Below are positions 1 through 64,000 of a stretch of DNA of 64,000 bases, in pieces. The position numbers were made by a program, and so were the translations under genes. The first letter of the stretch is position 1. The number at the start of each line of letters is the position of its first letter. Source of the DNA: Thermodesulfomicrobium sp. WS (lineage in GTDB: Bacteria > Desulfobacterota > Desulfovibrionia > Desulfovibrionales > Desulfomicrobiaceae). Location of the stretch: assembly GCF_027925145.1 (NCBI RefSeq), contig NZ_AP027130.1, positions 1,488,001-1,552,000 on the forward strand. The letters are read 5' to 3'. The notes under the pieces were generated by a model. That model was not told the origin of the DNA. It saw nothing but the letters and a program-made list of their open reading frames with translations, and searched no databases.

Positions 1-1641
1 GGTATCGGCATGACCCAAGAGGAGGTCATCACCAACATCGGCACCATCGCCCATTCCGGGACCGCAGCATTTCTCGCCAAGGCCAAGGAAAGCGGCGCGG
101 ACGCCTCCACCCTCATCGGCCGCTTTGGGGTGGGCTTTTACTCGGTCTTCATGGTGGCAGAGCGCGTGGTCCTGCGCACCCGTTCGGCTACGCCCAATGC
201 CAAGCCCGTGGAATGGATTTCCACCGGTCAGGGCTCCTACTCCATCCGCGAACTCGATGAGGCCCTGCCCCGTGGCACCTCCATCCACATCCACCTCAAG
301 GAAGACGCCGCCGAGTTCGCAAACAAAGACCGCCTGGCAGCCATCATCAAAAAGCACTCCAATTTCGTCTCGTTTCCGGTGTATGTGGATGGCGAGAAGG
401 TGAATACCGTACCGGCCCTGTGGCGGGAAAACAAGTTTTCCATCACCAAGGAACAGTATAGCGAATTTTATCGCTTCCTCACCCTGGATTCCGAAGACCC
501 GACACATACCATTCACATCAATGTCGATGCGCCGGTGCAGTTTTCGGCGCTCCTCTTCATCCCGCCCAAGACCATGGATGTGTTCGGCATCGAGCGCGAC
601 GCCCACGGCCTGGATCTCTACGTGCGCCGTGTGCTCATTCAATCCAAGAACAAAGACCTCATCCCCGAATATCTCGGGTTCGTGCGTGGCGTGGTGGACA
701 CCGAAGACTTGCCCCTCAACATCTCCCGCGAGACCTTGCAGGAGAACCGTGTCATTCGCAAAATCGCCCAGACCATCACCAAACAGGTCCTCGGGGAACT
801 GCACAAGTTCGCCCAAGACCAGGAACGGTACGCTGCTTTTTGGAAAGAGCACAGCAAGCGCTTCAAAATGGGCTATGCAGACTTCGCCAATCAGGAGGCC
901 TTTGCGGAGCTCCTGCGTTTCCACTCCTCGGCGGCTTCCGACCCCGATGCCCTGGTTTCTCTGGAAGAATACGTGGGCCGCATGCAGGAAGGCCAAAAGG
1001 CCATCTACTATATCTCCGGCCCATCCCGGGAAGCCATTGAAAAGAACCCCCACGTGGAGATCTTCCGCACCAAGGGGGTCGAATTGCTCTACCTCTTCGA
1101 CCCTATCGACGAGTTCGTCATGGAGGCCGTGCGTCGTTACCGGGACTTCCCTCTCGAGGCCGCGGAAAACGCGGATCTCCGCAAATTGGAAAACCTCCCC
1201 GATACGACCCCCGACGACGCGGCGGCCGCCACTGCTTCGGCACAAGCGGAAGACATGGAGGCCTTGCTGACGGTCATGCGCCGTGTCCTCAAAGACCGAG
1301 TGACCGAGGTGCGCGCATCCAAGCGCCTCAGCCACAGCCCTGCCTGCTTGGTGAGTCCCGATGGATCCACCTCGCAGATGCACCGCATCATGCAGATTTT
1401 GGCCAAGGATACCTCCATTCCGCAAAAAGTCCTGGAGGTGAACCCCAAACACCCATTGGTGCACAATCTGCAGAAGATGGCCCAGCACAGCCCGGACGAC
1501 CCCTTCTTGGCCATGGCGGTGGAAGGCATCTTCGAGGCGGCCCTGCTCCAGGACGGCTACCTGGCGGATCCGCACTCTTTGGTGGAGCGGACGTACCGGC
1601 TCCTGGAAGAGGCCAGCGCCTGGCATGCGCCCAAGGAGTAA
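1..1641 (+). CDS. htpG: HtpG (Hsp90) chaperone, 5' end outside window
   Basis: Cytosolic ATP-dependent chaperone of the Hsp90 family. The reading frame is open from base 1, so the true start and roughly the first 80-90 residues (first part of the ATP-binding domain) lie upstream of the window. Visible family signatures are GIGMT and the ATP-lid region (GTIAHSG), then GRFGVGFYSVFMV near the start. The middle domain follows (SRETLQENRVI), then the C-terminal dimerisation domain. The 546 residues seen plus the missing part match the usual length of about 630. An alanine-rich linker near residues 400-410 separates the middle and C-terminal domains. The next gene starts about 100 bases downstream with its own ribosome-binding site. 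Confidence 0.97.
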   Translation, partial: GIGMTQEEVITNIGTIAHSGTAAFLAKAKESGADASTLIGRFGVGFYSVFMVAERVVLRTRSATPNAKPVEWISTGQGSYSIRELDEALPRGTSIHIHLKEDAAEFANKDRLAAIIKKHSNFVSFPVYVDGEKVNTVPALWRENKFSITKEQYSEFYRFLTLDSEDPTHTIHINVDAPVQFSALLFIPPKTMDVFGIERDAHGLDLYVRRVLIQSKNKDLIPEYLGFVRGVVDTEDLPLNISRETLQENRVIRKIAQTITKQVLGELHKFAQDQERYAAFWKEHSKRFKMGYADFANQEAFAELLRFHSSAASDPDALVSLEEYVGRMQEGQKAIYYISGPSREAIEKNPHVEIFRTKGVELLYLFDPIDEFVMEAVRRYRDFPLEAAENADLRKLENLPDTTPDDAAAATASAQAEDMEALLTVMRRVLKDRVTEVRASKRLSHSPACLVSPDGSTSQMHRIMQILAKDTSIPQKVLEVNPKHPLVHNLQKMAQHSPDDPFLAMAVEGIFEAALLQDGYLADPHSLVERTYRLLEEASAWHAPKE

Positions 1642-1739
1642 TATCAAGGAGTTCTATAGAGAAAAGTTCTTTGCATTGACACACCTAAGGTTCCTCGCTA
1701 GCCCGAGGTCTCTGGCATCATCAATTTGAGGAGGTCTTC

Positions 1740-2045
1740 ATGTTTGCACTGAGCAAGGCCGCAAAGGAGCAGTTGGATATGCACTTTGCGGGAAAGGATG
1801 TATCCCCCATCCGCGTCTATATCGCCGCTGGCTGAGGGGGGCCGCGGTTGGCCCTCGCTCTGGATGAGCGAAAAGACGGCGATACGGTCCTGGATGTGGA
1901 TGGCTATACGTTTCTGGTCGAAACGAACCTGCTTCAGGAAGTGGCTCCCATTCGCGTGGATTTCAACCACCACTATGGCTTCAATGTGCAGTCGCGCCTG
2001 AAAGTCACCAGTTCGGGCTGCAGTTCCTGCTCTTCCTGCGGGTAG
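1740..2045 (+). CDS. HesB/IscA-like selenoprotein (TGA-encoded Sec at codon 32)
   Basis: A small (101 codons plus stop) HesB/IscA-like protein. ATG at 1740 follows a strong GAGGAGG site. Codon 32 is TGA (1833-1835), and the same frame continues to TAG at 2043-2045. Upstream residues read IRVYIAAG and downstream GGPRLALALDERKDGD, which is the continuous IscA/HesB fold, so TGA must be read through. Known HesB-like selenoproteins have Sec exactly here (AAGUGGPRLAL) and end in a Cys-rich tail; this one ends SGCSSCSSCG. Its function is probably iron-sulfur or redox related, but that is unproven for the family. Automatic annotation would split it or call it a pseudogene. The selenium-metabolism protein YedF is also in this window. 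Confidence 0.85.
1836..1870 (+). promoter_or_regulatory. candidate bacterial SECIS element
   Basis: Just after the in-frame TGA is a hairpin with stem CGCTC (1856-1860) / GAGCG (1866-1870) and loop TGGAT (1861-1865). The loop lies about 28 bases downstream of the TGA and has G at loop position 2. This fits the usual bacterial SECIS spacing (loop 16-37 nt after UGA, with G in the first two loop positions). A second nested GC-rich stem (GGCC 1840-1843 / GGCC 1850-1853, loop GCGGTT) lies between. The stems are read by eye; no folding was run. Confidence 0.55.
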
Positions 2046-2070
2046 CAGTCCCGATCACCGACGAGAGCAG

Positions 2071-2100
2071 AGCCTGGGGGAAACCCTGGGCTTTTTTGTT
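2071..2100 (+). terminator. Rho-independent terminator after the HesB-like selenoprotein gene
   Basis: The stem AGCCTGGGG pairs with CCCTGGGCT (with G-U pairs) around a short A-rich loop and is followed directly by TTTTTTG. It lies 25 bases after the stop codon and separates the selenoprotein gene from the next gene. Confidence 0.8.
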
Positions 2101-2176
2101 TGGGGCGGTGTTTTTGACTTCCCCTGTCCGCGTGGGTACACCAAAAACCTCGTCTCTTCCCACCTGAGAGGTTCTT

Positions 2177-3748
2177 ATGGAGCGCAAGAAACTGCCCATC
2201 GGCATCCAGACCTTTGCCAAGATCTGCCAGGAAAACTGCTATTACGTGGACAAAACGCCGTTCGTGGCGCGTCTGGCCGAGGACGGCGGCTACTACTTCC
2301 TCTCCCGGCCGCGGCGCTTCGGCAAATCCCTGTTCCTCGACACCTTGGCTGAAGCATTTGCCGGCAACCGCGCGCTTTTTACCGGACTGTATCTCGAGAA
2401 TCACTGGAATTGGGAGAATCACCATCCAGTAATTCGGCTTTCCTTCGCCGAAGGGCGGCTGCAGCAGGAAGCCCAGTTGGAAGAACACATCCACGAGACC
2501 CTGACGGAAAATGCGGAGCGCCTCGGGGTGTCCATCGATCCTGCGCCCAAAGACGTCCACCTGCGCTTCGGTCAGCTCATCACCCGTGCAGCGGAGAAGC
2601 ACAAGCGCCAGGCCGTGGTGCTCATTGACGAGTACGACAAACCCATCCTCGATAACCTCACCGATCCGGACACGGCGCGGGCCATGCGCGAGGGCCTGCG
2701 CAACATCTATTCCGTGCTCAAGGGCCGGGATGCAGATCTGCGCTTCGTGTTTCTCACCGGGGTGTCCAAGTTCAGCAAGGTGAGTCTCTTTTCCGGGCTC
2801 AACAACCTCAACGACATCACCGTGGATGAGCGCTACGCCACCATCTGCGGCTATACCGAAGCAGATCTGGATGCGGTCTTCGGCCCGGAGTTTACCGCTG
2901 CCGCCAAGGAAGGCCGCGCGCTCGATCGCGATGCCGTGCGTGCCTGGTACAACGGCTACCGCTGGGGAAGCGGGGAAAGCGTCTACAATCCTTTCGACGT
3001 GCTGCTCCTTCTCGATAAGCGAGAATTTCGCGCCTGGTGGTTCGAGACCGCCACGCCTACGTTTCTCGTGGAGTGGCTCATGCGCCATCAGTTCTTCACC
3101 CCGCGTCTGGAGCGCCTGTACGCCGACGACGCCCTGCTTTCGGCCTTTGACGTGGAGGCCATCGCCCCCGAGGCCCTGCTTTGGCAGACGGGCTACGTCA
3201 CCATCACCCGCGTGCACCGCAGCGAAGACGGGGTGGAGTACGAGCTGGGTCTTCCCAACCGCGAGGTGCGCATGGCCCTCAACCGCGCCCTGGTGCGGGG
3301 CTTGGTGCCCGAGCTCCCGCATGCCCCGAATTTTGCCCTCACCACCATGCTCAAGGAGGGCGACGCCCACGGCCTGGGTGAGCACATGCGCAGCCTCTTT
3401 GCCGGCATCCCCGCAGACTGGTACCGCAAAAACCCCATGGCCCGGTACGAAGGTTATTTCGCCAGCGTGTTCTATAGCCACCTGGCGGGCCTTGGGGTGA
3501 TGACCATCCCGGAGCGCGTCTGCACCCCGGGGCGCTTGGACCTGGTGGTCATCGCCGGGGCAGTGGTGTGGATCTTCGAGTTCAAGGTCATCGACGGCGA
3601 CACCCCCACGGGCGAGGCCCTGCGGCAGATCCAGGCAAAGGGCTACGCCGCGGCCTACCGGGGCAAGGCGGCAGTAGCGCGGGTCGTGGAAGTGGGGGTG
3701 GAATTCAGCACGGCCAAGCGCCAGATCGTGGGCTGGGAGGTGGCATAA
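2177..3748 (+). CDS. AAA-ATPase-like / PD-(D/E)XK nuclease-like protein
   Basis: A 523-residue protein of the family with an N-terminal AAA-ATPase-like domain and a C-terminal PD-(D/E)XK nuclease-like domain. The N-terminus has the family's opening (PIGIQTF, then YYVDKT), a degenerate Walker A (SRPRRFGKSLFL, residues about 43-54) and a Walker B, VVLIDEYDKPI, near residue 150. The C-terminus has GRLDLVV followed by WIFEFK, the nuclease-fold D...ExK core, near residues 455-472. Start ATG 2177 follows AGAGG. The family is often multicopy and patchily distributed, sometimes near mobile DNA, but no transposase is visible here. Its biological role is not established. Confidence 0.85.
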   Translation: MERKKLPIGIQTFAKICQENCYYVDKTPFVARLAEDGGYYFLSRPRRFGKSLFLDTLAEAFAGNRALFTGLYLENHWNWENHHPVIRLSFAEGRLQQEAQLEEHIHETLTENAERLGVSIDPAPKDVHLRFGQLITRAAEKHKRQAVVLIDEYDKPILDNLTDPDTARAMREGLRNIYSVLKGRDADLRFVFLTGVSKFSKVSLFSGLNNLNDITVDERYATICGYTEADLDAVFGPEFTAAAKEGRALDRDAVRAWYNGYRWGSGESVYNPFDVLLLLDKREFRAWWFETATPTFLVEWLMRHQFFTPRLERLYADDALLSAFDVEAIAPEALLWQTGYVTITRVHRSEDGVEYELGLPNREVRMALNRALVRGLVPELPHAPNFALTTMLKEGDAHGLGEHMRSLFAGIPADWYRKNPMARYEGYFASVFYSHLAGLGVMTIPERVCTPGRLDLVVIAGAVVWIFEFKVIDGDTPTGEALRQIQAKGYAAAYRGKAAVARVVEVGVEFSTAKRQIVGWEVA

Positions 3749-3907
3749 CGCGCCTCTTGGAGGGGGTGATGTCCTCTTGGTTGATGCCGCGACTGTCTGG
3801 CGCAACCTGGGCGGCGCGCCCCCCAAGACGAGGTGCCCTGGTTGCGGCTTGGCGGCATGTATTGTTCTCTCGGACCGCACTGGGTGACAACCAGAGTGCT
3901 CTCGCGT

Positions 3908-5566
3908 ATGTCCCCGGTCCGGGAGGAGCCATTGCGTCGACCAAGCCTATGCCTTCTGGTGGTGCTGACTCTCCTGGCCTCGGTGTGTTGGGGCGAGGAG
4001 AACGTGCGGCTTTTTTTCCACAAAACCGCTGCGGGCAAGGCCCCAGAGGGGCCCAAGCACGTGGTGCGGGAAGGGGAATGGCTCTACAAAATCCTTGAGG
4101 ACGCCGGCTTTTCCCGGGAAGAATTCCCTCAAGTGATTCCCAAGGTGCGGGCCATGAACCCGCATGTGGCGGACTTCAACCACCTGCGCGCCGGCCAGGT
4201 GCTCTATCTCCCGCGGGCCCCAAAGGCCGGCAAGGCATCTGCCTCGCACCGCCCGCCGGTCTCCCCTTCCGCCCCACCGACGCTGCTGCGCAAGGAATAC
4301 GTGGTGCAGCCAGGGGAGACCCTGACCCAGATCTTGCGGCGGGAAACCGGCGCCACGGATGCCGAACTTTACGCGCGGCTCTTTGATGTGGTGCGGCAAT
4401 ACAACCCGCACATCCACAACCTCGACGCCCTGCGCCCCGGCGACCGCTTGGAACTCCCCGCCGGAACCCCTTGGCGGAGCGACGCCGAAGGCAACGCTTC
4501 CTCTACCAGTGCCGAAGACACATCCCCCAACGAAGACGCCCCCTTGGGTGCGGGAGAAAATGCCACGCAAGAAGTCGGCGTCGCCCAGGGCGGCACGGGG
4601 GGAAACGGCACGGGTCTTGCCCCCGCAGGAGGACTGGCCGTGCCCGCAAGCGGTGATGCCCCTCAAAGCACCATCGAGAGAAGCGGATCCGAACCTGCGC
4701 AACCCGCTGTCTCGGTATCGCCGCTGCGTTCTTGGGAACAGGGACGAGCGCAGGCCCGCCAGCTTCTCCAAGGTTTGGGTTTGACCTTGATCCCAGGAGA
4801 AGAGGCCCTTTTTCCCTTGGAAGACGGCAGTTGGTTTGCCGTCAATCTGCGCGAAACTCCGGCCCTTTCCACGCCGTGGGGGGCGCGCATGCTCCTCCTG
4901 GATGCCCCCAAGCCCGCCTCGTGGATGGAGAGTGCCCGAGCCGCAGGCTTTGTCCCCATCATGGTGCCTGCGGACTGGCAACTGCGCCCGGTGCTCCAGG
5001 CGCTGGCAGGCGCGTTCCCCCAGCAGGTACATTTGTGGCCCCAAGGCCGCAATCTGGTGCTGCCGCGCCAGGGCATGAGCATCAATCTCAGGGCCGCACT
5101 CGTGGCGGTCCTGGAGGGCGGGCGCACGGTAGCCCTATGGACCCAGGACCAAAACGCCCCGCCGCTTCCGCAAGGGGTGCGGGAAATTTTGGCTGCTGCG
5201 CAGGTGACGCTTCTGGAAACTGACGCCAGCGGCACACCCTTTGCCCCGCCAGCGCTGCCCGGGGCGGCCATGCTCCTTCCTGCGGCCAACGCCGCCTGGC
5301 TCCACAAGCAGCTCGACGCACGTTTTCCCGAGATCCGCCCGCTGACCTCGCCGGGGCAGATCTTGGCCTTCTTGCGGCATGGGAAGCACCTGGTTTCCAA
5401 ACATATCACCCTTTCCTGGGTGCGCGGCGCCAACGAGCTTTCCATCCAAATCCCTGCATGGCTCATCGATGGCGAGCCTCCCATCGCCCTCCTGGAAGAC
5501 CCTCTGCCGGCCACAGTAGCCTTGCTTGCCCAAAACGGCTACCAATGCGCCCGCATGGAACGCTGA
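3908..5566 (+). CDS. secreted LysM-domain protein
   Basis: Exported protein of about 552 residues. From ATG 3908 it begins with basic residues and a hydrophobic stretch (LCLLVVLTLLASVCWGEE), a typical signal peptide. The frame is open further upstream to 3833, but the upstream starts would bury the signal. Two LysM-like modules follow: one reading VVREGEWLYKILEDAG ... LRAGQVLYLPR, the other YVVQPGETLTQILRRETG ... LRPGDRLELP. A low-complexity Ser/Thr/Gly/Pro linker leads to a C-terminal domain of about 280 residues that I do not recognise. LysM implies peptidoglycan binding in the periplasm. It lies 14 bases upstream of the next gene and is probably co-transcribed with it. Confidence 0.8.
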   Translation: MSPVREEPLRRPSLCLLVVLTLLASVCWGEENVRLFFHKTAAGKAPEGPKHVVREGEWLYKILEDAGFSREEFPQVIPKVRAMNPHVADFNHLRAGQVLYLPRAPKAGKASASHRPPVSPSAPPTLLRKEYVVQPGETLTQILRRETGATDAELYARLFDVVRQYNPHIHNLDALRPGDRLELPAGTPWRSDAEGNASSTSAEDTSPNEDAPLGAGENATQEVGVAQGGTGGNGTGLAPAGGLAVPASGDAPQSTIERSGSEPAQPAVSVSPLRSWEQGRAQARQLLQGLGLTLIPGEEALFPLEDGSWFAVNLRETPALSTPWGARMLLLDAPKPASWMESARAAGFVPIMVPADWQLRPVLQALAGAFPQQVHLWPQGRNLVLPRQGMSINLRAALVAVLEGGRTVALWTQDQNAPPLPQGVREILAAAQVTLLETDASGTPFAPPALPGAAMLLPAANAAWLHKQLDARFPEIRPLTSPGQILAFLRHGKHLVSKHITLSWVRGANELSIQIPAWLIDGEPPIALLEDPLPATVALLAQNGYQCARMER

Positions 5567-5580
5567 CAGGAGGAGGCCGC

Positions 5581-5922
5581 ATGCGTGCGGAATTTCGGGT
5601 GTATGGGCACATCGCTGGGGCGCCGAAACCTGTCCTCGATCGCATCGCGCAGATGTTGGCCGGGTACGAAGTCACCTTCCAAGCCGATGGAAGCCTCGAC
5701 TTTGTCCACGAAGGCCTGTGGCGGGACGCGGAGGCCGACCTTCACGCAATCCATGAAGTCTTGGGCGCTGCAGGTCGCGGGGTGGTGGATGTCATCGACC
5801 ACGCCGAGTGGCGGATGACCCGGTACTTCTTGGAAAATGGCGGCATTCGGGCCGTGCCCATCCATCTCGATCACGCCCTGGACACCGCCTACCGCAGCGA
5901 AAAAGGAGTGGATCATGCATGA
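5581..5922 (+). CDS. conserved-looking hypothetical protein upstream of hypA
   Basis: A 113-residue soluble protein I do not recognise. ATG 5581 is chosen because AGGAGGAGG precedes it by 5-6 bases. The frame is open upstream, but only inside the preceding gene. The sequence is mixed alpha/beta with no signal or membrane segment. Its stop overlaps the hypA start by 8 bases (ATGCATGA), so it is translationally coupled to hypA. A role in hydrogenase or nickel metabolism is suggested by position only. Confidence 0.7.
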   Translation: MRAEFRVYGHIAGAPKPVLDRIAQMLAGYEVTFQADGSLDFVHEGLWRDAEADLHAIHEVLGAAGRGVVDVIDHAEWRMTRYFLENGGIRAVPIHLDHALDTAYRSEKGVDHA

Positions 5923-6268
5923 ACTATCCTTGGTGGAGGGCATCCTCGCCATCGTGCGCGAAGAAATGGCCAAGCACGGCCTCAAGCGCCTTATCCGGGT
6001 ACGGGTCAAACACGGGGAGCTTTCCGCAGTGGTGCCTGAAGCCTTGGAGACGGCCTTTGAGGTCCTGACCGTGGGCACCGATCTCGCCGGGGCCTGCTTG
6101 GAACCGGAGATGGTCCCCCTGCGGGTACGTTGCCGCCAGTGCGGCGAGGAGTTTTCTCCATCGGAGAACGAACGCTTCTTGATGCCCTGTCCGGCCTGTG
6201 GCACGGAGCTCGGCCACCATGTCCTTTCTGGAAGGGAACTCTACATCGACCACATCGAGGCCGAATAG
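5915..6268 (+). CDS. hypA: hydrogenase nickel-insertion accessory protein HypA
   Basis: HypA delivers nickel to the [NiFe]-hydrogenase large subunit together with HypB. The 117-residue product starts with the essential MHELS (His2 and Glu3 take part in nickel binding). It carries the zinc site as two CxxC pairs, CRQC and CPAC, in the C-terminal half, and the usual ending with LYIDHIE. An upstream in-frame start exists, but MHEL is required for function, so 5915 is chosen. The gene overlaps the preceding one by 8 bases and hypB starts 36 bases downstream. Confidence 0.95.
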   Translation: MHELSLVEGILAIVREEMAKHGLKRLIRVRVKHGELSAVVPEALETAFEVLTVGTDLAGACLEPEMVPLRVRCRQCGEEFSPSENERFLMPCPACGTELGHHVLSGRELYIDHIEAE

Positions 6269-6304
6269 TCCGGCCTGCAACCTGAATTGCAAGGAGAAGA
6301 GCCC

Positions 6305-6967
6305 ATGCAAGTGGAAGTCGCCCGCAATATCCTGGAAGCCAACGACGCCGGCGCCGAAGAGCTGCGCCGCATCTTCGCTCGTCATGGCCTGTTGGTGCTC
6401 AACCTCATGAGCTCCCCGGGATCGGGCAAGACCACCCTCCTCGAGCGCACACTTACGGATTTGCGCGGACAGTTGCGCTTTGGAGTCATCGAAGGCGATT
6501 GCCAGACGGAAAACGACGCCCGCAGGGTGGCCGCCACCGGCGCCCGGGCCGTGCAGATCAATACCCATGGCGGCTGCCACTTGGATAGCACCATGGTGCG
6601 CGAGGCCTGTGAGCAGCTCGGGCTGGACGACCTGGATATCCTCATCATCGAAAACGTGGGCAACTTGGTTTGCCCGGCGGAGTTTTCTTTGGGCGAGGAC
6701 GCCAAGGTGACCATCTTGAGTGTCACCGAAGGGGACGACAAGCCCGAAAAATATCCCTTCATCTTCTCCCAATCCCGGGTTATGCTCCTCAACAAGATCG
6801 ATCTCTTGCCCTACGTGCCCTTTGACCCCGCCCGGGCGAGCGCCTTTGCCCGCGCCGTCAACCCTGAGCTGGAGATCTTCGAGGTGGCGGCCCTTTCCGG
6901 CCAGGGCATGGACGTATGGTATGCGTGGCTGCGCAGGAGTCTGGAAGCCAAGCGGGCGGCACGCTAG
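6305..6967 (+). CDS. hypB: hydrogenase nickel-incorporation GTPase HypB
   Basis: HypB is the SIMIBI-class GTPase that supports nickel delivery in [NiFe]-hydrogenase maturation. The 220-residue protein has P-loop SSPGSGKTTLL (about residues 37-47), EGDCQTENDA (switch region), the metal-site neighbourhood NTHGGCHLDS, and NKIDLLPY as the G4 motif. It lacks the His-rich N-terminal nickel-storage stretch of some homologues. Start 6305 follows AAGGAGAAG at good spacing. With hypA it forms a two-gene maturation unit; hypC, D, E and F are not in this window. Confidence 0.95.
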   Translation: MQVEVARNILEANDAGAEELRRIFARHGLLVLNLMSSPGSGKTTLLERTLTDLRGQLRFGVIEGDCQTENDARRVAATGARAVQINTHGGCHLDSTMVREACEQLGLDDLDILIIENVGNLVCPAEFSLGEDAKVTILSVTEGDDKPEKYPFIFSQSRVMLLNKIDLLPYVPFDPARASAFARAVNPELEIFEVAALSGQGMDVWYAWLRRSLEAKRAAR

Positions 6968-7011
6968 ATCGCATGCGCTCCATTTTCGAGCATTCCTCAA
7001 AGGAGGACCCT

Positions 7012-7446
7012 ATGTTCCAAGTCAAGGACATCATGACGGAAGACGTGTTCACCCTCAAAGAAACCGATACCTTGAGTGCGGCCAAGGACCTCATGAGTTT
7101 GGCCCGCATCCGCCACATCCCCATTGTGAACGACGCCGGAAAATTCGTGGGTCTGGTGACCCACCGGGATATCCTGTCCGCTACGGTCTCCAAACTTGCA
7201 GGCATCGATTCCGCAACCCGAGAAGAGATCGAATCCCGCATCCCGGTGCGCGAGATCATGCAGCGGGAAGTGACCACCATCCGTGAAGACGCCCCGCTCA
7301 AAGAGGCGGCCACCATCCTGCTCCGGGGAAAGTTCGGCTGCCTGCCGGTGCTGCGGAAGGGCAAACTTTGCGGCATCATCACCGAGGCCGATTTCCTGCG
7401 CCTCACCATCCAGCTCCTCGAAGCCACGGACGTGGACGACGCCTAA
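7012..7446 (+). CDS. tandem CBS-domain protein
   Basis: A 144-residue protein made almost entirely of two CBS domains (a Bateman module), which usually bind adenosine nucleotides or similar ligands. The first runs from about residue 5 (VKDIMTEDVFTLKETDT) to the mid-60s, the second from about 82 (VREIMQREVTTIREDA) to the end. The motifs IVNDAGKFVGLVTHRDIL and GKLCGIITEADFL are typical CBS ends. Start 7012 follows AAAGGAGG. No catalytic domain is attached, so it is probably a regulatory adaptor with an unknown partner. It sits between hypB and the biotin operon on the same strand. Confidence 0.88.
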   Translation: MFQVKDIMTEDVFTLKETDTLSAAKDLMSLARIRHIPIVNDAGKFVGLVTHRDILSATVSKLAGIDSATREEIESRIPVREIMQREVTTIREDAPLKEAATILLRGKFGCLPVLRKGKLCGIITEADFLRLTIQLLEATDVDDA

Positions 7447-7490
7447 GAGGGGTTTGACACCATGGGGGATGGCTTCGTAGGCGAAGCGGC

Positions 7491-8468
7491 ATGCACGCCA
7501 TCCATCCCCGCATCCAATCCGCCCTGGAAACGGTGCTCGCCGGCGGCACAGTCTCGCCAGAGGCGGCGATGGAGATCGCTCTCCTGCCCGACTCCGAGAC
7601 CCCAGGCCTGCTGCTGGCGGCCCGCACCATCCGCCGGGCCTTTCTCGGTGCAGCCACGCACCACTGCGCCATCGTCAACGCCAAGAGCGGCCGCTGCTCG
7701 GAAAACTGCGCCTTTTGCGCCCAAAGCAGCCATTGGCCCACTGCGGTTTCGCAGTACGGCCTCTTGGATGAGGCCAGCCTCGTGGCGCGCGGTGAAGAAG
7801 CCGCCGCCTGGGGGGTGCGCTGCTTTTCCCTGGTGACCAGCGGTCTGCGCCTCTTACCCCGGGAGATGGAGACCGTGTGTCGGGTGGTGGAGGTCCTGCG
7901 CCGGCGCACGAACCTGGAAATCGCCGCCTCCTTGGGGCTGCTTTCCGAAGAGGACGCCCGCTGCCTGCGGCAGGCAGGGCTGGTGCGCTACCACCACAAC
8001 CTGGAGACCGCGGGCTCATTCTTTGCCCGCATTTGCTCCACCCATGATTACGCCGAAGACCTCGCCACTGTGGAGCGGGCCAAGGCCCATGGATTTTCCG
8101 TGTGCTGCGGCGGCATCCTCGGCCTTGGGGAAGGATGGGCCGAACGCATCGAGCTCGCCTGCACCCTGCGCGACCTCGAGGTGGACCGGGTCCCCCTCAA
8201 TTTCCTCACCCCCATCCCCAAGACCCCACTGGAGAACCAGCCCCTCCTTGCCCCGGCCGAGGCCCTCAAAAGTATCGCCCTCTTCCGCCTGCTTGTGCCC
8301 CGCGCCGGCATCACCATCGCCGGCGGACGCGGCCGCGTGCTCCAAGACTACCAGTCCTGGGCGCTTCTCGCCGGCGCCACCGGCTACATGCTCGGCAATT
8401 ACCTCACGACTCCGGGGCGGGATCTTGCCGCAGACCAAGCCATGCTGGAGGCCGGGACATGGATTTGA
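7491..8468 (+). CDS. bioB: biotin synthase BioB
   Basis: Radical-SAM enzyme that inserts sulfur into dethiobiotin, the last step of biotin synthesis. It has 325 residues. The radical-SAM cluster motif is CSENCAFC (Cys69, Cys73, Cys76), and the family's CAQSS follows directly. Other BioB features are YHHNLETA (about residues 170-177) and the C-terminal TIAGGRGR with the conserved arginine near the [2Fe-2S] site. The ribosome-binding site is weak. It is the first gene of the operon, and its stop overlaps the next start by 10 bases. I saw no clear BirA or BioR operator in the 44-base gap upstream. Confidence 0.95.
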   Translation: MHAIHPRIQSALETVLAGGTVSPEAAMEIALLPDSETPGLLLAARTIRRAFLGAATHHCAIVNAKSGRCSENCAFCAQSSHWPTAVSQYGLLDEASLVARGEEAAAWGVRCFSLVTSGLRLLPREMETVCRVVEVLRRRTNLEIAASLGLLSEEDARCLRQAGLVRYHHNLETAGSFFARICSTHDYAEDLATVERAKAHGFSVCCGGILGLGEGWAERIELACTLRDLEVDRVPLNFLTPIPKTPLENQPLLAPAEALKSIALFRLLVPRAGITIAGGRGRVLQDYQSWALLAGATGYMLGNYLTTPGRDLAADQAMLEAGTWI

Positions 8469-8770
8469 CCATCATGCACCGCTCGCCCTCCCAGATCACG
8501 GCGCAGCTTTCCTTTTCCGCCCACGACCCCTGGGTGCGGGAGCACTTTCCCGGCGCTCCCGTGCTCCCTGGATCCCTGGCCCTGGCGGCCGTGCTCTATC
8601 TTGCCGAACACCTGGCCGCGCAAACATGGACGGTCCGGCGGCTGCGCTGCCACGCCCCGGTGCCGCCGGGCACCTACCGCCTGTGCGTCAGCCAGCACCA
8701 GGGCGGCGTGCGCGGCATGCTCGTTGACGCTCACGAAACGCCGCTCGTCTCTGCGGAGCTTGTGCCATGA
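8459..8770 (+). CDS. FabZ/FabA-like hotdog protein of the biotin operon (His half)
   Basis: A 103-residue hotdog-fold protein related to 3-hydroxyacyl-ACP dehydratases. It has the hallmark HFPGAPVLPGS (residues 29-39), so the catalytic His of FabZ is present (His29). The FabZ catalytic Glu, 14 residues downstream, is Ala here (Ala43). The rest follows the FabZ strand pattern (APVPPG, then a short C-terminal end). ATG 8459 overlaps the bioB stop, and its own stop overlaps the next start by 4 bases (ATGA). Probably a dehydratase subunit for pimeloyl-chain building. Alone it would lack a complete active site; see the second hotdog protein at 10956. Confidence 0.75.
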   Translation: MDLTIMHRSPSQITAQLSFSAHDPWVREHFPGAPVLPGSLALAAVLYLAEHLAAQTWTVRRLRCHAPVPPGTYRLCVSQHQGGVRGMLVDAHETPLVSAELVP

Positions 8771-9483
8771 AGCTTACCTTTCAGGGCCGCCGCGCCCTCC
8801 TTCTGGGCGGAAGCTGCGACCTTGGATTGGCCCTCATTCCACTCCTCAACGCCGAAGGGCTCGAAGTCTTCGCCACCGCCGCCTCCGCGCCAGGACGGGC
8901 CCGCCTCGCCGCCCTGCTGCCACCGGAGCGGATATACACCGTGCACCTCGGAGAAGCGGCAAGCGTATCGGTATTGGCCGAAAACCCGCCGCTGGTGGAC
9001 TATCTGGTGGATCTGGCGCACCTGCGGGAAGACGACGCCCTGCTGCTCTCCCTGGACCCCGCCAAGGCCCACGCCACCTGGATGGCCATGGGGGCGCACC
9101 GCCACCAGCTCATCTGCGCCCTGGGCCGCGGCATGCTCGCCCGGCGTTTCGGACGCATGCTCTACGTCTCTTCCACCGCTGCCGCTGTCCCTGCCCCAGG
9201 GCAAGGACTCTACAGCGCCCTCAAGCGGGCTGCTGAAGGCATCTATCACACCCTTGGGGTGGAGCTCGCCAGCCGCGGGGTCAGCACCGTGAGCCTGCGC
9301 CTTGGTCTGACCCAGGCCGGCCGCGGGGCCGCCTTTCTTGAGCACCACCCCCACCTCCCCTGGGTATCCCCCGAGGACGCCGCCTCCTGCATGGTGTTTC
9401 TCCTCTCCGACCAAGGGCTGTGCATCCGTTTGACCTCCATCACCGTGGACGCCGGACTCTTAGCGCGTAAGTATTCATCATGA
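8767..9483 (+). CDS. SDR-family oxidoreductase (FabG-like) of the biotin operon
   Basis: A 238-residue short-chain dehydrogenase, the likely 3-oxoacyl-ACP reductase of the cluster. The N-terminal Rossmann loop is GGSCDLG (about residues 14-20), a variant of TGxxxGIG. The catalytic Ser (Ser135/136 in LYVSSTAAA), Tyr149 and Lys153 (YSALK) are all present. The closing segment SPEDAASCMVFLLSD is typical of FabG. It overlaps the preceding gene by 4 bases and the following ACP gene by 4 bases. Placement inside bioB-bioF-bioD argues for a dedicated role in making the pimeloyl chain rather than general fatty acids. Confidence 0.85.
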   Translation: MKLTFQGRRALLLGGSCDLGLALIPLLNAEGLEVFATAASAPGRARLAALLPPERIYTVHLGEAASVSVLAENPPLVDYLVDLAHLREDDALLLSLDPAKAHATWMAMGAHRHQLICALGRGMLARRFGRMLYVSSTAAAVPAPGQGLYSALKRAAEGIYHTLGVELASRGVSTVSLRLGLTQAGRGAAFLEHHPHLPWVSPEDAASCMVFLLSDQGLCIRLTSITVDAGLLARKYSS

Positions 9484-9839
9484 CTGACGAAATCATTCGA
9501 ATCATTGCCGATATCATGGACCAAGACCCGCACACCATCACCCCCGCCACCTACCTGGTGCGGGATCTGGGCGCTCAGTCCATCGACCTTTTGGAAATCG
9601 GTGTGGCCATGCAGCAGCGCCTGGGCATCCCGGTGCAGGACGACACCCTGTTTTTGCGGGATCTGCGTCTGGTGCTGCTGCGTGCCGCGGACGAAAAGAC
9701 CGCGCCCGAAGCGGCCTTGGCGCAGCGCTATCCCCATCTGAGCCCGGCGCGCATCAGCGCCATCCTTGCGGATCTCGATGCCGGTCCGGTGCTGCAAGTG
9801 GCGGATCTTGTCGCCTACGCCGTCCACGTACGCTCATGA
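9480..9839 (+). CDS. acyl carrier protein-like protein of the biotin operon
   Basis: A 119-residue protein whose first ~75 residues resemble acyl carrier protein. The phosphopantetheine site appears as DLGAQSIDLLEI with Ser34 (the usual motif is DSLD; here QSID). It is longer than typical 78-residue ACP, with a C-terminal helical extension of about 40 residues of unknown role. Start and stop overlap both neighbours by 4 bases. It is likely the dedicated carrier on which the pimeloyl precursor is extended and from which BioF takes its acyl group. Confidence 0.8.
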   Translation: MTDEIIRIIADIMDQDPHTITPATYLVRDLGAQSIDLLEIGVAMQQRLGIPVQDDTLFLRDLRLVLLRAADEKTAPEAALAQRYPHLSPARISAILADLDAGPVLQVADLVAYAVHVRS

Positions 9840-10978
9840 AGGTTGTGCTCACCGGCTGGGGGGCGGTCACCCCCTTGGGAGCGAGCCCGCAGGCCATGGC
9901 CGAGGCTGTGCGTCGAGGGCAAACCCCCTTTGTCCCATCGCCATGGGGGTATCCGGTGGCCCCGGCACCTTCCCCCAATGTGCGCGCCCTCGTAGGTCCC
10001 ATGAAAAACGCCCGCTACCTCTGCCGGGCCGGGCGCCTGGCCGTGGCTGCAGCGGTGCAGGCAGTGGCGGATGCGGGGCTTGCTCCTCCACTTTCTCGGA
10101 CGGCGCTTTTTCTCGGCCTTGGCCCGCACCTGGAGGCAGCCCCACCCCAGGCCTTGTGGCTCTTGTCCGCCATGCCCTCCACCACCACTTCCCTGGTGGC
10201 CGCGGCCCTGGGCATCCACGGGGAAAGCGCCACGCTACTCGGGGCATGTGCGGCCTCGACGCAAGCCTTGGCCTGGGGGGCCCGGACCATCGCCGAGGGC
10301 CGCACCTCCGTGGCCCTGGTGGGCGGCGCCGACAGCCGGGTGGGCGAGCGCGCGGTGGCGGCGTACGCCAGCGCCGGAGTCCTCGCCCCTGCGGACATCC
10401 GCCCCTTCGATAGAGAACGAAGCGGCTTCATCCCCGCCGAAGGAGCGGCTATGATGGTCCTGGAATCCGAAGAGCATGCCCGCGGCCGCGGGGCCCGCAT
10501 CCTCGCCTCCGTCCTCGGCACCGGCATAGGCATCGACGGCCGGGAACTCACCGACCCCAACCCCAAGACCATGGCCCCAGTGGTGCGTAGCGCCCTCAAA
10601 GGGACGGCGGTGGACCTCTCCCGGCTTCTGGTGTTAGCCCACGGCACCGGCACCCGAGCTGGAGACGCGGCCGAAGCCGCCATGCTGGAAGCGGTGCTCG
10701 GCAGCGATTTTCCGGGTGCGGTAACGGCGCTCAAGTCCTGGCTGGGGCACGGGGCCGCCGCCTGCGGACTCATGGAGCTTGCCCTCTTGCTCGCCTGCCG
10801 CAGCCATGGGTTCGTGCCGCCGGTGCGCGGCCTTGCCACCCCGTGCGCCCGGCTGCCCTTCATGCGTGCATGCCGGCCATGGCAGCCGCGCTTTGTGCTT
10901 GTAGAAAGCTTTGGTTTCGGCGGCCAGGCCGCCGCCGTGCTCATGGAGTTGACCCATGCCCTGGGAACCCCGGTTTGA
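9836..10978 (+). CDS. beta-ketoacyl-ACP synthase (FabF/FabB-like) of the biotin operon
   Basis: A 380-residue condensing enzyme. The Cys-His-His triad is intact: Cys138 (LLGACAAST), His269 (LAHGTGT) and His305 (LGHGAAACG), with the conserved Lys300 before the second His. It should therefore be an active elongating ketoacyl synthase rather than a chain-length factor. It is shorter than FabF (about 410). It overlaps the ACP gene by 4 bases and the next gene by 23 bases. The most economical role is malonyl-ACP-dependent extension toward a C7 dicarboxylate; the primer is unknown. Confidence 0.88.
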   Translation: MKVVLTGWGAVTPLGASPQAMAEAVRRGQTPFVPSPWGYPVAPAPSPNVRALVGPMKNARYLCRAGRLAVAAAVQAVADAGLAPPLSRTALFLGLGPHLEAAPPQALWLLSAMPSTTTSLVAAALGIHGESATLLGACAASTQALAWGARTIAEGRTSVALVGGADSRVGERAVAAYASAGVLAPADIRPFDRERSGFIPAEGAAMMVLESEEHARGRGARILASVLGTGIGIDGRELTDPNPKTMAPVVRSALKGTAVDLSRLLVLAHGTGTRAGDAAEAAMLEAVLGSDFPGAVTALKSWLGHGAAACGLMELALLLACRSHGFVPPVRGLATPCARLPFMRACRPWQPRFVLVESFGFGGQAAAVLMELTHALGTPV

Positions 10979-11336
10979 TCCCAGCCAGGCCCTCAGCCGT
11001 ATCCATGCCTATGCCCCGGAGTATCTGGAAGCCGAGGCCCGGGGGGGAAGTCCGGCCATGTTCCTGGAAGCCCTAGCCCAGGCGTGCGGCCTGCACGCCC
11101 GCTGGAGGGCCCGGTTCATGGTGCAGGTCCGCTTGGTTTCCATGGCCGACATTCGCCTGCAGCCCGGCCGCGGCACCCATGTTCACGCCTCTCTTCAGGC
11201 CGCGACCGCTTCCGGCGCACGCTACCGGGTGGAAGCTGATTTTCTGGCCGCTCCGGCCGCAGTGACCCTGGCCCTTCTGCCGGAAGCCTCCCCGCAAACC
11301 CTTTTCCAGAACCGTTTCCAATGGCTCGCTTCCTGA
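10956..11336 (+). CDS. second FabZ-like hotdog protein of the biotin operon (Glu half)
   Basis: A 126-residue protein with the FabZ central helix signature MFLEALAQACG (Glu38 aligns with the FabZ catalytic Glu). The HxxxxPG segment that should lie 14 residues upstream is absent; that position is Leu24 in a Gly/Ala-rich loop. The later strands fit a hotdog fold (ADIRLQPG for the FabZ FKRPVVPG region). It is the mirror image of the protein at 8459, which has the His but not the Glu. The start is supported by GGAG 7 bases upstream. It overlaps the ketoacyl synthase by 23 bases and bioF by 16 bases. Confidence 0.65.
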   Translation: MPWEPRFDPSQALSRIHAYAPEYLEAEARGGSPAMFLEALAQACGLHARWRARFMVQVRLVSMADIRLQPGRGTHVHASLQAATASGARYRVEADFLAAPAAVTLALLPEASPQTLFQNRFQWLAS

Positions 11337-12466
11337 CCACGCTGCACGATCGTCTGCGTGTCCTCGATGCCTGCGGCCTTGGCCGCACGGTGCTGCCCGT
11401 GGAAGACCGCCACGGCCCCATGGTGCGGGTGGACGGCAAATGGCTGGTGGATTTTTCGTCCAACGATATCCTGGGGATCGCAAGGGATCCAGACCTGGCC
11501 GCCCGTATCTGGAATGCGGTGCGGCCCAGACGCCTGGGGGCGGGGGCGGCGCGCCTAGTCAGCGGGCAGAGCCCGGAGCTGGACGAGGCGGAAGCAGCGC
11601 TGGCTGCCTGGTGCGGCGCGCCTGACGCCCTGCTCTTTCCCAGCGCCACGCAGGCCAACGCCGCGGTGGCGTCCCTCTTTCAAGGGGACGACCTGGTGGC
11701 GGTGGACAAACGCGTGCACGGCAGCATCCTGCACGGGCTTTCCGCCAGCCGCGCCCAGGTGCGCTCCTTTGGCCATAATCGTCTCCCGCACCTTGCCCGC
11801 ATCCTTGCGAGCGCCCCGGTTGCCGCTGTATGGAGCGAGTCGCTTTTCAGCATGGATGGCGATAGCCCCGACATCCCGGCCATGGCGCAGTGCTGCCGCG
11901 AGCACGGCGCCCTGCTTGTCCTCGACGAGGCCCACGCCGTGGGGGTGCTCGGAGCGCACGGCAAGGGCCTTGGCGAAGGATACGCCCCGGTGCGCACCGT
12001 GGGACTGGGCAAGGCCTTGGGACTGGTAGGCGGGGCAGTGCTCGGGCCGCCGGAAGTGCGGCGCGCCCTGCTGCACCTGGCGCCTTCGGCCATGTTCACC
12101 ACAGCGCTTCCGCCGTGGATGGGAACGCTCATCACGACCGTGATCCACGAAGTCCGGCAGCAGGAAGAGCGGCGGCGCCAGGTAGCCCACCTGGCGGATT
12201 TGGCCCGCCGTCTGTTCCAGGGCCTTGGCGTCCCGGTGCTGGGGACCCACCATATCCTGGCCGTGGTGCTGGGCAGCGAAACCCGTGCCGCCAAGGTCGC
12301 CTGGCGTCTTCGAGATTTTGGATTTCTCGTCTTTGCCGCCCGCTACCCCACGGTGCCCTTGGGTGCTGCGCGCCTGCGCGTGGTGGTCACGGCCCAGCAC
12401 ACCGAGGAGCATCTCCACCAACTTGCCAGCGCCATAGCCCAGGCGCTTCACGATCTTACGGAGTGA
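11321..12466 (+). CDS. bioF: 8-amino-7-oxononanoate synthase BioF
   Basis: PLP enzyme that condenses the pimeloyl thioester with L-alanine, the first dedicated ring-assembly step. It has 381 residues. Visible motifs are FSSNDILGIA, GAGAARLVSG, SLFSMDGDSPDI, DEAHAVGVLG (about 202-211) and the PLP lysine Lys231 in VGLGKALGLVGG. It overlaps the upstream hotdog gene by 16 bases, and bioD begins 2 bases after its stop. It belongs to the alpha-oxoamine synthase family; the operon context makes BioF more likely than the related Kbl or HemA. Confidence 0.93.
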   Translation: MARFLTTLHDRLRVLDACGLGRTVLPVEDRHGPMVRVDGKWLVDFSSNDILGIARDPDLAARIWNAVRPRRLGAGAARLVSGQSPELDEAEAALAAWCGAPDALLFPSATQANAAVASLFQGDDLVAVDKRVHGSILHGLSASRAQVRSFGHNRLPHLARILASAPVAAVWSESLFSMDGDSPDIPAMAQCCREHGALLVLDEAHAVGVLGAHGKGLGEGYAPVRTVGLGKALGLVGGAVLGPPEVRRALLHLAPSAMFTTALPPWMGTLITTVIHEVRQQEERRRQVAHLADLARRLFQGLGVPVLGTHHILAVVLGSETRAAKVAWRLRDFGFLVFAARYPTVPLGAARLRVVVTAQHTEEHLHQLASAIAQALHDLTE

Positions 12467-12468
12467 CC

Positions 12469-13173
12469 ATGCCGTCTGCGGATCCGCGTGCGATTTTCAT
12501 TACCGGTACGGACACGGATGTGGGCAAAACCATGGTAAGCGCCGCCCTGCTGGCCTGGTTGCAGCCACGCTGCACGACGCCGGTGCGCTACCTCAAGCCG
12601 CTGCAAACCGGCTGCAGCGATGTGGAGCAGGATTCCGATCCCGCCTGGGTGCGCCGGGTGACCGGCGGTTCGTGGTCCGCCGCTGCGGCCGTGCACACCT
12701 GTCTGCCAGCGCCCAAGGCCCCGAGCATCGCCGCTGCTGCGGCCGGCATCACTCTCGACCCCAAGGCCGTTGCGGCCTGGGTGCGCGGGTTCTCCGGGCT
12801 CTGTCTGGTGGAAGGCGCAGGCGGCATTCGGGTGCCCATTGCCCCGGGGTGGACCATGCTGGAGTTCGCCCAGGCCCTTGGCGCCCCCTGTGTGGTGGTG
12901 GCCCGGGCAGGGCTCGGCACCATCAACCATACCGTACTCACCCTGGAAGCCCTTCGGTACGCGTCCGCGCCGTGTTTGGGCGTGGTCTTCTGCGACCCCA
13001 CGGACGCCGTGCCCCATGTGGAGCGCCAGGAAAACGCCGCCGCCATCTTGGAACTCACCGGCGTGCCGGTGCTGGGGACCCTGGGACGCATCACGGACCC
13101 GACTTCCCTCACCCTCAGTCCGCCTGCGGTCATGGCAGAGCTCGGGACGCGGGTCCTCCAATGGGCCTGTTGA
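12469..13173 (+). CDS. bioD: dethiobiotin synthetase BioD
   Basis: ATP-dependent carboxylase closing the ureido ring of dethiobiotin. It has 234 residues from ATG 12469, preceded by GGAG. The P-loop is GTDTDVGKT at residues 13-21, then YLKPLQTGC and VEGAGGIRVPI, all BioD signatures. It is the last gene of the operon. The aminotransferase BioA, which acts between BioF and BioD, is not in this window, so it must be encoded elsewhere or replaced. Confidence 0.94.
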   Translation: MPSADPRAIFITGTDTDVGKTMVSAALLAWLQPRCTTPVRYLKPLQTGCSDVEQDSDPAWVRRVTGGSWSAAAAVHTCLPAPKAPSIAAAAAGITLDPKAVAAWVRGFSGLCLVEGAGGIRVPIAPGWTMLEFAQALGAPCVVVARAGLGTINHTVLTLEALRYASAPCLGVVFCDPTDAVPHVERQENAAAILELTGVPVLGTLGRITDPTSLTLSPPAVMAELGTRVLQWAC

Positions 13174-13232
13174 GTCCACCCCACCACCCCAAAGGGATTC
13201 CAACCTGCCCCTGGTGGGCCGTGGTGTTGGGA

Positions 13233-14225
13233 TTATCCCACCAGCAAAAAGGGATTGGGGCTGTGCGCCAGCGCCGGACACGGCAGAAGCTCCCTTTCCA
13301 GGGCAGCCACGAGTTCCTCCCGGCTGGCCGCCTGCCGCAGGCGCTTGGCGATGGTGTGGCCATAGACGAAATTGGCGCAGAAATAGGGCAGCCATTTGCG
13401 AAAAAGCTGCATGGCGGAGGCAGCCGCATTCCAGGTCCACAGGGCGTCCACCATGGCCAGGGCCGTGGAGAGAAAGATGGATGGCTCCGGGGAAAAGGCG
13501 CCGCGGATCTGGGCGAAGATCCACGGCTTGGCCACCGCCGCCCGGCCGATGCTCACCCCGGCGCATCCGGTCTGCGCCTGCATGCGAAACGCGTCTTCCG
13601 GATGCCAGATATCCCCGTTTCCCATGACCGGGACATCCACTGCCTCCACCACGGCGCGGATGTCTTCCCAGCGGGCAGGCCGGGTACGCCGGTCCGGGGC
13701 CACGCGCGGATGCACGGTCAACCAGCTCGCCCCAGCGCAAGCCAAGCGCCGCGCCAAGGCGCAGGTGCCGTCCACGTCACGGCCCGGCAAGGTCCGCAGC
13801 TTCACGGATACCGGGATGCGCACCGCGTTTGCCACGGCCTCGACCATGGCCACGGCGCGCTCCGGGTCGGTCAGCAGGGCTGCCCCAGCCCCCTGACGGG
13901 TGATGGCGGCCACGGCGCAGCCCATGTTGATGTCCACGCCGGCAAAGCCTTCGGCCTCGATGCGCCGGGCAGCCTGGGCCATGTCCTTGGGTTCGGCGCC
14001 GAAGATCTGGCACACCAGGTAGGGAAGCTCTTCGGGCCTCCAGCGGAACACGCGCGAAGTTTCGGGGTTTTCCGTCGCAACGGCCCGGGCGTTGCACATC
14101 TCTGTCACCATGAGGGCATACCCGCCAAAACCCGCCAGTACCTGGCGGAAGGCGATGTGGCCCAGCCCGGCCATGGGAGCCAAGATGGCGGGCAATGCAT
14201 CATTTCCACAAGGAGGCAGTGCCAT
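13233..14225 (-). CDS. tRNA-dihydrouridine synthase (Dus family)
   Basis: FMN-dependent enzyme reducing uridine to dihydrouridine in tRNA D-loops. The family motifs are LAPMAGLGHIAFR near the start, then VTEM, QIFGAEP, VDINMGCAV with the catalytic Cys, GAGAALLTDPE, SVKLR, TVHPR, MGNGDIW and IGRAA. About 330 residues. The second half of the usual GCP motif is altered (GCA). The frame is open upstream, and the start is uncertain. ATG 14225 gives a normal N-terminus but has no good ribosome-binding site and would directly abut the divergent small gene starting at 14224. It is convergent with bioD. Confidence 0.85.
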   Translation of the reverse strand: MALPPCGNDALPAILAPMAGLGHIAFRQVLAGFGGYALMVTEMCNARAVATENPETSRVFRWRPEELPYLVCQIFGAEPKDMAQAARRIEAEGFAGVDINMGCAVAAITRQGAGAALLTDPERAVAMVEAVANAVRIPVSVKLRTLPGRDVDGTCALARRLACAGASWLTVHPRVAPDRRTRPARWEDIRAVVEAVDVPVMGNGDIWHPEDAFRMQAQTGCAGVSIGRAAVAKPWIFAQIRGAFSPEPSIFLSTALAMVDALWTWNAAASAMQLFRKWLPYFCANFVYGHTIAKRLRQAASREELVAALERELLPCPALAHSPNPFLLVG

Positions 14226-14391
14226 GGGGCGGTGGAAACTCTGGTTGGGGGGCGTACTTGCCCTGGGCGTCATGGGGGCGATTCGACTCCTTGCCAAGTA
14301 CTTTGGCCTGGCAGGGCTTGCCGGAGGGATGCTCGCTGCAGTGATCGCGCTTGCGGCGGTGATCCTCCCTCGGGTGCTGCGGCGTTGGTAA
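14224..14391 (+). CDS. small two-helix membrane protein (hypothetical)
   Basis: A 55-residue ORF with a strong AGGAGG site 7 bases before ATG 14224. The product is almost wholly hydrophobic, with two predicted membrane segments (LWLGGVLALGVMGAIRLLA and GLAGGMLAAVIALAAVILP) and a basic C-terminus (RVLRRW). No family is recognised. It ends 2 bases before the convergent ktrA stop. The good ribosome-binding site and membrane pattern argue that it is real, although it starts exactly opposite the presumed dus start. Confidence 0.5.
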   Translation: MGRWKLWLGGVLALGVMGAIRLLAKYFGLAGLAGGMLAAVIALAAVILPRVLRRW

Positions 14392-14392
14392 A

Positions 14393-15043
14393 CTAGCCCG
14401 TAAGGCCATCCATGGCCTGGGCCGGTCCCAGGCACACAAGCAGGTCGCCTGCGCTCAGCGGCTTGTGCGGACTCGGCACAAAGGAAAAATGCTCGGTCCC
14501 GGCCTTGCGGATGGCCACCACCTGAATGCCGAATTGGTTGGTGAGATCGAGGTCGCGCAAGGACTTGCCCGCCCACTCGCGCACGCAGATCTGGCGCAGG
14601 ACCACGTCCTCACCCAAGGGGAGGTAGTCGAGAAAACCCGGCACCGCCAATTGGGCGGCCAGTTGCTGGGCGGCAAAGCCTTCGGGAAAGACGACCGCAT
14701 CGGCCCCCACTTTCCGCAGGATCTTTTCGTGGTCCTCGCTCACGGCCTTGACGATCACGCGCTTGCAGCCGATTTCCTTGAGAAACAGGGTGATGAGGAT
14801 GCTCGCTTCCATGGAGTGGCCGGTGCTGACGATGACCTCGTCGCAGTCTGCCAGGCCGAGCTGCATCAACGCGGTCTTGTCCGTGGCCTCGGCCACGTAG
14901 GCATGGGACAGGTACTCCGCGGCCAAGCGCACCTTGTCCGGGTCCGTGTCGATACCGATGACGGTTTGGCCTTTTTCCCGAAGGCAGCGTCCCAAGACGG
15001 AGCCGAACTTTCCTAATCCAATGATGGCGAACTCACGAGCCAT
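14393..15043 (-). CDS. ktrA: Ktr/Trk potassium-uptake regulatory subunit (RCK/TrkA-type)
   Basis: Cytosolic 216-residue regulator of the potassium channel KtrB. The N-terminal Rossmann RCK_N domain starts IIGLGKFGSVLG with the acidic GIDTDPDKV after strand 2. The C-terminal RCK_C domain begins near residue 135 (LRQICVREWAGKSL) and ends in LSAGDLLVCLG. The real start is the ATG at 15043 (MAREFAIIG); the frame is open further upstream inside ktrB but is non-coding there. It lies 8 bases downstream of ktrB, forming a two-gene K+ uptake unit. Confidence 0.92.
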   Translation of the reverse strand: MAREFAIIGLGKFGSVLGRCLREKGQTVIGIDTDPDKVRLAAEYLSHAYVAEATDKTALMQLGLADCDEVIVSTGHSMEASILITLFLKEIGCKRVIVKAVSEDHEKILRKVGADAVVFPEGFAAQQLAAQLAVPGFLDYLPLGEDVVLRQICVREWAGKSLRDLDLTNQFGIQVVAIRKAGTEHFSFVPSPHKPLSAGDLLVCLGPAQAMDGLTG

Positions 15044-15051
15044 ACTGCCTC

Positions 15052-16380
15052 CTATCCGATGGAAATGGAACGCTCCGGCCAGGCGAAATGTTCTGGTTCC
15101 TGCCAAGTTTGCAGCAAGGTGAGAAATACCGCAGGGCCGAGCCGACCCACGAACATCAGTCCAATAAGCACCATTTTGCTGACCGGGGTGAGCGAGGCGG
15201 TAATCCCCGTGGAAAGCCCCACGGTGCCAAAGGCGGAAACTGCCTCGAAAATGAGTTCCAGCAGCATGGAGCGGGCCGTGCCATGGGGCGAAACCCCGGC
15301 CTCCAGGAAAAGGAGACCCAAAATGGCCGCCGCCAACAACCCCGTCGAACACACCACCAAGGCCATGGCTTTGTTGAATGAGGTGGTGTCCACAGCGGCC
15401 CCGGCCACCACCACCTGCCGCCGGCCTTTGACTTGGGCCACGGCGAACCCCCAGAGCACCCGCAGGGTGGTGGTCTTGATGCCACCGGCACACGAGGCGG
15501 GAGATCCGCCCACCAGCATCAAAAAAACCAAAAAAAGCAAGGACACATCGGCAAGGCGGGCCAAATCCACGGTGTTGAACCCAGCGGTGCGCGCGGACAC
15601 GGCATGAAACACGCCGTCGAGCACGGCCTGCCCCCAGGAAAGTTCTCCAGACCCCAACTTTTCCATCAAAGCCAAAGAGAGACCTCCTGCCCCAATGAGC
15701 CAGAAGCTCGTCGAAAGCACCAGTCGGCTTTGCCATCCCAAAGAGCGCCACGAACGACGCTGCCACAGCATATCGCGCAGATCCACAAGGACATAAAAAC
15801 CGATGCCGCCCAAGAAAATCAGTGCCATGATCGCGCATTGGACGGCGATATTTCCACGAAACCCCATGAGGTTATCTGAATAGGTGGAGAATCCTGCGTT
15901 GCAAAACGCGGAAATGGCGTGAAAAAACGCATCATAGAGCCGCATGCCGCATGTCCACAACAAAAACGCCCCAGCCAGTTCAATACCGATGGTCATCACC
16001 ACGACGTCCACGAGAAAACGACCAAGGCGGAAGCGGGGATCCGCAAGGAGCGCTCCTCCCACGGCAATGCGGTCGGTGAAGGAAACGCGCCGCCGCCAGA
16101 GATAGAACACCAGACTGGTGTAGGTCATGATGCCCAGCCCTCCCAATTGGATGAGGGCTAGGATGATGTTTTGGCCCCAGAGCGTAAAGCGTGTCCCCGT
16201 GTCCAGCACCGTAAGCCCGGTGACGCACACTGCCGATGTGGCGGTGAACAGCGCATCCAACCAGGAGATGGATTGGGTGGTGGCCCAAGGCAGACGCAGC
16301 AGGGCCGCTCCCCCCAAAATGGTGGCGGCAAAGGCATAGACCGGAAGCAGCGCCGGAGAAACCATGCGTTCCCATTTCAT
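15052..16380 (-). CDS. ktrB: Ktr/Trk potassium transporter membrane subunit
   Basis: A 442-residue integral membrane protein of the TrkH/KtrB superfamily (four M1-P-M2 repeats). A selectivity-filter-like loop is visible as TSAVCVTGLTVLDTGT, with later repeats such as FCNAGFSTYSDNL, SARTAGFNTVDL and AFGTVGLSTGI, each containing the conserved pore Gly. It mediates K+ uptake with the RCK partner just downstream. Start ATG 16380 overlaps the stop of the ABC ATPase gene by 4 bases, so the pair is appended to the transporter operon. Confidence 0.93.
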   Translation of the reverse strand: MKWERMVSPALLPVYAFAATILGGAALLRLPWATTQSISWLDALFTATSAVCVTGLTVLDTGTRFTLWGQNIILALIQLGGLGIMTYTSLVFYLWRRRVSFTDRIAVGGALLADPRFRLGRFLVDVVVMTIGIELAGAFLLWTCGMRLYDAFFHAISAFCNAGFSTYSDNLMGFRGNIAVQCAIMALIFLGGIGFYVLVDLRDMLWQRRSWRSLGWQSRLVLSTSFWLIGAGGLSLALMEKLGSGELSWGQAVLDGVFHAVSARTAGFNTVDLARLADVSLLFLVFLMLVGGSPASCAGGIKTTTLRVLWGFAVAQVKGRRQVVVAGAAVDTTSFNKAMALVVCSTGLLAAAILGLLFLEAGVSPHGTARSMLLELIFEAVSAFGTVGLSTGITASLTPVSKMVLIGLMFVGRLGPAVFLTLLQTWQEPEHFAWPERSISIG

Positions 16381-17960
16381 AAGAAACTCGCAGCCTGCAG
16401 CAAAGTTTGGGTGGCCGGGTGGCGGGGTGCGGCGATGACCTCGGCAAAGGGGCCGGACTCCACGGCGCGCCCCTGGTGCAGGACCAAAAGACTGTGGCAG
16501 AGGGCCCGAGCCAGGGCCAGGTCATGGGTGATGAACACCATGGCAAGGCGCAGCCGCTCCTGCAGGGCGCGCAAGAGCTCCACCATCTGGATCTGGGTGG
16601 AACGATCCAGGGCGCTGGTGGGCTCATCGAGGAGCAGGACCTTGGGCTCGAGCACCAAGGCCCGGGCCACGGCGATGCGCTGCCGCTGGCCCCCGGAAAA
16701 TTCATGGGGAAAGCGGTGCAGGATGTCTTCCGGCAGCTCCACCGCGGCCAGGGCAGCGGCCACCCGCCGTCGGCGCTCCTCGCTGGAGAGGTCCATGTGC
16801 ACCCACAGCCCCTCGGCCACGATTTCCTCCACGCTCATGCGCGGATTGAGGCTGGCAAAGGGGTCTTGAAACACCATCTGCATGTGCCGGCGTGCCCGCC
16901 GTAATGCCCTGCCCTGTACGGCGAAAAAGTCCGCTCCCAAGAGCCGGACCGATCCGGTTGCCGGCAGCAGCCGGGTAAACGCCAGGGCCAGGGTGGTCTT
17001 GCCCGAGCCGCTCTCCCCTACCACAGCCAAGGATTCGCCCTCACGCAGGCGCAGGTGGACGTCTTCGAGGAGCGTTCGGCTGCGGCGGCGCCAAAAACCT
17101 CCCTCCGGCACCTGCACCCCTATGTGGCGTGCTTCCAGGAGAACGGCCTCGCCGGGGGTCGAGCGCGGAGCACGAGGCAAAGGCCGCAAGAGCTCCTGGG
17201 TGTAGGGATGCGTGGGCTGCGAGAAGACCTGCGCCACCGGGCCGCGCTCCACCACCTGGCCGCGCCGCAGCACCACCACCTCGTCGGCCAGGCGCCGGGC
17301 AAGACCGAGGTCATGGGTGATGAAGAGCACCGCCATGCCCGTGCGGGCGCGCACGTCCTGCAAAAGCTGCACAATCCCCTCTTGGGTGGCCACATCCAGG
17401 GCCGTGGTCGGCTCGTCGGCAATGAGGAGTTGGGGATCATTGGCCAGGGCCATGGCGAGCATGACCCGCTGGCGCTGGCCGCCGGAGAGTTGGTGCGGGT
17501 AACTTTCCGCATGCCGTGGCGAAAGCCCCACCTGCTCCAGGAGTGCTTCCACCCGCCGGCGCACCTGCGCCGGGGAAAGGGCTTGATGCAAGGAGATGGC
17601 CTCGGCGATCTGCCGCCCTACCCGGTGCAGGGGATTGAGGGAAGTCATGGGCTCCTGAAAGACCATGCCCACGGCCCCGCCGCGCATGCGCTGCAGGGTC
17701 TTCGGGGAGGCGCTGAGCATTTCCGTGCCCAGAAGGCGGATGCTGCCCGCAAGGTGCGTGGTTGCCGGCAGCAGCCGCAGCACCGCCAGGGCTGTGGCCG
17801 TCTTGCCGGAGCCGCTCTCCCCCACCAGGGCCAGACTCCCTCCGGCAGGAAGCTGAAACTCCACATCGTGCACGGCTGGATGCGCCATGCCTGCAAAGGT
17901 CACGCAGAGGCCCGAGACCGTGAGCAGGGCGTCAGTCGTGGGCATGGGGATCGAAGGCAT
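16377..17960 (-). CDS. yejF: dual-ATPase ABC transporter protein (YejF-like)
   Basis: A 527-residue protein with two complete ABC ATPase domains, energising the YejB/YejE permease. First domain: Walker A GESGSGKTATAL, signature LSGGQRQRV, Walker B LLIADEPTTALD. Second domain: Walker A GESGSGKTTLAL, signature FSGGQRQRI, Walker B VLLLDEPTSALD. Start ATG 17960 is preferred because AAGGAG precedes it; a second ATG at 17945 is possible. It overlaps the yejE 3' end. The family imports oligopeptides (including microcin C in E. coli); the substrate here is unknown. Confidence 0.93.
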   Translation of the reverse strand: MPSIPMPTTDALLTVSGLCVTFAGMAHPAVHDVEFQLPAGGSLALVGESGSGKTATALAVLRLLPATTHLAGSIRLLGTEMLSASPKTLQRMRGGAVGMVFQEPMTSLNPLHRVGRQIAEAISLHQALSPAQVRRRVEALLEQVGLSPRHAESYPHQLSGGQRQRVMLAMALANDPQLLIADEPTTALDVATQEGIVQLLQDVRARTGMAVLFITHDLGLARRLADEVVVLRRGQVVERGPVAQVFSQPTHPYTQELLRPLPRAPRSTPGEAVLLEARHIGVQVPEGGFWRRRSRTLLEDVHLRLREGESLAVVGESGSGKTTLALAFTRLLPATGSVRLLGADFFAVQGRALRRARRHMQMVFQDPFASLNPRMSVEEIVAEGLWVHMDLSSEERRRRVAAALAAVELPEDILHRFPHEFSGGQRQRIAVARALVLEPKVLLLDEPTSALDRSTQIQMVELLRALQERLRLAMVFITHDLALARALCHSLLVLHQGRAVESGPFAEVIAAPRHPATQTLLQAASFL

Positions 17961-18948
17961 CGCGTACTCCTTCGCCAAGGAAGACCAAAAGGCTGAGCAG
18001 GGTCGCCAAGGCGCCAAAGGAAGCGAGCCCCAGCCAGGGGGCCTGCAGGTTGTTTTTTCCTTGGGAGAGGAGTTCTCCCAAGGAGGGGGATCCCGGAGGC
18101 AGGCCGAAGCCAAGAAAATCCAGCGAAGTCAAGGTGGTGATGGCTCCGCTGGCCACAAACGGCACAAAGGTGAGCGCCGCCACCATGGCGTTGGGCAGGA
18201 TATGGCGCAGCATGATGCGGCCGTGGGGCACGCCCAGGGCATGGGCCGCCCGCACGTAGTCCAGGGTGCGACCGCGCAGGAACTCGGCGCGCACGGGATC
18301 CACCAGGGTCATCCAGGAAAAGAGCATGGTTACGGCAAGCAGCCACCAAAAGTTCGGCTCCACCACCGAGGCCAGCAGGATGAGCACGAAGAGCCCGGGG
18401 ATGCCGGCCCAAATCTCCAGCAGCCGCTGCCCCAAGAGGTCCACCAGGCCGCCGAAGTAGCCTTGCACGGCCCCTACTGCCACGCCGATGACCACACTGG
18501 CCCCGGCCACGGCAGCGGCAAAGACGAGGGAGATGCGCATGCCGTGGAGCATGCGGGCCGCCACATCCCGGCCCACGTCGTCGGTGCCGAGCAGGTGCCG
18601 CCCGGAAGGCGGGGCCGGCACGGCCTGGTTCAAGGAAAAATCGATGGTGCGCGGGCCAAAGGGGATGGGAGCCCAGAGGATCCAGCCGTGATCCGCGATG
18701 TGGCGCTGGACCCAGGGGTCGTGGAAATCGGTTTCCGTGGGCAGAAACCCGCCGAAGGTGGTCTCGGGATAGGCCTGCAGCACCGGGGCATACAACTCCC
18801 CTTGATAGCGCACCAGAAGCGGGCGATCCGTGGCCAGGATGTCTGCGGCCATGCAGAGCAGGCACAACAGCACCAGGATGCGTCCGGACCACACGGCGCG
18901 GCGGTTTCGGCGAAACCGGGCAAGGCGGCGCTGCCATACGGGATTCAC
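17932..18948 (-). CDS. yejE: ABC transporter permease (YejE-like)
   Basis: A 338-residue inner-membrane permease. It opens with a basic stretch and one membrane helix ([16 protein letters not shown]), then a periplasmic loop, then [16 protein letters not shown], a peptide-permease signature, and the EAA loop around [19 protein letters not shown]. The GTG start at 18948 overlaps the yejB stop (GTGA), consistent with coupling along the operon. The C-terminal end overlaps yejF by 29 bases. Confidence 0.92.
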
Positions 18949-20021
18949 TGCTGGCCTCCAAAGTGGATGCGCGGATCCACCAGGGTGTAGGTGAGGTCCG
19001 AGAGGATCTTGGTGAGGAGCCCAAGCAGGGTGAAGATATAGAGCGAGCCGAAAATCACCGGGTAATCGCGGGAAATGGTGGCCTCGAACCCCAAAAGCCC
19101 GAGGCCGTCCAAGGAAAAGATGACTTCCACCAGGAGTGAGCCGGTAAAAAACATCCCGATGAAGGCCGCCGGAAATCCGGCGATCACCAGCAGCATGGCG
19201 TTGCGAAACACATGGCCCAAGAGCACGCCCCGCTCGCTCGCCCCTTTGGCCCGGGCGGTAACGGTATAGAGCTTGGAGAGCTCCTCCAGAAAACAGTTCT
19301 TGGTGAGCATGGTCAGGGTGGCAAAGCCACCGATGGTCATGGCCGTGACCGGCAAGGCAAGGTGCCAGAAATAATCCACGACCTTGCCCCAGAGCGTCAT
19401 CTCCTCCCACCCCGGAGAGGTGAGTCCCCGCAGGGGAAAGATCTGCCAAAAGCTGCCGCCGGCAAACAGCACCACGAGCAGCATGGCAAACAGGAACACC
19501 GGGATGGCGCTGCCCATGACCACCACCAGGCTGGTGGCGGCGTCGAAGGAGGAGCCGTGGCGCACGGCCTTGGCCACGCCCAGGGGGATGGAGATGGCAT
19601 AGATGAGAAGCGTGCTCCACACCCCAAGGGACATGGAGACCGGCAGGCGTTCGACGATCAATTGCATCACCGGCTTTCCCCGAAACAGGCTCTCGCCCAG
19701 ATCGAAGCGCGCGTAATGGATGAGCGTGTCCACGTAGCGCTCTCCAATGGGGCGGTCAAGACCGTAGAGTTTTTCGATGCGTGCCTGCAGCTGTGCATCG
19801 AGTCCCTGCGCGCCTCGATACGTCCCCGTGCGTGCCGTGCCGCCTTCAGCCGCTGGTCCCGCCACCTTGGCGGTGGCCCCCACTTCCACGCCGTGCAAGC
19901 GGGCGAGCATCTGCTCCACCGGCCCGCCAGGGGCGAGCTGCACCAGGAAGAAGTTGATGGTCAAAATCCCCCACAAGGTCGGGATCACGAGGAGCATACG
20001 CCGCAAGAGATACGCGCTCAT
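18945..20021 (-). CDS. yejB: ABC transporter permease (YejB-like)
   Basis: A 358-residue inner-membrane permease of the oligopeptide family. The N-terminal [20 protein letters not shown] matches the usual start of these permeases. It has a long first periplasmic loop, [14 protein letters not shown], and the EAA-type cytoplasmic loop [23 protein letters not shown] 20021 overlaps the yejA stop (ATGA). The frame is open upstream, but only inside yejA. Confidence 0.93.
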
Positions 20022-21796
20022 GGCCTGCCTCCTTCCGGCTCCATCCACCAGCTTTGCAGATCCAATCCATAGGGCGGGGTGTGCTCCGGATGGTGCAGGA
20101 CATCCCAGTACGCCACCCGAAAGCTCGTGGCATGCCATTGAGGTACCACGTACCAGCCATGGAGCAGCGCCCGGTCCAGGGCCCGGCAGGCGGTGATGAG
20201 CTCGGTCCTCGACGGGGCGCGGATCACGGCCTCCACCAAAGCGTCGATGGCGGGGTTGGCGATACCGCAATAATTGCGCGATCCTGGAGTCTTCGCCGCC
20301 GCTGAGGTCCAAAAGGAGCGCTGCTCGTTGCCCGGAGATAGCGACTGGGGAAAGGAGGTGACGATCATGTCGTAGTCGAAGGTGCGCAGCCGCCCGATGT
20401 ACTGGGCCACGTCCATGAGCCGCACCTGCATCCGAACACCAAGCTTGGCGAGGTTACGCTGGTAGGGCAGAACCACCCGCTCGAACTCGGGCTGCACGAG
20501 CAGCAGCTCAAAGGAAAGCGGCTGGCCGTTGCGGGTCATGACCCCGTTTTCCAGGCGGTAGCCGGCCTCGGTAAGCAGCGTGAGGGCTTGGCGCAAATTT
20601 TCCCGGGGAAACCCCGATCCATCCGTCTTGGGCAGGACAAACGGCAGGTCCACCGATGCAGGCAGGTGCTCGCGCCACGGATCCAACAAGGCCCGCTCTT
20701 CGGGGGATGCCGGGCCCTCTGCCGCCAGCTCGGAATTGGCGAAGAAACTGGTGGTGCGGGTATATTCCCCGTGGAACAGCGCCGTATTGCTCCAGGAAAA
20801 ATCAAAGGCCAAGGCCAGGGCGTGGCGCACCCGGGGATCGGCAAAGATGGGACGGCGCAGGTTGAAGGCAAAGCATTGCATCCCCTGGGGCAAATGATGG
20901 GCAATGCGCTCGCGCCGGATGCGGCCGGACTCCACTGCAGGGCCCCGGTAGCCGATGTGCCAATGCTTGGCCGTGGTCTCCAGACGGAAATGGTATTGAC
21001 CGGCGAGAAAGGCCTCCAGGGTCACGGAGGTGTCGCGGTAGGTTTCGTAGGTGATGCGGTCAACGTTGTGGCGACCGCGGTTCACCGGTAGGTCCCTTGC
21101 CCAATAGTTGGGGTCACGGACGTAGGTGATGCGCTGGCCTGGCTGCACGGATTCCACCCGGTACGGGCCGCTGGTGAGCGGCGGCTCCAAGGAGGGGGCG
21201 GTAAAGTCCCGCTCCTGCCACCAGCGCTGCGAGAGCACGGGCAGTTGGCCGACAATGAGGGGAAGCTCCGGGCTGTGTCCTGCGGCAAAGGTAAAGCGCA
21301 CGGTGTGTGCGTCCACGGCCTTGGCGCCGGTGACTTCGGCGTAATACTGCTGGTACACGGGGGATCCGCGCTGGCTAAGGGCCTCGAAGGTGAAGACCAC
21401 GTCCGCGGCCGTGACCGGGCTTCCGTCATGGAACCGCGCCTCAGGCCGCAGGCGCACCACCATGGCTTCGTCCTCCAGCTCCACGGACTGGGCCACCAGT
21501 CCGTACACCGTGAAGGGCTCGTCCAGGGACTGCACCATGAGGGTATCCACGGTGAGCTCCACGCCCTCTGCCGCCTGGCCGCGCAAAATCCACGGATTGA
21601 GGCTGTCGAATCCTCCGACGGCCGCCAGCCGCAGATGCCCGCCCTTGGGGGCGTCCGGCCGCACGTAATCGAAATGGGAAAAATCCGGCCCGTATTTGGG
21701 GGTCGAGCCCAAGGCCAGGGCGTGGACGGGTTCTCCCCAGGCCGGGGCGGCCATGGCCAGGGCCACCAGGGCGAGCACGAGTCCCGTCCACCTCAT
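20018..21796 (-). CDS. yejA: periplasmic substrate-binding protein of the Yej transporter
   Basis: A 592-residue solute-binding protein (SBP family 5). A signal peptide is clear: [21 protein letters not shown], cleaved about residue 21. The motif [15 protein letters not shown] and the segment FDSLNPW are typical of YejA-like binding proteins. ATG 21796 overlaps the recD2 stop (ATGA) and has GGGGGA upstream; another in-frame ATG at 21814 would precede the signal. It presents peptide-like substrates to YejBE. Confidence 0.93.
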
Positions 21797-23973
21797 AGTC
21801 CATCCCCCATGCATTGCTGGCGGATGCGCACATCGAGGGCGGTGTAGCGGGCGCGGCCGCGCTCGTTGGCCAGGCCCATGCGCAGCGCCTGCCGGGAGCC
21901 CACCAGCACCGCCAAGCGGCGGGCGCGGGTCAGTCCCGTATAGATGAGATTGCGCTGCAAGAGCATGTAGTGTTGGGTCACGATGGGAAAGACGATGGCC
22001 GGGTACTCGCTCCCCTGACTCTTGTGCACGCTGATGGCATAGGCCAGGGTGAGGTTGTCGAGCTCGTCGAGGCAGTACGTTACTTCCCGGCCATCAAAAT
22101 CCACCCGCACCTCGCCTTCGGCCGGATCCGCGGCTACGATCCGGCCCAAATCGCCGTTGAAGACCTCTTTGTCGTAGTCGTTGCGGACCTGAAGCACCCG
22201 GTCGCCCACGCGAAATCCCCGCTGCCCGGACCCTACGGCCCGACCACGGGGGTTGAGTACGGCCTGCAGGCGCTCGTTGAGGGCAGCGGTCCCTACCTCG
22301 CCTTTGTGCATCGGCGTAAGGACCTGCACGTCCGTCAAGGGATCCAGGCCGTAGATTTCCGGGATGCGCTCCGCCACCAAGCGCACCACCAGCTCCGCCA
22401 CCTCGGCGGGGTCTTCCTTCTCCACCCAGAAAAAATCCGCCCGCGGCGGCTCCTTGGGGCTTGCCAGGGGCATTTTTCCTTCCCGCACCCGGTGGGCATT
22501 GACCACGATGGTGCTCGTCTCGGCTTGGCGGAAAATGTGCGTCAGCTGCACCGCCGGGACGCAGCCGCAGGCGAGGATGTCGCCGAGCACGTTGCCCGGT
22601 CCTACCGACGGGAGCTGGTTTTCATCCCCCACCAAGATGAGGCGGCAGCCCAAGGGCAAGGCGCGCAGCACTGCCAAGGCCAAGGCACTATCGAGCATGG
22701 AGGCTTCATCGAGGATCAAGGCCTGCAGGGGAAGCTTGTTGTCTTCGCCGTATTCAAAGCTCGCCCCGGGCTGGTACTTGAGCAGCCGATGCACGGTCTG
22801 GGCGGCAAAGCCCGTGGCCTCGGCCAGGCGTTTGGCCGCCCGCCCCGTGGGCGCGGCAAGCCCCACCTTGAGGCCCAAGGCCCGCAGCACCCGGGCCACG
22901 ACGCGGATGATGGTGGTCTTGCCCGTCCCCGGACCGCCGGTGATGACGCAGACCTTTTCCGTCACCGCCGTCTCCACGGCCAGACGCTGCTCCGGGGCAA
23001 GGCGGATGCCCAGCCGCGCGGTCTCCTGCTGCAGACGCTGCTCCACCTGGGCTGCGGGAAGCTCCATGCGGTGCTCCATCAAGGCCACCAGGCGGGCCGC
23101 GGTCTCCCGCTCGGCGCGGTGGAAAAACGACAAAAAGACCGCCTCCGGCACCCCCTTGGCAGTGAGGTCTTCTTCGACGATGCGCTTGCGGGCGCAAAGC
23201 CCTTCCAAACCTTGGGCGAGCAGATGGCCGTCGGAGCACGCAAGGAGTTTGGCCGCCTCATCCAGGACGCCTGCGCGCGGCAGAAACACATGTCCGCCCT
23301 GTTCGCTGGCCTGGCGCAGGGCAAATTCCAGGCCTGCCTGGATGCGCTCCGGGGAGTCTTCCGGAAACCCGAGGCGCAAGGCCAAGGCATCGGCGGTGCG
23401 GAATCCCACCCCGTGCACGTCGTAGGCCAAAGCGTAGGGGTTTTGGCGCAGCTGCTCCACCGAGCGCGTGCCATAGACCTTGAAGATGCGGTAGGCGAGC
23501 GACACGGGAAAGGCGTGTTCTTGCAAAAAAAGCATCAGCCCACGGATTTCCCGCATGTTCTGCCACGATGCGCGGATGCGGGAAAGGGTGGCCTGGCCGA
23601 TGCCTTCCACACGCAAGAGCTTTTCCGGCTCGCTCTCCAAGACTTCCAGGGTACGGGGGCCGAAGTGGTCGATGAGGCGCTGGGCGAGCTTGGGCCCTAC
23701 CCCGCGCAGCGCCCCAGAGGCAAGAAAGCGCTGCACCCCGGCCAAGGAGGCCGGCAGGCGCACCTGATAGCTTTGGGCCTGAAACTGGCGGCCAAACCGG
23801 GGATGATCCACCCAGCGGCCCTCCACCTCCAGCCCCTCTCCTGGAGAGACGCCGCCCAGAGTTCCCACCACGACCACGGTCCCCAAGGCCCCGGCATCCA
23901 GACGCAGGATGGCGTAGCCCGTCTCCGGGTTGTGGAAGACCACGCTGACGACATCACCGCAGATGGATTCCAT
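21793..23973 (-). CDS. recD2: RecD2-like ATP-dependent DNA helicase
   Basis: A 726-residue superfamily 1 helicase of the RecD2 type (no RecBC partners nearby). The N-terminal OB-like part begins near MESICGDVVSVVFHNPETGY. Helix-hairpin-helix-like motifs follow around GVGPKLAQRLIDHFG. Then come Walker A TGGPGTGKTTIIR, Walker B LILDEAS, and motif VI near LTYTGLTRARRLAVLVG-like residues (IYTGLTRARR). ATG 23973 is used; a GTG at 23979 overlapping the recR stop is also possible. It acts in DNA repair or replication, consistent with recR upstream. Confidence 0.93.
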   Translation of the reverse strand: MESICGDVVSVVFHNPETGYAILRLDAGALGTVVVVGTLGGVSPGEGLEVEGRWVDHPRFGRQFQAQSYQVRLPASLAGVQRFLASGALRGVGPKLAQRLIDHFGPRTLEVLESEPEKLLRVEGIGQATLSRIRASWQNMREIRGLMLFLQEHAFPVSLAYRIFKVYGTRSVEQLRQNPYALAYDVHGVGFRTADALALRLGFPEDSPERIQAGLEFALRQASEQGGHVFLPRAGVLDEAAKLLACSDGHLLAQGLEGLCARKRIVEEDLTAKGVPEAVFLSFFHRAERETAARLVALMEHRMELPAAQVEQRLQQETARLGIRLAPEQRLAVETAVTEKVCVITGGPGTGKTTIIRVVARVLRALGLKVGLAAPTGRAAKRLAEATGFAAQTVHRLLKYQPGASFEYGEDNKLPLQALILDEASMLDSALALAVLRALPLGCRLILVGDENQLPSVGPGNVLGDILACGCVPAVQLTHIFRQAETSTIVVNAHRVREGKMPLASPKEPPRADFFWVEKEDPAEVAELVVRLVAERIPEIYGLDPLTDVQVLTPMHKGEVGTAALNERLQAVLNPRGRAVGSGQRGFRVGDRVLQVRNDYDKEVFNGDLGRIVAADPAEGEVRVDFDGREVTYCLDELDNLTLAYAISVHKSQGSEYPAIVFPIVTQHYMLLQRNLIYTGLTRARRLAVLVGSRQALRMGLANERGRARYTALDVRIRQQCMGDGL

Positions 23974-23975
23974 GG

Positions 23976-24584
23976 TCACAGGTCTTGGCGATACTTCAAG
24001 GATTGCTTGAGGGTTTCCGGATCCACGTATTTGAGCTCCGCCCCCAAGGGAATGCCCTGGGCCAGGCGGGTGACCCGCACCGCCGGAAAGCGGGCCTTGA
24101 TGCGGGCGGTGACGAGAGACGCCGTGGCCTCCGCCTCCATGGTGGAGCCCAAAGCGAGGATCACCTCCCGCACCCGGCCTTCCTGGAGGATGGCCTCGAG
24201 GCGGGCAACGTCCAGGCGCTCCGTATCCATGCCGTCCAAGGGGGCCAGGAGGCCGCCGAGCACCACATAGCGGCCCCGGTACACGCCCATCTCTTCCATG
24301 ACCAGGATGCTGTCCCACTCGGCCACCACACAGAGCTCGTCGTCACTGCGGGCCGGGTCCTGGCACAAGGCGCACACCGGCGTTTCCGCCAGGGCGCCGC
24401 AGCGTCGGCAGATGTGGAGGTTCTCGCGCAAGAGCACGATGCGCTCCCCGAGATCGCGGGTGCGCTCCTCGGGCCAGCGCAGCAGGGTGAGGCCGATGCG
24501 CAGGGCGCTCTTGGGCCCCAGGCCCGGCAAGGTCGCCAGGCGATCCACGACCTCCCGCAAGGGGGCGGGCAACGGGCGCGCCAC
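23976..24584 (-). CDS. recR: recombination protein RecR
   Basis: A 202-residue recombination mediator working with RecF/RecO. It has an N-terminal helix-hairpin-helix (LATLPGLGPKSALRIGL), a four-Cys zinc finger (CRRC ... CALC, about residues 58-74), then a Toprim domain (VVAEWDSILVMEEMGVYRGRY... in part) and a Walker-like C-terminus (LAQGIPLGAELKYVD). It lies 9 bases downstream of ybaB; dnaX-ybaB-recR is a widely conserved order. Confidence 0.97.
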   Translation of the reverse strand: MARPLPAPLREVVDRLATLPGLGPKSALRIGLTLLRWPEERTRDLGERIVLLRENLHICRRCGALAETPVCALCQDPARSDDELCVVAEWDSILVMEEMGVYRGRYVVLGGLLAPLDGMDTERLDVARLEAILQEGRVREVILALGSTMEAEATASLVTARIKARFPAVRVTRLAQGIPLGAELKYVDPETLKQSLKYRQDL

Positions 24585-24593
24585 CTTGCCCTC

Positions 24594-24896
24594 CTAAAGC
24601 AGTCCGGGGATGCGCATCCCGCCGGTGATCTTGGCCATTTCCGTCTGGAGCTCGGTCTTGCCCTTCTTGAGCACCTCGTTGACGGCAGAGAGGATCAAGT
24701 CCTGCAGCATCTCCGCATCGCCACTGGCGAGCACCGACGGGTCGATGGTGATCTTTTGCAGCTCACCCGCACACGTGGCGGTCACCTGCACCATGCCGCC
24801 GCCGGCCGAGGCCTCCACCACACGCTTGCCCACTTCTTCCTGGGTGCGGAGCATCTTTTTCTGCATGATCTGGGCCTGACGGATCAATTCATTCAC
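24594..24896 (-). CDS. YbaB/EbfC nucleoid-associated protein
   Basis: A 100-residue DNA-binding protein of the YbaB/EbfC family. Family features are the N-terminal coiled region LIRQAQIMQKKMLRTQEEVG, then VEASAGGGMVQVTATC and the closing TGGMRIPGLL. It overlaps the dnaX 3' end by 8 bases and precedes recR. It probably acts as a dimeric nucleoid protein. Confidence 0.95.
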   Translation of the reverse strand: MNELIRQAQIMQKKMLRTQEEVGKRVVEASAGGGMVQVTATCAGELQKITIDPSVLASGDAEMLQDLILSAVNEVLKKGKTELQTEMAKITGGMRIPGLL

Positions 24897-26580
24897 GGTT
24901 CATTCCTCCTGTATTGGGCCGGACATCGATGATCTTGGCCTGAAACCGCTCGCGGATGGCTTGGATTTGGGGATGGTTGAGGGCCATTTCCTTGAGCTCT
25001 GCCTTGGTCTTGCGGGAAGACGGCGAAGGAGCATCCACAAGCACCTGCATGGGGCGGCCAAAATAGGTCCGGGCAATGGTCGAAAGCGATTTTTTGGTCT
25101 GAAAATCCTGGAGCCGCGCCGCCACAAAGGCGCTGGGCACGCGGATGCGCACCGTATCCTCCGCCACTTCTCCGTGCAGTACGGAACAGACCTGCGCGGC
25201 AAGGCCCTGTTCCTGGAGATAGGCGACAAACCCCGGCCAGGAGCCCGCCTCCACCGCAGGCGCAGACGTCGCGGCACGCTGCGGTGCCGAAGGCGTGGCG
25301 CTCCCGTCACCGGGCGCTGCCATAGCTTCGTAAGGCAAAGGTGCCTGGAGGGCGGAGCTCTGTGCGGAGGGCGTGGAACTCTTTGAGGCGGACGGCGTGC
25401 TTGTGGCAGCCGCTGCGGCGGGCGCCGCAGACGAACGCTGCTGCGCCTCTCCTTGGGGGGCGCGCTCCACGGGCAAGAGCTCGGGCACCAGGGCCAGGTT
25501 CACCAAATGGAGCTCCAAGGCCAGGGCCGGGTCCGGACTATGGGTGACCGTGCGCTGGCTCTCGAGGCTCATCTGCCACGCCGCGTGGGCATGGGCCGTG
25601 GAAAACCCGGCCGCCACGGCCGCCAGGGCGGATTTCTCTTCCTCGGGCGTCTCCACCAGGGCCATGGCGGCGCTGCCCAAGCGGGAAAGGAGAAAGACAT
25701 CCCGCCACAAAGAGGTAAGCTCCCGCAGGAAGAAGCCCAAATCCATGCCCCCGTCCACCAATTGCCCCACCAGGGTATGGAGCGCGGCCAGGTCTCGGTC
25801 GCGCACCGCCTGCAGTACGTCCAGAAACGTGGAGAAGCCCACCATGCCGAGGACGTCGCGCACGTCGGCCTCCGAGAGCCGCTCGGCCCCGAGGGCGAGG
25901 ACCTGCGAGAGGAGCGACATGGCGTCCCGCACCGAGCCAGCGCCCCGGCGGGCGATGAGACGCACCGCCTCCGGGTCGAAGGCCACGCCTTCGCGGCCGA
26001 GCACCTCTGCCAGGTGGGCCTCCAGGTCGGTCTGGGCGACACGCTGGAACACAAAGTGCTGGCAGCGGCTCACGATGGTGATGGGGAATTTCTCCGGCTC
26101 GGTGGTGGCCAAAATAAAGGTGGCGTGGGCCGGGGGCTCTTCCAGGGTCTTGAGCAGGGCGTTGAAGGCCGCCTTGGAGAGCATGTGGGCCTCATCGACG
26201 ATGATGACCTTGGAGCGCGCTTCCAAAGGCGCATAGCCCACGTCTTCTTTGAGGCGGCGCACATGCTCCACGCCGGTGTTGGAGGCGCCGTCGATCTCCA
26301 CCACGTCCACAGCCGTGCCTGCAGTGATCTGGCGGCACATGGAGCAGGCGTTGCACGGCTCCGGCGCTGGGCCGTGCAGACAATTGATGGCCTTGGCAAA
26401 GATACGCGCCACCGTGGTCTTGCCCACCCCGCGGGTGCCGCTGAAGAGATAGGCCGGGGCGATGCGGCGCTGCGCCGCCGCCTGGGACAGAATGCGGGTC
26501 GTCGCCCCCTGCCCCACCACGGCGGCAAAGGTTTGGGGACGGTACTTGGCGGTCAAGCTCGTATGGCCGGCAGCGGTCAT
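24889..26580 (-). CDS. dnaX: DNA polymerase III subunits gamma/tau
   Basis: Clamp-loader ATPase. It shows SLTAKYRPQTFAAVVGQ, Walker A GTRGVGKTT, zinc-binding Cys (CLHGPAPEPCNACSMC), Walker B and DEAHML, then sensor regions. An Ala/Ser/Pro-rich linker near residues 390-450 leads to a C-terminal tau-like domain. Length is about 563 residues from ATG 26580 (MTAAGHTSL). Another in-frame ATG at 26634 would add 18 residues; neither has a clear ribosome-binding site. It heads the run dnaX-ybaB-recR-recD2-yej-ktr. No obvious slippery frameshift site was found by eye. Confidence 0.93.
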   Translation of the reverse strand: MTAAGHTSLTAKYRPQTFAAVVGQGATTRILSQAAAQRRIAPAYLFSGTRGVGKTTVARIFAKAINCLHGPAPEPCNACSMCRQITAGTAVDVVEIDGASNTGVEHVRRLKEDVGYAPLEARSKVIIVDEAHMLSKAAFNALLKTLEEPPAHATFILATTEPEKFPITIVSRCQHFVFQRVAQTDLEAHLAEVLGREGVAFDPEAVRLIARRGAGSVRDAMSLLSQVLALGAERLSEADVRDVLGMVGFSTFLDVLQAVRDRDLAALHTLVGQLVDGGMDLGFFLRELTSLWRDVFLLSRLGSAAMALVETPEEEKSALAAVAAGFSTAHAHAAWQMSLESQRTVTHSPDPALALELHLVNLALVPELLPVERAPQGEAQQRSSAAPAAAAATSTPSASKSSTPSAQSSALQAPLPYEAMAAPGDGSATPSAPQRAATSAPAVEAGSWPGFVAYLQEQGLAAQVCSVLHGEVAEDTVRIRVPSAFVAARLQDFQTKKSLSTIARTYFGRPMQVLVDAPSPSSRKTKAELKEMALNHPQIQAIRERFQAKIIDVRPNTGGMNRE

Positions 26581-26681
26581 GGCATTGGTACCCGTAAGCG
26601 CGGCAGCGGCCCGGGGGGTCCGGGCCGCCTCCATGAGATGGATTTCCAGCGTGCGGGCATCTGCCCTGGGATGTTCGGCAT

Positions 26682-27605
26682 CTAGAACGAATAGCGGGTG
26701 AGCCAGGCGCCGTACTTGGGATTTTCTCCCCGCAGCACCTTGAAATAGGCATCCTGCAAGGCTGCGGTCACCGGCCCACGCTTGCCGGCGCCGATGACAC
26801 GGCGGTCCACCTCGCGAATCGGCGTGATCTCCGCCGCGGTGCCGGTGAAGAAGGCCTCGTCGGCGCTGTACAGGGCATCACGGGTAAAGCGCTCTTCCAC
26901 CACGGTGTAGCCCAAGTCTTCGGCCAAGAGCATGACCGACTCCCGGGTGATGCCCGCCAAAATCGCCCCTGGCGGCGGGGTCTTGAGGACACCGTCACGC
27001 ACGATGAAAATATTCTCGCCCGTGGCCTCACACACATACCCTTCGGTATCGAGCATGAGGGCCTCGTTATAGCCTTCGGCGATGGCCTCGCGCTTGGCCA
27101 GGATGGAATTGACGTAATTGCCGCAGGTCTTGGCCTTGGTCATCATCACGTTCACGTGATGGCGGGTGAAGGTGGAAGTCTTCACGCGGATTCCCTTTTC
27201 CAAGGCTTCGGCGCCCAGATACGCCCCCCACGGCCACACGGCGATGATGGTCTGCACAGGATTGTCCCCTGGGTACACCCCCATGACGCCGGTGCCGATG
27301 ATGCAAAGCGGCCGGATGTAGCCCTCGGCCAGGCGGTTGGCCTTGAGGGTCTCGACGATGGCGTCGCAGATCTGCGCTTCCGTGAAGGGGATGGCCATCT
27401 CGTTGATCTTGGCCGAATCGAAAAGCCGGCGCACATGCTCGCGCAGCCGAAACACTGCGGATCCGCCATCGGTGCACGTGTAGCAGCGGATCCCCTCAAA
27501 GACGCCCATGCCATAGTGCAGGGTATGGGTGAGCACGTGGACCTTGGCCTCATCCCACGGCACCAGCTCGCCATCAAACCAGATCGTTTCCGCTTTCTGA
27601 ACCAT
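26682..27605 (-). CDS. ilvE: branched-chain amino acid aminotransferase
   Basis: PLP-dependent class IV aminotransferase catalysing the last step of Leu/Ile/Val synthesis. It has 307 residues. Signatures are [20 protein letters not shown]-type opening (residues about 8-27), [27 protein letters not shown] and [10 protein letters not shown], then [15 protein letters not shown] 27605 has CGAGGAGG at good spacing. It ends just 48 bases before the next gene on the same strand. The der relic begins 115 bases upstream of its start. Confidence 0.96.
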
Positions 27606-27719
27606 CCGAAGCCTCCTCGGGTAGAAATCGCCCGGGCACCCATCTGCCCGTCGGGAAAGTCTGTCGTCTAGGGTAGAGGGCCTCCAGCGGTCAAGGGCGG
27701 GGGAGATGGCGCCCGCTGC

Positions 27720-27767
27720 CTACCGCCGCCGGCTTGTCTTGGAATCCTGCGGGTCGTGGCTGCTGCG
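27720..27767 (+). repeat. left copy of 48-base direct repeat (der 3' end)
   Basis: Perfectly identical, same orientation, to 32454-32501. The right copy is the last 16 codons of der including its stop. The two copies bound about 4.7 kb holding the coiled-coil, glycosyltransferase and methyltransferase genes. Similarity continues past the perfect core (GGCGTAC shared) with substitutions. Confidence 0.95.
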
Positions 27768-27900
27768 AGCAGCAGGCGTACCGCAAGTCTGCCCAAGCCA
27801 AGAAGTACTCCAAGCTCCCCAGCACCTGGGAGTTGCGGCGAACCTCTGCGCTGTCCACGCACCGCAAAGCGGGGACGGCACGAGCTGTGGACACCGTAAA
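27720..27900 (-). pseudogene. decayed fragment of der (GTPase gene) at the left end of the island
   Basis: On the minus strand this stretch encodes, in broken frames, two pieces of Der. One frame reads VDSAEVRRNSQVLGSLEYF, matching [19 protein letters not shown] of the intact Der (second G domain). Another frame reads [15 protein letters not shown] plus stop, identical to the end of the intact Der. About 500 bases of der between these pieces are missing. The last 48 bases are identical to the intact gene, the next ~35 are diverged, and the G-domain part is roughly 75-80% similar by eye. It is non-functional as it stands. Confidence 0.8.
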
Positions 27901-28016
27901 AGGGAATGGAGGTCCAAGTGGAGGTTTGACGCCCCAGTGCCAATGCACTATGCGTTTTTTTAATCATTACGGCGGCGACGAAGGCAACTCCGCAAAAAGC
28001 CAAGGAGGCACGGCCA

Positions 28017-28748
28017 ATGACCGAAGAGCGGCACACTCCAACATCCCCTCACGAGCTGACGCTTGATCCTAAGACCATTGATGTCTTGATTGCCAATATC
28101 ATTCCCACCTCAAAATATTTTGAGGTCCGGTTCGACAACCTGCAATACCAGGTCAATGAGATCAAAGAGGACATCAAAAACCTGGAAGACCGCATGGTCA
28201 AGCGCTTCGAGCAGGTGGACAAGCGTTTCGAGCAGGTGGACAAACGCTTCGAGCAAGTGGACAAGCGCTTCGAGCAAGTGGATGCGCAGTTCGTTGCTGT
28301 GCGGACGGAGATTAAAGATCTAGAAGACCGTATCAATAAGCGCTTCGAGCAGGTGGACAAGCGTTTCGAGCAGGTGGACAAACGCTTCGAGCAAGTGGAT
28401 GCGCAGTTCGTTGCTGTGCGGACGGAGATCAAAGATCTAGAAGACCGTATCAATAAGCGCTTCGAGCAGGTGGACAAACGCTTCGAGCAAGTGGGTGCGC
28501 AGTTTGTTGCTGTGCGGACGGAGATCAAAGATCTGGAAGACCGTATCAATAAGCGTTTCGAGCAGGTGGACAAACGCTTCGAGCAGCTGGATAGTAAGCT
28601 GGACAAGATCATCGAACGCATTGACCGTCGTATCGACGAGGGTTTGCGGGAAAACCGCAGTCAAATGATGCGCATGTTCACCTTTGCCATGACTTTTTCC
28701 GCCATTTCCATGATTGGACTCATCGGGAAGATGCTGCAACTTTTCTAA
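28017..28748 (+). CDS. coiled-coil protein with tandem heptad repeats and C-terminal membrane anchor
   Basis: A 243-residue protein with ATG after a good AAGGAGG. The N-terminal 60 residues are non-repetitive. Residues 62-192 are nested repeats of the heptad KRFEQVD, in blocks of 4, 3, 2 and 2, separated by three near-identical AQFVAVRTEIKDLEDRIN spacers. This predicts a long coiled coil. Residues about 220-241 are hydrophobic (FAMTFSAISMIGLIGKMLQLF), a likely membrane anchor. It resembles, in architecture only, small bacterial coiled-coil membrane proteins of unknown function. It is convergent with the glycosyltransferase gene. Repeat number probably varies between strains. Confidence 0.8.
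   Translation: MTEERHTPTSPHELTLDPKTIDVLIANIIPTSKYFEVRFDNLQYQVNEIKEDIKNLEDRMVKRFEQVDKRFEQVDKRFEQVDKRFEQVDAQFVAVRTEIKDLEDRINKRFEQVDKRFEQVDKRFEQVDAQFVAVRTEIKDLEDRINKRFEQVDKRFEQVGAQFVAVRTEIKDLEDRINKRFEQVDKRFEQLDSKLDKIIERIDRRIDEGLRENRSQMMRMFTFAMTFSAISMIGLIGKMLQLF
28200..28592 (+). repeat. nested tandem repeats (21-base heptad units within ~120-base units)
   Basis: In-frame repeats encode KRFEQVD heptads. The higher-order unit is several heptads plus a 54-base spacer (AQFVAVRTEIKDLEDRIN), present three times, with heptad counts falling 4-3-2-2 along the gene. Copies are nearly identical at DNA level, with only scattered third-position changes, which indicates recent expansion by slippage or unequal recombination. 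All changes in unit number keep the frame. Confidence 0.9.
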
Positions 28749-28763
28749 AACACCATGTGTTGT

Positions 28764-31100
28764 TTATTTTGAAAACCCTGCTCTCCAACCTGACGGCAGC
28801 TTTTCGCCCCGATCCGCGGCATCCAAGGCGGCGAGGAGAAACTCCTCCAACTGTCGGACAATCAGGGCGTCGGCAAAGAGCTTCTCCCGCGCCGCAAGGG
28901 CCGCCTGGCGGAAACGCTGCCGCCGGTGTGGATCGTTTGCCCAGGCCACGGTCACCTCGGCATATTCTTCCAGGCTGTTGGCCACCGGCACATCTATCAG
29001 TCCCATCTGTTGGTAGCCGCCGGCGACAATGCGTCCCCGCATAAAACGTCCCGGCCAGGTGACGATAGGCGTACCGTAATACATCGCTTCGTAAAAAGTG
29101 GTACCAGAACCAAAGTGCACCGTATCCAAAATGACATCAGAACGGGCCACAAGACCCATATAATCATTATGCTCTTGTCGAGGTAAAAATCGTGCTCTTC
29201 TATTGAGCATAGGAGCAGTGCACTGCCAACGGGAACGTAATCGATCCGTCCATTGCTCGGACATTCCTTCGATGAATACAAACTGTGCATTGTGGTCTCG
29301 TTTTGCAATTTCTTCCAAAACCTTGTCAAAATCAGGATGGTACTTGAATAAGTTTTGTGGACAAAAATATAGTGGACGATGATCATCAATCTGCCAATAG
29401 GAACGATCAGGAATTGAATCGGGAGCTACGATAAAAGCAAAATACGCCGGCAAATGATCGAGCAAAATCAGGCGCTCCGTGTAGTGATGTATGGCGTCAC
29501 ACGGCTCGATCACGTGTGAAGAGATGTAATAGTCAAGAGTATCGATTCCTGAAGTGCTCGCAATACCCCAGCTGGTGAATTGTACCGGCGCCAGACGGGC
29601 ACAGCCTAGGTATAAGTTTTTTTCTTCCGTAACATTCGGCAAGAACAGGGCATCGAGTGCCACCGCCGCCATTCGTTCCACTTGATGCGAATAGCCGGGG
29701 GGCAAATCCACCACCTGATCCGCCCACGTGTTGATTTTGGCGCGCAGGGGATCGTGTTTGGTTTGTGGGGTATGGATGACGAAGACCTCGAATCGGCTGC
29801 GGTCGATCTCGCGGATAAAGCCGCTGGTAAACTTGGCCACGGGGTGGTTACACAGGCCGTGGGAGCAGATGCCCAAGCGAATCCTGCGTCCCCGCGGCAT
29901 ACGCCACCGGCGGCAATGCGGGGCCGTGACATTGATCTGCGGTGCCTTGGCGCGAAATACGCGACACAGCGCCTCCATGAGCGGTCGGTCATCTTGTCCC
30001 TGGTACGGCAAACGAAAATAGTCGCCAACGACACTCTCTCCATCCAGCGTGCCCGTGGATCGCATGAGCTCTGCAATCCCTTGGGCAAATCGCTGTCTCC
30101 AGCGATCGATTTCCGCACGAGACTGGAAAACCCAGGGAAGAAGCAGCCAATATCGAAAGCGGTTCTCGAGGGTATCCGCTACCGCCAAGAGTTTTTCGAA
30201 GATGGCAGCAGCGTCCTCACAACGATCAACATTGCTCAAAGAAATACCGAGGAGTTGCAACACCTTTGGGGATTCTGGCGCCAATGCAAAGGCCTTTTGC
30301 GCATATTCCAGTGCAGCACCAATATCATATTGATCATTTGCAAGACAAGCGAGATTGATGAGCGGCACTTCATGCTTCGGGTTTATGGTATGGGCTCTGG
30401 TAAATGCATCTTTGGCTTGATCAAGACACATTAATTTGCGCAACATATTACCATAATTGTTCCATGCCACAAACGAATCTGGATCGATCGCTGTTGCCCC
30501 CTGAAGACTCTGCGCCGCCTGTTCCACATTGCCCGATTTATCTAAATAATCAGCGAGGATAATTCTGTAGCTGATATTTTCCGGATCCAATCGAATGCAA
30601 TTGCGTAGAGCTTCAATAGATCCGAAAATATCATTGTGTGCGTAGCGTAACTCAGCAAGATGCCTCCAGGCATCCACACTTTCTGGATTTTGACGACAGC
30701 ATTGCTCAGCACTGATAAGCGCTGCATCCCTTTGCTCTTGTATTCGTGCTTGCAGCTCTTCTACCGCGTCTCCGGAAAGTCCTCGATCCTGACCTTGGAC
30801 GAGCACTTTTTCTGCAGCATCCAGTTCACCACACTCCACCAGTGCTGCAATGAAGGAAATCCAATATTGGGCTACGTCAGGTCTCGCCTCCAAGGCAGTC
30901 TTGAGGTGTTGCAAGGCATCACGAGGAGTGCCTCTCTGCCGGGCCAACTGGCCTAGGTTATGCTGCGCATCGGGATGCGTGGGATTGATAGCAAGGATGG
31001 CGCGGTAGAGACGTTCGGCCTTGGCACGGCGACCCTTCCGATGCGCGGTGACAGCCGCCTCAAGGAGGCGCGCCTCTTGAGAGGCTGGCATACGGTTCAT
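28764..31100 (-). CDS. TPR-repeat GT41 (OGT/SPINDLY-like) glycosyltransferase
   Basis: A 778-residue protein. The N-terminal ~330 residues are TPR repeats (for example AERLYRAILAINPTHPDAQHN and IEALRNCIRLDPENISYR). The C-terminal part is an O-GlcNAc-transferase-like GT41 domain: RIRLGICSHGLCNHPVAKF, VQFTSWGIASTSGIDTLDYY, YFCPQNLFKYHPDFD, and LDTVHFGSGTTFYEAMYYGT. Such bacterial enzymes glycosylate Ser/Thr of surface proteins such as flagellins. ATG 31100 (MNRMPASQ) overlaps the methyltransferase stop (ATGA), so the two are coupled. Base composition looks mosaic: both ends GC-rich, the middle (about 29150-30900) clearly richer in A+T, suggesting transfer or recombination. Confidence 0.88.
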   Translation of the reverse strand: MNRMPASQEARLLEAAVTAHRKGRRAKAERLYRAILAINPTHPDAQHNLGQLARQRGTPRDALQHLKTALEARPDVAQYWISFIAALVECGELDAAEKVLVQGQDRGLSGDAVEELQARIQEQRDAALISAEQCCRQNPESVDAWRHLAELRYAHNDIFGSIEALRNCIRLDPENISYRIILADYLDKSGNVEQAAQSLQGATAIDPDSFVAWNNYGNMLRKLMCLDQAKDAFTRAHTINPKHEVPLINLACLANDQYDIGAALEYAQKAFALAPESPKVLQLLGISLSNVDRCEDAAAIFEKLLAVADTLENRFRYWLLLPWVFQSRAEIDRWRQRFAQGIAELMRSTGTLDGESVVGDYFRLPYQGQDDRPLMEALCRVFRAKAPQINVTAPHCRRWRMPRGRRIRLGICSHGLCNHPVAKFTSGFIREIDRSRFEVFVIHTPQTKHDPLRAKINTWADQVVDLPPGYSHQVERMAAVALDALFLPNVTEEKNLYLGCARLAPVQFTSWGIASTSGIDTLDYYISSHVIEPCDAIHHYTERLILLDHLPAYFAFIVAPDSIPDRSYWQIDDHRPLYFCPQNLFKYHPDFDKVLEEIAKRDHNAQFVFIEGMSEQWTDRLRSRWQCTAPMLNRRARFLPRQEHNDYMGLVARSDVILDTVHFGSGTTFYEAMYYGTPIVTWPGRFMRGRIVAGGYQQMGLIDVPVANSLEEYAEVTVAWANDPHRRQRFRQAALAAREKLFADALIVRQLEEFLLAALDAADRGEKLPSGWRAGFSK

Positions 31101-32215
31101 GACGGACAACCCTCCGGTCGGCACGGCACAGAGGTTTCGGTGCTCGGACGATAGGGATGCGGATCGCGAAGAAAATCGATGAGCCGACCCTCGTGCTCAA
31201 TGAGGATGCGGGAGGCAACAATACCTTCGCGCTCCATTTCCGCCAGGATGTCCCACGCCCGCCATTGGGTGGGAATAATGAGGACATCCACCGTCATTGT
31301 CTTGAGCACGTCGCGAAATTGAATACGCTGGCCAGTTCCCGGGACATACGTGCCCACTTTCTGAATGTCCGAATCCACCACCAAGGCAAACCGTTGGGCA
31401 TCGACATCGAAATGATGCATGAATGCTGCCGCCTTACCTGTTCCGCCCCAAATAGCCACTCGTGCCCCACTGCGCACGAGATCATCCAATTGCTGAGCAA
31501 TAGTAGTGCGCGCTGCCTGACTTTGCGCTGCAAAACACGCGGATGCTTGCGCCCGATCACGCAAGACTTCTGGCACCTGCAGGCGCACAACGCCAATCAA
31601 TACTTCGCCGTCGTAAGCGCGCTGGAGCTCCTCCACTTCACCGCAAGCGCCAAGGAGCTGAGAAAAAGACGAGGTGGTAAATTGCTGAGGGTGCTCGTAG
31701 AAGAGGTCAGCCAGACGACCAGTGGTCAGTACCCGATCAATGCAAGGCACTTCAATGAGCATGCGCACCGCATGGGGTACGGAATGCGCCGCCCAAGCCA
31801 TGCGGTGAAGAAACATTGCTGGTTCTTGGAAATGTTCCAGAACATGGCGCATAATGACGAGATGGGGCGCAAAGACGGGCACGTCCTGCCAGGGATCAAA
31901 GAGCCGACAGTGAAACGCAAAGTCGCCCGAGGCACTCCCGTTGGGGTCAAACCCGATGTAGCGGCCCGGCCAGCGTTGGGCCAAGGCATGGAGAAAATGC
32001 CCACACCCGCAACCGATCTCAATGACCGTGGGCTCTGGCGGGAGCTGCGCCAGGGTTGCCTCCACTAACCGGGCAATGTGGCGCTGCCAGCGCATACCGC
32101 TGTTGAACATGCGGTTAGGCTGCTCACTGTAGGGGATGGCGTCAGGAAAAAAGGCACGATTCCATACATGGCCGCATGCCGGGCAGCGCACGAAGTGCAA
32201 AGGAAGGCGCGCCAT
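31097..32215 (-). CDS. sugar C-methyltransferase-like SAM enzyme (N-terminus out of frame)
   Basis: The open frame gives 372 residues from ATG 32215. Features in order: one zinc-type CxxC (CPACGHVWN), a SAM-binding fold (VIEIGCGCGHFLHAL), HVLEHF, and a C-terminal domain with VAIWGGTGKAAAFMHHF, as in the zinc/methyltransferase/C-terminal three-part C-methyltransferases acting on NDP-sugars. Homologues have a second CxxC earlier. That CPVCG and FFDGG segment is encoded in the same frame upstream (about 32230-32310) but has no start codon in frame, because a (TG)12 repeat intervenes. As drawn, the protein would lack half the zinc domain. The gene lies just upstream of the GT41 gene. Confidence 0.75.
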   Translation of the reverse strand: MARLPLHFVRCPACGHVWNRAFFPDAIPYSEQPNRMFNSGMRWQRHIARLVEATLAQLPPEPTVIEIGCGCGHFLHALAQRWPGRYIGFDPNGSASGDFAFHCRLFDPWQDVPVFAPHLVIMRHVLEHFQEPAMFLHRMAWAAHSVPHAVRMLIEVPCIDRVLTTGRLADLFYEHPQQFTTSSFSQLLGACGEVEELQRAYDGEVLIGVVRLQVPEVLRDRAQASACFAAQSQAARTTIAQQLDDLVRSGARVAIWGGTGKAAAFMHHFDVDAQRFALVVDSDIQKVGTYVPGTGQRIQFRDVLKTMTVDVLIIPTQWRAWDILAEMEREGIVASRILIEHEGRLIDFLRDPHPYRPSTETSVPCRPEGCPS

Positions 32216-32381
32216 GTTTTGGGCGTCTTGGGCGCTCTTCGGCCATCCGAGCGTGGCCAGAGGGGCGGAACCACCGTCAAAAAACGGTGCTGCAAGGGGA
32301 TAGCCGCATACAGGGCAGGCAGAGGCCGTCAGCGGCTCGGAACATTCTGTGTGTGTGTGTGTGTGTGTGTGGAAGATGCAT
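32216..32381 (-). other. out-of-frame 5' coding extension of the methyltransferase (phase-OFF leader)
   Basis: Minus-strand frame continuous with the methyltransferase encodes ACPVCGYPLAAPFFDGG and PLATLGWP, normal for the N-terminal zinc domain. The nearest upstream ATG (32381, MHLP followed by HTHTHT from the repeat) is in a different frame and terminates at a TGA near 32280. Adding one CA unit (13) or losing two (10) would join this ATG to the methyltransferase frame. No strong ribosome-binding site precedes the ATG, a weakness of the model. Confidence 0.65.
32348..32371 (+). repeat. (TG)12 dinucleotide microsatellite
   Basis: Twelve perfect TG units (CA on the coding minus strand) lie between a candidate ATG and the body of the methyltransferase gene. 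Long dinucleotide runs in bacterial coding leaders are classic slipped-strand phase-variation switches. It is the only such run I saw in the window. Confidence 0.95.
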
Positions 32382-32453
32382 CACGGCTTTTTCATCTCGA
32401 TGAATAAGGTTCAAAACCATCGCCTATGAATTGCGATAGCGGCCTCAATGTCT

Positions 32454-32501
32454 CTACCGCCGCCGGCTTGTCTTGGAATCCTGCGGGTCGTGGCTGCTGC
32501 G
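32454..32501 (+). repeat. right copy of 48-base direct repeat (der 3' end)
   Basis: Identical to 27720-27767 and in the same orientation. On the minus strand it is the final 15 codons plus TAG stop of the intact der gene, so recombination at this repeat would leave der complete. Confidence 0.95.
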
Positions 32502-33800
32502 CAGGACCAGGCGTACTGGGGTCTTGTCCAGGCCAAAGGCCTTGCGCAGCTGGTTTTCCAGAAAGCGCATGTAGCTTTGGCGAAAGACGGCCGGGTCGTT
32601 GACGAAGAACACGAAGGTCGGGGGCACGGTCTTGGCCTGGGTCATGTAATAGATCTTGCCCCGGCGGCCGCCCACCACCGGCGGTTGCTGGCGCTCGGTG
32701 GCGAAGCGCACGAAGCGGTTGAGCTCTCCGGTCGGCACCCGCACCTGGCTTTGGGCGTGTACCTGCTCGGCCAAGGGGAGCAGGCCGCCCAGCCCCGCCT
32801 TGGTCACGGTGGAGGCAAAGAGCAGCGGTGCGTGGCTGAGAAAGGCAAAGGTCTCCTGCACTGTCCGGCGCATCCGTTCTCCTTCTCCTCGGGCCAGGAG
32901 GTCGATTTTATTGCCCACCAGGATAAAGGGGATCTTTTCCTGCTCCAAAAACGCGGCCAGACGTTTGTCCTGCGCCACCACGCCAAAGGCCGCGTCCACC
33001 ACCATGAGCGTCACGTCCGCGCTCTTGGCGGCCTGCATGGAGCGCAACACCGAGAAGTACTCCAAACTCTCCTGCACCCGGGACTTGCGGCGAATCCCCG
33101 CGGTATCCACGAACACGTAGCGCCTGCCGTCGCGCACGAGCTCCACGTCCACGGCGTCGCGGGTGGTGCCCGCCAAGGGGCTCACGATGAGGCGTTTTTG
33201 CCCCACCAGGGCATTGACCAGTGAGGACTTGCCCACATTGGGCCGACCCACCACCGCCAGACGCAAACCGGGCTCGTGTTCCTCTTCCACGGGCGCTGTG
33301 GCCGGGAGCATCGCTTCCACGGCTTCCCGCAATGCGGGGACCCCGTGGCCGTGGGCGGCGGACACCCCCACCACCGGAAAGCCCAAGGCATGGAATTCCG
33401 AGCACAAGACCGCCTCGCGCTCCGGGCTGTCCACCTTGTTGGCCACCACGAGCACCGGTTTGCCGCTTTGGCGCAAAAACCCAGCCACGGCCTCGTCATG
33501 GGGGTGCAAACCTTCCCGGCCGTCGGTCACCAGGATGACCACATGGGCTTCCGCCATGGCCTCCCGCGCCTGGGCAAAGACGTCCTGGGCCAAGGGGTCA
33601 TCGGAATCCATGAGGATGCCGCCGGTATCCACCAGAATGCTGGTGCTCTCCTCCCAACGCACCTCGCGCCAGATGCTGTCGCGCGTCACCCCTGGTTCAT
33701 CGTGGGTGATGGAGACGCGCTCGCCCACCAAGCGGTTGAACAAGGTGGATTTGCCCACATTGGGGCGGCCCACCAAGGCGACAAGCGGCAGATGCTTCAT
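32454..33800 (-). CDS. der: ribosome-assembly GTPase Der (EngA)
   Basis: Tandem-GTPase needed for 50S ribosome assembly. It has 448 residues, with two G domains each starting GRPNVGKS (about residues 11 and 208), DTGGI and DTAGIRRKS as G3 motifs, NKVD and NKID as G4, then the C-terminal KH-like domain ending [19 protein letters not shown]. The last 16 codons including the stop are duplicated at 27720-27767. ATG 33800 overlaps the mtnA stop by 4 bases. Confidence 0.97.
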
Positions 33801-34834
33801 ACCCGACCCCCCAAAACCTGGGCGATGGTGGCGGCTGTGGGCGGCTGCAGCACCGCCCGCTCCGTGATGATGGCGGAGATGAGTTCTGCGGGCGTCACAT
33901 CGAAGGCGGGATTGCGCGCCCCAACCCCTTCAGGGGCCAGGCGGCTGCCGCAAGGGTGGGTGACTTCTTCCGCAGCCCGTTCTTCGATGGGGATGTGCGC
34001 GCCGCTCGCAATGGAGAGATCAAAGGTCGAATGCGGGGCCGCCACGTAAAAGGGAACGCCAAAGTGCCGCGCCAGAACCGCCAATCCCAACGTGCCGATC
34101 TTGTTGGCCGTATCCCCATTGGCGGCAATACGGTCCGCACCCACGATGACGGCGTCCACTTCCCCCCGGGCCATCATGGAGGCCGCAGCGCCTTCGCAGA
34201 TGACCTCCACCGGGATGCCGTCACGGGCCAGTTCATAGGCCGTCAGTCGCGCCCCCTGCCACAAGGGCCTTGTCTCATCGGCCAGCACGCGAATGTCTTT
34301 GCCCATCTCGCGCGCTGCCCGGATCACCCCCAAGGCCGTGCCATAGCCGCCCGTGGCCAGGGCGCCAGCGTTGCAATGGGTAAGCACCGTACCTTTCTGG
34401 GGCAACAGCGCGGCCCCCAACCGCCCCATGGCGCGGCACATGGCCACGTCTTCGTCGTGAATGGCCCGGGCCTCGTCCAAGGCCGCAAGGGCGGCTGCCG
34501 CTGGGTCTGGGGCCTTGGCAATCCGCGCCGCCACGCGCCCGACGGCCCAGGAGAGATTCACCGCCGTGGGACGGGCCTGGGCGAGATCAGCGAGCAGCGC
34601 CTCCACCGCGGTGCGCCACGAGGCATGGGCACTCACCTCCCGGCATGCCAAAGCGCACCCATAGGCCGCAGCCACGCCGATGGCCGGAGCGCCGCGCACC
34701 ACCATGGGTCGGATGGCGGCGACCACGTCGGCCACGGTGCGGCACTCCACCCAGGTCTCCTCCCAGGGCAGACGGCGCTGATCCAACAGCTGGAGCGTCC
34801 ACCTGGACGGATCAAAAACGATATGTGCTTGCAT
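33797..34834 (-). CDS. mtnA: S-methyl-5-thioribose-1-phosphate isomerase
   Basis: A 345-residue eIF2B-like isomerase of the methionine salvage pathway. MtnA signatures are [33 protein letters not shown] with the catalytic Cys, and [23 protein letters not shown] with the catalytic Asp. ATG 34834 (MQAHIVF) follows GAGGAATCGC; the frame extends upstream without such support. It overlaps der by 4 bases. The 84 bases upstream hold no recognisable gene. Confidence 0.93.
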
Positions 34835-34918
34835 GCGATTCCTCGCTCCACAAAAGTGGTGGGCCATGCTTGGCATGACCCACCACCGCTACCTGGCCTC
34901 CCCACCCCTTGGCAACCC

Positions 34919-35770
34919 TTAGGCAAAGGCAGCCATGAGGCGCGAGAGCACCGCTGGATCCGGCTTATGGCGGTAGCGCGGCCCCTGCTGGCAGACTGGC
35001 AAAATCTGGTCCTTCGGCGTGGATGGCCGCTTCAAGAGCACCCCCACCGGGATGCGCTCCCCAAACTCCCATGCCAGGCGCATGGCGGCTTCCTGGTCCG
35101 TAGGGTCGTGGGAGGCGGGGATCTCCTGGCAGCGGGCCTTGTACCAGGCAAAGGTGTTGACCTTGTTGAAGGAGATGCACGGGCTCATAATGTCCACCAA
35201 GGCAAAGCCCGGATGCCGCACCGCCTGTACAATGGTCTCAGCCAGGTGTTCCTTGAGGCCGGAAAAGGAGCGCGCCACAAAGGAGCATCCCATGGCCACG
35301 GCCACGGCCACGGGGTTGAAGGGCATATCCAATACACCCAGAGGCTGGTTTTTGGTCTTGTGTCCCACCATGGTCGTGGGGCTGGATTGGCCTTTGGTGA
35401 GGCCATAGATCTGGTTGTCGTGCACGAGCAGAGTGATATCGACGTTGCGGCGGATAGCGGCCAAAAAGTGATTGCCGCCTTCGCCATAGGTGCAGCCATC
35501 GCCTGACTCCACGAGTACCGTGAGCTCGGGCTGAACCAGCTTGAGGGCCTGGGCCGCAGGCAGGGCCCGACCATGGAGCCCGGCAAATCCATTGCAGCGC
35601 AGGTAATGGGGGGCTTTGGCCGCCTGGCCGATGCCCGAGACCAGGGCGAATTGGTGTGGCGCAAGCTCAAGCCGCGCCAGCGCCGTCTTGAGGGCCGCCA
35701 GGATGTCGTGATTGCCGCACCCTGGGCACCAAGAGGTCGGAAACGCACCATAAATCGTTGTATCCAGCAT
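34919..35770 (-). CDS. 2-oxoacid:ferredoxin oxidoreductase, beta subunit
   Basis: A 283-residue TPP-binding subunit. It has SWCPGCGNHDIL near the start (cluster/TPP region), ESGDGCTYGEGGNHF as the TPP/Mg motif (GDG...N), and HDNQIYGLTKGQSSPT, typical of the KorB/VorB/PorB beta family. It oxidatively decarboxylates a 2-oxoacid to acyl-CoA and reduces ferredoxin, with the alpha/gamma partner just upstream (2-base gap). The substrate (2-oxoglutarate or another 2-oxoacid) cannot be read from sequence by eye. Confidence 0.9.
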   Translation of the reverse strand: MLDTTIYGAFPTSWCPGCGNHDILAALKTALARLELAPHQFALVSGIGQAAKAPHYLRCNGFAGLHGRALPAAQALKLVQPELTVLVESGDGCTYGEGGNHFLAAIRRNVDITLLVHDNQIYGLTKGQSSPTTMVGHKTKNQPLGVLDMPFNPVAVAVAMGCSFVARSFSGLKEHLAETIVQAVRHPGFALVDIMSPCISFNKVNTFAWYKARCQEIPASHDPTDQEAAMRLAWEFGERIPVGVLLKRPSTPKDQILPVCQQGPRYRHKPDPAVLSRLMAAFA

Positions 35771-35772
35771 GG

Positions 35773-37467
35773 TTATTCCTCCAGCAGGGAACGCAGCCCC
35801 TGACGAATATACTGTACCGTCATGGCCCGGCCATCGTAGCGCCGGATGGCGTGCGGCGTCGAAAAGCCCGCCGCCCAGGTGAGCAGCCGGGCAAACTGTC
35901 CGGTGCTGTTGCCTTCCACCACCACCACGCGGCGCGCTGCCGTGAGATACGGCAGGAAGGTCTCGGGAATGAGCGGCCATACTTGGGTAAAGGTGAGGGC
36001 GGCCAGTGTGCCCGGCCCCTCATGGGTGCTTACGGTCTCGCGCACCGCACCGTTGGGGCTTCCCCAGGACACCAGCAGCGTATCCGGGTTTTCTGGGCCG
36101 TGATAGGTGGGCGGGACCACCTGTTCCTTGAGCACCGAAAGCTTGTGGAGCCGCCGATTCTGCTGGGCCACGCGGATTTCCGCCGATTCGGTGATATGGC
36201 CGCTTGGCTCGTGCTCGTGGGAGTCCCAGAGTACCAGGGATCTGCCGGCGCCGGGGATGCGCCGCGGCGGCACCGGGCCCATGCGCAGGCTATAGCGTTC
36301 ATACCCCTCAGGGTCGGTGTCGGAGAGGTCCGGCTCGGTGATCGGCGGCAGCCCCTCCACGGAAAAAGGCGCTGCGGTAAAGAGCCCATCGGCCAAAAAC
36401 TCATCGGAAAGCACGAACACCGGCGTCTGGGCGCGTTCGGCCATGGCAAAGGCCTGGTAGGTGAGCCGGAAGAGGCTCTCCGGGCCATCCGGGGCCAAAA
36501 CCGCCCGGGGAAACTCTCCGTGCCCTGCATAGAGCACCAGGTCCAAATCCGCCTGTTCGGTGCGGGTGGGAAGCCCGGTGGCCGGGCCTGAGCGCTGGGC
36601 CACAAAGAACACCACCGGCGCTTCCATGACCCCGGCCAGGCTCACGGCCTCGGTCATGAGGGCAAAGCCGCCTCCCGAGGTGGGCACAATGGCCCGCGCC
36701 CCACCGTAGGCCGCGCCCACGGCCATGTTGGCCGCAGCGATCTCGTCCTCGGCCTGCTCCACCACGATGCCGGCATCCGCCCCGGCCCAGGCCAGGGCCT
36801 CGGACAACGACGTGGACGGACTCATGGGGTAGTAGCCGCAAAACCCCACCCCTGCGGCCACGGCACCCAGACAGGCCGCCTGATTACCGTTCACCACCAA
36901 CCGCGGCTGCGCTGCCGGGGCGGGATCAGGCATGGGAAGTCGCACCCCCGCCGCCTCGCCCCACTGGCGGCCGTTGTGCAAGGCCTCGAGATTGGCGGCC
37001 ACCGTGTCTTCACCTTTGGCAGCGAACTGCTCGCGCAAAAGCTCCGCCAGGACCGATTCCTCAAGGCCCAGAAACGCCGAGATCACCCCCAAGAGCACGG
37101 TATTCTGGAATACCGGACGGCGGGCCAGATCATGAAACGGGACCTCCAGAAGACCGGCCTCGGCAGGCAGCTTCCAGGCACTATCGGCCAGGATCGCCGC
37201 CCCGGGCGCAAGCCGGCCCCGATGCAGCGCCACGGATTCTTCGGTCATGGCCGCAAGGAGGTGAAAGGTATCCGCCGGGGCCTCGATGGGCTCTGCGGCG
37301 ATGCGCAGCCGGACGTTGTTGTGGCCGCCGCGCACCCGGCTCATGACGTGCTGGGCCGCCAGGACGAACCACCCTGAGCGCACGAGCGCCCTTGCCAGCA
37401 TCAGGGCCGCAGAGTCCAACCCCTGGCCCGCGGCGCCACCTATGATGAGATTACAGGACACAGGCAC
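35773..37467 (-). CDS. 2-oxoacid:ferredoxin oxidoreductase, fused gamma-alpha subunit
   Basis: A 564-residue fusion. The N-terminal ~190 residues are a gamma domain (IIGGAAGQGLDSAALMLARAL, RVRGGHNNVRL). The rest is the alpha domain (GNQAACLGAVAAGVGFCGYYPMSPSTSL-type pyrimidine-binding region; IVVEQAEDEIAAANMAVGAAYGGARA). GTG 37467 is chosen because AAGGAGG lies 6-7 bases upstream; an ATG 18 bases earlier overlaps that site. Gamma-alpha fusion with a separate beta is the KorAB layout. No ferredoxin-like delta subunit is adjacent. Confidence 0.9.
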   Translation of the reverse strand: MPVSCNLIIGGAAGQGLDSAALMLARALVRSGWFVLAAQHVMSRVRGGHNNVRLRIAAEPIEAPADTFHLLAAMTEESVALHRGRLAPGAAILADSAWKLPAEAGLLEVPFHDLARRPVFQNTVLLGVISAFLGLEESVLAELLREQFAAKGEDTVAANLEALHNGRQWGEAAGVRLPMPDPAPAAQPRLVVNGNQAACLGAVAAGVGFCGYYPMSPSTSLSEALAWAGADAGIVVEQAEDEIAAANMAVGAAYGGARAIVPTSGGGFALMTEAVSLAGVMEAPVVFFVAQRSGPATGLPTRTEQADLDLVLYAGHGEFPRAVLAPDGPESLFRLTYQAFAMAERAQTPVFVLSDEFLADGLFTAAPFSVEGLPPITEPDLSDTDPEGYERYSLRMGPVPPRRIPGAGRSLVLWDSHEHEPSGHITESAEIRVAQQNRRLHKLSVLKEQVVPPTYHGPENPDTLLVSWGSPNGAVRETVSTHEGPGTLAALTFTQVWPLIPETFLPYLTAARRVVVVEGNSTGQFARLLTWAAGFSTPHAIRRYDGRAMTVQYIRQGLRSLLEE

Positions 37468-37564
37468 GAGTTTCCTCCTTGACATTTGAGGTTCTCACTC
37501 CTGCGCCCCATGCCATAGGGCCCCGGTGTTGGGCAAGAAGCGAGCGAAAAAATTTCTGACTTCA

Positions 37565-37597
37565 AGAAAACGCAAACCCCGCCACGGTGGCGGGGTC
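37565..37597 (-). terminator. terminator downstream of secG
   Basis: On the minus strand CCCCGCCACC pairs with its inverted copy GGTGGCGGGG (37577-37595), followed by TTTGCGTTTTC. It follows the secG stop by about 6 bases and closes the pgk-tpiA-secG unit. Confidence 0.75.
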
Positions 37598-37602
37598 GCG
37601 GA

Positions 37603-37935
37603 TTACTGCGCCGGTGTGGGCGCGGCGGGCCCAGGCGCGGTGGGCACGGGAGTCTGGGGCTCCGGGGTGACCGGGGCCTCCAGCACCACGGATTCCTTGG
37701 GTTTGGTGTGCTGCTGGGCACTGAGATACGTAAAGGTCATGGTGGTGAGGAAGAAGACCACTGCCGCCCCGGCGGTAATCTTGCCCAAAAGGCCCCCAGC
37801 GCCGGAAGCGCCGAAAAGCGAAGAACTGCCCCCGCCAAAGATCACGCCCATGCCTTCTTTGCCCGATTGCAACAGCACCAGCACCACCAAGGTGATGCAG
37901 GCAAGAATATGAATCGTCACGATAAGTGGGTTCAC
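37603..37935 (-). CDS. secG: protein translocase subunit SecG
   Basis: A 110-residue component of SecYEG. It has two membrane segments (IHILACITLVVLVLLQSGK and KITAGAAVVFFLTTMTFTYLSA) separated by the conserved GGGSSSLFGASGAGG-type cytoplasmic loop, then a Pro/Thr-rich tail. It lies 15 bases downstream of tpiA, a common pairing. Confidence 0.94.
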   Translation of the reverse strand: MNPLIVTIHILACITLVVLVLLQSGKEGMGVIFGGGSSSLFGASGAGGLLGKITAGAAVVFFLTTMTFTYLSAQQHTKPKESVVLEAPVTPEPQTPVPTAPGPAAPTPAQ

Positions 37936-37950
37936 GAATCCTCCGTAGCC

Positions 37951-38700
37951 TCAGGCCAAAACGATTTTGCTAAAACTTGACGCCTCAAGGCTCGCGCCGC
38001 CTACGAGGACGCCATCCACATTGTCAAGTCCAAGAATGGCGCCGGCGTTGTCCGGCTTGACGGAGCCGCCATACAGGATACGCACGCTGCGGCCTGCCTC
38101 ACCCAAGCTCTCCGCAAGTAGGCGCCGCACCACGGCGTGGGCGGCGTGGATGTCCTCCAGGGTGGCGACTTCCCCAGTGCCAATGGCCCACACCGGCTCG
38201 TAGGCAATGGTGAGCCGCGCCGCCCCATCCTGAGGGATACGCGCCACGGCAGAGGTGATCTGCCGCGCGAGCACGGTTTCCAGTTGCCCGGCTCGGCGCT
38301 CGTCCAAGGTCTCGCCGATGCACAAGATGATCTGAAGTCCCTCCCCCAGGCCAAAGGCGGTCTTCTGCGCCACGAAGGCGTCGCTTTCGCCAAGCACATG
38401 CCGACGCTCCGAATGCCCCACCAGGGCATAGGTGCAGCCCACATCCAGAAGCTGGCGCGGCGCCACCTCACCGGTAAAGGCCCCTTCCTTGGCGGGGTAC
38501 AGATCTTGCGCGCCAAGCCGGATGTCTGCCCCCTGCAGGGTCCTGGCCAAGGCAGGCAGGTGCACAAAGACCGGGCAGACCAGCACCTCGCGCCCCGCAG
38601 GGATGCGGCTGGCAAGGGTGGCGGCCAGTTCCCGGGCCGTAGTCTCGGCCTCGGCCAAGGTCTTGTACATCTTCCAATTGGCAGCGATGAGTTTCGGCAT
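37951..38700 (-). CDS. tpiA: triosephosphate isomerase
   Basis: A 249-residue glycolytic/gluconeogenic enzyme. It shows IAANWKMYKT (active-site Lys), VGHSERRHVLGE (active-site His) and AYEPVWAIGTGEVA (active-site Glu), with GGSVKPDNAG as the phosphate-binding loop. It lies between pgk and secG on the same strand. Confidence 0.98.
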   Translation of the reverse strand: MPKLIAANWKMYKTLAEAETTARELAATLASRIPAGREVLVCPVFVHLPALARTLQGADIRLGAQDLYPAKEGAFTGEVAPRQLLDVGCTYALVGHSERRHVLGESDAFVAQKTAFGLGEGLQIILCIGETLDERRAGQLETVLARQITSAVARIPQDGAARLTIAYEPVWAIGTGEVATLEDIHAAHAVVRRLLAESLGEAGRSVRILYGGSVKPDNAGAILGLDNVDGVLVGGASLEASSFSKIVLA

Positions 38701-38709
38701 ACACGCTCC

Positions 38710-39897
38710 TTAGCGGCGGGCTTTGGCTTCCAGGGCGGCAAAGGCCGGCAGGGTCTTGCCTTCGAGAAACTCCAAAAACGCCCCGCCACCGGTGGAAATG
38801 AAGGAAAATTTTTCGGTCAAGCCGAGGCGTTGGATGACGACATTGGTGTCTCCACCGCCTACAATGGTGAGGCCCGGAAGCGCTGCCACCACGCGACAGA
38901 AATTCTCCGTGCCCTGGGCAAAGACCGGATTCTCAAAAGCCCCTAAAGGACCGTTCCACACCACAGTGCCCGCATCCCGCACCACCTCGGAGAACAAGGT
39001 GTGCGAAGCCGGACCACTGTCCAGGACCATGGCGTTGTCCGGGACGTCCTGATAGGTGCACACCCCAAGCGGGGTCGTGGCCTTGGGGTCGGTGCCCACG
39101 ATGTAGTCCACGGGCAGATAGAAACGCACCCCACGCTCCTTGGCCGCGAGCATGATCTGCGCGGCCTCCTCCACCAGGTCGTCTTCCACCAATGAAGTCC
39201 CCACGGCAAAGCCCTGGGCCTTGCGGAAGGTGTTCGCCATGGCGCCCACCACGATGAGCGCGTCCACCCGGGAAAGGAGATTGTGGAGGATCCCCAGCTT
39301 GGTGGAAACCTTGGCCCCGCCGATGACGGCCACGAAGGGCCGCTTGGGGTCCTTGAGGGCCTCGCCGAGATAGCGCCACTCCTTTTCCAGCAGCAATCCA
39401 CCGCAGCACACGTCCACAAACTCCGTCACCCCTACCACCGAGGCATGGGCCCGGTGCGAGGCCCCAAAGGCGTCATTGACGTACACCGTGGCAAGCGATG
39501 CCAATTGCCGGCTGAATTCCGGGTCGTTTTTGGTTTCCCCAGGATGGAAACGCAGGTTTTCCAGCATGAGGATCTCACCGGGGCGAAGCTGTGCCGCCCG
39601 GCTGCTCGTCTGCGGTCCCACCACTTCCGGGACGAGCTCCACGGGCCGATTGACAAGCGCGCTCAGGCGCTCAGCCACCGGGGCGAGGGAAAAGGCTGGA
39701 TCCACGGCCCCTTTGGGGCGGCCCAAATGCGAGCAGATGATGAGGCTCGCTCCGGCATCAAGAATGTGCCGCACCGTGGGAAGGCTTTGCACGATGCGAT
39801 TGTCGTCAACAATGTGACCGTCTTTGAGCGGTACATTGTAGTCCACGCGAAGGAGCACCCGCGCACCGGCCAGAGAAACGTCCTGCAAAAACAACAT
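38710..39897 (-). CDS. pgk: phosphoglycerate kinase
   Basis: A 395-residue enzyme interconverting 1,3-bisphosphoglycerate and 3-phosphoglycerate. Motifs are RVDYNVPLKDG, SHLGRPKGAVD, RFHPGE, the hinge region VIGGAKVSTKLG, WNGPLGAFE and GGGDTNVVI. Start ATG 39897 follows a purine-rich site. It forms an operon with tpiA and secG. Confidence 0.98.
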   Translation of the reverse strand: MLFLQDVSLAGARVLLRVDYNVPLKDGHIVDDNRIVQSLPTVRHILDAGASLIICSHLGRPKGAVDPAFSLAPVAERLSALVNRPVELVPEVVGPQTSSRAAQLRPGEILMLENLRFHPGETKNDPEFSRQLASLATVYVNDAFGASHRAHASVVGVTEFVDVCCGGLLLEKEWRYLGEALKDPKRPFVAVIGGAKVSTKLGILHNLLSRVDALIVVGAMANTFRKAQGFAVGTSLVEDDLVEEAAQIMLAAKERGVRFYLPVDYIVGTDPKATTPLGVCTYQDVPDNAMVLDSGPASHTLFSEVVRDAGTVVWNGPLGAFENPVFAQGTENFCRVVAALPGLTIVGGGDTNVVIQRLGLTEKFSFISTGGGAFLEFLEGKTLPAFAALEAKARR

Positions 39898-39917
39898 GGC
39901 GACCTCCCCCCACGGTT

Positions 39918-40244
39918 TTAGGGCTGTTCATAAAAAACGTACGTACAATAATTGGAGACTTCAAAATAGATGCGCCGCTCTCCAGGATCGGCAACGCCAT
40001 TGAGATTGGCATCGAGCACGCCATACCCGAAACGGTACTCTCGGGCGTTACGGTCCGAAGTACCCATGGCAGTGGAGAGCTTGTCGATCTGCAAAAACCG
40101 TTTGACCAAGGTGCTGCCGGCATAGATTTCCAAAACACCATTGGTCCCGGTCCAGTTCTGAATGGCTCGGCCCAGTTGGTTCTGCGCTTCCTGCGTGCAG
40201 CCCACAAGACCCATCATCAGCACCATCACGGCCAAGCGCCACAT
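39918..40244 (-). CDS. small putative lipoprotein
   Basis: 108 residues from ATG 40244, which is preceded by AAGGAG. It starts MWRLAVMVLMMGLVGCTQEA, a lipobox (LVGC) with Cys16 as the likely lipidated residue, so it is probably anchored to a membrane. The mature part (about 93 residues) is unrecognised; DANLNGVADPGERR resembles an acidic calcium-loop-like or flexible segment. It lies between pps and pgk on the same strand. Confidence 0.75.
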   Translation of the reverse strand: MWRLAVMVLMMGLVGCTQEAQNQLGRAIQNWTGTNGVLEIYAGSTLVKRFLQIDKLSTAMGTSDRNAREYRFGYGVLDANLNGVADPGERRIYFEVSNYCTYVFYEQP

Positions 40245-40271
40245 ACGAACTCCTTGGAGAGTCTTCCACCA

Positions 40272-40298
40272 GTGGGGAGGCCGCTTGGGCCTCCCCAC
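40272..40298 (-). other. strong perfect hairpin between the PEP-synthase-like gene and the lipoprotein gene
   Basis: GTGGGGAGGCC pairs perfectly with GGCCTCCCCAC around a 5-base loop. It lies 3 bases beyond the stop of the PEP-synthase-like gene and 28 bases before the lipoprotein start. No T-run follows on the minus strand, so it may stabilise the upstream mRNA end or weakly terminate. Confidence 0.6.
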
Positions 40299-40301
40299 GT
40301 T

Positions 40302-43300
40302 CTACCATTGTGTTTCGCGCTGCCGGGCAAGGGCTTCCGCCTGCTCCGCAAAGGAGGCAAAGCCCGCCTGATGCAGGGCATCCTCCACCGTGCGTGCCCA
40401 GTCCCAATTGGCGTAAATCACCGGCTTGTGGAAGATACGCCGGAAACTATTGAGTTCCTGACGGTAGAAGTCTTCCTTCATCGTGCCCAAATGGTTCTGG
40501 AGTTGCTCGTGGAGCCGGGCGAGCTCGCCTTCATACCAGTCCATGAGGTCCGCGGCGGAGGTGTTCTTCTTGAGGATATGTCCGTAGTGGTTCTCCTGCA
40601 TCAAGGTGTGGAGCCGGGCCAAGTGCTGTTCCGAGATCCACGCGCCCAAGCGTTCCACGGGGATGTTCTCCGCCTCTACTTCCGCCACGTCGAACTTGGT
40701 CTGCTGGTAGGTGTCCGGCACCACCGAGGCCGAGACAATGCCCGCAATGCACACCAGCCCGCGCACGATCTTGGAGTTGGAAACCCCCTGGCCGCAGAAA
40801 CCGATCTTTTTGCCGTACTTCTGGCCCGTAAAGATGGTGGTGAGGATGGCCCATACCACCGCCGGGTCTTCCTCGTCGTAGATGTGACGCAACCGCGAGT
40901 TGTCCCGGTCCGTGCCCAGGACAAGCTGGGTCATATCGTTGGAGCCGATGGAGAATCCGTCGAACTCTTTGATGAACTCCTTGGCGAGAATGGCGTTGCT
41001 CGGAATTTCGCTCATGAGGATGAGCTTGAGCCCCTGATCGCCCGAGCGCAAATTGTGCACCTGCGCCAAGTAGCGCTTCATGGAGCGGGCCTCCTCCAGG
41101 GTGCGCACGAAGGGCAGCATGAGATGGAGGTTGGTGCCGCCGTACACCCCGCGGGCCAGCTTGAAGGCCTCGATCTCCCAATCGTGCACCTGGCGGGACA
41201 CGCCGCGGTAGCCGAGCATGGGGTTGTCCTCGTAGGCCTCGAACAGGGAGCCGCCCAAGAGGTTGCGGTATTCGTTGGTCTTGTAGTCCGTGGTGCGGTA
41301 GACGATGGGCCGGCCGTGGAAGGCCATGGCAAAAAGCGCCAGCCCCTGAGAAAGGCCCTGGACATAGAGCTCCTTGCCGCTGCGCACCCCACGGGAACGC
41401 AAGATTTCTGCGATCTTCTGGGGCAAGGTGCGCACGAACTCCATCTCCTGGGCAAGTCCCGCCTTGCGCGCCACGTCCTCGCGCAAGGCGGTAATGCGCG
41501 CTAGGACATCCTGCACCATGGGATCGTCTTTGATGCGCGCCACCTGGGCCTGGATGCTCTCTTCGATCTCGGCGCGACGGCGCTGGGAAGCCGGGTCGCT
41601 CCCCAAGGATTCCAACTCGTCGGCATAGCCCATGATGATGGCCACGTGGGTCGCCAAGTCATTGGAGGTCTTGAGGGTCTCCAGGCGCTGGGTGGCGTAC
41701 TCCAAATGCACATCCAAACGTTTGTCGAGCTCGCGCAGCTGGCGGTGCAAGGCGAGCACCTCGTCCGTGCCTTTGGAACCTTCCCGTTCCGTGAGCTCCT
41801 CCATTTGGCGGGAGAGCTCGGTCACCATGCCCACATAGGCCCGCAGCTTGATATCCAACGTGGCAATGCCCGAAGCCATCTGCTCGGCAAGCAGCTTGGT
41901 GAGGTCTTGTTCCATCTCCGCGAGCTTGGCCTGGACCGTCTGCTGCAAAGTCCCCCGGTCGTAGGCCTCCAGCGCCAAGGGATGCACGCCGATATTGCCG
42001 AGCATGAACTCGGCCCGCAGCAGCCCCACTTCGAAATCCGGCACGTCGCGCAGACGGGAGAGGAACATGGATTGGCCCACATCGGCAAGGATCAGGCCGA
42101 TCTTGGTCTTGGTGGGCGGGAGTTTGCTCACATCGATTTCCCCGCCCACTTCCACCAAGGGCAAAATCCCCCGGTACACCTTGCCGCGCGAGCCATCCAC
42201 CGTCACCTCATGACCGTCCAAGGCCCGCAGCTTTTCGAGACGCTTGATGCCGATAACCGCCGGAATGCCCAACTCGCGCGAGGTGATGGCCGCGTGGCTG
42301 GTGTCCCCGCCGGCATCGGCCAAAATGGCCGAGGCGATGCGCATGCCCGGCACCATGTCCGGGTCGGTGCGGTCTGCGGCGAGCACGTCGCCCTTGTTGA
42401 TCTTGTTGAGCTCCAGGGCGGAGCGCAAAAACCGCACCTTGCCCTGGCCTGCGCCGCGGGAGGCGCCATTGCCCTCCAGCAGCACTTCGGCCCGGGACAA
42501 AGCCGTGGGGTCCACTTCCTTGCGGCGCATGAAGATGGAGTGCGGATGCTTTTCCAACTCCTCGTTCCAGCGGGTCTCAGGCCGGGCCTGCACGAACCAC
42601 AACCGATCCCACTGGTCGATGCAGAACTCCGAATCCATGATCATACCGCCGTAGGCCTGACTGATGCGGCGCACCCCCTTGGCCACGGCCTCGGCCTGGG
42701 CAAGCGAAAGGGACCAGCGGTAGACCATCTCCTCGGGCACAGGCTCCACCTTGGTGCCCTTGCCCGACTCTTTGTACACGATGCGCTTGTCTTTGCAGCC
42801 CATGAAGCGGATGACCACTTCCTGGCCGTCTTCGCGCTGGTACACGTAAAATTTGTCCGGAGTCACCATGCCGCTCACCACCGCCTCGCCCAGACCGTAG
42901 CTGGCGTCGATGGAGACCAAGTCATTGCGGCTGGTGCCGCGGCAACCGGTGGCCGTGTCCGCGGAAAAGGCGGTACCCGAGATCACCGGGTTGATCATGC
43001 GCATGATGCACACCGACAGAGACGTATTCTCGATGGCCCACTCCTGCTTGGCCTTGATGGCAATGGAGTCGTCGCCGGTCTGTTCCGCCCGGGCCACGGC
43101 ATCCAAGATGGCCTCACGGCGGTAGGTCATGGAGCGCAGGTTGTACGCCGAGGCGCAATCCCAGTGGTAGGCCTGCACCACGTCGTTTTCACCCACGATA
43201 TTGAGATAGGTATCCTGAAGACCGGCAAAGGCCTTTTTGCGGCTGTCCTCTCCCGCGGCAGAGGAGCGCACCGCCACGGGCTCGTTCTCCAGCCCCGCCT

Positions 43301-43895
43301 CCCGGCAGATATCCTGATAGGCCTGACGCACCGCCATTTCCACTTCCTTGGGCAAATCCACGGAAAGGATGGCGGCCTGCACCAGCACCGAGCGCTTGCG
43401 CAGTTGATCGATGCCTTCGGGAGAAACCGCAAATCCCTCCACCACGTTGTTGACGAAGGTGCGCAGGCGGATGAGCGTGCCTTCATGGCGCTTGGGATGT
43501 TCGCGAATCTCCTGGGCAATGCGGCGGACGAACTTCTGCAAGAAACCGGCGTCCTTGTTCACCTCCGGCGAGGACCAATCCACGGACTCATACGCACGGT
43601 CCACCGTGGCGCGCACCACCGCAGCATTGACCTTGGTCTCGTCAAGGATTTTATGGAAAGCGATGGAAGAAATGGCCCGAAATTGCGGCGCACGAATACC
43701 GTCGATGGTACTGATGATGGCGGTGTTGTAGTTTTTTCCGCCAACGAGAAGCTCGGCCTCCTCACCAATGGCAACGATATCCTTGCCGGTGAGCACCAGC
43801 TGGGCCTTCAGGGCCTCTGTCTGTTCCATATCCATAGCGGCTCCTTGTGCCTGCTCCGTGGAAGGGGTTTGGGTTTTTTGGGCTTTTTTGGCCAT
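40302..43895 (-). CDS. PEP synthase-like enzyme (PEP/pyruvate-binding, phosphohistidine and PEP-utilising domains)
   Basis: A 1197-residue protein, much longer than E. coli PpsA (about 790). The N-terminal PEP/pyruvate-binding domain has AVRSSAAGEDSRKKAFAGLQ and a following nucleotide-binding region. Near the middle DTSHAAITSREL carries the phosphohistidine (SHAAI). The C-terminal barrel has IGSNDMTQLVLGTDRD and GFCGQGVSN with the catalytic Cys. A ~200-residue helical insert lies in between. ATG 43895 follows AAAGGAG. With pyruvate carboxylase directly upstream in the same direction, it likely makes PEP from pyruvate for gluconeogenesis. Confidence 0.88.
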   Translation of the reverse strand: MAKKAQKTQTPSTEQAQGAAMDMEQTEALKAQLVLTGKDIVAIGEEAELLVGGKNYNTAIISTIDGIRAPQFRAISSIAFHKILDETKVNAAVVRATVDRAYESVDWSSPEVNKDAGFLQKFVRRIAQEIREHPKRHEGTLIRLRTFVNNVVEGFAVSPEGIDQLRKRSVLVQAAILSVDLPKEVEMAVRQAYQDICREAGLENEPVAVRSSAAGEDSRKKAFAGLQDTYLNIVGENDVVQAYHWDCASAYNLRSMTYRREAILDAVARAEQTGDDSIAIKAKQEWAIENTSLSVCIMRMINPVISGTAFSADTATGCRGTSRNDLVSIDASYGLGEAVVSGMVTPDKFYVYQREDGQEVVIRFMGCKDKRIVYKESGKGTKVEPVPEEMVYRWSLSLAQAEAVAKGVRRISQAYGGMIMDSEFCIDQWDRLWFVQARPETRWNEELEKHPHSIFMRRKEVDPTALSRAEVLLEGNGASRGAGQGKVRFLRSALELNKINKGDVLAADRTDPDMVPGMRIASAILADAGGDTSHAAITSRELGIPAVIGIKRLEKLRALDGHEVTVDGSRGKVYRGILPLVEVGGEIDVSKLPPTKTKIGLILADVGQSMFLSRLRDVPDFEVGLLRAEFMLGNIGVHPLALEAYDRGTLQQTVQAKLAEMEQDLTKLLAEQMASGIATLDIKLRAYVGMVTELSRQMEELTEREGSKGTDEVLALHRQLRELDKRLDVHLEYATQRLETLKTSNDLATHVAIIMGYADELESLGSDPASQRRRAEIEESIQAQVARIKDDPMVQDVLARITALREDVARKAGLAQEMEFVRTLPQKIAEILRSRGVRSGKELYVQGLSQGLALFAMAFHGRPIVYRTTDYKTNEYRNLLGGSLFEAYEDNPMLGYRGVSRQVHDWEIEAFKLARGVYGGTNLHLMLPFVRTLEEARSMKRYLAQVHNLRSGDQGLKLILMSEIPSNAILAKEFIKEFDGFSIGSNDMTQLVLGTDRDNSRLRHIYDEEDPAVVWAILTTIFTGQKYGKKIGFCGQGVSNSKIVRGLVCIAGIVSASVVPDTYQQTKFDVAEVEAENIPVERLGAWISEQHLARLHTLMQENHYGHILKKNTSAADLMDWYEGELARLHEQLQNHLGTMKEDFYRQELNSFRRIFHKPVIYANWDWARTVEDALHQAGFASFAEQAEALARQRETQW

Positions 43896-44019
43896 GTGCA
43901 CTCCTTTGGACTGCGGGTGCCAGCATCTTTCCCGCAAACTCTGCCACAAAAATCACTCGCACGCCAGACCTTGACGACACCCAAAAGGGCAGCTTGAGGA
44001 GAAAATTTCCTCGCGCGCA

Positions 44020-47000
44020 CTACACCTTCTGACCACATCCGGGGCAGAAGCGGTACTCCTCCCGCGTGACCGCCATGCCGCACGTGGGACATTTCTTGGG
44101 GGCGGGGACCAATACCACCAGGAGTTCCCCCTCCTTGACCGGCACCATCTTCTTGTCCTCATGAAAGTCCGCGAATTTCAGCACGCGTTCCACCATGCCA
44201 TCCACGGGTGCGAGCACGGCCTTTTCCTGCTTCATGATGGAGATATTGCAGATCTCTTCGCCTTTTTTGACCAGATCCCCTGGCTTCACGTGCATGACCC
44301 AGAGGTCGCCATTGGATGGGGCAGCCACATGATAGGGATTGTTGGGATCCGCCATCTCCACGCCGCCCTCGTCCTTGGCCGTGCCTTCCGCCACCTTCAC
44401 CTGCATGCTGAAAAACTCGGAATCGAGACTGTAGGCAACCAGGCTCATGCCGTGGTCGTCAGGGCGGGCGATATGCGTGATCACCAGCTCATGGTGCTTG
44501 CCGAGGCTGTCGCGGAAAAGGAGCTTCTCGCCCACCCGCAATCCCTCGAACCAGACATGCAGCGGCAAGTTGTTGGGATCGCCGTACGTGCGCACGAATT
44601 GGATGGTCTTGAGGGCGTCGCCGGGATGATTGAGGTACATGATGAGCTCTTCTTCCGTGGGCGCCCGGCCAATGTGCTCAGTCAAGGCGCGGGTCTCGGC
44701 GGCGATATCCACGTCCGCCAGGTTCACCAAGGGAGAGCGCTCCGTGCGCCGCGCCAGGGCCTCCGCATAGTCGGGACCAAAGGCGGAGGCGTACACCCAA
44801 TCCGGCGGGAACCCCAAGGGCAGGCGGCCGAACTTTCCAAGCAAGAGGTCGCGGAAGGCGTCGTTGGCGTCCTGATAGATCATGAGGCGGTCGCGACGCA
44901 GCTCCTCGGAAACCTGATCTTCCGGCGTATTTACAACCTGATCGAGCACATGCAAAAGCCGCCGCACCGCCTTGCGTCCACCGCGTTTGAAGGCGCAGGT
45001 CACCGCCAGAAACGCCGTATTCCAGGTAATCTGCGACCCAGGAGTCACGTCGTGGTAGCGTACGATTTTGCGCGTCCCGGCCAGGAACTTGAGCATGTAC
45101 GGCAGCAGATGAATATATCCCTGCTTCATCGCCCCTTCCTGCGAGGACGATGTGGCCCCTCCCGGCATTCCATGCTCGACGACGTCATAATCGATGCCTT
45201 GAAAATACGGCGCGGTGTAGCGATCGTAGTAGGGCATGATCTGTTTGAGCACAAAGCCCGCAGTACGGATCATCTCTTTGTTGAGATTGGTCTTCATGCC
45301 CAGCTCTTCGATGTAGGCCGCGGTGGAGAGCACCTCCCCCTGGCCATACCAGCGCACCGCCGCACCGATGGCGGTATCGACGATATGGGCTCCGGCCTTG
45401 GCGGCCGCCGCCACTGCAGGTACGAAGAGTCCATCCGTGTAGTGCCGATGATAATGGATCACGAGCTCCGGATAGGCCTTGCGGAGGGCGGAAACGAGCT
45501 CGGTCATGAACCGGGGCGGACACACCCCTGCCATGTCCTTGAGCCCAAGGATAATGAGCTTTTCCGCTTTTTTCTTGGAACACCCCGCCACTTCGGCGGT
45601 CATGGCGATGATCTCCTCCACCACGCCCAGATAGTGCGGCACGTCAAACCCCTGGGCCCACGAGAGCGAGATGGCCGGCTCCCAGATATTCTTCCTCGAG
45701 GCGAGCGCCACTTCCGCAAACGGGCGCATGTTTTCGATGTGATTGAGAAAATCGAAACAGCGGATGACGTCGTAGTGCTCGCAGATCATCTCGCCGGTGC
45801 GGCGCATGAGGTTGCGCGGCTGGGGCTTGTAGCCGAGCACATTGGTGGAACGAATGAGGATCTGTTTGAGGGTCTTGGGGGCAAAGGCGTTCCACTCCTT
45901 GGCCTCGGTAAAGGGATAGGTCATGTTGGCGAGCATGGCCACGTGGAAATGGGCACCGCCGCCGTTTTCCAAGGAGAAGAACCCGCAATTGTCCAAGTAG
46001 GGACCAATGATGCGGTCCTCGGCCAAGCGGAAGCGGTTGCCGGAGTTGGACTGGGTGATGTCACGGCACGTGGTGTCAGAAAAATGCACGTACCCGGAAT
46101 CACGAATGAAATCGAGGATGGCGTCGCGATCTCCGCGCGGGTAGGGATAGCGGTAGTATTCCGGCTCGATGCGCGGCAGGCTCGGCCGGAAAGGACCGAT
46201 GCGAACGCTGTCGCGGGTGCGGTATTCGCCCAGTTTCAAATACGGATTATACCCCTTGGCGGAAATTTCCGCCACCAAGCGGGCCAGACGCATGGCCTCC
46301 GGCTCTGGATCCCGGTAGTCCATGAGTTCGGGAGTGGTATCCACAAAGGTGGTGTCGTAGTCGCCGCTGCGGAAGCGGGGATGGGCGATCACCTGCCGGT
46401 GGAAAGGGATGGTGGTCTTGAGCCCGCCGACAATGTACTCGCCCAAGGCCCGCTCCAAGGTCCCCAGCACCTTGTTCCAATCCCGACCATACGCAATGAG
46501 CAGCGACGCCGCCGAGTCATACTGCGAGGGAAATTCATAGCCGCTGCTCACGCACGAATCCACTCGAATCCCTGGGCCGCCAGGCGAGATGTAGCGGGTG
46601 ATCCGACCGGAGTTGGGGGCGAATTTCTGCCGCGGGTCCTCACAATTGATACGCACCTGGATGGCACAGCTATGCGGCAGGATTTCTTCTTCCCGCAGCC
46701 GCAGTTCGGCGCCAAAGGCCACGGCGATCTGCTCTTCCACGAGGTCGATGCCGTAGCGGCACTCGGTGATGCCGTGCTCCACCTGCAGACGCGTATTGAC
46801 CTCGATGAGGTACGGTCGCCCCTCGCGGTCCACCAGAAACTCCACCGTGCACAAGGAGAAATAGCCCACGGCCTGCACCAAGCGACGGGCGTAGTCCTTG
46901 AGCTGGGCGCGCAGCGCCGGTGTCATGCCCGGCCACGGGGAGGGGGTGATCTCCACCAGTTTCTGATGATTGCGCTGAATGGTGCAGTCGCGCTCATCAA

Positions 47001-47700
47001 AGGCGAAGATATTGCCGTACTTGTCGGCGATCACCTGGATTTCGATGTGACGCACCGAGGTGAGCAGTCGCTCCACATAGAGCCGGGGGTTGCCGAAGGA
47101 GGCCTGCGCCAAGGCCGAGGCCTTGATGAAGGAGTCTTCCAGTTGCCCTTCGTCGAACACCTCGTAAATGCCCCGGCCGCCGCCGCCGCCTTCGGCCTTG
47201 AGCATGACCGGCAAGCCCAGCTGCCGGACCACCTCTCGGGCTTCCTCAATACTCACCGCCCCCTCGGAGCCAGGCACCACCGGGATATCTAGGCTTTTGG
47301 CAAGTCGCCGCACTTCGACCTTGTTCCCCAAAAGCCGCATGGCCTCGGCCGTGGGGCCGATGAAGACAATGCCCGCCTCCGCACAGACCCTCGGGAAGTT
47401 GTCGTCTTCGGAAGCAAACCCCCACCCGGGATGGATGGCAATAACCCCTTTGGCTTTGGCCTTGGCCACAATGGTCTGGATGTCCAAATACGCCCGGTGG
47501 TCTTCGCCCAAAAGCAAAAGTTCATGGGCTGAAGCTGTATAGGGTGCGGTTTTGTCCACATCCGTGGCCGTCACCAGAGGCACTGCATGGAAAACTTCCT
47601 TGATGGAACGCATGATCCGCCGCGCCGGGATCCCCCGGTTGGCCACCAAGATCTTTTTCCCACGAAGTTCCTCGACAACCGCATCGAAGGTGCGCGCCAT
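44020..47700 (-). CDS. pyc: pyruvate carboxylase (atypical, with C-terminal zinc ribbon)
   Basis: A 1226-residue biotin enzyme making oxaloacetate from pyruvate. Biotin carboxylase comes first (HPGWGFASEDDNFPR; KAEGGGGGRGIYEV), then carboxyltransferase (FSDTTCRDITQSNSGNRF; LKDMAGVCPP with metal ligands near HYHRHYTDG), then the biotinyl domain. The biotinyl site is IMKQEKAV, where most carry AMKM. After it the protein ends with two CxxC pairs (CPTCG and CPGCG), a zinc-ribbon-like tail unusual for the family. Substitutions such as ANRGIPARRI for ANRGEIAIR mark a divergent subfamily. The biotin ligase gene ends 21 bases upstream. Confidence 0.93.
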   Translation of the reverse strand: MARTFDAVVEELRGKKILVANRGIPARRIMRSIKEVFHAVPLVTATDVDKTAPYTASAHELLLLGEDHRAYLDIQTIVAKAKAKGVIAIHPGWGFASEDDNFPRVCAEAGIVFIGPTAEAMRLLGNKVEVRRLAKSLDIPVVPGSEGAVSIEEAREVVRQLGLPVMLKAEGGGGGRGIYEVFDEGQLEDSFIKASALAQASFGNPRLYVERLLTSVRHIEIQVIADKYGNIFAFDERDCTIQRNHQKLVEITPSPWPGMTPALRAQLKDYARRLVQAVGYFSLCTVEFLVDREGRPYLIEVNTRLQVEHGITECRYGIDLVEEQIAVAFGAELRLREEEILPHSCAIQVRINCEDPRQKFAPNSGRITRYISPGGPGIRVDSCVSSGYEFPSQYDSAASLLIAYGRDWNKVLGTLERALGEYIVGGLKTTIPFHRQVIAHPRFRSGDYDTTFVDTTPELMDYRDPEPEAMRLARLVAEISAKGYNPYLKLGEYRTRDSVRIGPFRPSLPRIEPEYYRYPYPRGDRDAILDFIRDSGYVHFSDTTCRDITQSNSGNRFRLAEDRIIGPYLDNCGFFSLENGGGAHFHVAMLANMTYPFTEAKEWNAFAPKTLKQILIRSTNVLGYKPQPRNLMRRTGEMICEHYDVIRCFDFLNHIENMRPFAEVALASRKNIWEPAISLSWAQGFDVPHYLGVVEEIIAMTAEVAGCSKKKAEKLIILGLKDMAGVCPPRFMTELVSALRKAYPELVIHYHRHYTDGLFVPAVAAAAKAGAHIVDTAIGAAVRWYGQGEVLSTAAYIEELGMKTNLNKEMIRTAGFVLKQIMPYYDRYTAPYFQGIDYDVVEHGMPGGATSSSQEGAMKQGYIHLLPYMLKFLAGTRKIVRYHDVTPGSQITWNTAFLAVTCAFKRGGRKAVRRLLHVLDQVVNTPEDQVSEELRRDRLMIYQDANDAFRDLLLGKFGRLPLGFPPDWVYASAFGPDYAEALARRTERSPLVNLADVDIAAETRALTEHIGRAPTEEELIMYLNHPGDALKTIQFVRTYGDPNNLPLHVWFEGLRVGEKLLFRDSLGKHHELVITHIARPDDHGMSLVAYSLDSEFFSMQVKVAEGTAKDEGGVEMADPNNPYHVAAPSNGDLWVMHVKPGDLVKKGEEICNISIMKQEKAVLAPVDGMVERVLKFADFHEDKKMVPVKEGELLVVLVPAPKKCPTCGMAVTREEYRFCPGCGQKV

Positions 47701-47721
47701 CTCTTTCTCCTCAAAATCGCT

Positions 47722-48546
47722 CTATGAGTTAGGGGACAGAGGTCGCAGCGATCCACTGGTGATCCGCGCCTCTTCGCCTCCAGGAAGCGCCAACCGCAAG
47801 GCCCCGTCCTCGGCCACACCGCAGAGAACACCACAAATCGATGATCGATGATCTTCGACCTGAACCCATTGGCCATGCCAGGCCAGACAGGAAGAAAGGG
47901 AAGAACACCACGCCGCAGGACTCATGGAGGCAGGGATCGTCTCGTAGCAGAGACGAAGCCCGTGCACAAGTTGCCGCCACAGGGCCAAAACCGGCGGGCA
48001 CGGCGCGGGAAGCCTCCCTGCGGGAAGAGCTGCTTCGGATCGAAGCTCCTCGATTGGCGGGGCGGAAACAAGATTGATGCCAATACCGGCCACGAGCACG
48101 CCGTCGCGCTCTTCCAGGAGGATCCCGCCGAGTTTCTTCCCTTCCAAAACCAGATCGTTGGGCCACTTGAGACGCACGGCTTCCTGCCCCAATCCTTGGC
48201 GTATCCCGAACCCCACCATGAGGGAGACCAGCGGCACCCAGGCAGAAGGGAGGTTCGGCAACCGCACGCTGGCGTAGAGGTTTCCCGGAGGAGAAGTCCA
48301 CGACCGCCGCATCTGTCCTCGGCCTGCCCATTGGCGGGCGCATAGCACCGAATCCCACGGGGCAAGCTCTCCGCGCCGCACCAACTGCCACGCCACGTCC
48401 AAGGTCGAAGAACAGGCCGCAAGCACCCTCACCCGTTCCGGGCCAGGCCAGCCAGGATCCGCACATCCCATGGCCTGCCACAACGAGTCTTCGGGGCGCA
48501 GCGGTGCGCCCAAGGCATCGTCATCCCAATCCACACAGAGAGGCAT
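47722..48546 (-). CDS. birA: biotin--[acetyl-CoA-carboxylase] ligase, without DNA-binding domain
   Basis: A 274-residue biotin protein ligase that attaches biotin to carrier proteins such as the pyruvate carboxylase next door. The catalytic core shows ARQWAGRGQMRRSWTSPPGN (the GRGxxxR biotinyl-AMP loop), LKWPNDLVLEGKKLGGIL, GVLVAGIGINL and a short C-terminal SH3-like domain. No N-terminal helix-turn-helix is present; the first ~40 residues are unrelated. It is therefore probably not the biotin repressor. It overlaps the cheR stop by one base and precedes pyc. Confidence 0.93.
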   Translation of the reverse strand: MPLCVDWDDDALGAPLRPEDSLWQAMGCADPGWPGPERVRVLAACSSTLDVAWQLVRRGELAPWDSVLCARQWAGRGQMRRSWTSPPGNLYASVRLPNLPSAWVPLVSLMVGFGIRQGLGQEAVRLKWPNDLVLEGKKLGGILLEERDGVLVAGIGINLVSAPPIEELRSEAALPAGRLPAPCPPVLALWRQLVHGLRLCYETIPASMSPAAWCSSLSSCLAWHGQWVQVEDHRSSICGVLCGVAEDGALRLALPGGEEARITSGSLRPLSPNS

Positions 48547-49826
48547 CAGGCAGTGCCCGCCTGCTTTGCGGCTTTCTTTTGCAGGAGCAGCTTCTTCAAG
48601 GCCACCTTGTCCGCCGGCGGTCCTTGCGGGGGCAGGCGCCGGGTTGGGGGCGGCGGAGCCTGGCGGCGCGGCGGGGCAGGACGCGCCGCAGCCTCCTGCT
48701 CCACAGGTGCTGGCGCAGGGGGGGACACAGCGAGCGTTTCAGGGTCCCGCGGCAACGGGGGCGCAGCCTGCGGCGGCCGCACCGTGGTCGCGCCTGGTGA
48801 CGGCGGAGTCGAGGCAGGCGCTGCCGGCGTTTTCGGCATAGCGGCGGCGGACGCTCCCAGGGGCGCCGCGGCAGGCCGGGAGGTACTGGCCAAAGACGGG
48901 CGGGGCGCAGCCACCGGCCGCGGCGGAGAAGGAGCAGAAAAGGCCGCAGGCTGCGGCGGCGCTGTGCTCGCGGCAGCCGGGCGCGGGGATCCAGCCAACT
49001 GATAAAACACGGCGCGCATATACCGCCGCGGCTCGAACATTGTCGTCACCCCGGAAAGGGACTCGGTGGACCCAATGATGAGCGCACCGTCCGGTTCGAG
49101 CACGCCAGCGATCTTCTCGAACACCGCCCGCTTGTCGTGATGCGTAAAGTAGATGGCCACGTTACGGCAAAAGACCACATCGAAACGGCCAAGGCCGGTA
49201 AACGGCTTCATGAGATTGAATTTCTTGAATACCGCCATGGCGCGGATCTCGTCCTTGATGCGCCATCCATCTCCAGTGGACGTAAAATAGCGGTGTAAGA
49301 CATTCATGGGGAGCCCACGTTCAATCTCAAACTTGTTGTACTTGCCGTAGCTCGCTTTGGCGATGGCTTCGTCGGAGATATCCGTACCGAGGATCGAGAT
49401 CTGGTAGCGATCGAGCCGCCCGAGGGTCTCCACGAGGGCGATGGCGATGCTATACACCTCCTGACCCGTGGAACATGCCGCACTCCAGATGCGAATGGGG
49501 ATCGGCCGGCCTGCATATACCTTGGAGCGGGCGTCGATGATGTCTGGGAGGATTTTGTACTTGAGGACCTCAAAGGGAGCATTGTCGCGGAAAAACAACG
49601 TCTCATTGGTAGTGATGGCGCTGACAATATCTTTTTCCATCTCCCCGCTTTTGTCCGCAACGGCCCTCTGGTAGAGCTCCATGTAGGACGACAGGCCATA
49701 CTTGGAAAGCAATGGCTTGAAGCGCGACTCCAAAAGATATGCCTTGCTCGCATCCAGGGCCACGCCGCACAAGGCATAGACATATTTGGTCAGCGTACTG
49801 ATTTCGTCGGCAGTAATGGCCACCAT
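48546..49826 (-). CDS. cheR: chemotaxis methyltransferase CheR with Pro/Ala-rich tail
   Basis: A 426-residue SAM-dependent methyltransferase that methylates glutamates of chemoreceptors. The first ~275 residues are the CheR domains (N-terminal helical part, then TNETLFFRDNAPFEVLK, WSAACSTGQEVYSIA as SAM motif I, and FDVVFCRNVAIYFT). The last ~150 residues are an unusual low-complexity Ala/Pro-rich extension ending in a basic Lys/Ala segment, absent in typical CheR (~280). It lies 21 bases downstream of cheB. Confidence 0.94.
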   Translation of the reverse strand: MVAITADEISTLTKYVYALCGVALDASKAYLLESRFKPLLSKYGLSSYMELYQRAVADKSGEMEKDIVSAITTNETLFFRDNAPFEVLKYKILPDIIDARSKVYAGRPIPIRIWSAACSTGQEVYSIAIALVETLGRLDRYQISILGTDISDEAIAKASYGKYNKFEIERGLPMNVLHRYFTSTGDGWRIKDEIRAMAVFKKFNLMKPFTGLGRFDVVFCRNVAIYFTHHDKRAVFEKIAGVLEPDGALIIGSTESLSGVTTMFEPRRYMRAVFYQLAGSPRPAAASTAPPQPAAFSAPSPPRPVAAPRPSLASTSRPAAAPLGASAAAMPKTPAAPASTPPSPGATTVRPPQAAPPLPRDPETLAVSPPAPAPVEQEAAARPAPPRRQAPPPPTRRLPPQGPPADKVALKKLLLQKKAAKQAGTA

Positions 49827-49846
49827 AGGCGTTCTGTTGGGGCGTC

Positions 49847-50920
49847 CTAACGCACCGTGCGTACGATCTCTTCCGCAATGCGGTCCAGCGGAGCAACAAT
49901 ATCCACCACGCCTGCTTCAATGGCCATCTTCGGCATGCCATACACCACGCAGGACGCCTCGTCCTGACCAATGGTGACCGCGCCGAAGCTCTTCATTACC
50001 TTGAGTCCTAGGGTGCCATCGCCGCCCATGCCGGTCATGATAACACCGGTAGCCAAAGCCCCGTACTCCCGGGCCACGGAGCGGAACAGGTAATCCACCG
50101 AGGGTTTGCAATTGTTCTCCGGCGGATCGTCCGTGATCTGGATGACTTTCAGGCCGGCGCTGCCGGAGGCAACCCGCATTTGCTTGCCCCCTGGGGCGAT
50201 ATAGATGGTATCCGGCACCACGATATCGTTGTGCTCGGCCTCCCGCACCGTATAGGCGCATTTGGCGTCCAGGCTTTCGGCGAGAGACTTGGTAAACACC
50301 GGCGGCATGTGCTGCACCAAAAAGATCGGCACCCCCAATTTGGGGAGCATGGGGAGCATCTGCGCCAAGGCATTGGGGCCGCCCGTGGAAATGCCGATGG
50401 CCACAGCCTTGGACTTTCCTACCCGGCGCGCCAGGGGGGCTCCAGAAGGCTTGGCTGCCGGAGCGGCTGTCGGCGGCGCGGGCGTTGGGCGCGAGCGCAG
50501 CAGCCGCCGCACTTCCATACGTTTGGCGTACGCCTTGATGCGCGGCACCAGGGCGCTGCGCAACTCCCGCACCGCCTGCTCCCGGTCCTCGGCATCAGGC
50601 TTGGTGATGAAATCAAATGCCCCCAATTCCAGGGCCCGGAGCGTGATTTCACTGCCCCGCTTGGTGAGGGTGGAAAGCATGATAACCCCCACGTCCAAGC
50701 CACGGCGCTGCATTTCTTCCAAGAGTTCCAAGCCGTTCATCACCGGCATCTCGACATCCAAGGTGATGAGGTCCGGCTGTACCGAAGCAATACGTGACAA
50801 GGCGATCTGGCCGTTATTGGCGGTGCCCACCACTTCCACATCAGGGACTTCTGCAAGAATATCCGACACCACTTTCCGGTACATGATGGTGTCGTCCACC
50901 ACAAGAACACGAATGGGCAT
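49847..50920 (-). CDS. cheB: chemotaxis methylesterase/response regulator CheB
   Basis: A 357-residue protein-glutamate methylesterase. The N-terminal receiver has VVDDTIMYRKVVSD and phospho-acceptor Asp in ITLDVEMPVMNGLELL. A Pro/Ala-rich linker (~residues 140-165) is followed by the esterase domain with GISTGGPNAL (active Ser), LVQHMPPVFTKSLAE (His) and MTGMGGDGTLGLK (Asp). ATG 50920 (MPIRVLVVDD) has GGGAG upstream and avoids an upstream extension. Confidence 0.96.
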   Translation of the reverse strand: MPIRVLVVDDTIMYRKVVSDILAEVPDVEVVGTANNGQIALSRIASVQPDLITLDVEMPVMNGLELLEEMQRRGLDVGVIMLSTLTKRGSEITLRALELGAFDFITKPDAEDREQAVRELRSALVPRIKAYAKRMEVRRLLRSRPTPAPPTAAPAAKPSGAPLARRVGKSKAVAIGISTGGPNALAQMLPMLPKLGVPIFLVQHMPPVFTKSLAESLDAKCAYTVREAEHNDIVVPDTIYIAPGGKQMRVASGSAGLKVIQITDDPPENNCKPSVDYLFRSVAREYGALATGVIMTGMGGDGTLGLKVMKSFGAVTIGQDEASCVVYGMPKMAIEAGVVDIVAPLDRIAEEIVRTVR

Positions 50921-50933
50921 ATGGTCTCCCGCG

Positions 50934-51374
50934 TTACTCGTCAGCGAGGACGGCATCAATGTCCAAGATAGCGACGAGTTCTTTTCCAGACTTACATACT
51001 CCGTGAAAATATTTGCCTTTAATACCCTTGATATTGGACGGCGTCGGCTCCACGTCTTCCCATCGCGTCGTCACGACATCGGCAATACGGTCCACCAAGA
51101 GGCCGATATTTTCTTCGCGAGAATTGACAATAATAATACGGCTTTGCTCCGTCTTCTTCGACTGACCGAGACCCAGCTTCTTTCCCAGATCGATGATGGT
51201 GACGATACGACCACGCAAATTCATGATGCCGAGCACATACGCTGGGGCTCCTGGGACCCGCGTCATCTCCATCTGCTTGTTCATTTCTTGGATAACGCGG
51301 ATATCAATGCCACACAGGGCGGATCCCACATAAAAGCACGACATTTGCAACTGACCGCTTTGTTGCGTTTTCAT
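50934..51374 (-). CDS. cheW: chemotaxis adaptor CheW
   Basis: A 146-residue scaffold protein linking receptors to CheA. The SH3-like CheW fold appears as MSCFYVGSALCGIDIRVIQEM, VLGIMNLRGRIVTIIDLGKKLG and GLLVDRIADVV. ATG 51374 follows AAGGAGG. It lies between cheA and cheB on the same strand, 9 bases from cheA. Confidence 0.95.
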   Translation of the reverse strand: MKTQQSGQLQMSCFYVGSALCGIDIRVIQEMNKQMEMTRVPGAPAYVLGIMNLRGRIVTIIDLGKKLGLGQSKKTEQSRIIIVNSREENIGLLVDRIADVVTTRWEDVEPTPSNIKGIKGKYFHGVCKSGKELVAILDIDAVLADE

Positions 51375-51383
51375 GGATCCTCC

Positions 51384-54300
51384 TTAAGCGGCGGCGTAAC
51401 GTTGCAGACAATCATAGATAGACTGGAGCAGACGGTCTTTGTCCAACTTGATCTCATAGGCATCGATGCCCACGGCCTTGCCTCGGGCCTGATCCTCTTC
51501 GCTGGCCAGGGAGGTCAAGGCCACCACAGGCAGTCCCGTAAAACGGGCATCGCCGCGAATCCTCTCCGTCAACTGGAAGCCATCCATGTTGGGCATCTCG
51601 ATGTCCGTGACGACGAGATCATAGCGATCCGGGCCTGCCTGGAGCATATTCCAGGCAACCAGGCCGTCTTCCGCTGTCTCCACAGTGTAGCCGTCTGCCT
51701 CCAGGAATCGCCGCACCTGATTGCGGAAGAACTCCGAATCTTCCACCAGCAACAGGTTGGGCACGCCCGCTTCTCCATCGCCGCCAGTATCGGACACCGG
51801 GGCGACACGCTGGACAAACCAGTCGGGCTGCAGAGTCTGCACCAGCTCGTAAATATCCACGATAAGGGTGGTATGTTCGCCGATGATGGCCGAACCACTG
51901 ATACCTGGCTGACGCAAGGTAAAGGTATCGATGGCCACGTCCAGCTCCATGGCGTCCACCGGCGGGGAAGCCAAAAGACCAATCTCGTGCCCGTTGATGG
52001 AAAAAACGATGACCACGAGCTCGCCCGCAAGCTCGAGCACTCCCACATTAGCCGCTTGATCCAAAGAAAACACCGGGAGACTGCCGCCACGGTATTTGAT
52101 CACCCGACGGCCACTAACCTCTTCAATGTCTTTAGCATGGATGAGCTCCACCCGAGCCACTAAATCTAACGGTACAGCACAATGTTCTTCTGGGGTGTTG
52201 CGGAAAGTGAAGAGCGAAATACGGTCTTCACGGATTCCTTTGGCTGCTTCTTCCTTAGCCAAGGCAACACTCTTCTGCTCGAGGCCAGCAGTAATGCTGA
52301 GATCCGCCAAGCGGCCCAGTCCCGCGACGTCCAGGATCAAGGCCACATGACCATCGCCCATGATGGTGGCCCCGGCATAGCCCTGGCATTCCTTGAAGTG
52401 CCGGCCCAAGGGCTTGACCACGATCTCTACCGAGTCGTGCAGTTCATCCACCACCAACCCATAGCGGAACTGCCCGGCAGACACGACCACGAGGTTGATG
52501 TCCACGGGCTTCTCCGGCGCCGGTTCGCCGCGGAGCACGTGCCCCACCATGCGCGCCGCCGACGAAAACTCGTCACCCAAATTGAGCACCGTGGAGAGAT
52601 ATACCAAGGGGATGAGCTCGCCCCGTAAGATGAGCACTTCCGCATCCCCCACCAGCTCGATGCGCTCGCCGATGCTCTGGGCCGGGACACGCAAGAGTTC
52701 GTCCACATTGACCTGAGGCACGGCAAAACGCTCCTCGCCCACCGAGACCAAAAGGCTTGGGATGATCGCCAAGGTCAGGGGGAGCTTGATGCGGATGGTG
52801 GTGCCCTTGCCCGGCGCAGTCTCGATATCCACCTGGCCGCCCAGCTGATCGAGGTTGGATTTCACCACATCCATGCCCACACCGCGGCCGGAGACATCGG
52901 TGACCTTTTCCGCAGTGGAGAGCCCCGGCAGGAAAATCAGGTTGGCCTTCTCCTTTTCGCTCATGCCCCGGGCCTGCTCTGCGGTGATGAGTCCCTTGGC
53001 CACGGCCTTTTCCACGATTTTGGCAGTATTGAGACCACGGCCATCATCAATGATCTCCACGATGACCTGCCCGGCCTCATGATAGGCCTTGAGCAGGATG
53101 GTGCCCGTGGGGTTTTTCCCTTGGGCGATACGCTCTTCCGGCGGCTCGATGCCGTGATCGGCGGAGTTGCGCACCAAGTGGGTCAAGGGATCGCCCAGGC
53201 CCTCGATGATGGTCTTATCCAGCTCAACTTCGTTGCCTTCCAGCTGGAGATCGATCTGCTTGCCCAAGGAACGGGCCAGATCCCGCACCACACGTGGAAA
53301 CTTGTTGAAGATGGTGCCGATGGTCTGCATGCGGGTGAGCATGATGGTTTCCTGCAACTCCGAGGTCACCAAATCGATGCGCTGCCCGGCCACCTGGATC
53401 TGATGCAGGACGTTGGAGGAGATGGCCTGCATGAGCTGGTTGCGGCTGAGCACCAACTCTCCGGCCAGGTTCATGAGGTCCTCCAAGAGGCTCACATGCA
53501 CCCGCAGGGTCTCGGACTGCGTAAATGTCTTGCCGCCGGGCTTAGGGGCGGCATCTGCCGACGCTGGTTCTTGCTCGCTTGCTGCCGCGGCTGGCGCAGA
53601 TTTGGGCGGCGCCGTAGGTTTGGGCGCTTCCGGTGCGCGAGGCGGCGTCGGGGCCGCAGGGGCAGGTCCCGGTTGAGGCGCCGGCGCACCCACAGCTGCC
53701 GCCAGGGTATCCGCCGAAAACAGCTCTTTCACGAGGTCATCGGTGCGGTCCTCCTCCGGCGTGGGCGGAGTTACCTCCAAAAGCTCCTGGGCGAACTCCG
53801 GGGCCGAAGCCGCCGGGGCCGAGGCCAGGTCCACCGCATGGATGGCCCTCTGATCCAAGTCCAGAAGCGCGGGCATAATGTCCGCCTCGATGATGGAAGC
53901 AAAAAGCACGTACAGCGGGATACGATTGGAAAAATCACCGCTTTCCAGATCGCCTACCGCCTCCAGGTCGAGTTTGACGTCAACAATGGTTCCCGTGGTT
54001 TCCAAGTTCTTGAGGATGTCCAGGACGGTCTTCTTTTTGGCCTCGATGTCGTGAATGAGATCGAACTCCAGGAGATAGAGATTCTTCCCTCCCTTGGTCG
54101 CCTGTTCGAGATCGAAACGAGACACCGCGAACACGGAACGCCCTTGGGGATTTTGGATATCCACCAAAGTCTCCACCGCAGTCTGGACCGCGGGCTTGCC
54201 GCCGCCGGTGACGATGCCGGTGAGCGCTGCGATGTGGCTTTCGATGTCCTCGTCATTGCTCGTGGCCGCGGAGGCGATCATGTCGCGCAATTTATCGAAG

Positions 54301-54584
54301 GCAAGGAGCACGATGTTGACCACATCCGGGGTCGGCGTCAGCTCCCGGTTGCGGATCAAGTCCAGGACATTTTCGATCTTGTGCCCCAAATCCTTGATCT
54401 TGGACAAGCCCAGAAATCCAGCGCCTCCCTTGATGGAGTGGGCAGCACGAAAGACCTTGTTGACCAATTCCTCGTCAATATCCGCTCCGGCCTGTTCGAT
54501 GGCCAAGAGGTCATTCTCGATATCGGCGAGGTGCTCCATGGCCTCTTCCACATACATGCCGAGAGTTTCGTCATCCATCATCAT
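51384..54584 (-). CDS. cheA: chemotaxis histidine kinase CheA with C-terminal receiver domain
   Basis: A 1066-residue hybrid kinase. The N-terminal Hpt domain carries the phospho-His (FRAAHSIKGGAGF, His about 49). A low-complexity Ala/Pro linker (residues about 335-395) is followed by the dimerisation and ATPase domains (VRNSADHGIEPPEER and GRGVGMDVV). Two CheW-like domains come next, then a receiver domain at the end (LLLVEDSEFFRNQVRRFL, VVTDIEMPNMDGFQL). The fused receiver and second CheW-like domain are found in some deltaproteobacterial CheA proteins. ATG 54584 is the first of three consecutive ATGs and has AAGGAG upstream. Confidence 0.95.
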   Translation of the reverse strand: MMMDDETLGMYVEEAMEHLADIENDLLAIEQAGADIDEELVNKVFRAAHSIKGGAGFLGLSKIKDLGHKIENVLDLIRNRELTPTPDVVNIVLLAFDKLRDMIASAATSNDEDIESHIAALTGIVTGGGKPAVQTAVETLVDIQNPQGRSVFAVSRFDLEQATKGGKNLYLLEFDLIHDIEAKKKTVLDILKNLETTGTIVDVKLDLEAVGDLESGDFSNRIPLYVLFASIIEADIMPALLDLDQRAIHAVDLASAPAASAPEFAQELLEVTPPTPEEDRTDDLVKELFSADTLAAAVGAPAPQPGPAPAAPTPPRAPEAPKPTAPPKSAPAAAASEQEPASADAAPKPGGKTFTQSETLRVHVSLLEDLMNLAGELVLSRNQLMQAISSNVLHQIQVAGQRIDLVTSELQETIMLTRMQTIGTIFNKFPRVVRDLARSLGKQIDLQLEGNEVELDKTIIEGLGDPLTHLVRNSADHGIEPPEERIAQGKNPTGTILLKAYHEAGQVIVEIIDDGRGLNTAKIVEKAVAKGLITAEQARGMSEKEKANLIFLPGLSTAEKVTDVSGRGVGMDVVKSNLDQLGGQVDIETAPGKGTTIRIKLPLTLAIIPSLLVSVGEERFAVPQVNVDELLRVPAQSIGERIELVGDAEVLILRGELIPLVYLSTVLNLGDEFSSAARMVGHVLRGEPAPEKPVDINLVVVSAGQFRYGLVVDELHDSVEIVVKPLGRHFKECQGYAGATIMGDGHVALILDVAGLGRLADLSITAGLEQKSVALAKEEAAKGIREDRISLFTFRNTPEEHCAVPLDLVARVELIHAKDIEEVSGRRVIKYRGGSLPVFSLDQAANVGVLELAGELVVIVFSINGHEIGLLASPPVDAMELDVAIDTFTLRQPGISGSAIIGEHTTLIVDIYELVQTLQPDWFVQRVAPVSDTGGDGEAGVPNLLLVEDSEFFRNQVRRFLEADGYTVETAEDGLVAWNMLQAGPDRYDLVVTDIEMPNMDGFQLTERIRGDARFTGLPVVALTSLASEEDQARGKAVGIDAYEIKLDKDRLLQSIYDCLQRYAAA

Positions 54585-54633
54585 GAGGCTTCTCCTTGGA
54601 TTTTGGAAAAAGAGGCAGCCCGGCAGCCCCGCC

Positions 54634-54936
54634 CTACTCTTCCACCGTGAAATGTCGGTCCAGACGCATGGAGCGCAACAGCTTGGCCACTGGTGCAGAC
54701 ACATGGGTCAGACGCAACGCCCCGCCATTTTTCTTCAAGGAATTGTGGGTGGCCACCAGCACTCCGATACCCATGGAATCCACCAACTGGACCTGCGCGA
54801 GGTTGAGACGAAGCTCCGCTGGCTTGAAGGCGACAAGATCCACCAGTTCCGCCTTGATGGCCTCCACCGTGGTGGAAACGATATCCTTATCCAGCTTGAC
54901 CTCAATAACCTCGCCGTCATGCACCACTTCTGACAT
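54634..54936 (-). CDS. STAS-domain protein (anti-sigma-antagonist type)
   Basis: A 100-residue STAS domain. It contains LVDSMGIGVLVATHNSLKKNGG, the conserved loop with the Ser (Ser about 56) that is phosphorylated in SpoIIAA-like proteins. ATG 54936 follows AAGGAGG. Located between the MCP and cheA genes, it probably signals through phosphorylation or docking, but no cognate kinase is visible nearby. Confidence 0.88.
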   Translation of the reverse strand: MSEVVHDGEVIEVKLDKDIVSTTVEAIKAELVDLVAFKPAELRLNLAQVQLVDSMGIGVLVATHNSLKKNGGALRLTHVSAPVAKLLRSMRLDRHFTVEE

Positions 54937-55019
54937 GTCTGCCTCCTTGGGCGAATTTCCAAGAACGAGTGTAGCTTTTTTGCCCAGAGCTGACAACGCG
55001 TCCCCCAGCAAGTCTCCTC

Positions 55020-56744
55020 CTACTCCACCCGGAACCGCTCCACCAGCGACTGCAGGGCCTGGGCCAAAAGCGACAGGTTTTCCGCATGCTGCTTGAGCTG
55101 GGTGCTGCTCACCGAAATGGAACCCGAAGCCTCGTTGACGCCGACGATATCCCGGGCGATTTCCCCGGTTACCGACGAGGCCTGGGCCACGTTTTCGTTG
55201 ACCTCCTGCAGCCCCTGGGAGGCCTGGGCCACGTTCTGGGCAATGTCCCTGGTGGTCACACTCTGCTCTTCCACCGCTGCGGCAATGGTGGCCACAAAGG
55301 CGTTGACCTCTTCAATGACCGCCATGACCTGGTTGATCTCCGCCACCGTGGCCCCGGCCGAGGTTTGGATGCCCTCGATGCGGTGGCTGATGTCCTCGGT
55401 GGCTCGGGCCGTCTGGTTGGCCAGTTCTTTGATCTCGTTGGCCACCACGGCAAAACCGCGTCCTGCCTCGCCGGCCCGGGCAGCTTCGATGGTGGCGTTC
55501 AAGGCAAGCAGATTGGTCTGGGCAGAGATGGCGGCGATGGTTTCGGTGACCTTGCCGATCTCCTGGGCGGCCTCGCCCAATTGGTGCACCCGCTGAGAGG
55601 CCGAGGTGGCGGTGGTCACCGCCCGCTGGGTCACTTCCCGGGCCTTTTCCGTGTTGCCGGCGATCTCGTGAATGGTGGCGCTCATCTCCTCCGAAGCCGC
55701 GGCCACGGTACTCACGTTGGTGGATGCCTGCTCCATGGCTGCGGCGACGTTGTTCATGTTGACGCTCATCTCTTCCGAGGCTGTGGCCACGGTGTGGGAG
55801 CGGCTCGCCAAGTCCTTGGAGCGGACAAGCAAGGTGTCGGCCATGGTCTCCAACTCCGCGGAAGCGCCGATAAGGGTGCGGGAGCGGGCCACGATGTCCT
55901 GAACGATGGAGCGCAGCCCTTGCGCCATGGCATTGAGGTTGCGCTGCATCAGGCCGATCTCGTCCTCGCGCTCCACGGGGATGGTGGAGGTCATGTCCCC
56001 GGTGGCCAGACGATCCAAATAGGCGCCGGTCTGCGCCAAGGGGCGAATGACGCCGCGGCGCACCAAGAACCAGGCGATGGCACCCACCACCGCCAGGATC
56101 CCCAGCGTCTCCAGTCCCAGACGCAGCGCACTCGCACGCACCGCGGCATTGGCGGCCTCCAGGGACATGGCGATGGAAAAAGCGCCGTGGATCTCCCCGA
56201 CTTTCCACCCTTCCTTTACACCGCCGGTGGGATCCTTTTCGCCCTTGGGATCCCCGTGGCAGTAGAGGCACTCTTGGGTGAGGCGGATGGGACGAAAATA
56301 CACCACGCGATCCTTTTCCACGACGACCTTTTCCGGGGCACCCGTGGCCTTGAGCTCTTCAAGCACCTGCCGCTCGAAGGCAGTGGGCTCGTTTTTGGGA
56401 TTGCGCGGACTCTCCTTGGGCACCCGGAACTCGTAGCCCGCTTCCTTGGCCTTGGCCGCAGCGGTATTCATCGCGGTGACGATGGGGACTGCCTCCAAGA
56501 GACGCGTCGGGTCCGAGCGCAATTCCTCAAAGGGGCGCAGCACGTCGAGGGAGAGTTTGTGCGCCATGGTCTCGCGCATCCCTTCGGCCATCATGACAAT
56601 GGAGCGGCTCTCCTTGATGCGGGAATCCACGGCATCCTGCTGGATGCTTGCCACATGCTGATAGAACAAAATCGCCGCGGTCACCGCCGGGCCAAGGAGA
56701 ACAATGCAGAGCACTTTCCATGCAAGACTGATTCGCTTGAACAT
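55020..56744 (-). CDS. methyl-accepting chemotaxis protein with c-heme sensor motif
   Basis: A 574-residue chemoreceptor. The N-terminus has a membrane helix ([19 protein letters not shown]). The periplasmic domain carries a CxxCH heme-c motif ([10 protein letters not shown]) in a DUF3365/Tll0287-like region. A second membrane helix is near residue 200, followed by a HAMP domain ([18 protein letters not shown]), and a long signalling coiled coil with the hairpin tip [21 protein letters not shown] and [16 protein letters not shown]. Heme-binding receptors of this kind can sense oxygen or redox. ATG 56744 follows GGAGG. It lies upstream of the STAS-cheA-cheW-cheB-cheR set. Confidence 0.93.
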
Positions 56745-56791
56745 CGTGACCTCCAAATTTGTAAGAGAAGCGGAGCGAGCACCCGTACGGC

Positions 56792-57658
56792 TCACGCTTT
56801 CCAACGCCGGTGCATCCACAACCATTGCTCGGGGTAGCGGCACACCGCGTGTTCCACGGCCTGGGTGTAGAACCGGCACACGGATCGCACCCGCGCCGCA
56901 GGATCCCCCGTAAGGCCCCGAGTATCCAAGGGGCTTTCTTGAAGCAAGCGAAAACTCCCAATTCTGGGTTCTCTTACCAAAAAAAGCGGCCACACCTCGG
57001 CCTTGGCCCGCACGGCAAGGAGCGCCGGACCCCGGTTGACCGAGGCCTCGCGCCCCAAAAACAGCAGCCGCTCGGCCTCGGCCTGGCGGCAATGGTGATC
57101 CACCAAAAAGGCGGCAAGCCCTCCAGCGCGCAGCATGGCGAGCACCCCGGCGCTGGCGTCCCGATGCCCCACGGTACGGATGCGGGCCTGATTGCGGGCA
57201 TGGAGGATAAGGCCGCGCAAAAACGGGCTCTTGGGCAGCCGCACCACCACCTGGCACGCAGGACGGTGCGGAAATAGGGCCATGAGGGCCACCAAGAGCT
57301 CCCAGGCCCCCAAATGGCCGCTCACCACCACCGCGGGTCGAGTGCTGGAAAAAAGGGCAGTCAGGAGATCCGGGCGCTCGACGATCACCTGTTCGTGCAA
57401 AAACCGCGGCCCAGTGTGCCGACCTTGGAAGATTTCGGCAAAGGCCATGCCCGTATGCCGGAAGCTCTCCCGGGCAATGCGCTCGGCTGCAGGCCCTGGC
57501 ACGCCCAAGCGCCGATGCACCGAAGCGTAGGCAAGGCCCCGGCGCTTGGGCAAAAGCCACCACAAGGCCCGCCCCAAGGCGCTTCCCAGGGAAGCGACCC
57601 AGGGCGCGGAAAGTCGGGTGCCCAGCGCTGCCCCACATGTCCCCCAAATTTCATGCAT
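56792..57658 (-). CDS. lysophospholipid acyltransferase family protein (LpxL/HtrB-like)
   Basis: A 288-residue membrane-associated acyltransferase related to lipid A late acyltransferases. The HX4E-type motif is [13 protein letters not shown], followed by [31 protein letters not shown], and the closing [13 protein letters not shown] that is typical of LpxL-like proteins. ATG 57658 overlaps the upstream DUF374 gene by 8 bases. A role in envelope lipid modification is likely; the exact acceptor is not readable. Confidence 0.87.
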
Positions 57659-58331
57659 CGCACCCCTCCTGAGGCCGGACGGCCTCCAAGGCTGCGGTGA
57701 GACGCTGGCTGTAGGCATCGAGGTCCTCGCCTGGAGCCGGCGGTGCCAGCGGCTCCCCATACACAATGGTGCACCGGGCACAAGGCAGCGGCAATTGAAA
57801 GCGGTCCCAGGAGGCAAAGGTCACGACCGGATGCATGAAGGCACGCACCGGCAGCACCCGGGCTCCCAGGGCGCGGGCCACAAACCCCGCCCCTGGCTTG
57901 GCCACGTGCCGAGGCCCCCGAGGGCCATCCACCGTCAGCACCACTCCTGCACCTCCTTCCCGCTGCCGCAGGGCCACGCGCAGCGCCTTCATCCCCCCGC
58001 GGGAGCTCGATCCCCGGGCCGTGCCAAAGCCAAAGGACACAAGCACCCGGGCCAACAGTTCCCCGTCCCAGCTCTGACTCACCACACAGACCATGCCATG
58101 GCGGCCGTGCAGGGCAATGAAGGGGAAGAGCTCATCATGCCACAGCGCCGCCACCAAGGGTCCTCTCCCATACAGCGCGGCAAACCGCTCCCCATGCACC
58201 AACTGGTAGCGGAGCGACGCCGACCACAGCCGCACCAGCGGCGCCAACGCCCGCGCCAGCACGCGGGCAGAGCCAGGCGTCTTCGCCCGGGCAACCATTG
58301 AAGATATCCACTTTTTTTTAGCCATACGCAT
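57651..58331 (-). CDS. DUF374 lysophospholipid acyltransferase-like protein
   Basis: A 226-residue protein. It has the family opening basic region with FAALYGRGPLVAALWHDELF, then VVSQSWDGELLARVLVSFGFGTARGSSSRGG, VVLTVDGPRGPRHVAKPG and LARALGARVLPV-like residues. DUF374 proteins are related to acyltransferases and often sit beside LpxL-type genes, as here. It probably acts on lipid A or phospholipid. Its stop overlaps the next gene. The 77 bases upstream separate it from the divergent yedF and probably hold both promoters. Confidence 0.85.
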   Translation of the reverse strand: MRMAKKKWISSMVARAKTPGSARVLARALAPLVRLWSASLRYQLVHGERFAALYGRGPLVAALWHDELFPFIALHGRHGMVCVVSQSWDGELLARVLVSFGFGTARGSSSRGGMKALRVALRQREGGAGVVLTVDGPRGPRHVAKPGAGFVARALGARVLPVRAFMHPVVTFASWDRFQLPLPCARCTIVYGEPLAPPAPGEDLDAYSQRLTAALEAVRPQEGCDA

Positions 58332-58408
58332 TGGTTCAATCTATTTGACCGCTCTCCGAGAGGCGCTACCCTGCGCCTTTCTTCATCCCCAATGAACGGA
58401 GGCAAATC

Positions 58409-59014
58409 ATGGAACTGCATTGCGAAGGCGAACCCTGCCCCAAACCGGTGCTGCGCTGCAAGGAGGTTTTGGCCGCCCATGCCCCGCAGACCCTCACGGT
58501 GTATGTGGATAACGACGCGGCCAAGGACAATGTTTCCCGCTTTCTCACCAGCCAAGGCATGCAGGTGGCTGCGCCGGAACGCGTGGCAAACGGCTGGCGC
58601 ATCACGGCCACGGCCCAAGGCGACACCGCTCAAGCGCACGCATCAGCGGCAACGGCGGACTGCGCATGCGCCGCACCCAAGCATGTGGTGTTTCTCACTA
58701 CAGACCGCATCGGCCAGGGGAGCGACGAGCTGGGGGCAAAGCTCATGTTCAATTTTCTCTCTACCCTGCCGGAGATGGGAGCAAGCCTGTGGCGCATCAT
58801 CCTCGTCAACGGCGGCGTGCGCCTTGCCACCAGCAGCAGTCCAACCCTGGACATCTTGCGGCGTCTGGAACAAAGTGGGGTGGAAATCTTGGTGTGTGGC
58901 ACCTGCTTGGAGTTCTTCGGCCTCCTTGGTGCCAAAGAAGTGGGCCAGACCACCAATATGCTCGACGTGGTCACCAGCCTGCAGGTGGCCGACAAGGTCA
59001 TTTCCCTCGGCTAA
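58409..59014 (+). CDS. yedF: selenium metabolism protein YedF
   Basis: A 201-residue protein with an N-terminal TusA/SirA-like domain (CEGEPCPKPVLRCKE) and a C-terminal DsrE-like domain (VFLTTDRIGQGSDELGAKLMF, and CGTCLEFFG). This fusion is the YedF family whose distribution follows selenium use. It fits the HesB-like selenoprotein gene in this window. ATG 58409 follows CGGAGG. No selA, selB, selD or tRNA-Sec gene is present in the window. Confidence 0.9.
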   Translation: MELHCEGEPCPKPVLRCKEVLAAHAPQTLTVYVDNDAAKDNVSRFLTSQGMQVAAPERVANGWRITATAQGDTAQAHASAATADCACAAPKHVVFLTTDRIGQGSDELGAKLMFNFLSTLPEMGASLWRIILVNGGVRLATSSSPTLDILRRLEQSGVEILVCGTCLEFFGLLGAKEVGQTTNMLDVVTSLQVADKVISLG

Positions 59015-59056
59015 CCCGCGCGCCTTCCCTGGGCCGCGGCAACCACGGAGCCTTCC

Positions 59057-59404
59057 ATGTCCCAAGACCTGCTCACCATCGACCAGACCCTCGCCCGCCT
59101 CGCGGGAGACCGCGGCCTGCTTGCCAACCTCTTCCGGCTCTACCTGGAAGAAACCCCCAAGAAGCTCGCTGCCCTGGAGGCCGCCTGGGCTGCGCACGAA
59201 ACCTACCAGGTGGAGCGGCTGGCCCATTCCCTGAAGGGCTCGTCCGCCACGGTGGGGGCGCTTGCCCTGCAGCAGGCGGCCCTCCACCTGGAGATGGCCG
59301 TCAAGGCAGAAGACACGGCCGCCATGGAGGCGGCCTATGCCCAGGTGCGATCCCTGGCTGCGGAAACGTTGGCCGCCATGGAAGCCTTTTGCGCTGCGGT
59401 ATAG
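59057..59404 (+). CDS. Hpt-domain phosphotransfer protein
   Basis: A 115-residue all-helical Hpt domain with the phospho-acceptor His in VERLAHSLKGSSATVGA (about residue 56). No catalytic or receiver domain is attached, so it probably relays phosphate between a hybrid kinase and a response regulator encoded elsewhere. It lies 42 bases downstream of yedF. Confidence 0.88.
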   Translation: MSQDLLTIDQTLARLAGDRGLLANLFRLYLEETPKKLAALEAAWAAHETYQVERLAHSLKGSSATVGALALQQAALHLEMAVKAEDTAAMEAAYAQVRSLAAETLAAMEAFCAAV

Positions 59405-59503
59405 GCGGCCGCAAGCTACGCTATTTTCCAAAAATCCCGGGCCGCCTCGATGCCGGCTACCAGCGTTTCGGTCGCTTGGGTGTCGCCGATGCATGGGCGG
59501 CCT

Positions 59504-60712
59504 CTATTCAAGTGCACACGCGAACATCCCGTTTTCGTACACGAGCACCTGCTCGCCATTGCGGCGCGTCCCGATGACGGTCTTGGGCTCGGTGTTGACC
59601 AAGTCCCAATGCAGGGCGGAGTCGTTGAAGCCGAGTTCCGCACGCCGCGGGGCAGTGAGCTCGTGGGGATCCCCGGCATAGGTGTCACTATAGGAGGCGC
59701 CCACGGCGATGTGGCAGTTGCCGTGCTCGCCCCCGAAGTTCTCATCGAACAAGGTATGGGCCATGAAGCGACGGATAGGAGAAAACCGCTTGTCCGTCAG
59801 GGAAAACTCGCCCAAGCGGCTGGCCCCCTCGTCCATGGCGAGTTGGGAGCGCAGGAACTCCTCGCCCTCCTCGGCGCGCACCGCAACGCAGCGGCCGTCT
59901 TCAAAGTGCAGGGTTACCCCGCGCACCAGGTTGCCGCTGCGGTAGGAGGGCTGATCGGCGAAGTACACCCCGCGGGTCTCGCGGCAGTCCGGAGAGAGAA
60001 AGAGCTCGAAGCTGGGGATATTGTGTCCGGTGACCCCGATCCACTGCCGTAAGGCGCCAATGCCGACAGTAAGATCCGTCGATGCCGAGCGCACCTGCAC
60101 CCGCACCAAGTCCAGACCATTGAGCCAGGCCTTGACGCGCTGGGCCTGGCGGTACGTGGCCTCCCAGCGGGCCACTGGGTCCGCGTCGTCCAGGTAAGCG
60201 GCGCGGATGATCTCCGCCTCGTACTCCTCCGGAGAAAGTCCTGCGTCCCGAGCCAAGGCGTCCGTGGGCATGAGGCACAAAGTCCAGCCAAAAACCCCTT
60301 GGGCTTCCCGCGTTTCCATGATGTCCCGCAGATACTTGCGGGTACGGGCCATGGCAGCGATCTTGGCAGGCGCAATGCCGCGCAAGTGGGTGTTGGAATC
60401 CGGCGCCAACAGAGAGATGAGACCGTCGAGGTTTTGGAAGAGCTCCTGGTCGCCGGGGACACGAAAAGCAAGATGCCGATCCTGGGCCTCCTCATAAAAA
60501 CCACGCTCCAGCGTACTTGGCGGCATCAACCGCACTACGGCATGCATCTCTTGACGCATGAGTTCCCGCTGTACGGCGCAGGCCAAGTCCACGGCCCCAA
60601 GGTCCGCCCGGACCAAAATCACCGCACCCGGAGTCAAAGGCTCCCTGCGGGCCGCCTTCATGCCCCACACGAGTACCCGAGCGTAGCGCTCCAGGGTCAG
60701 GCTATCCATCAT
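59504..60712 (-). CDS. M29-family aminopeptidase
   Basis: A 402-residue leucyl aminopeptidase of the thermophilic metallopeptidase (M29) type. Motifs include GIGALRQWIGVTGHNIPSFE, FADQPSYRSGNLVRGV, and the metal-ligand cluster MAHTLFDENFGGEHGNCHIA with HWDLVNTEPKT near the end. It acts in the cytosol on peptide N-termini. The gene overlaps the CYTH gene by 11 bases. Between it and the convergent Hpt gene (59405-59503) no further gene is seen, only GC-rich inverted sequence (AGGCGGCC / GGCCGCCT). Confidence 0.87.
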   Translation of the reverse strand: MMDSLTLERYARVLVWGMKAARREPLTPGAVILVRADLGAVDLACAVQRELMRQEMHAVVRLMPPSTLERGFYEEAQDRHLAFRVPGDQELFQNLDGLISLLAPDSNTHLRGIAPAKIAAMARTRKYLRDIMETREAQGVFGWTLCLMPTDALARDAGLSPEEYEAEIIRAAYLDDADPVARWEATYRQAQRVKAWLNGLDLVRVQVRSASTDLTVGIGALRQWIGVTGHNIPSFELFLSPDCRETRGVYFADQPSYRSGNLVRGVTLHFEDGRCVAVRAEEGEEFLRSQLAMDEGASRLGEFSLTDKRFSPIRRFMAHTLFDENFGGEHGNCHIAVGASYSDTYAGDPHELTAPRRAELGFNDSALHWDLVNTEPKTVIGTRRNGEQVLVYENGMFACALE

Positions 60713-61379
60713 CCTCCTCCGTTACGCATCCATTTTTACCACAATCACGCAGGCAGAAAGGGTCTCCTGGGGGCAGATCCACACCCAAGGCACGCGCCCA
60801 CGCCTCCTTGGCTTCCAGAGAAAAAATCATGGGCGTATCCGACGGCAAACCCTGCGCCGCCAAGGCATCGACGAACAAGTCCCGGTAGGTACGCGAAGCC
60901 TCCGCCCCCCAGGTGAGGTGCAGTGCGGAAAACACCTCGGCGATGGCCGCAGCCTCGGCCTCCACTTCCACAAATTGGCCGCACGGCACGATGTCCAGAC
61001 ACACCCCCGCCAGGCCGCTTGCCGTCGGCACCCGCCAGACGCTGCGGAATTTCTCGTAGCGCCACACGGGCGCAAGTCCCAGCCGATCCAAAATGCAGCT
61101 CATGGCCGCAGGGTCCGCCACCGAGGTCTCGGTCTCTGCCATGGTCTTGATCCCGGCGCGCGCCCCCGGCACCGGTTCCTTATACGTCAAGAACGCGCCC
61201 GCGGCGCTGTGGCGCAGGCGCAGCAGCCGCCCTGCCTTACCAAGGGGCGCGTGCGGGAAATCCCAGAGCACATTGGCCTCAAACTCCCAGGGCACCACGA
61301 GTGTGCCCATGGTCTGCACACGGGCCTCCACCGCACGGATATCCTCCACCGCGCACTTGGCTTCCACTTCCTGCTTCAT
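60702..61379 (-). CDS. CYTH-domain protein
   Basis: A 225-residue protein of the CYTH superfamily (triphosphate tunnel fold; thiamine triphosphatase or class IV adenylate cyclase-like). It opens MKQEVEAKCAVED with the ExExK signature and continues with alternating basic/acidic strands (RLLRLRHSAAGAFLTYKEP and FVEVEAEA). The cyclase or phosphatase activity cannot be decided from sequence by eye. ATG 61379 overlaps the uppP stop (ATGA). Confidence 0.82.
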   Translation of the reverse strand: MKQEVEAKCAVEDIRAVEARVQTMGTLVVPWEFEANVLWDFPHAPLGKAGRLLRLRHSAAGAFLTYKEPVPGARAGIKTMAETETSVADPAAMSCILDRLGLAPVWRYEKFRSVWRVPTASGLAGVCLDIVPCGQFVEVEAEAAAIAEVFSALHLTWGAEASRTYRDLFVDALAAQGLPSDTPMIFSLEAKEAWARALGVDLPPGDPFCLRDCGKNGCVTEEDDG

Positions 61380-62164
61380 CGCCACACCCCCCAGACCACG
61401 GCAGCCACGACCAGCCGATAGAGAGCGAAGGGCCGAAAGCTGGTGCTGCCCACCACATGGAGAAAAACACGGATCGCCACGCACGCGCTCACGAAGGCCA
61501 CCATGAACCCGACACTGAAAAGAGGGACGTCCGCAAGACTCAAAAATTCCCGGCTCTTCCATAAATCATAGCCCGTTGCCGCCACCATCACCGGCACTGC
61601 GGCCAAAAAGGAGTACTCTGCCGCCACCTTGCGCGAAAACCCCAGCATCATCCCCCCCATGATGGTGGCCGCAGAGCGGGAAAACCCCGGCCACAGGGCC
61701 AGACATTGCCAAAAGCCCACCCAAAGCGCATCGCGGGCGGATACCGCGTCCACGTCCCAGACCCGCACCCGCGGGGCCCGGGACTCCACCGCAACCATGG
61801 CCACAGCACCCACCGCCATGGCCGCGGCGACAGACAGAGGGGAAAAAAGCCCTCGGATGGTGCTGTGCAGCACCAGCCCCAGCACGCAGGCCGGCAGGGT
61901 CGTTAGCAAAAGGAGCAGCAGCCCGCGCACGCCGGCAAAGCGCCGCCGCCCGGAAGGCTGCACCAATCCCCAGAATACCGGCCAGTAGAGCACCACCACC
62001 GCAGCGATGGCCCCCAGCTGGATGGCGACCTCGAAGGTCTCGGCCTTGGGCCCGGTAAAGCCGAGCAGATGCCCCACCACGATGAGATGCCCGGTGGAAG
62101 ACACGGGGAGAAACTCCGTGATTCCTTCCACGAACCCCAGAAGCGCCGCCCAAAGAAGTTCCAT
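61376..62164 (-). CDS. uppP: undecaprenyl-diphosphatase (UppP/BacA)
   Basis: A 262-residue multi-pass membrane enzyme that recycles undecaprenyl pyrophosphate for cell-wall synthesis. Signatures are GFVEGITEFLPVSSTGHLIV near the start and LALWPGFSRSAATI (usually PGTSRSG) in the second motif. ATG 62164 follows TTGGAGG. It heads the short unit uppP-CYTH-aminopeptidase. Confidence 0.95.
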   Translation of the reverse strand: MELLWAALLGFVEGITEFLPVSSTGHLIVVGHLLGFTGPKAETFEVAIQLGAIAAVVVLYWPVFWGLVQPSGRRRFAGVRGLLLLLLTTLPACVLGLVLHSTIRGLFSPLSVAAAMAVGAVAMVAVESRAPRVRVWDVDAVSARDALWVGFWQCLALWPGFSRSAATIMGGMMLGFSRKVAAEYSFLAAVPVMVAATGYDLWKSREFLSLADVPLFSVGFMVAFVSACVAIRVFLHVVGSTSFRPFALYRLVVAAVVWGVWR

Positions 62165-62352
62165 GATGCGTCCTCCAAGGCCAAGGCCCCTAGCGCCCCC
62201 CTCGGCCAAGGTCAACGGAGCGCGACGGCTACTAGACAATGAAGCGGATAATGCACATGACACCCCACGAAGACTTGGGGCATGTCCATTGAAGACGAAA
62301 AAACGCGGCCTTCCAAAGGCCAGTCCAAGATTGTCCTAGAAAAAAATTGTTT

Positions 62353-62366
62353 TTGATTTAGATCAA
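62353..62366 (+). promoter_or_regulatory. FNR/CRP-family (HcpR-like) operator upstream of hcp
   Basis: TTGATTTAGATCAA is a perfect 14-base palindrome of the FNR type (TTGAT-N4-ATCAA), 72 bases before the hcp start. In Desulfovibrio-type bacteria the CRP/FNR-family regulator HcpR controls hcp in response to nitrosative stress. The match is seen; the regulator is inferred. Confidence 0.75.
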
Positions 62367-62437
62367 GGCCCAAAACAGCCCCATCTCTCAAAAGGGGGCC
62401 ACAGCGTAACACAATCACCTCAACCCAAGGAGGACTC

Positions 62438-64000
62438 ATGTTCTGTAATCAATGCGAGCAGACCGCCAAAGGCACCGGCTGCACCAAGATCGGCGTGTGT
62501 GGGAAAGAAGCGAACGTGGCGGCATTGCAAGATCTTACGGTCTTTGCCTGCCAGGGGCTGGCCGAAGCCGCCCAGGCTGCCCGGACCGCAGGGGTCGACC
62601 TTGGCGACACAGGCCACTTTCTCAGCCAAGCCCTATTCTCCACCCTCACCAACGTGGACTTCGACCCCGACCGTTTCCCGGCCCTCATTCAGGAAATCGT
62701 ACGCCGGCGGGACACTCTGGCCGGCGCGGCCCAAGCGACCCTTTCGACTCCGGCAGGGACCTTCACCCCGGCCCCGGACACCGCCGGCCTCGTCGCCCAA
62801 GGCGAAGCCCACGGCATCGACACCTTCGACAGCCACCCGGATCTGCGCTCCCTCAAGCAGACCCTGCTCTACGGCATGAAAGGCGTCGCCGCCTACGCGG
62901 ATCACGCCGCCCTCCTCGGCCAGCAGGACGATGTCGTGTACGCCTTCCTGGAAAAAGGACTCCTGGCCCTGGGCAAAAATCTCGGCCTGGAGGAGTTGGT
63001 GAACCTCTGCATGGAATGCGGCCAGGTGAACCTGCGCACCATGGAGCTCTTGGACGCCGCCAACACCGGCACCTACGGACACCCGGTCCCCACGTCCGTG
63101 CCTTTGGGCCACAAGGCGGGCAAGGCCATCCTAGTCTCCGGCCACGACCTGCGCGACCTTGCCATGCTGCTGGAGCAGACTGCCGGCAAGGGTATCTTCG
63201 TCTACACCCATGGCGAGATGCTCCCCTGCCACGGCTACCCCGAGCTCAAGAAGCATCCCCACTTCTACGGCCACTACGGCACGGCCTGGCAGAACCAGCA
63301 GAAGGAGTTCGCCGCCTTCCCCGGCGCCATCCTCATGACCACCAACTGCATCCAAAAGCCCGCCCCGAACTACCAGGCGAACATCTTCACCACCGGGCTG
63401 GTGGGCTGGCCCGGGGTGGCGCACATCGACGCCCGGCCCGACGGCACCAAGGACTTCACCCCGGTCATCCAAAAGGCCCTGGAGCTCCCCGGCTTTGCCG
63501 CGGACGAAGACAAGGGCTCGGTCATGGTGGGATTTGCCCGCAACGCCGTGCTCTCGGTGGCGGACAAGGTCATCGACGGCGTCAAGCAGGGAGCCATCCG
63601 CCACTTCTTCCTGGTGGCCGGCTGTGACGGCGCCAAGCCCGGCCGCAACTACTACACGGAATTCGTGGAAAAGGTGCCCCAGGACTGCGTGGTGCTCACC
63701 CTGGCCTGCGGCAAGTTCCGCTTCTTCGACAAGAACTTGGGAGATATCGGCGGCATCCCGCGGCTTTTGGACGTGGGCCAGTGCAACGACGCCTACTCCG
63801 CCATCCAGATCGCCGTGGCCCTGGCCAACGCCTTTGGCTGCGGTGTGAACGACCTGCCGTTGTCCCTGGTGCTCTCGTGGTACGAGCAGAAGGCCGTGGC
63901 CATCCTGCTCACGCTGCTCTCCCTCGGCATCAAGGGCATCCGCTTGGGACCGAGCCTGCCGGCCTTCGTCTCGCCAGCGGTGCTGGATACGCTGGTCAAG
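62438..64000 (+). CDS. hcp: hybrid cluster protein (3' end beyond window)
   Basis: Hydroxylamine reductase/NO-detoxifying hybrid-cluster protein. ATG 62438 follows AAGGAGG. The N-terminal cluster motif FCNQCEQTAKGTGCTKIGVCG is complete. Later hybrid-cluster ligands are visible (CMECGQVNLRT region, GCDGAKPGRNYY, LACGKFRFF, VGQCNDAYS). The frame is open for 521 codons to the end of the window; typical Hcp is about 530-550, so only the last 20-30 residues are missing. It is divergent from uppP and preceded by an FNR/HcpR-type box. Confidence 0.97.
   Translation, partial: MFCNQCEQTAKGTGCTKIGVCGKEANVAALQDLTVFACQGLAEAAQAARTAGVDLGDTGHFLSQALFSTLTNVDFDPDRFPALIQEIVRRRDTLAGAAQATLSTPAGTFTPAPDTAGLVAQGEAHGIDTFDSHPDLRSLKQTLLYGMKGVAAYADHAALLGQQDDVVYAFLEKGLLALGKNLGLEELVNLCMECGQVNLRTMELLDAANTGTYGHPVPTSVPLGHKAGKAILVSGHDLRDLAMLLEQTAGKGIFVYTHGEMLPCHGYPELKKHPHFYGHYGTAWQNQQKEFAAFPGAILMTTNCIQKPAPNYQANIFTTGLVGWPGVAHIDARPDGTKDFTPVIQKALELPGFAADEDKGSVMVGFARNAVLSVADKVIDGVKQGAIRHFFLVAGCDGAKPGRNYYTEFVEKVPQDCVVLTLACGKFRFFDKNLGDIGGIPRLLDVGQCNDAYSAIQIAVALANAFGCGVNDLPLSLVLSWYEQKAVAILLTLLSLGIKGIRLGPSLPAFVSPAVLDTLVK

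Follow-up and report, generated by a model that had tools for sequence, protein, structure and literature searches.

Two FabZ-like genes in one biotin operon

Do two FabZ-like genes in a biotin operon, each holding one half of the FabZ catalytic pair, encode two proteins with separate functions or a single dehydratase with one composite active site? The question arises from a 64,000-nucleotide stretch of the genome of Thermodesulfomicrobium sp. WS (the window, to which all coordinates refer), where the initial annotation had placed two hotdog proteins in the same operon around the synthase genes. The gene order and overlaps agree with that placement. BioB (biotin synthase, 7491..8468; TIGR00433, 357.9 bits, above the cut-off) is followed by the first hotdog gene, HD1 (8459..8770), an SDR resembling 3-oxoacyl-ACP reductases (8767..9483; PF13561, PF00106), a dedicated acyl carrier protein (ACP, 9480..9839; PF00550), an elongating ketosynthase (KAS, 9836..10978; PF00109, PF02801), the second hotdog gene, HD2 (10956..11336), a BioF-like 8-amino-7-oxononanoate synthase (11321..12466; TIGR00858, 283.8 bits, under the cut-off of 426.45) and then BioD (dethiobiotin synthase, 12469..13173; TIGR00347, 111.8 bits, above the cut-off), all on the + strand. 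The genes form one operon, in which each gene from BioB onwards overlaps the next by 4–23 nt as far as BioF. The KAS residues Cys138, His269 and His305 are invariant across 21 aligned rows.

This combination of bio genes with an ACP, a KAS, an SDR and two FabZ-like genes is a type of operon already known from Desulfovibrio. The available text of two reports describes the same kind of gene set in the biotin operon DVU2558-DVU2565, including both FabZ-like genes, DVU2560 and DORF42491 (PMC545781, PMC10102598). According to the available portion of the second report, the Desulfovibrio cluster is required when biotin is not supplied, and its count of nine clustered genes implies that both FabZ-like genes of D. 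vulgaris are apparently among those required (PMC10102598). The same portion of this 2023 genetics paper still calls for a biochemical definition of the first stage of the biotin route; neither a heterodimer nor a split site is proposed in the available text of the two reports, and PMC10102598 contains no instance of the terms 'heterodimer' or 'hotdog'.

Motifs and predicted folds of HD1 and HD2

HD1, the putative His-subunit, is a FabZ/ApeI-like protein of 103 aa that contains REHFPGAPVLPGSLALAAV. A full HFPGxPxxPG loop is present, in which His29 (codon 8543..8545, +) is the predicted catalytic His, and Ala43 (codon 8585..8587, +) stands 14 residues later at the position of the catalytic Glu of FabZ. 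HD2, the putative Glu-subunit, has 126 aa, contains PAMFLEALAQACGLHARW and shows the opposite pattern, with Glu38 (codon 11067..11069, +) as the predicted catalytic acid within L-E-A-L-A-Q, and Leu24 (codon 11025..11027, +) 14 residues before it, at the place of the FabZ His if the alignment is ungapped. The HxxxxPG loop (HFPG in HD1) is absent from HD2. For both reading frames, coordinates and sequence are as first described. Neither protein therefore combines on one chain the His in HxxxxPG with a Glu at +14, as expected of a FabZ homodimer. FabZ shares the hotdog fold with the pair, and its HFPGxPxxPG loop and ExxAQ helix each occur once in the pair; in FabZ paralogues from 14 of the genomes surveyed below, both motifs lie on one chain, with His, Glu and AQ in 14/14, whereas the operon has one motif in each of two genes.

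Against the FabZ model of NCBIfam, TIGR01750, HD1 scored 18.7 bits (cut-off 155.15) and HD2 gave no match. HD1 reached 20.1 bits against the ApeI family PF22818, under the curated Pfam cut-off of 28.5, and HD2, for which no Pfam match rose above chance level, falls in no Pfam or NCBIfam family. The ApeP family PF22817 matched 0/17 rows of the HD2 profile and nothing in genome G000, the latter a result of little weight because the control genomes were silent too.

Confident hotdog folds were obtained with AF2 for both proteins (pLDDT 94.3 for HD1 and 94.1 for HD2). Among solved structures, the best fold match of HD1 is ApeI (6qsr_A) from the ApeI:ApeP dehydratase heterocomplex. It heads both rankings, with a Foldseek E of 1.8e-6 and a Z of 14.4 (1.8 Å over 101 positions), and FabZ rows lie within 1 Z of it. 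HD2 as a single query gave no useful PDB match, and its 17-row profile retrieved FabZ as the sole family, in 11/11 distinct PDB sequences. The best match of the HD2 model by VIA-align is likewise a FabZ (Z 13.0). Foldseek returned for it both FabZ and 4-hydroxybenzoyl-CoA thioesterases, in a list headed by an Arthrobacter thioesterase of this type (E 3.2e-5) with FabZ near at 4.2e-5; ApeP (6qsr_B) follows below both groups at rank 32 (E 2.3e-4).

The first place of a thioesterase in that list fits a reading in which HD2 is a separate enzyme, a 4-hydroxybenzoyl-CoA-type hotdog thioesterase that has only the Glu, and dehydration falls to the ordinary FabZ of the genome. A canonical FabZ is indeed present in genome G000, and certain hotdog thioesterases use a single acid at the FabZ Glu place, as stated in the available text of PMC2698920. 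The profile and VIA-align matches point instead to FabZ, and HD1 would be left with a co-conserved His loop that has no role. BioF requires the thioester, so that the product would be wasted by a hydrolase. We consider a thioesterase very unlikely.

Conservation among relatives

The survey comprised 67 genomes picked by the presence of HD2, so that the occurrence of HD2 in 67/67 is no test of co-occurrence; the search with the pathway ketosynthase is such a test, and HD2 was present in 60/60 genomes with this ketosynthase. HD1 was detected in 64/67 HD2 genomes by a profile search that may miss relatives lacking the HFP motif, and was not found by it in three drafts (G018, G553 and G624; 84, 91 and 86% completeness). 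The surveyed genomes are related, and these counts do not represent independent events. With that reading of the numbers, the two genes occur together across genomes, as had been anticipated.

Among the HD2 proteins, Glu occupies the catalytic place in 67/67 and E..AQ is present in 66/67, with a His 14 residues before the Glu in 0/67 and a His loop of the FabZ kind in none. In three of them (L073, L128 and L129) a His lies 11 residues before the Glu and could stand in for the FabZ His after a loop deletion.

The 64 HD1 proteins all carry the His (64/64) as well as HFP and PG (64/64), with 'AQ' in 0/64. The position of the FabZ Glu is occupied in them by E (18), D (4), H (11), G (10), Q (9), A (8) and S, N, R or K (1 each), that is, by an acid in 22/64 and by a non-acid in 42/64, including HD1 of the window. 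The loss of the Glu that the initial annotation saw in HD1 therefore stands for the window itself, although Ala is only one state of a position that varies among relatives. For example, the HD1 of locus L157 has Asp at +14, and that of L120 has HFPGASVAPG with Gln at +14.

The history of this position was followed on a quick ketosynthase tree covering 63/67 loci (rows were obtained from 65/67, and L069 and L123 were omitted as short), in which 20 of 60 inner branches are open and to which 14 HD1 proteins detected later were not added. At least five changes between acid and non-acid were counted (four without the long-branch L079), and at least 12 residue changes overall, to residues as different as Ala, Gly, Gln, His, Lys and Arg.

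That HD1 and HD2 are degraded FabZ copies brought together by chance was considered and ruled out, because both halves are invariant across the other genomes.

The acids retained in 22/64 HD1 relatives suggest that some of these proteins could work alone. In such a scheme the HD1 homodimer, which by itself has the full HFPGxPxxPG loop, would be the working dehydratase, using His and another residue, and HD2 would be a non-catalytic partner or scaffold. HadAB of mycolic acid synthesis offers a model, in that HadB supplies both Asp and His and HadA serves solely in substrate binding (PMC4491049). The scheme is nonetheless improbable, given the missing acid in the remaining 42 HD1 proteins, that of the window among them, and given that the invariant Glu and near-invariant AQ of HD2 would be superfluous in a scaffold. 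HadAB resembles the arrangement proposed here in being a hotdog heterodimer with one active site (PMC4491049), and differs in that one of its subunits gives both residues; HD1 would contribute His alone and HD2 Glu alone, and neither protein carries both.

A proposed heterodimer with one composite site

The reading we favour, with a probability of roughly 0.83, is that HD1 and HD2 pair as an obligate heterodimeric dehydratase with one active site that acts in biotin synthesis, a reading in which we infer the pairing, geometry, activity and substrate. The heterodimer would dehydrate 3-hydroxyacyl groups carried by the operon's own ACP, in the lengthening of malonyl-ACP to pimeloyl-ACP. Active sites of hotdog dimers draw residues from both subunits, as described in the available text of PMC2698920. 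The single site would lie at the subunit interface, with His29 supplied by the HFPG loop of HD1 and Glu38 by the central helix of HD2. The mirror-image site would be dead, because HD2 is without the His loop and the acid of HD1 is lost or free to be lost. The HD1 His with the HD2 Glu is the sole combination kept without exception, and this speaks for an obligate heterodimer in which the two proteins share one composite site. At the level of sequence, the predictions that follow from the composite site first suggested for this locus appear as expected, with the HD1 His and the HD2 Glu invariant and the HD1 acid drifting. The two separately annotated FabZ-like genes are most likely one dehydratase.

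It is very improbable that the pair is non-catalytic and has some other role in the pathway, such as ACP gating or chain-length control. Steps are left open for such a role in that the enoyl reductase of the pathway is not known and a FabZ is present, but the catalytic His and Glu are conserved amid varying neighbours.

The composite-site idea has a precedent that the initial annotation left unnamed, in that ApeI and ApeP are reported to form a dehydratase heterodimer that has one active site only (PMC8041823). Like HD1 and HD2, ApeI:ApeP of aryl polyene synthesis (PDB 6QSR) comprises two hotdog subunits from one type II cluster, and the window likewise holds paired hotdog genes in a type II synthase cluster, with the His in one and the Glu in the other. 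As read off alignments rather than from the authors' catalytic assignment, ApeI resembles HD1 in its HFP loop with His and differs in having Asp where HD1 has Ala, and ApeP resembles HD2 in its Glu, within IEMMAQ, and in having no His at the FabZ place. ApeP has Gly where HD2 has an invariant Arg. The two systems further differ in product, a pigment in one case and biotin in the other, and in family, HD1 falling under the ApeI cut-off and HD2 matching neither Ape family nor any other in Pfam.

An invariant arginine on the HD2 helix

A newly observed feature of HD2 is an invariant Arg on the helix of the catalytic Glu, absent from FabZ. This residue, Arg49 in the window (codon 11100..11102, +), lies 11 residues past Glu38 and is Arg in 67/67 HD2 proteins; at +11 in FabZ, none of the 11 residues listed is basic. 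The +9 position is His in 62/67 HD2 proteins and Leu or Met in 14/14 FabZ. In HD2 the Glu, the Gln at +4 and the Arg at +11 share one helix face.

Chains en route to pimeloyl-ACP bear a free carboxylate, which E. coli masks as a methyl ester by means of BioC and BioH. The HD2 Arg may hold this free carboxylate of the growing chain. We suggest further, as a tentative and still doubtful proposal, that the Glu-subunit, once relieved of the His loop, evolved a positive end to the acyl pocket for the bare carboxylate, such that the heterodimer would replace the methyl-ester disguise.

Implications

Uniting the two FabZ-like genes as one enzyme would name a candidate dehydratase for this biotin route, and vitamin synthesis would join the small number of settings in which we have encountered heterodimeric dehydratases with one site. 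The 67 genomes would illustrate how the active site of a homodimer-type enzyme can be divided between two genes through complementary loss. The invariant Arg, in turn, may provide a concrete handle on how a free dicarboxylic chain is handled without BioC and BioH.

Operon organization

The biotin operon consists of overlapping genes running through bioB (window 7491-8468), the His-subunit hotdog protein HD1 (103 aa; 8459-8770), an SDR reductase (8767-9483), an ACP (9480-9839), the ketosynthase KAS (9836-10978), the Glu-subunit hotdog protein HD2 (126 aa; 10956-11336) and bioF (11321-12466), with bioD (12469-13173) directly after bioF. Adjacent genes from bioB through bioF overlap by 4-23 nt (KAS/HD2 23 nt, HD2/BioF 16 nt), which suggests that they may be translationally coupled. 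No enoyl reductase was seen among the operon's genes, and the canonical FabZ of the same genome is encoded outside the operon (G000:C1:1912299-1912676). The bioA gene is far off (G000:C1:2078875-2080104), whereas the D. vulgaris cluster includes bioA (PMC10102598). The operon had been predicted already in 2004 (PMC545781). A two-CBS-domain protein is encoded just upstream of bioB (window 7012-7446), and many loci of Desulfomicrobiaceae have it close to the operon. The operon ACP is 119 aa, exceeding ordinary ACP length, and carries its phosphopantetheine Ser in QSI rather than the usual DSL; a motif scan of 60 pathway loci gave ESI in 48, DSL in 2 and QSI in 2.

Complementary half-sites in HD1 and HD2

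HD1 (REHFPGAPVLPGSLALAAV) contains the FabZ His loop with His29, and Ala43 occupies the FabZ Glu position. HD2 (PAMFLEALAQACGLHARW) contains the FabZ Glu helix with Glu38, has Leu24 fourteen residues earlier and lacks the HFPG loop. Each of these residues had been assigned in the initial annotation, and every one was correct on reading the sequences.

HD1 scored over the cut-off of the Pfam FabA-like family (28.5 bits, cut-off 23) and below that of ApeI (20.1 bits, cut-off 28.5), and its profile matched both FabZ (2.7e-10) and ApeI (1.6e-8). For HD2 no Pfam or NCBIfam family was above chance, and its relatives in a 17-row alignment matched only four chance-level Pfam families, with one member each. 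When these 17 rows were used as a profile, every PDB sequence matched (11 distinct ones, best E 0.0084) was a FabZ-type dehydratase, and the HD2 Glu aligned to the FabZ catalytic Glu. AlphaFold2 predicted a hotdog fold for both proteins (mean pLDDT 94.1 for HD2 and 94.3 for HD1). Among solved structures, HD1 was most similar to 6QSR chain A (Foldseek E 1.8e-6; Z 14.4, rmsd 1.8 over 101), which is ApeI in its dehydratase heterocomplex with ApeP; FabZ rows were at most 1 Z away. In the Foldseek search with HD2, FabZ and 4-hydroxybenzoyl-CoA thioesterases were of similar strength, a thioesterase ranking first and ApeP (6QSR chain B) 32nd; in VIA-align a FabZ came first (Z 13.0, rmsd 2.4 over 101).

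In the printed alignments, ApeI has the His followed by Asp at +14 (HFPVQPLLPGVAQID), and ApeP has the Glu and no His 14 residues before it (LPGWFAIEMMAQ). The His/Glu split is that of HD1 and HD2, but the His subunit has given up less of its site. ApeI:ApeP has been described as a heterodimeric dehydratase having one active site (PMC8041823). HadAB is likewise a one-site heterodimer, although both residues come from HadB (PMC4491049). No proposal of a heterodimeric dehydratase for biotin synthesis was found in titles, abstracts and passages of a literature in which most subscription journals lay outside coverage. Elsewhere, a Glu-only ApeP-like hotdog (L080 8347-8775, minus strand, genome G495; PF22817 26.7 bits, just below cut-off) adjoins two ketosynthase genes and may belong to a further dehydratase of this split kind, again within a type II cluster.

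Co-occurrence and conservation

HD2 was searched for in 348 genomes of the order and a phylum sample of 395. Strong matches were present in 62 of the 348 (E up to 7.7e-19; next match 2.2e-4), and the phylum sample gave five more (G501, G396, G218, G278 and G506). Operon pieces were read for all 67 HD2 genomes, the window's included. HD1 lay within the fetched piece in 50, and a wider profile located it elsewhere in 14 of the remaining 17 (E up to 4.5e-15), giving 64/67 overall. The wider profile did not find it in G018, G553 and G624, which are drafts of 84, 91 and 86% completeness; G624 has a weak partial match at the start of a contig. A ketosynthase profile built from 21 pathway members detected 60 of the 348 order genomes (E up to 1.7e-117, none further down to the 1e-90 threshold). 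All 60 belong to the 62 with HD2, so that no order genome was seen to have the pathway ketosynthase without HD2; in the other two (G051 and G543) the ketosynthase is broken or cut.

The HFP...PG motif with its His is present in 64/64 HD1 and AQ at +17/+18, counted from this His, in none. HD2 retains the catalytic Glu in 67/67 and E..AQ in 66/67, with a His 14 residues before the Glu in none. Canonical FabZ controls from 14 of the 67 genomes have His, Glu and AQ in every case.

Two observations run counter to a split site. An acid is retained at +14 in 22 of 64 HD1 (E18, D4; otherwise H11, G10, Q9, A8 and S, N, R and K once each), and three HD2 (L073, L128 and L129) have a His 11 residues before the Glu, which could occupy the position of the FabZ His if the loop had lost three residues. 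At that HD2 position His is sporadic (3/67) and Arg the most frequent residue. A quick tree built from 63 ketosynthase rows implies at least 12 changes of the +14 residue in HD1, with at least five acid/non-acid switches (four without the long-branched L079). Such turnover would not be expected if dehydration relied on the acid of HD1 itself. The residue free to vary in HD1 is the one that HD2 supplies.

A conserved Arg in HD2

Counted from the catalytic Glu, HD2 has Arg at +11 (Arg49) in 67/67 and His at +9 in 62/67, whereas ApeP has Gly and Trp. In the FabZ controls, +9 is Leu or Met (14/14), and the residues listed for +11 (11 of 14) are Ile 6, Ala 2, Val 2 and Phe 1. The conservation of Arg49 is a new point. 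At 100 degrees per residue, Glu, +4, +7 and +11 share one helix face, and Arg49 might point towards the distal end of the acyl pocket, where it would contact the carboxylate that the dicarboxylic chain leaves exposed; this is rather unlikely because the helix distance of ~16 Å is long for such a contact. Arg49 could equally bind the ACP or the partner subunit. Pathway ketosynthases (21 rows; KAS at window 9836-10978) have an invariant D-S-R (166-168). FabF is not known to have an Arg at this position, so the motif may likewise play a part in handling the free carboxylate.

A proposed composite dehydratase site

In an HD1:HD2 pair, one site would hold His29 and Glu38, and the second would lack a FabZ-type His and, in 42/64, an acid. 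The comparative evidence supports the obligate heterodimeric dehydratase with one composite site that had been proposed from the DNA alone. In D. vulgaris, ten genes are required without biotin, nine of them clustering in DVU2558-DVU2565, where DVU2560 and DORF42491 are FabZ-like (PMC10102598). We read this count as placing both among the nine biotin genes, and the genetics fit a mechanism in which HD1 and HD2 act as a pair.

Follow-up and report, generated by a model that had tools for sequence, protein, structure and literature searches.

Organization of the methyltransferase/GT41 locus

The Onikobe geothermal field is the source of Thermodesulfomicrobium sp. WS, a chemolithotroph isolated at 55 C and grown on H2; the original prediction for this locus had spoken of an apparent sulfate reducer, which is correct, and the strain is free-living and thermophilic as well (PMC10019150). 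Its chromosome is contained in a single contig of 2,357,780 bp, from which a stretch of 64,000 nucleotides (the window) was analyzed. The features of the locus are listed in Table 1.

Table 1. Features of the methyltransferase/GT41 locus (positions in the window)
Feature	Position	Strand	Remark or basis
TPR/glycosyltransferase family 41 (GT41) gene	28764..31100	-	4-nt overlap with methyltransferase stop
Methyltransferase frame with PF08421-like zinc domain, Methyltransf_23 and Methyltransf_14	31097..32380	-	Open from TGA 32383 to stop at 31097
Internal ATG that opens the longest canonical ORF (372 aa)	32213..32215	-	Product would be without the first CxxC
34-residue OFF-phase reading frame MHLPHTHTHTHRMFRAADGLCLPCMRLSPCSTVF*	32277..32381	-	In-silico translation
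CTG, rival start and sole plausible non-AUG initiation codon near the zinc domain	32330..32332	-	Ribosome-binding energy
(CA)12/(TG)12 microsatellite, encoding (HT)n in the putative N-terminus	32348..32371	-	Sequence
ATG, most likely start of the full-length methyltransferase if the tract is in register	32379..32381	-	Ribosome-binding energy and start of the intact orthologue
GTG directly before ATG 32381, sharing its ribosome-binding site	32384-32382	-	Ribosome-binding energy
Leader, from the der stop codon to ATG 32381	32382..32453	-	Promoter/terminator scan negative

The stop codon of the methyltransferase gene and the start codon of the GT41 gene overlap as ATGA (31097-31100), in agreement with the predicted position of the GT41 gene downstream of and overlapping the methyltransferase gene. 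The pair had GC3 values of 0.61 and 0.53, compared with 0.82-0.84 in the neighbouring genes der and ilvE, and with this island-like composition it looks like an insert. The stop codon of der is located 72 nt upstream of ATG 32381, and the methyltransferase gene is predicted to be likely co-transcribed with der. Neither a sigma-70-type promoter nor a terminator was found in the leader by the promoter/terminator scan, and the Rfam search and RNA folding revealed no Rfam element and no unusual fold there. Because these scans gave nothing above chance, a role as a structured leader or in promoter spacing was dropped. A coiled-coil protein encoded at 28017-28748 contains near-identical 21-bp units in 96/117-bp blocks (GC 0.505 vs 0.629), and has a 79% identical paralogue at genome positions 1784927-1785589 and a relative in genome G001.

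The dinucleotide tract and its reading frames

The tract is perfect and begins, on the coding strand, 7 nt past ATG 32381-32379, which is one frame off from the long methyltransferase frame. The latter is open upstream to TGA 32383-32381, encodes CIFHTHTHTHTECSEPLTASACPVCGYPLAAPFFDGG..., and shows no further damage over about 1.25 kb. Its first in-frame ATG, GTG, or TTG is that at 32215, and the CPVCG and FFDGG motifs are encoded upstream of this codon. The original prediction had described a zinc domain in frame but without a start codon, separated by (TG)12 from an out-of-frame ATG at 32381. This description was confirmed with two refinements: the absence of a start applies to ATG, GTG, and TTG, the non-canonical codons CTG 32332 and ATC 32377 being present in frame, and the frame of ATG 32381 runs further upstream, to GTG 32384 and ATG 32420.

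In-silico translation joined ATG 32381 to the enzyme at 7, 10, 13, or 16 units, with full products of 426 and 428 aa at 10 and 13 units, respectively. The sequenced allele of 12 units yielded 34 aa, and alleles of 11 and 14 units yielded 16 and 18 aa, respectively; at all unit numbers from 8 to 15 other than 10 and 13, translation ended after 14-36 residues. The outcomes predicted for 10, 12, and 13 units were thus reproduced. The tract lies inside the reading frame and its unit number sets the frame, as phase variation requires, and its length exceeds the cut-off of 6 units used in calling dinucleotide phase variation (PMC6321876).

Dinucleotide shuffling gave an expectation of 0.01 TG runs of 12 nt per window. 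By pattern search, no other TG tract in the 2.36-Mb genome reached six units (12 nt), and no (AG)6 was present in the genome. In a sample of 464 kb, consisting of the window and 20 further stretches, 33 dinucleotide runs had 4 copies, none had 5-11, and one had 12. The census covered dinucleotide runs in the sample and, genome-wide, pattern searches for TG and AG; within this scope, no long dinucleotide tract other than (CA)12/(TG)12 was detected in the WS genome. Among 101 genomes (WS and relatives), (TG)10 or longer occurred in just three, and no second strain carrying the tract was found. The position of the tract is only modest evidence, because about 5% of single tracts placed at random would be expected, a priori, to start no more than 50 nt past a start codon.

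Other repeats were noticed in these genomes. Two Desulfovibrionales genomes carry TG/CA tracts of 24 units (G057, L070:2198-2245) and 18 units (G160, L071:1906-1941), which are intergenic as far as open frames show and lie upstream of an apparent LuxR/MalT-type regulator and a sensor-kinase gene, the gene names being judged by eye from translations. In WS, the start of an Acyl_transf_3 gene (L099:1271-2386, minus strand; PF01757, E 7e-16), which adjoins a Bac_transf sugar transferase gene, is preceded at a distance of about 38 nt by an A13 tract (L099:2428-2440; genome 2022428-2022440); this would make it, after the methyltransferase gene, another surface-glycan gene next to a long repeat, with a possible promoter-spacing switch. 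A T16G11 tract (L117:2974-3000; genome 2357473-2357499) follows a terminator-like hairpin near a CRISPR-repeat-like sequence. The long poly-A/T loci at 1202792, 2301748, and 2357473 are intergenic and were rejected as coding switches.

Identity and conservation of the enzyme

In Pfam searches, the SAM domain matched PF13489 (Methyltransf_23, E 4e-14) and the C-terminal domain matched PF08484 (Methyltransf_14, E 7.6e-11), both above the cut-off, and the zinc domain matched PF08421 at 23.5 bits, under the cut-off of 31.3. Reading the upstream frame supplies both CxxC pairs, which align with 5t6b and with homologues. The nearest solved structures in the PDB were sugar 3-C-methyltransferases (E about 2e-9), with the alignment beginning at residue 18 and including both CxxC pairs. 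An AlphaFold model built from two sequences had a mean pLDDT of 54 and was set aside as too poor. The WS protein shares a two-CxxC zinc domain, a SAM domain, and a C-terminal domain with the sugar 3-C-methyltransferases 5t64/5t6b, TcaB9 (3ndi), and the D-mycarose enzyme (4rv9); those are characterised enzymes with established substrates, whereas the WS enzyme is placed by family only. The sugar C-methyltransferase of the original prediction is a putative, family-level assignment.

Order-wide (348 genomes) and phylum-wide (395) searches returned distant homologues and one true orthologue, 53% identical, in a genome from another family of the phylum (G599); a search around G599 gave distant homologues only. 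When GTDB contigs were scanned with the WS protein alone, no match was obtained, and a two-sequence profile retrieved only the sister MAG (G002), which holds the single congeneric orthologue (61% identity to the WS protein). The G002 copy (contig 1, L026:1200-1290) is without the (TG)n tract and carries a frameshift in the zinc domain, caused by a 5-bp tandem duplication, (TGCGC)2, right after MNLIPTSCAICCHRWAVSFFDGGYA. It adjoins sulfotransferase and APS kinase genes, and the methyltransferase/GT41 pair does not stand behind der in G002. The G599 orthologue is intact and starts with MSAAHRLVATLCPIC at a place equivalent to that of the WS tract. It is encoded directly downstream of a TPR/GT41 gene whose product is 38% identical to the WS GT41 (L121:8107-12028). 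Because G599 also carries the two genes side by side, the methyltransferase and GT41 form a recurrent pair, in reversed order relative to WS.

In the comparison with G002, pN/pS was 0.42 before ATG 32215 and 0.40 in the body, and with G599 it was 0.38 in the N-terminal part and 0.44 in the body, with identities of 59% vs 54%. The "missing" N-terminus is therefore under the same constraint as the body. Both CxxC pairs are kept in the homologues aligned, nearly all of which have a canonical start no more than a dozen or so codons ahead of the first Cys. These comparisons indicate that the upstream zinc-domain part belongs to the protein, as had been predicted, and if the gene were annotated from ATG 32215, the first canonical start, half of the enzyme's zinc site would be lost.

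Start sites and alternative explanations

Start sites were scored by the energy of pairing to the 3' tail of 16S rRNA, for which a general bacterial sequence was used. The reference sample was the best site in each of 190 long ORFs; its median of -6.8 kcal/mol is inflated, because the best of several candidates was taken per ORF. ATG 32381 and GTG 32384 scored -5.1 kcal/mol each, which is ordinary, and ATG 32420 is disfavoured, the ribosome-binding site pointing to 32384/32381. The sites of CTG 32332 (-1.8 kcal/mol, bottom 9% of the gene sample) and ATG 32215 (-0.7 kcal/mol, bottom 3%, the worst of the methyltransferase candidates) are poor, and the efficient start at 32215 that the original prediction had considered thus finds no favour in the computed energy. 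Together with the start of the intact orthologue, these energies support ATG 32381 as the best of the three main candidates. A separate, strong ribosome-binding site (-10.9 kcal/mol) serves the GT41 gene, for which reason the proposed control of GT41 through coupling to the methyltransferase switch is weak and not supported; a polar effect of the switch on GT41 is possible.

If translation started at CTG 32332 (MTASACPVCG...), the enzyme would always be ON, and the tract would lie in the leader, affecting translation efficiency at most. This codon is in frame, five codons before the first Cys, and inside the start range of the homologues; however, besides its poor ribosome-binding site, CTG start codons are rare in bacteria, and in the intact G599 orthologue the aligned CTG is preceded, 6 codons upstream, by an ATG. 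We consider constant expression from this codon improbable. Very improbable is a functional short form of 372 residues from ATG 32215. Its Met is the first canonical in-frame start and is common to WS, G002, and G599, but it is not kept in most distant homologues, its ribosome-binding site is the poorest, and the product would be left with a single CxxC pair, where the homologues inspected keep two. That the tract length is a sequencing or assembly error is hardly credible. Dinucleotide tracts are error-prone on some platforms, and the published consensus comes from one assembler; HiFi errors, however, fall mainly in homopolymers. The WS chromosome was sequenced with PacBio HiFi reads at 93x (PMC10019150).

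A serious rival is loss of function, because the sole congeneric orthologue is frameshifted too. The gene, acquired with GT41 or alone, would then be dispensable, the microsatellite expansion having broken the WS copy and the 5-bp duplication that of G002, with no useful switching. The frame was disrupted independently in each of the two congeneric copies, near or in the part encoding the zinc domain, most relatives are without the gene (matches at E <= 1e-15 in 11 of the 348 order genomes), and the composition of the pair is island-like, all of which speaks for such decay. On the other hand, the remaining frame is open and constrained in WS and G002, and WS carries the only type of damage capable of reverting at a high rate. 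That two congeneric copies are broken in one region, each by its own tandem-type indel, is as compatible with repeated selection for OFF as with plain dispensability. On balance, we regard simple loss of function as rather unlikely.

A candidate phase-variable methyltransferase gene

The reading that we favour, and hold to be somewhat probable, is that the locus is a candidate translational contingency (phase-variable) locus of the simple-sequence-repeat kind, functional or recently functional. The real gene would start at ATG 32381 (or GTG 32384) with MHLP, after which (CA)n would be read as alternating His-Thr; in register, the product would continue as (HT)n-ECSEPLTASACPVCG, followed by the three domains of a sugar-type C-methyltransferase (zinc-binding, SAM-binding, and C-terminal). 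Slipped-strand mispairing in the population would alter n, with the whole enzyme produced at n = 7, 10, 13, or 16 and an early stop at other n within 8-15, and the sequenced strain (n = 12) would be OFF. The original reading of 12 units as the OFF allele of a full-length gene is sustained because the zinc domain is conserved, ATG 32381 is the best start, and the G599 orthologue starts equivalently. The likely target would be a glycan or glycosylated protein handled together with the adjoining GT41 enzyme, and phage or surface diversity may be the selective reason.

The layout is that by which pathogens switch surface genes on and off through repeat slippage. It is closely parallel to that of the MmyCI type III DNA methyltransferase gene of Mycoplasma mycoides subsp. 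capri, in which a dinucleotide tract also lies in the coding region and 12 AG units are OFF by a premature stop and 10 units ON; that repeat is AG rather than CA/TG, the enzyme modifies DNA, the organism is host-associated, and its ON and OFF clones are experimental, whereas the WS switch is proposed from sequence (PMC3498834). The CT-repeat switch of Helicobacter pylori oipA likewise has a dinucleotide repeat in the 5' region and switches frame by slipped-strand mispairing, but it concerns a gene for an outer membrane protein in a human-associated bacterium, and its status was compared between isolates, in contrast to the one genome here (PMC10564699). Phase-variable surface-structure genes of Haemophilus and Campylobacter also have repeats in or near reading frames; these are mostly tetranucleotide or poly-G/C, multi-locus, and host-associated, in contrast to the one coding tract of a hot-spring sulfate reducer (PMC2651432, PMC6321876).

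The open-access literature yielded no direct precedent of a phase-variable sulfate reducer or thermophile. With a single clean candidate in a hot-spring sulfate reducer and public HiFi reads (DRR424563), the proposal is partly testable without new sequencing. We suggest, tentatively and with some doubt, that this free-living thermophilic chemolithotroph may possess a working contingency locus by which methylation on a surface glycan or glycoprotein would be switched, perhaps as a phage defence, and that the same gene may have been turned off in the sister species by a different tandem-repeat event.
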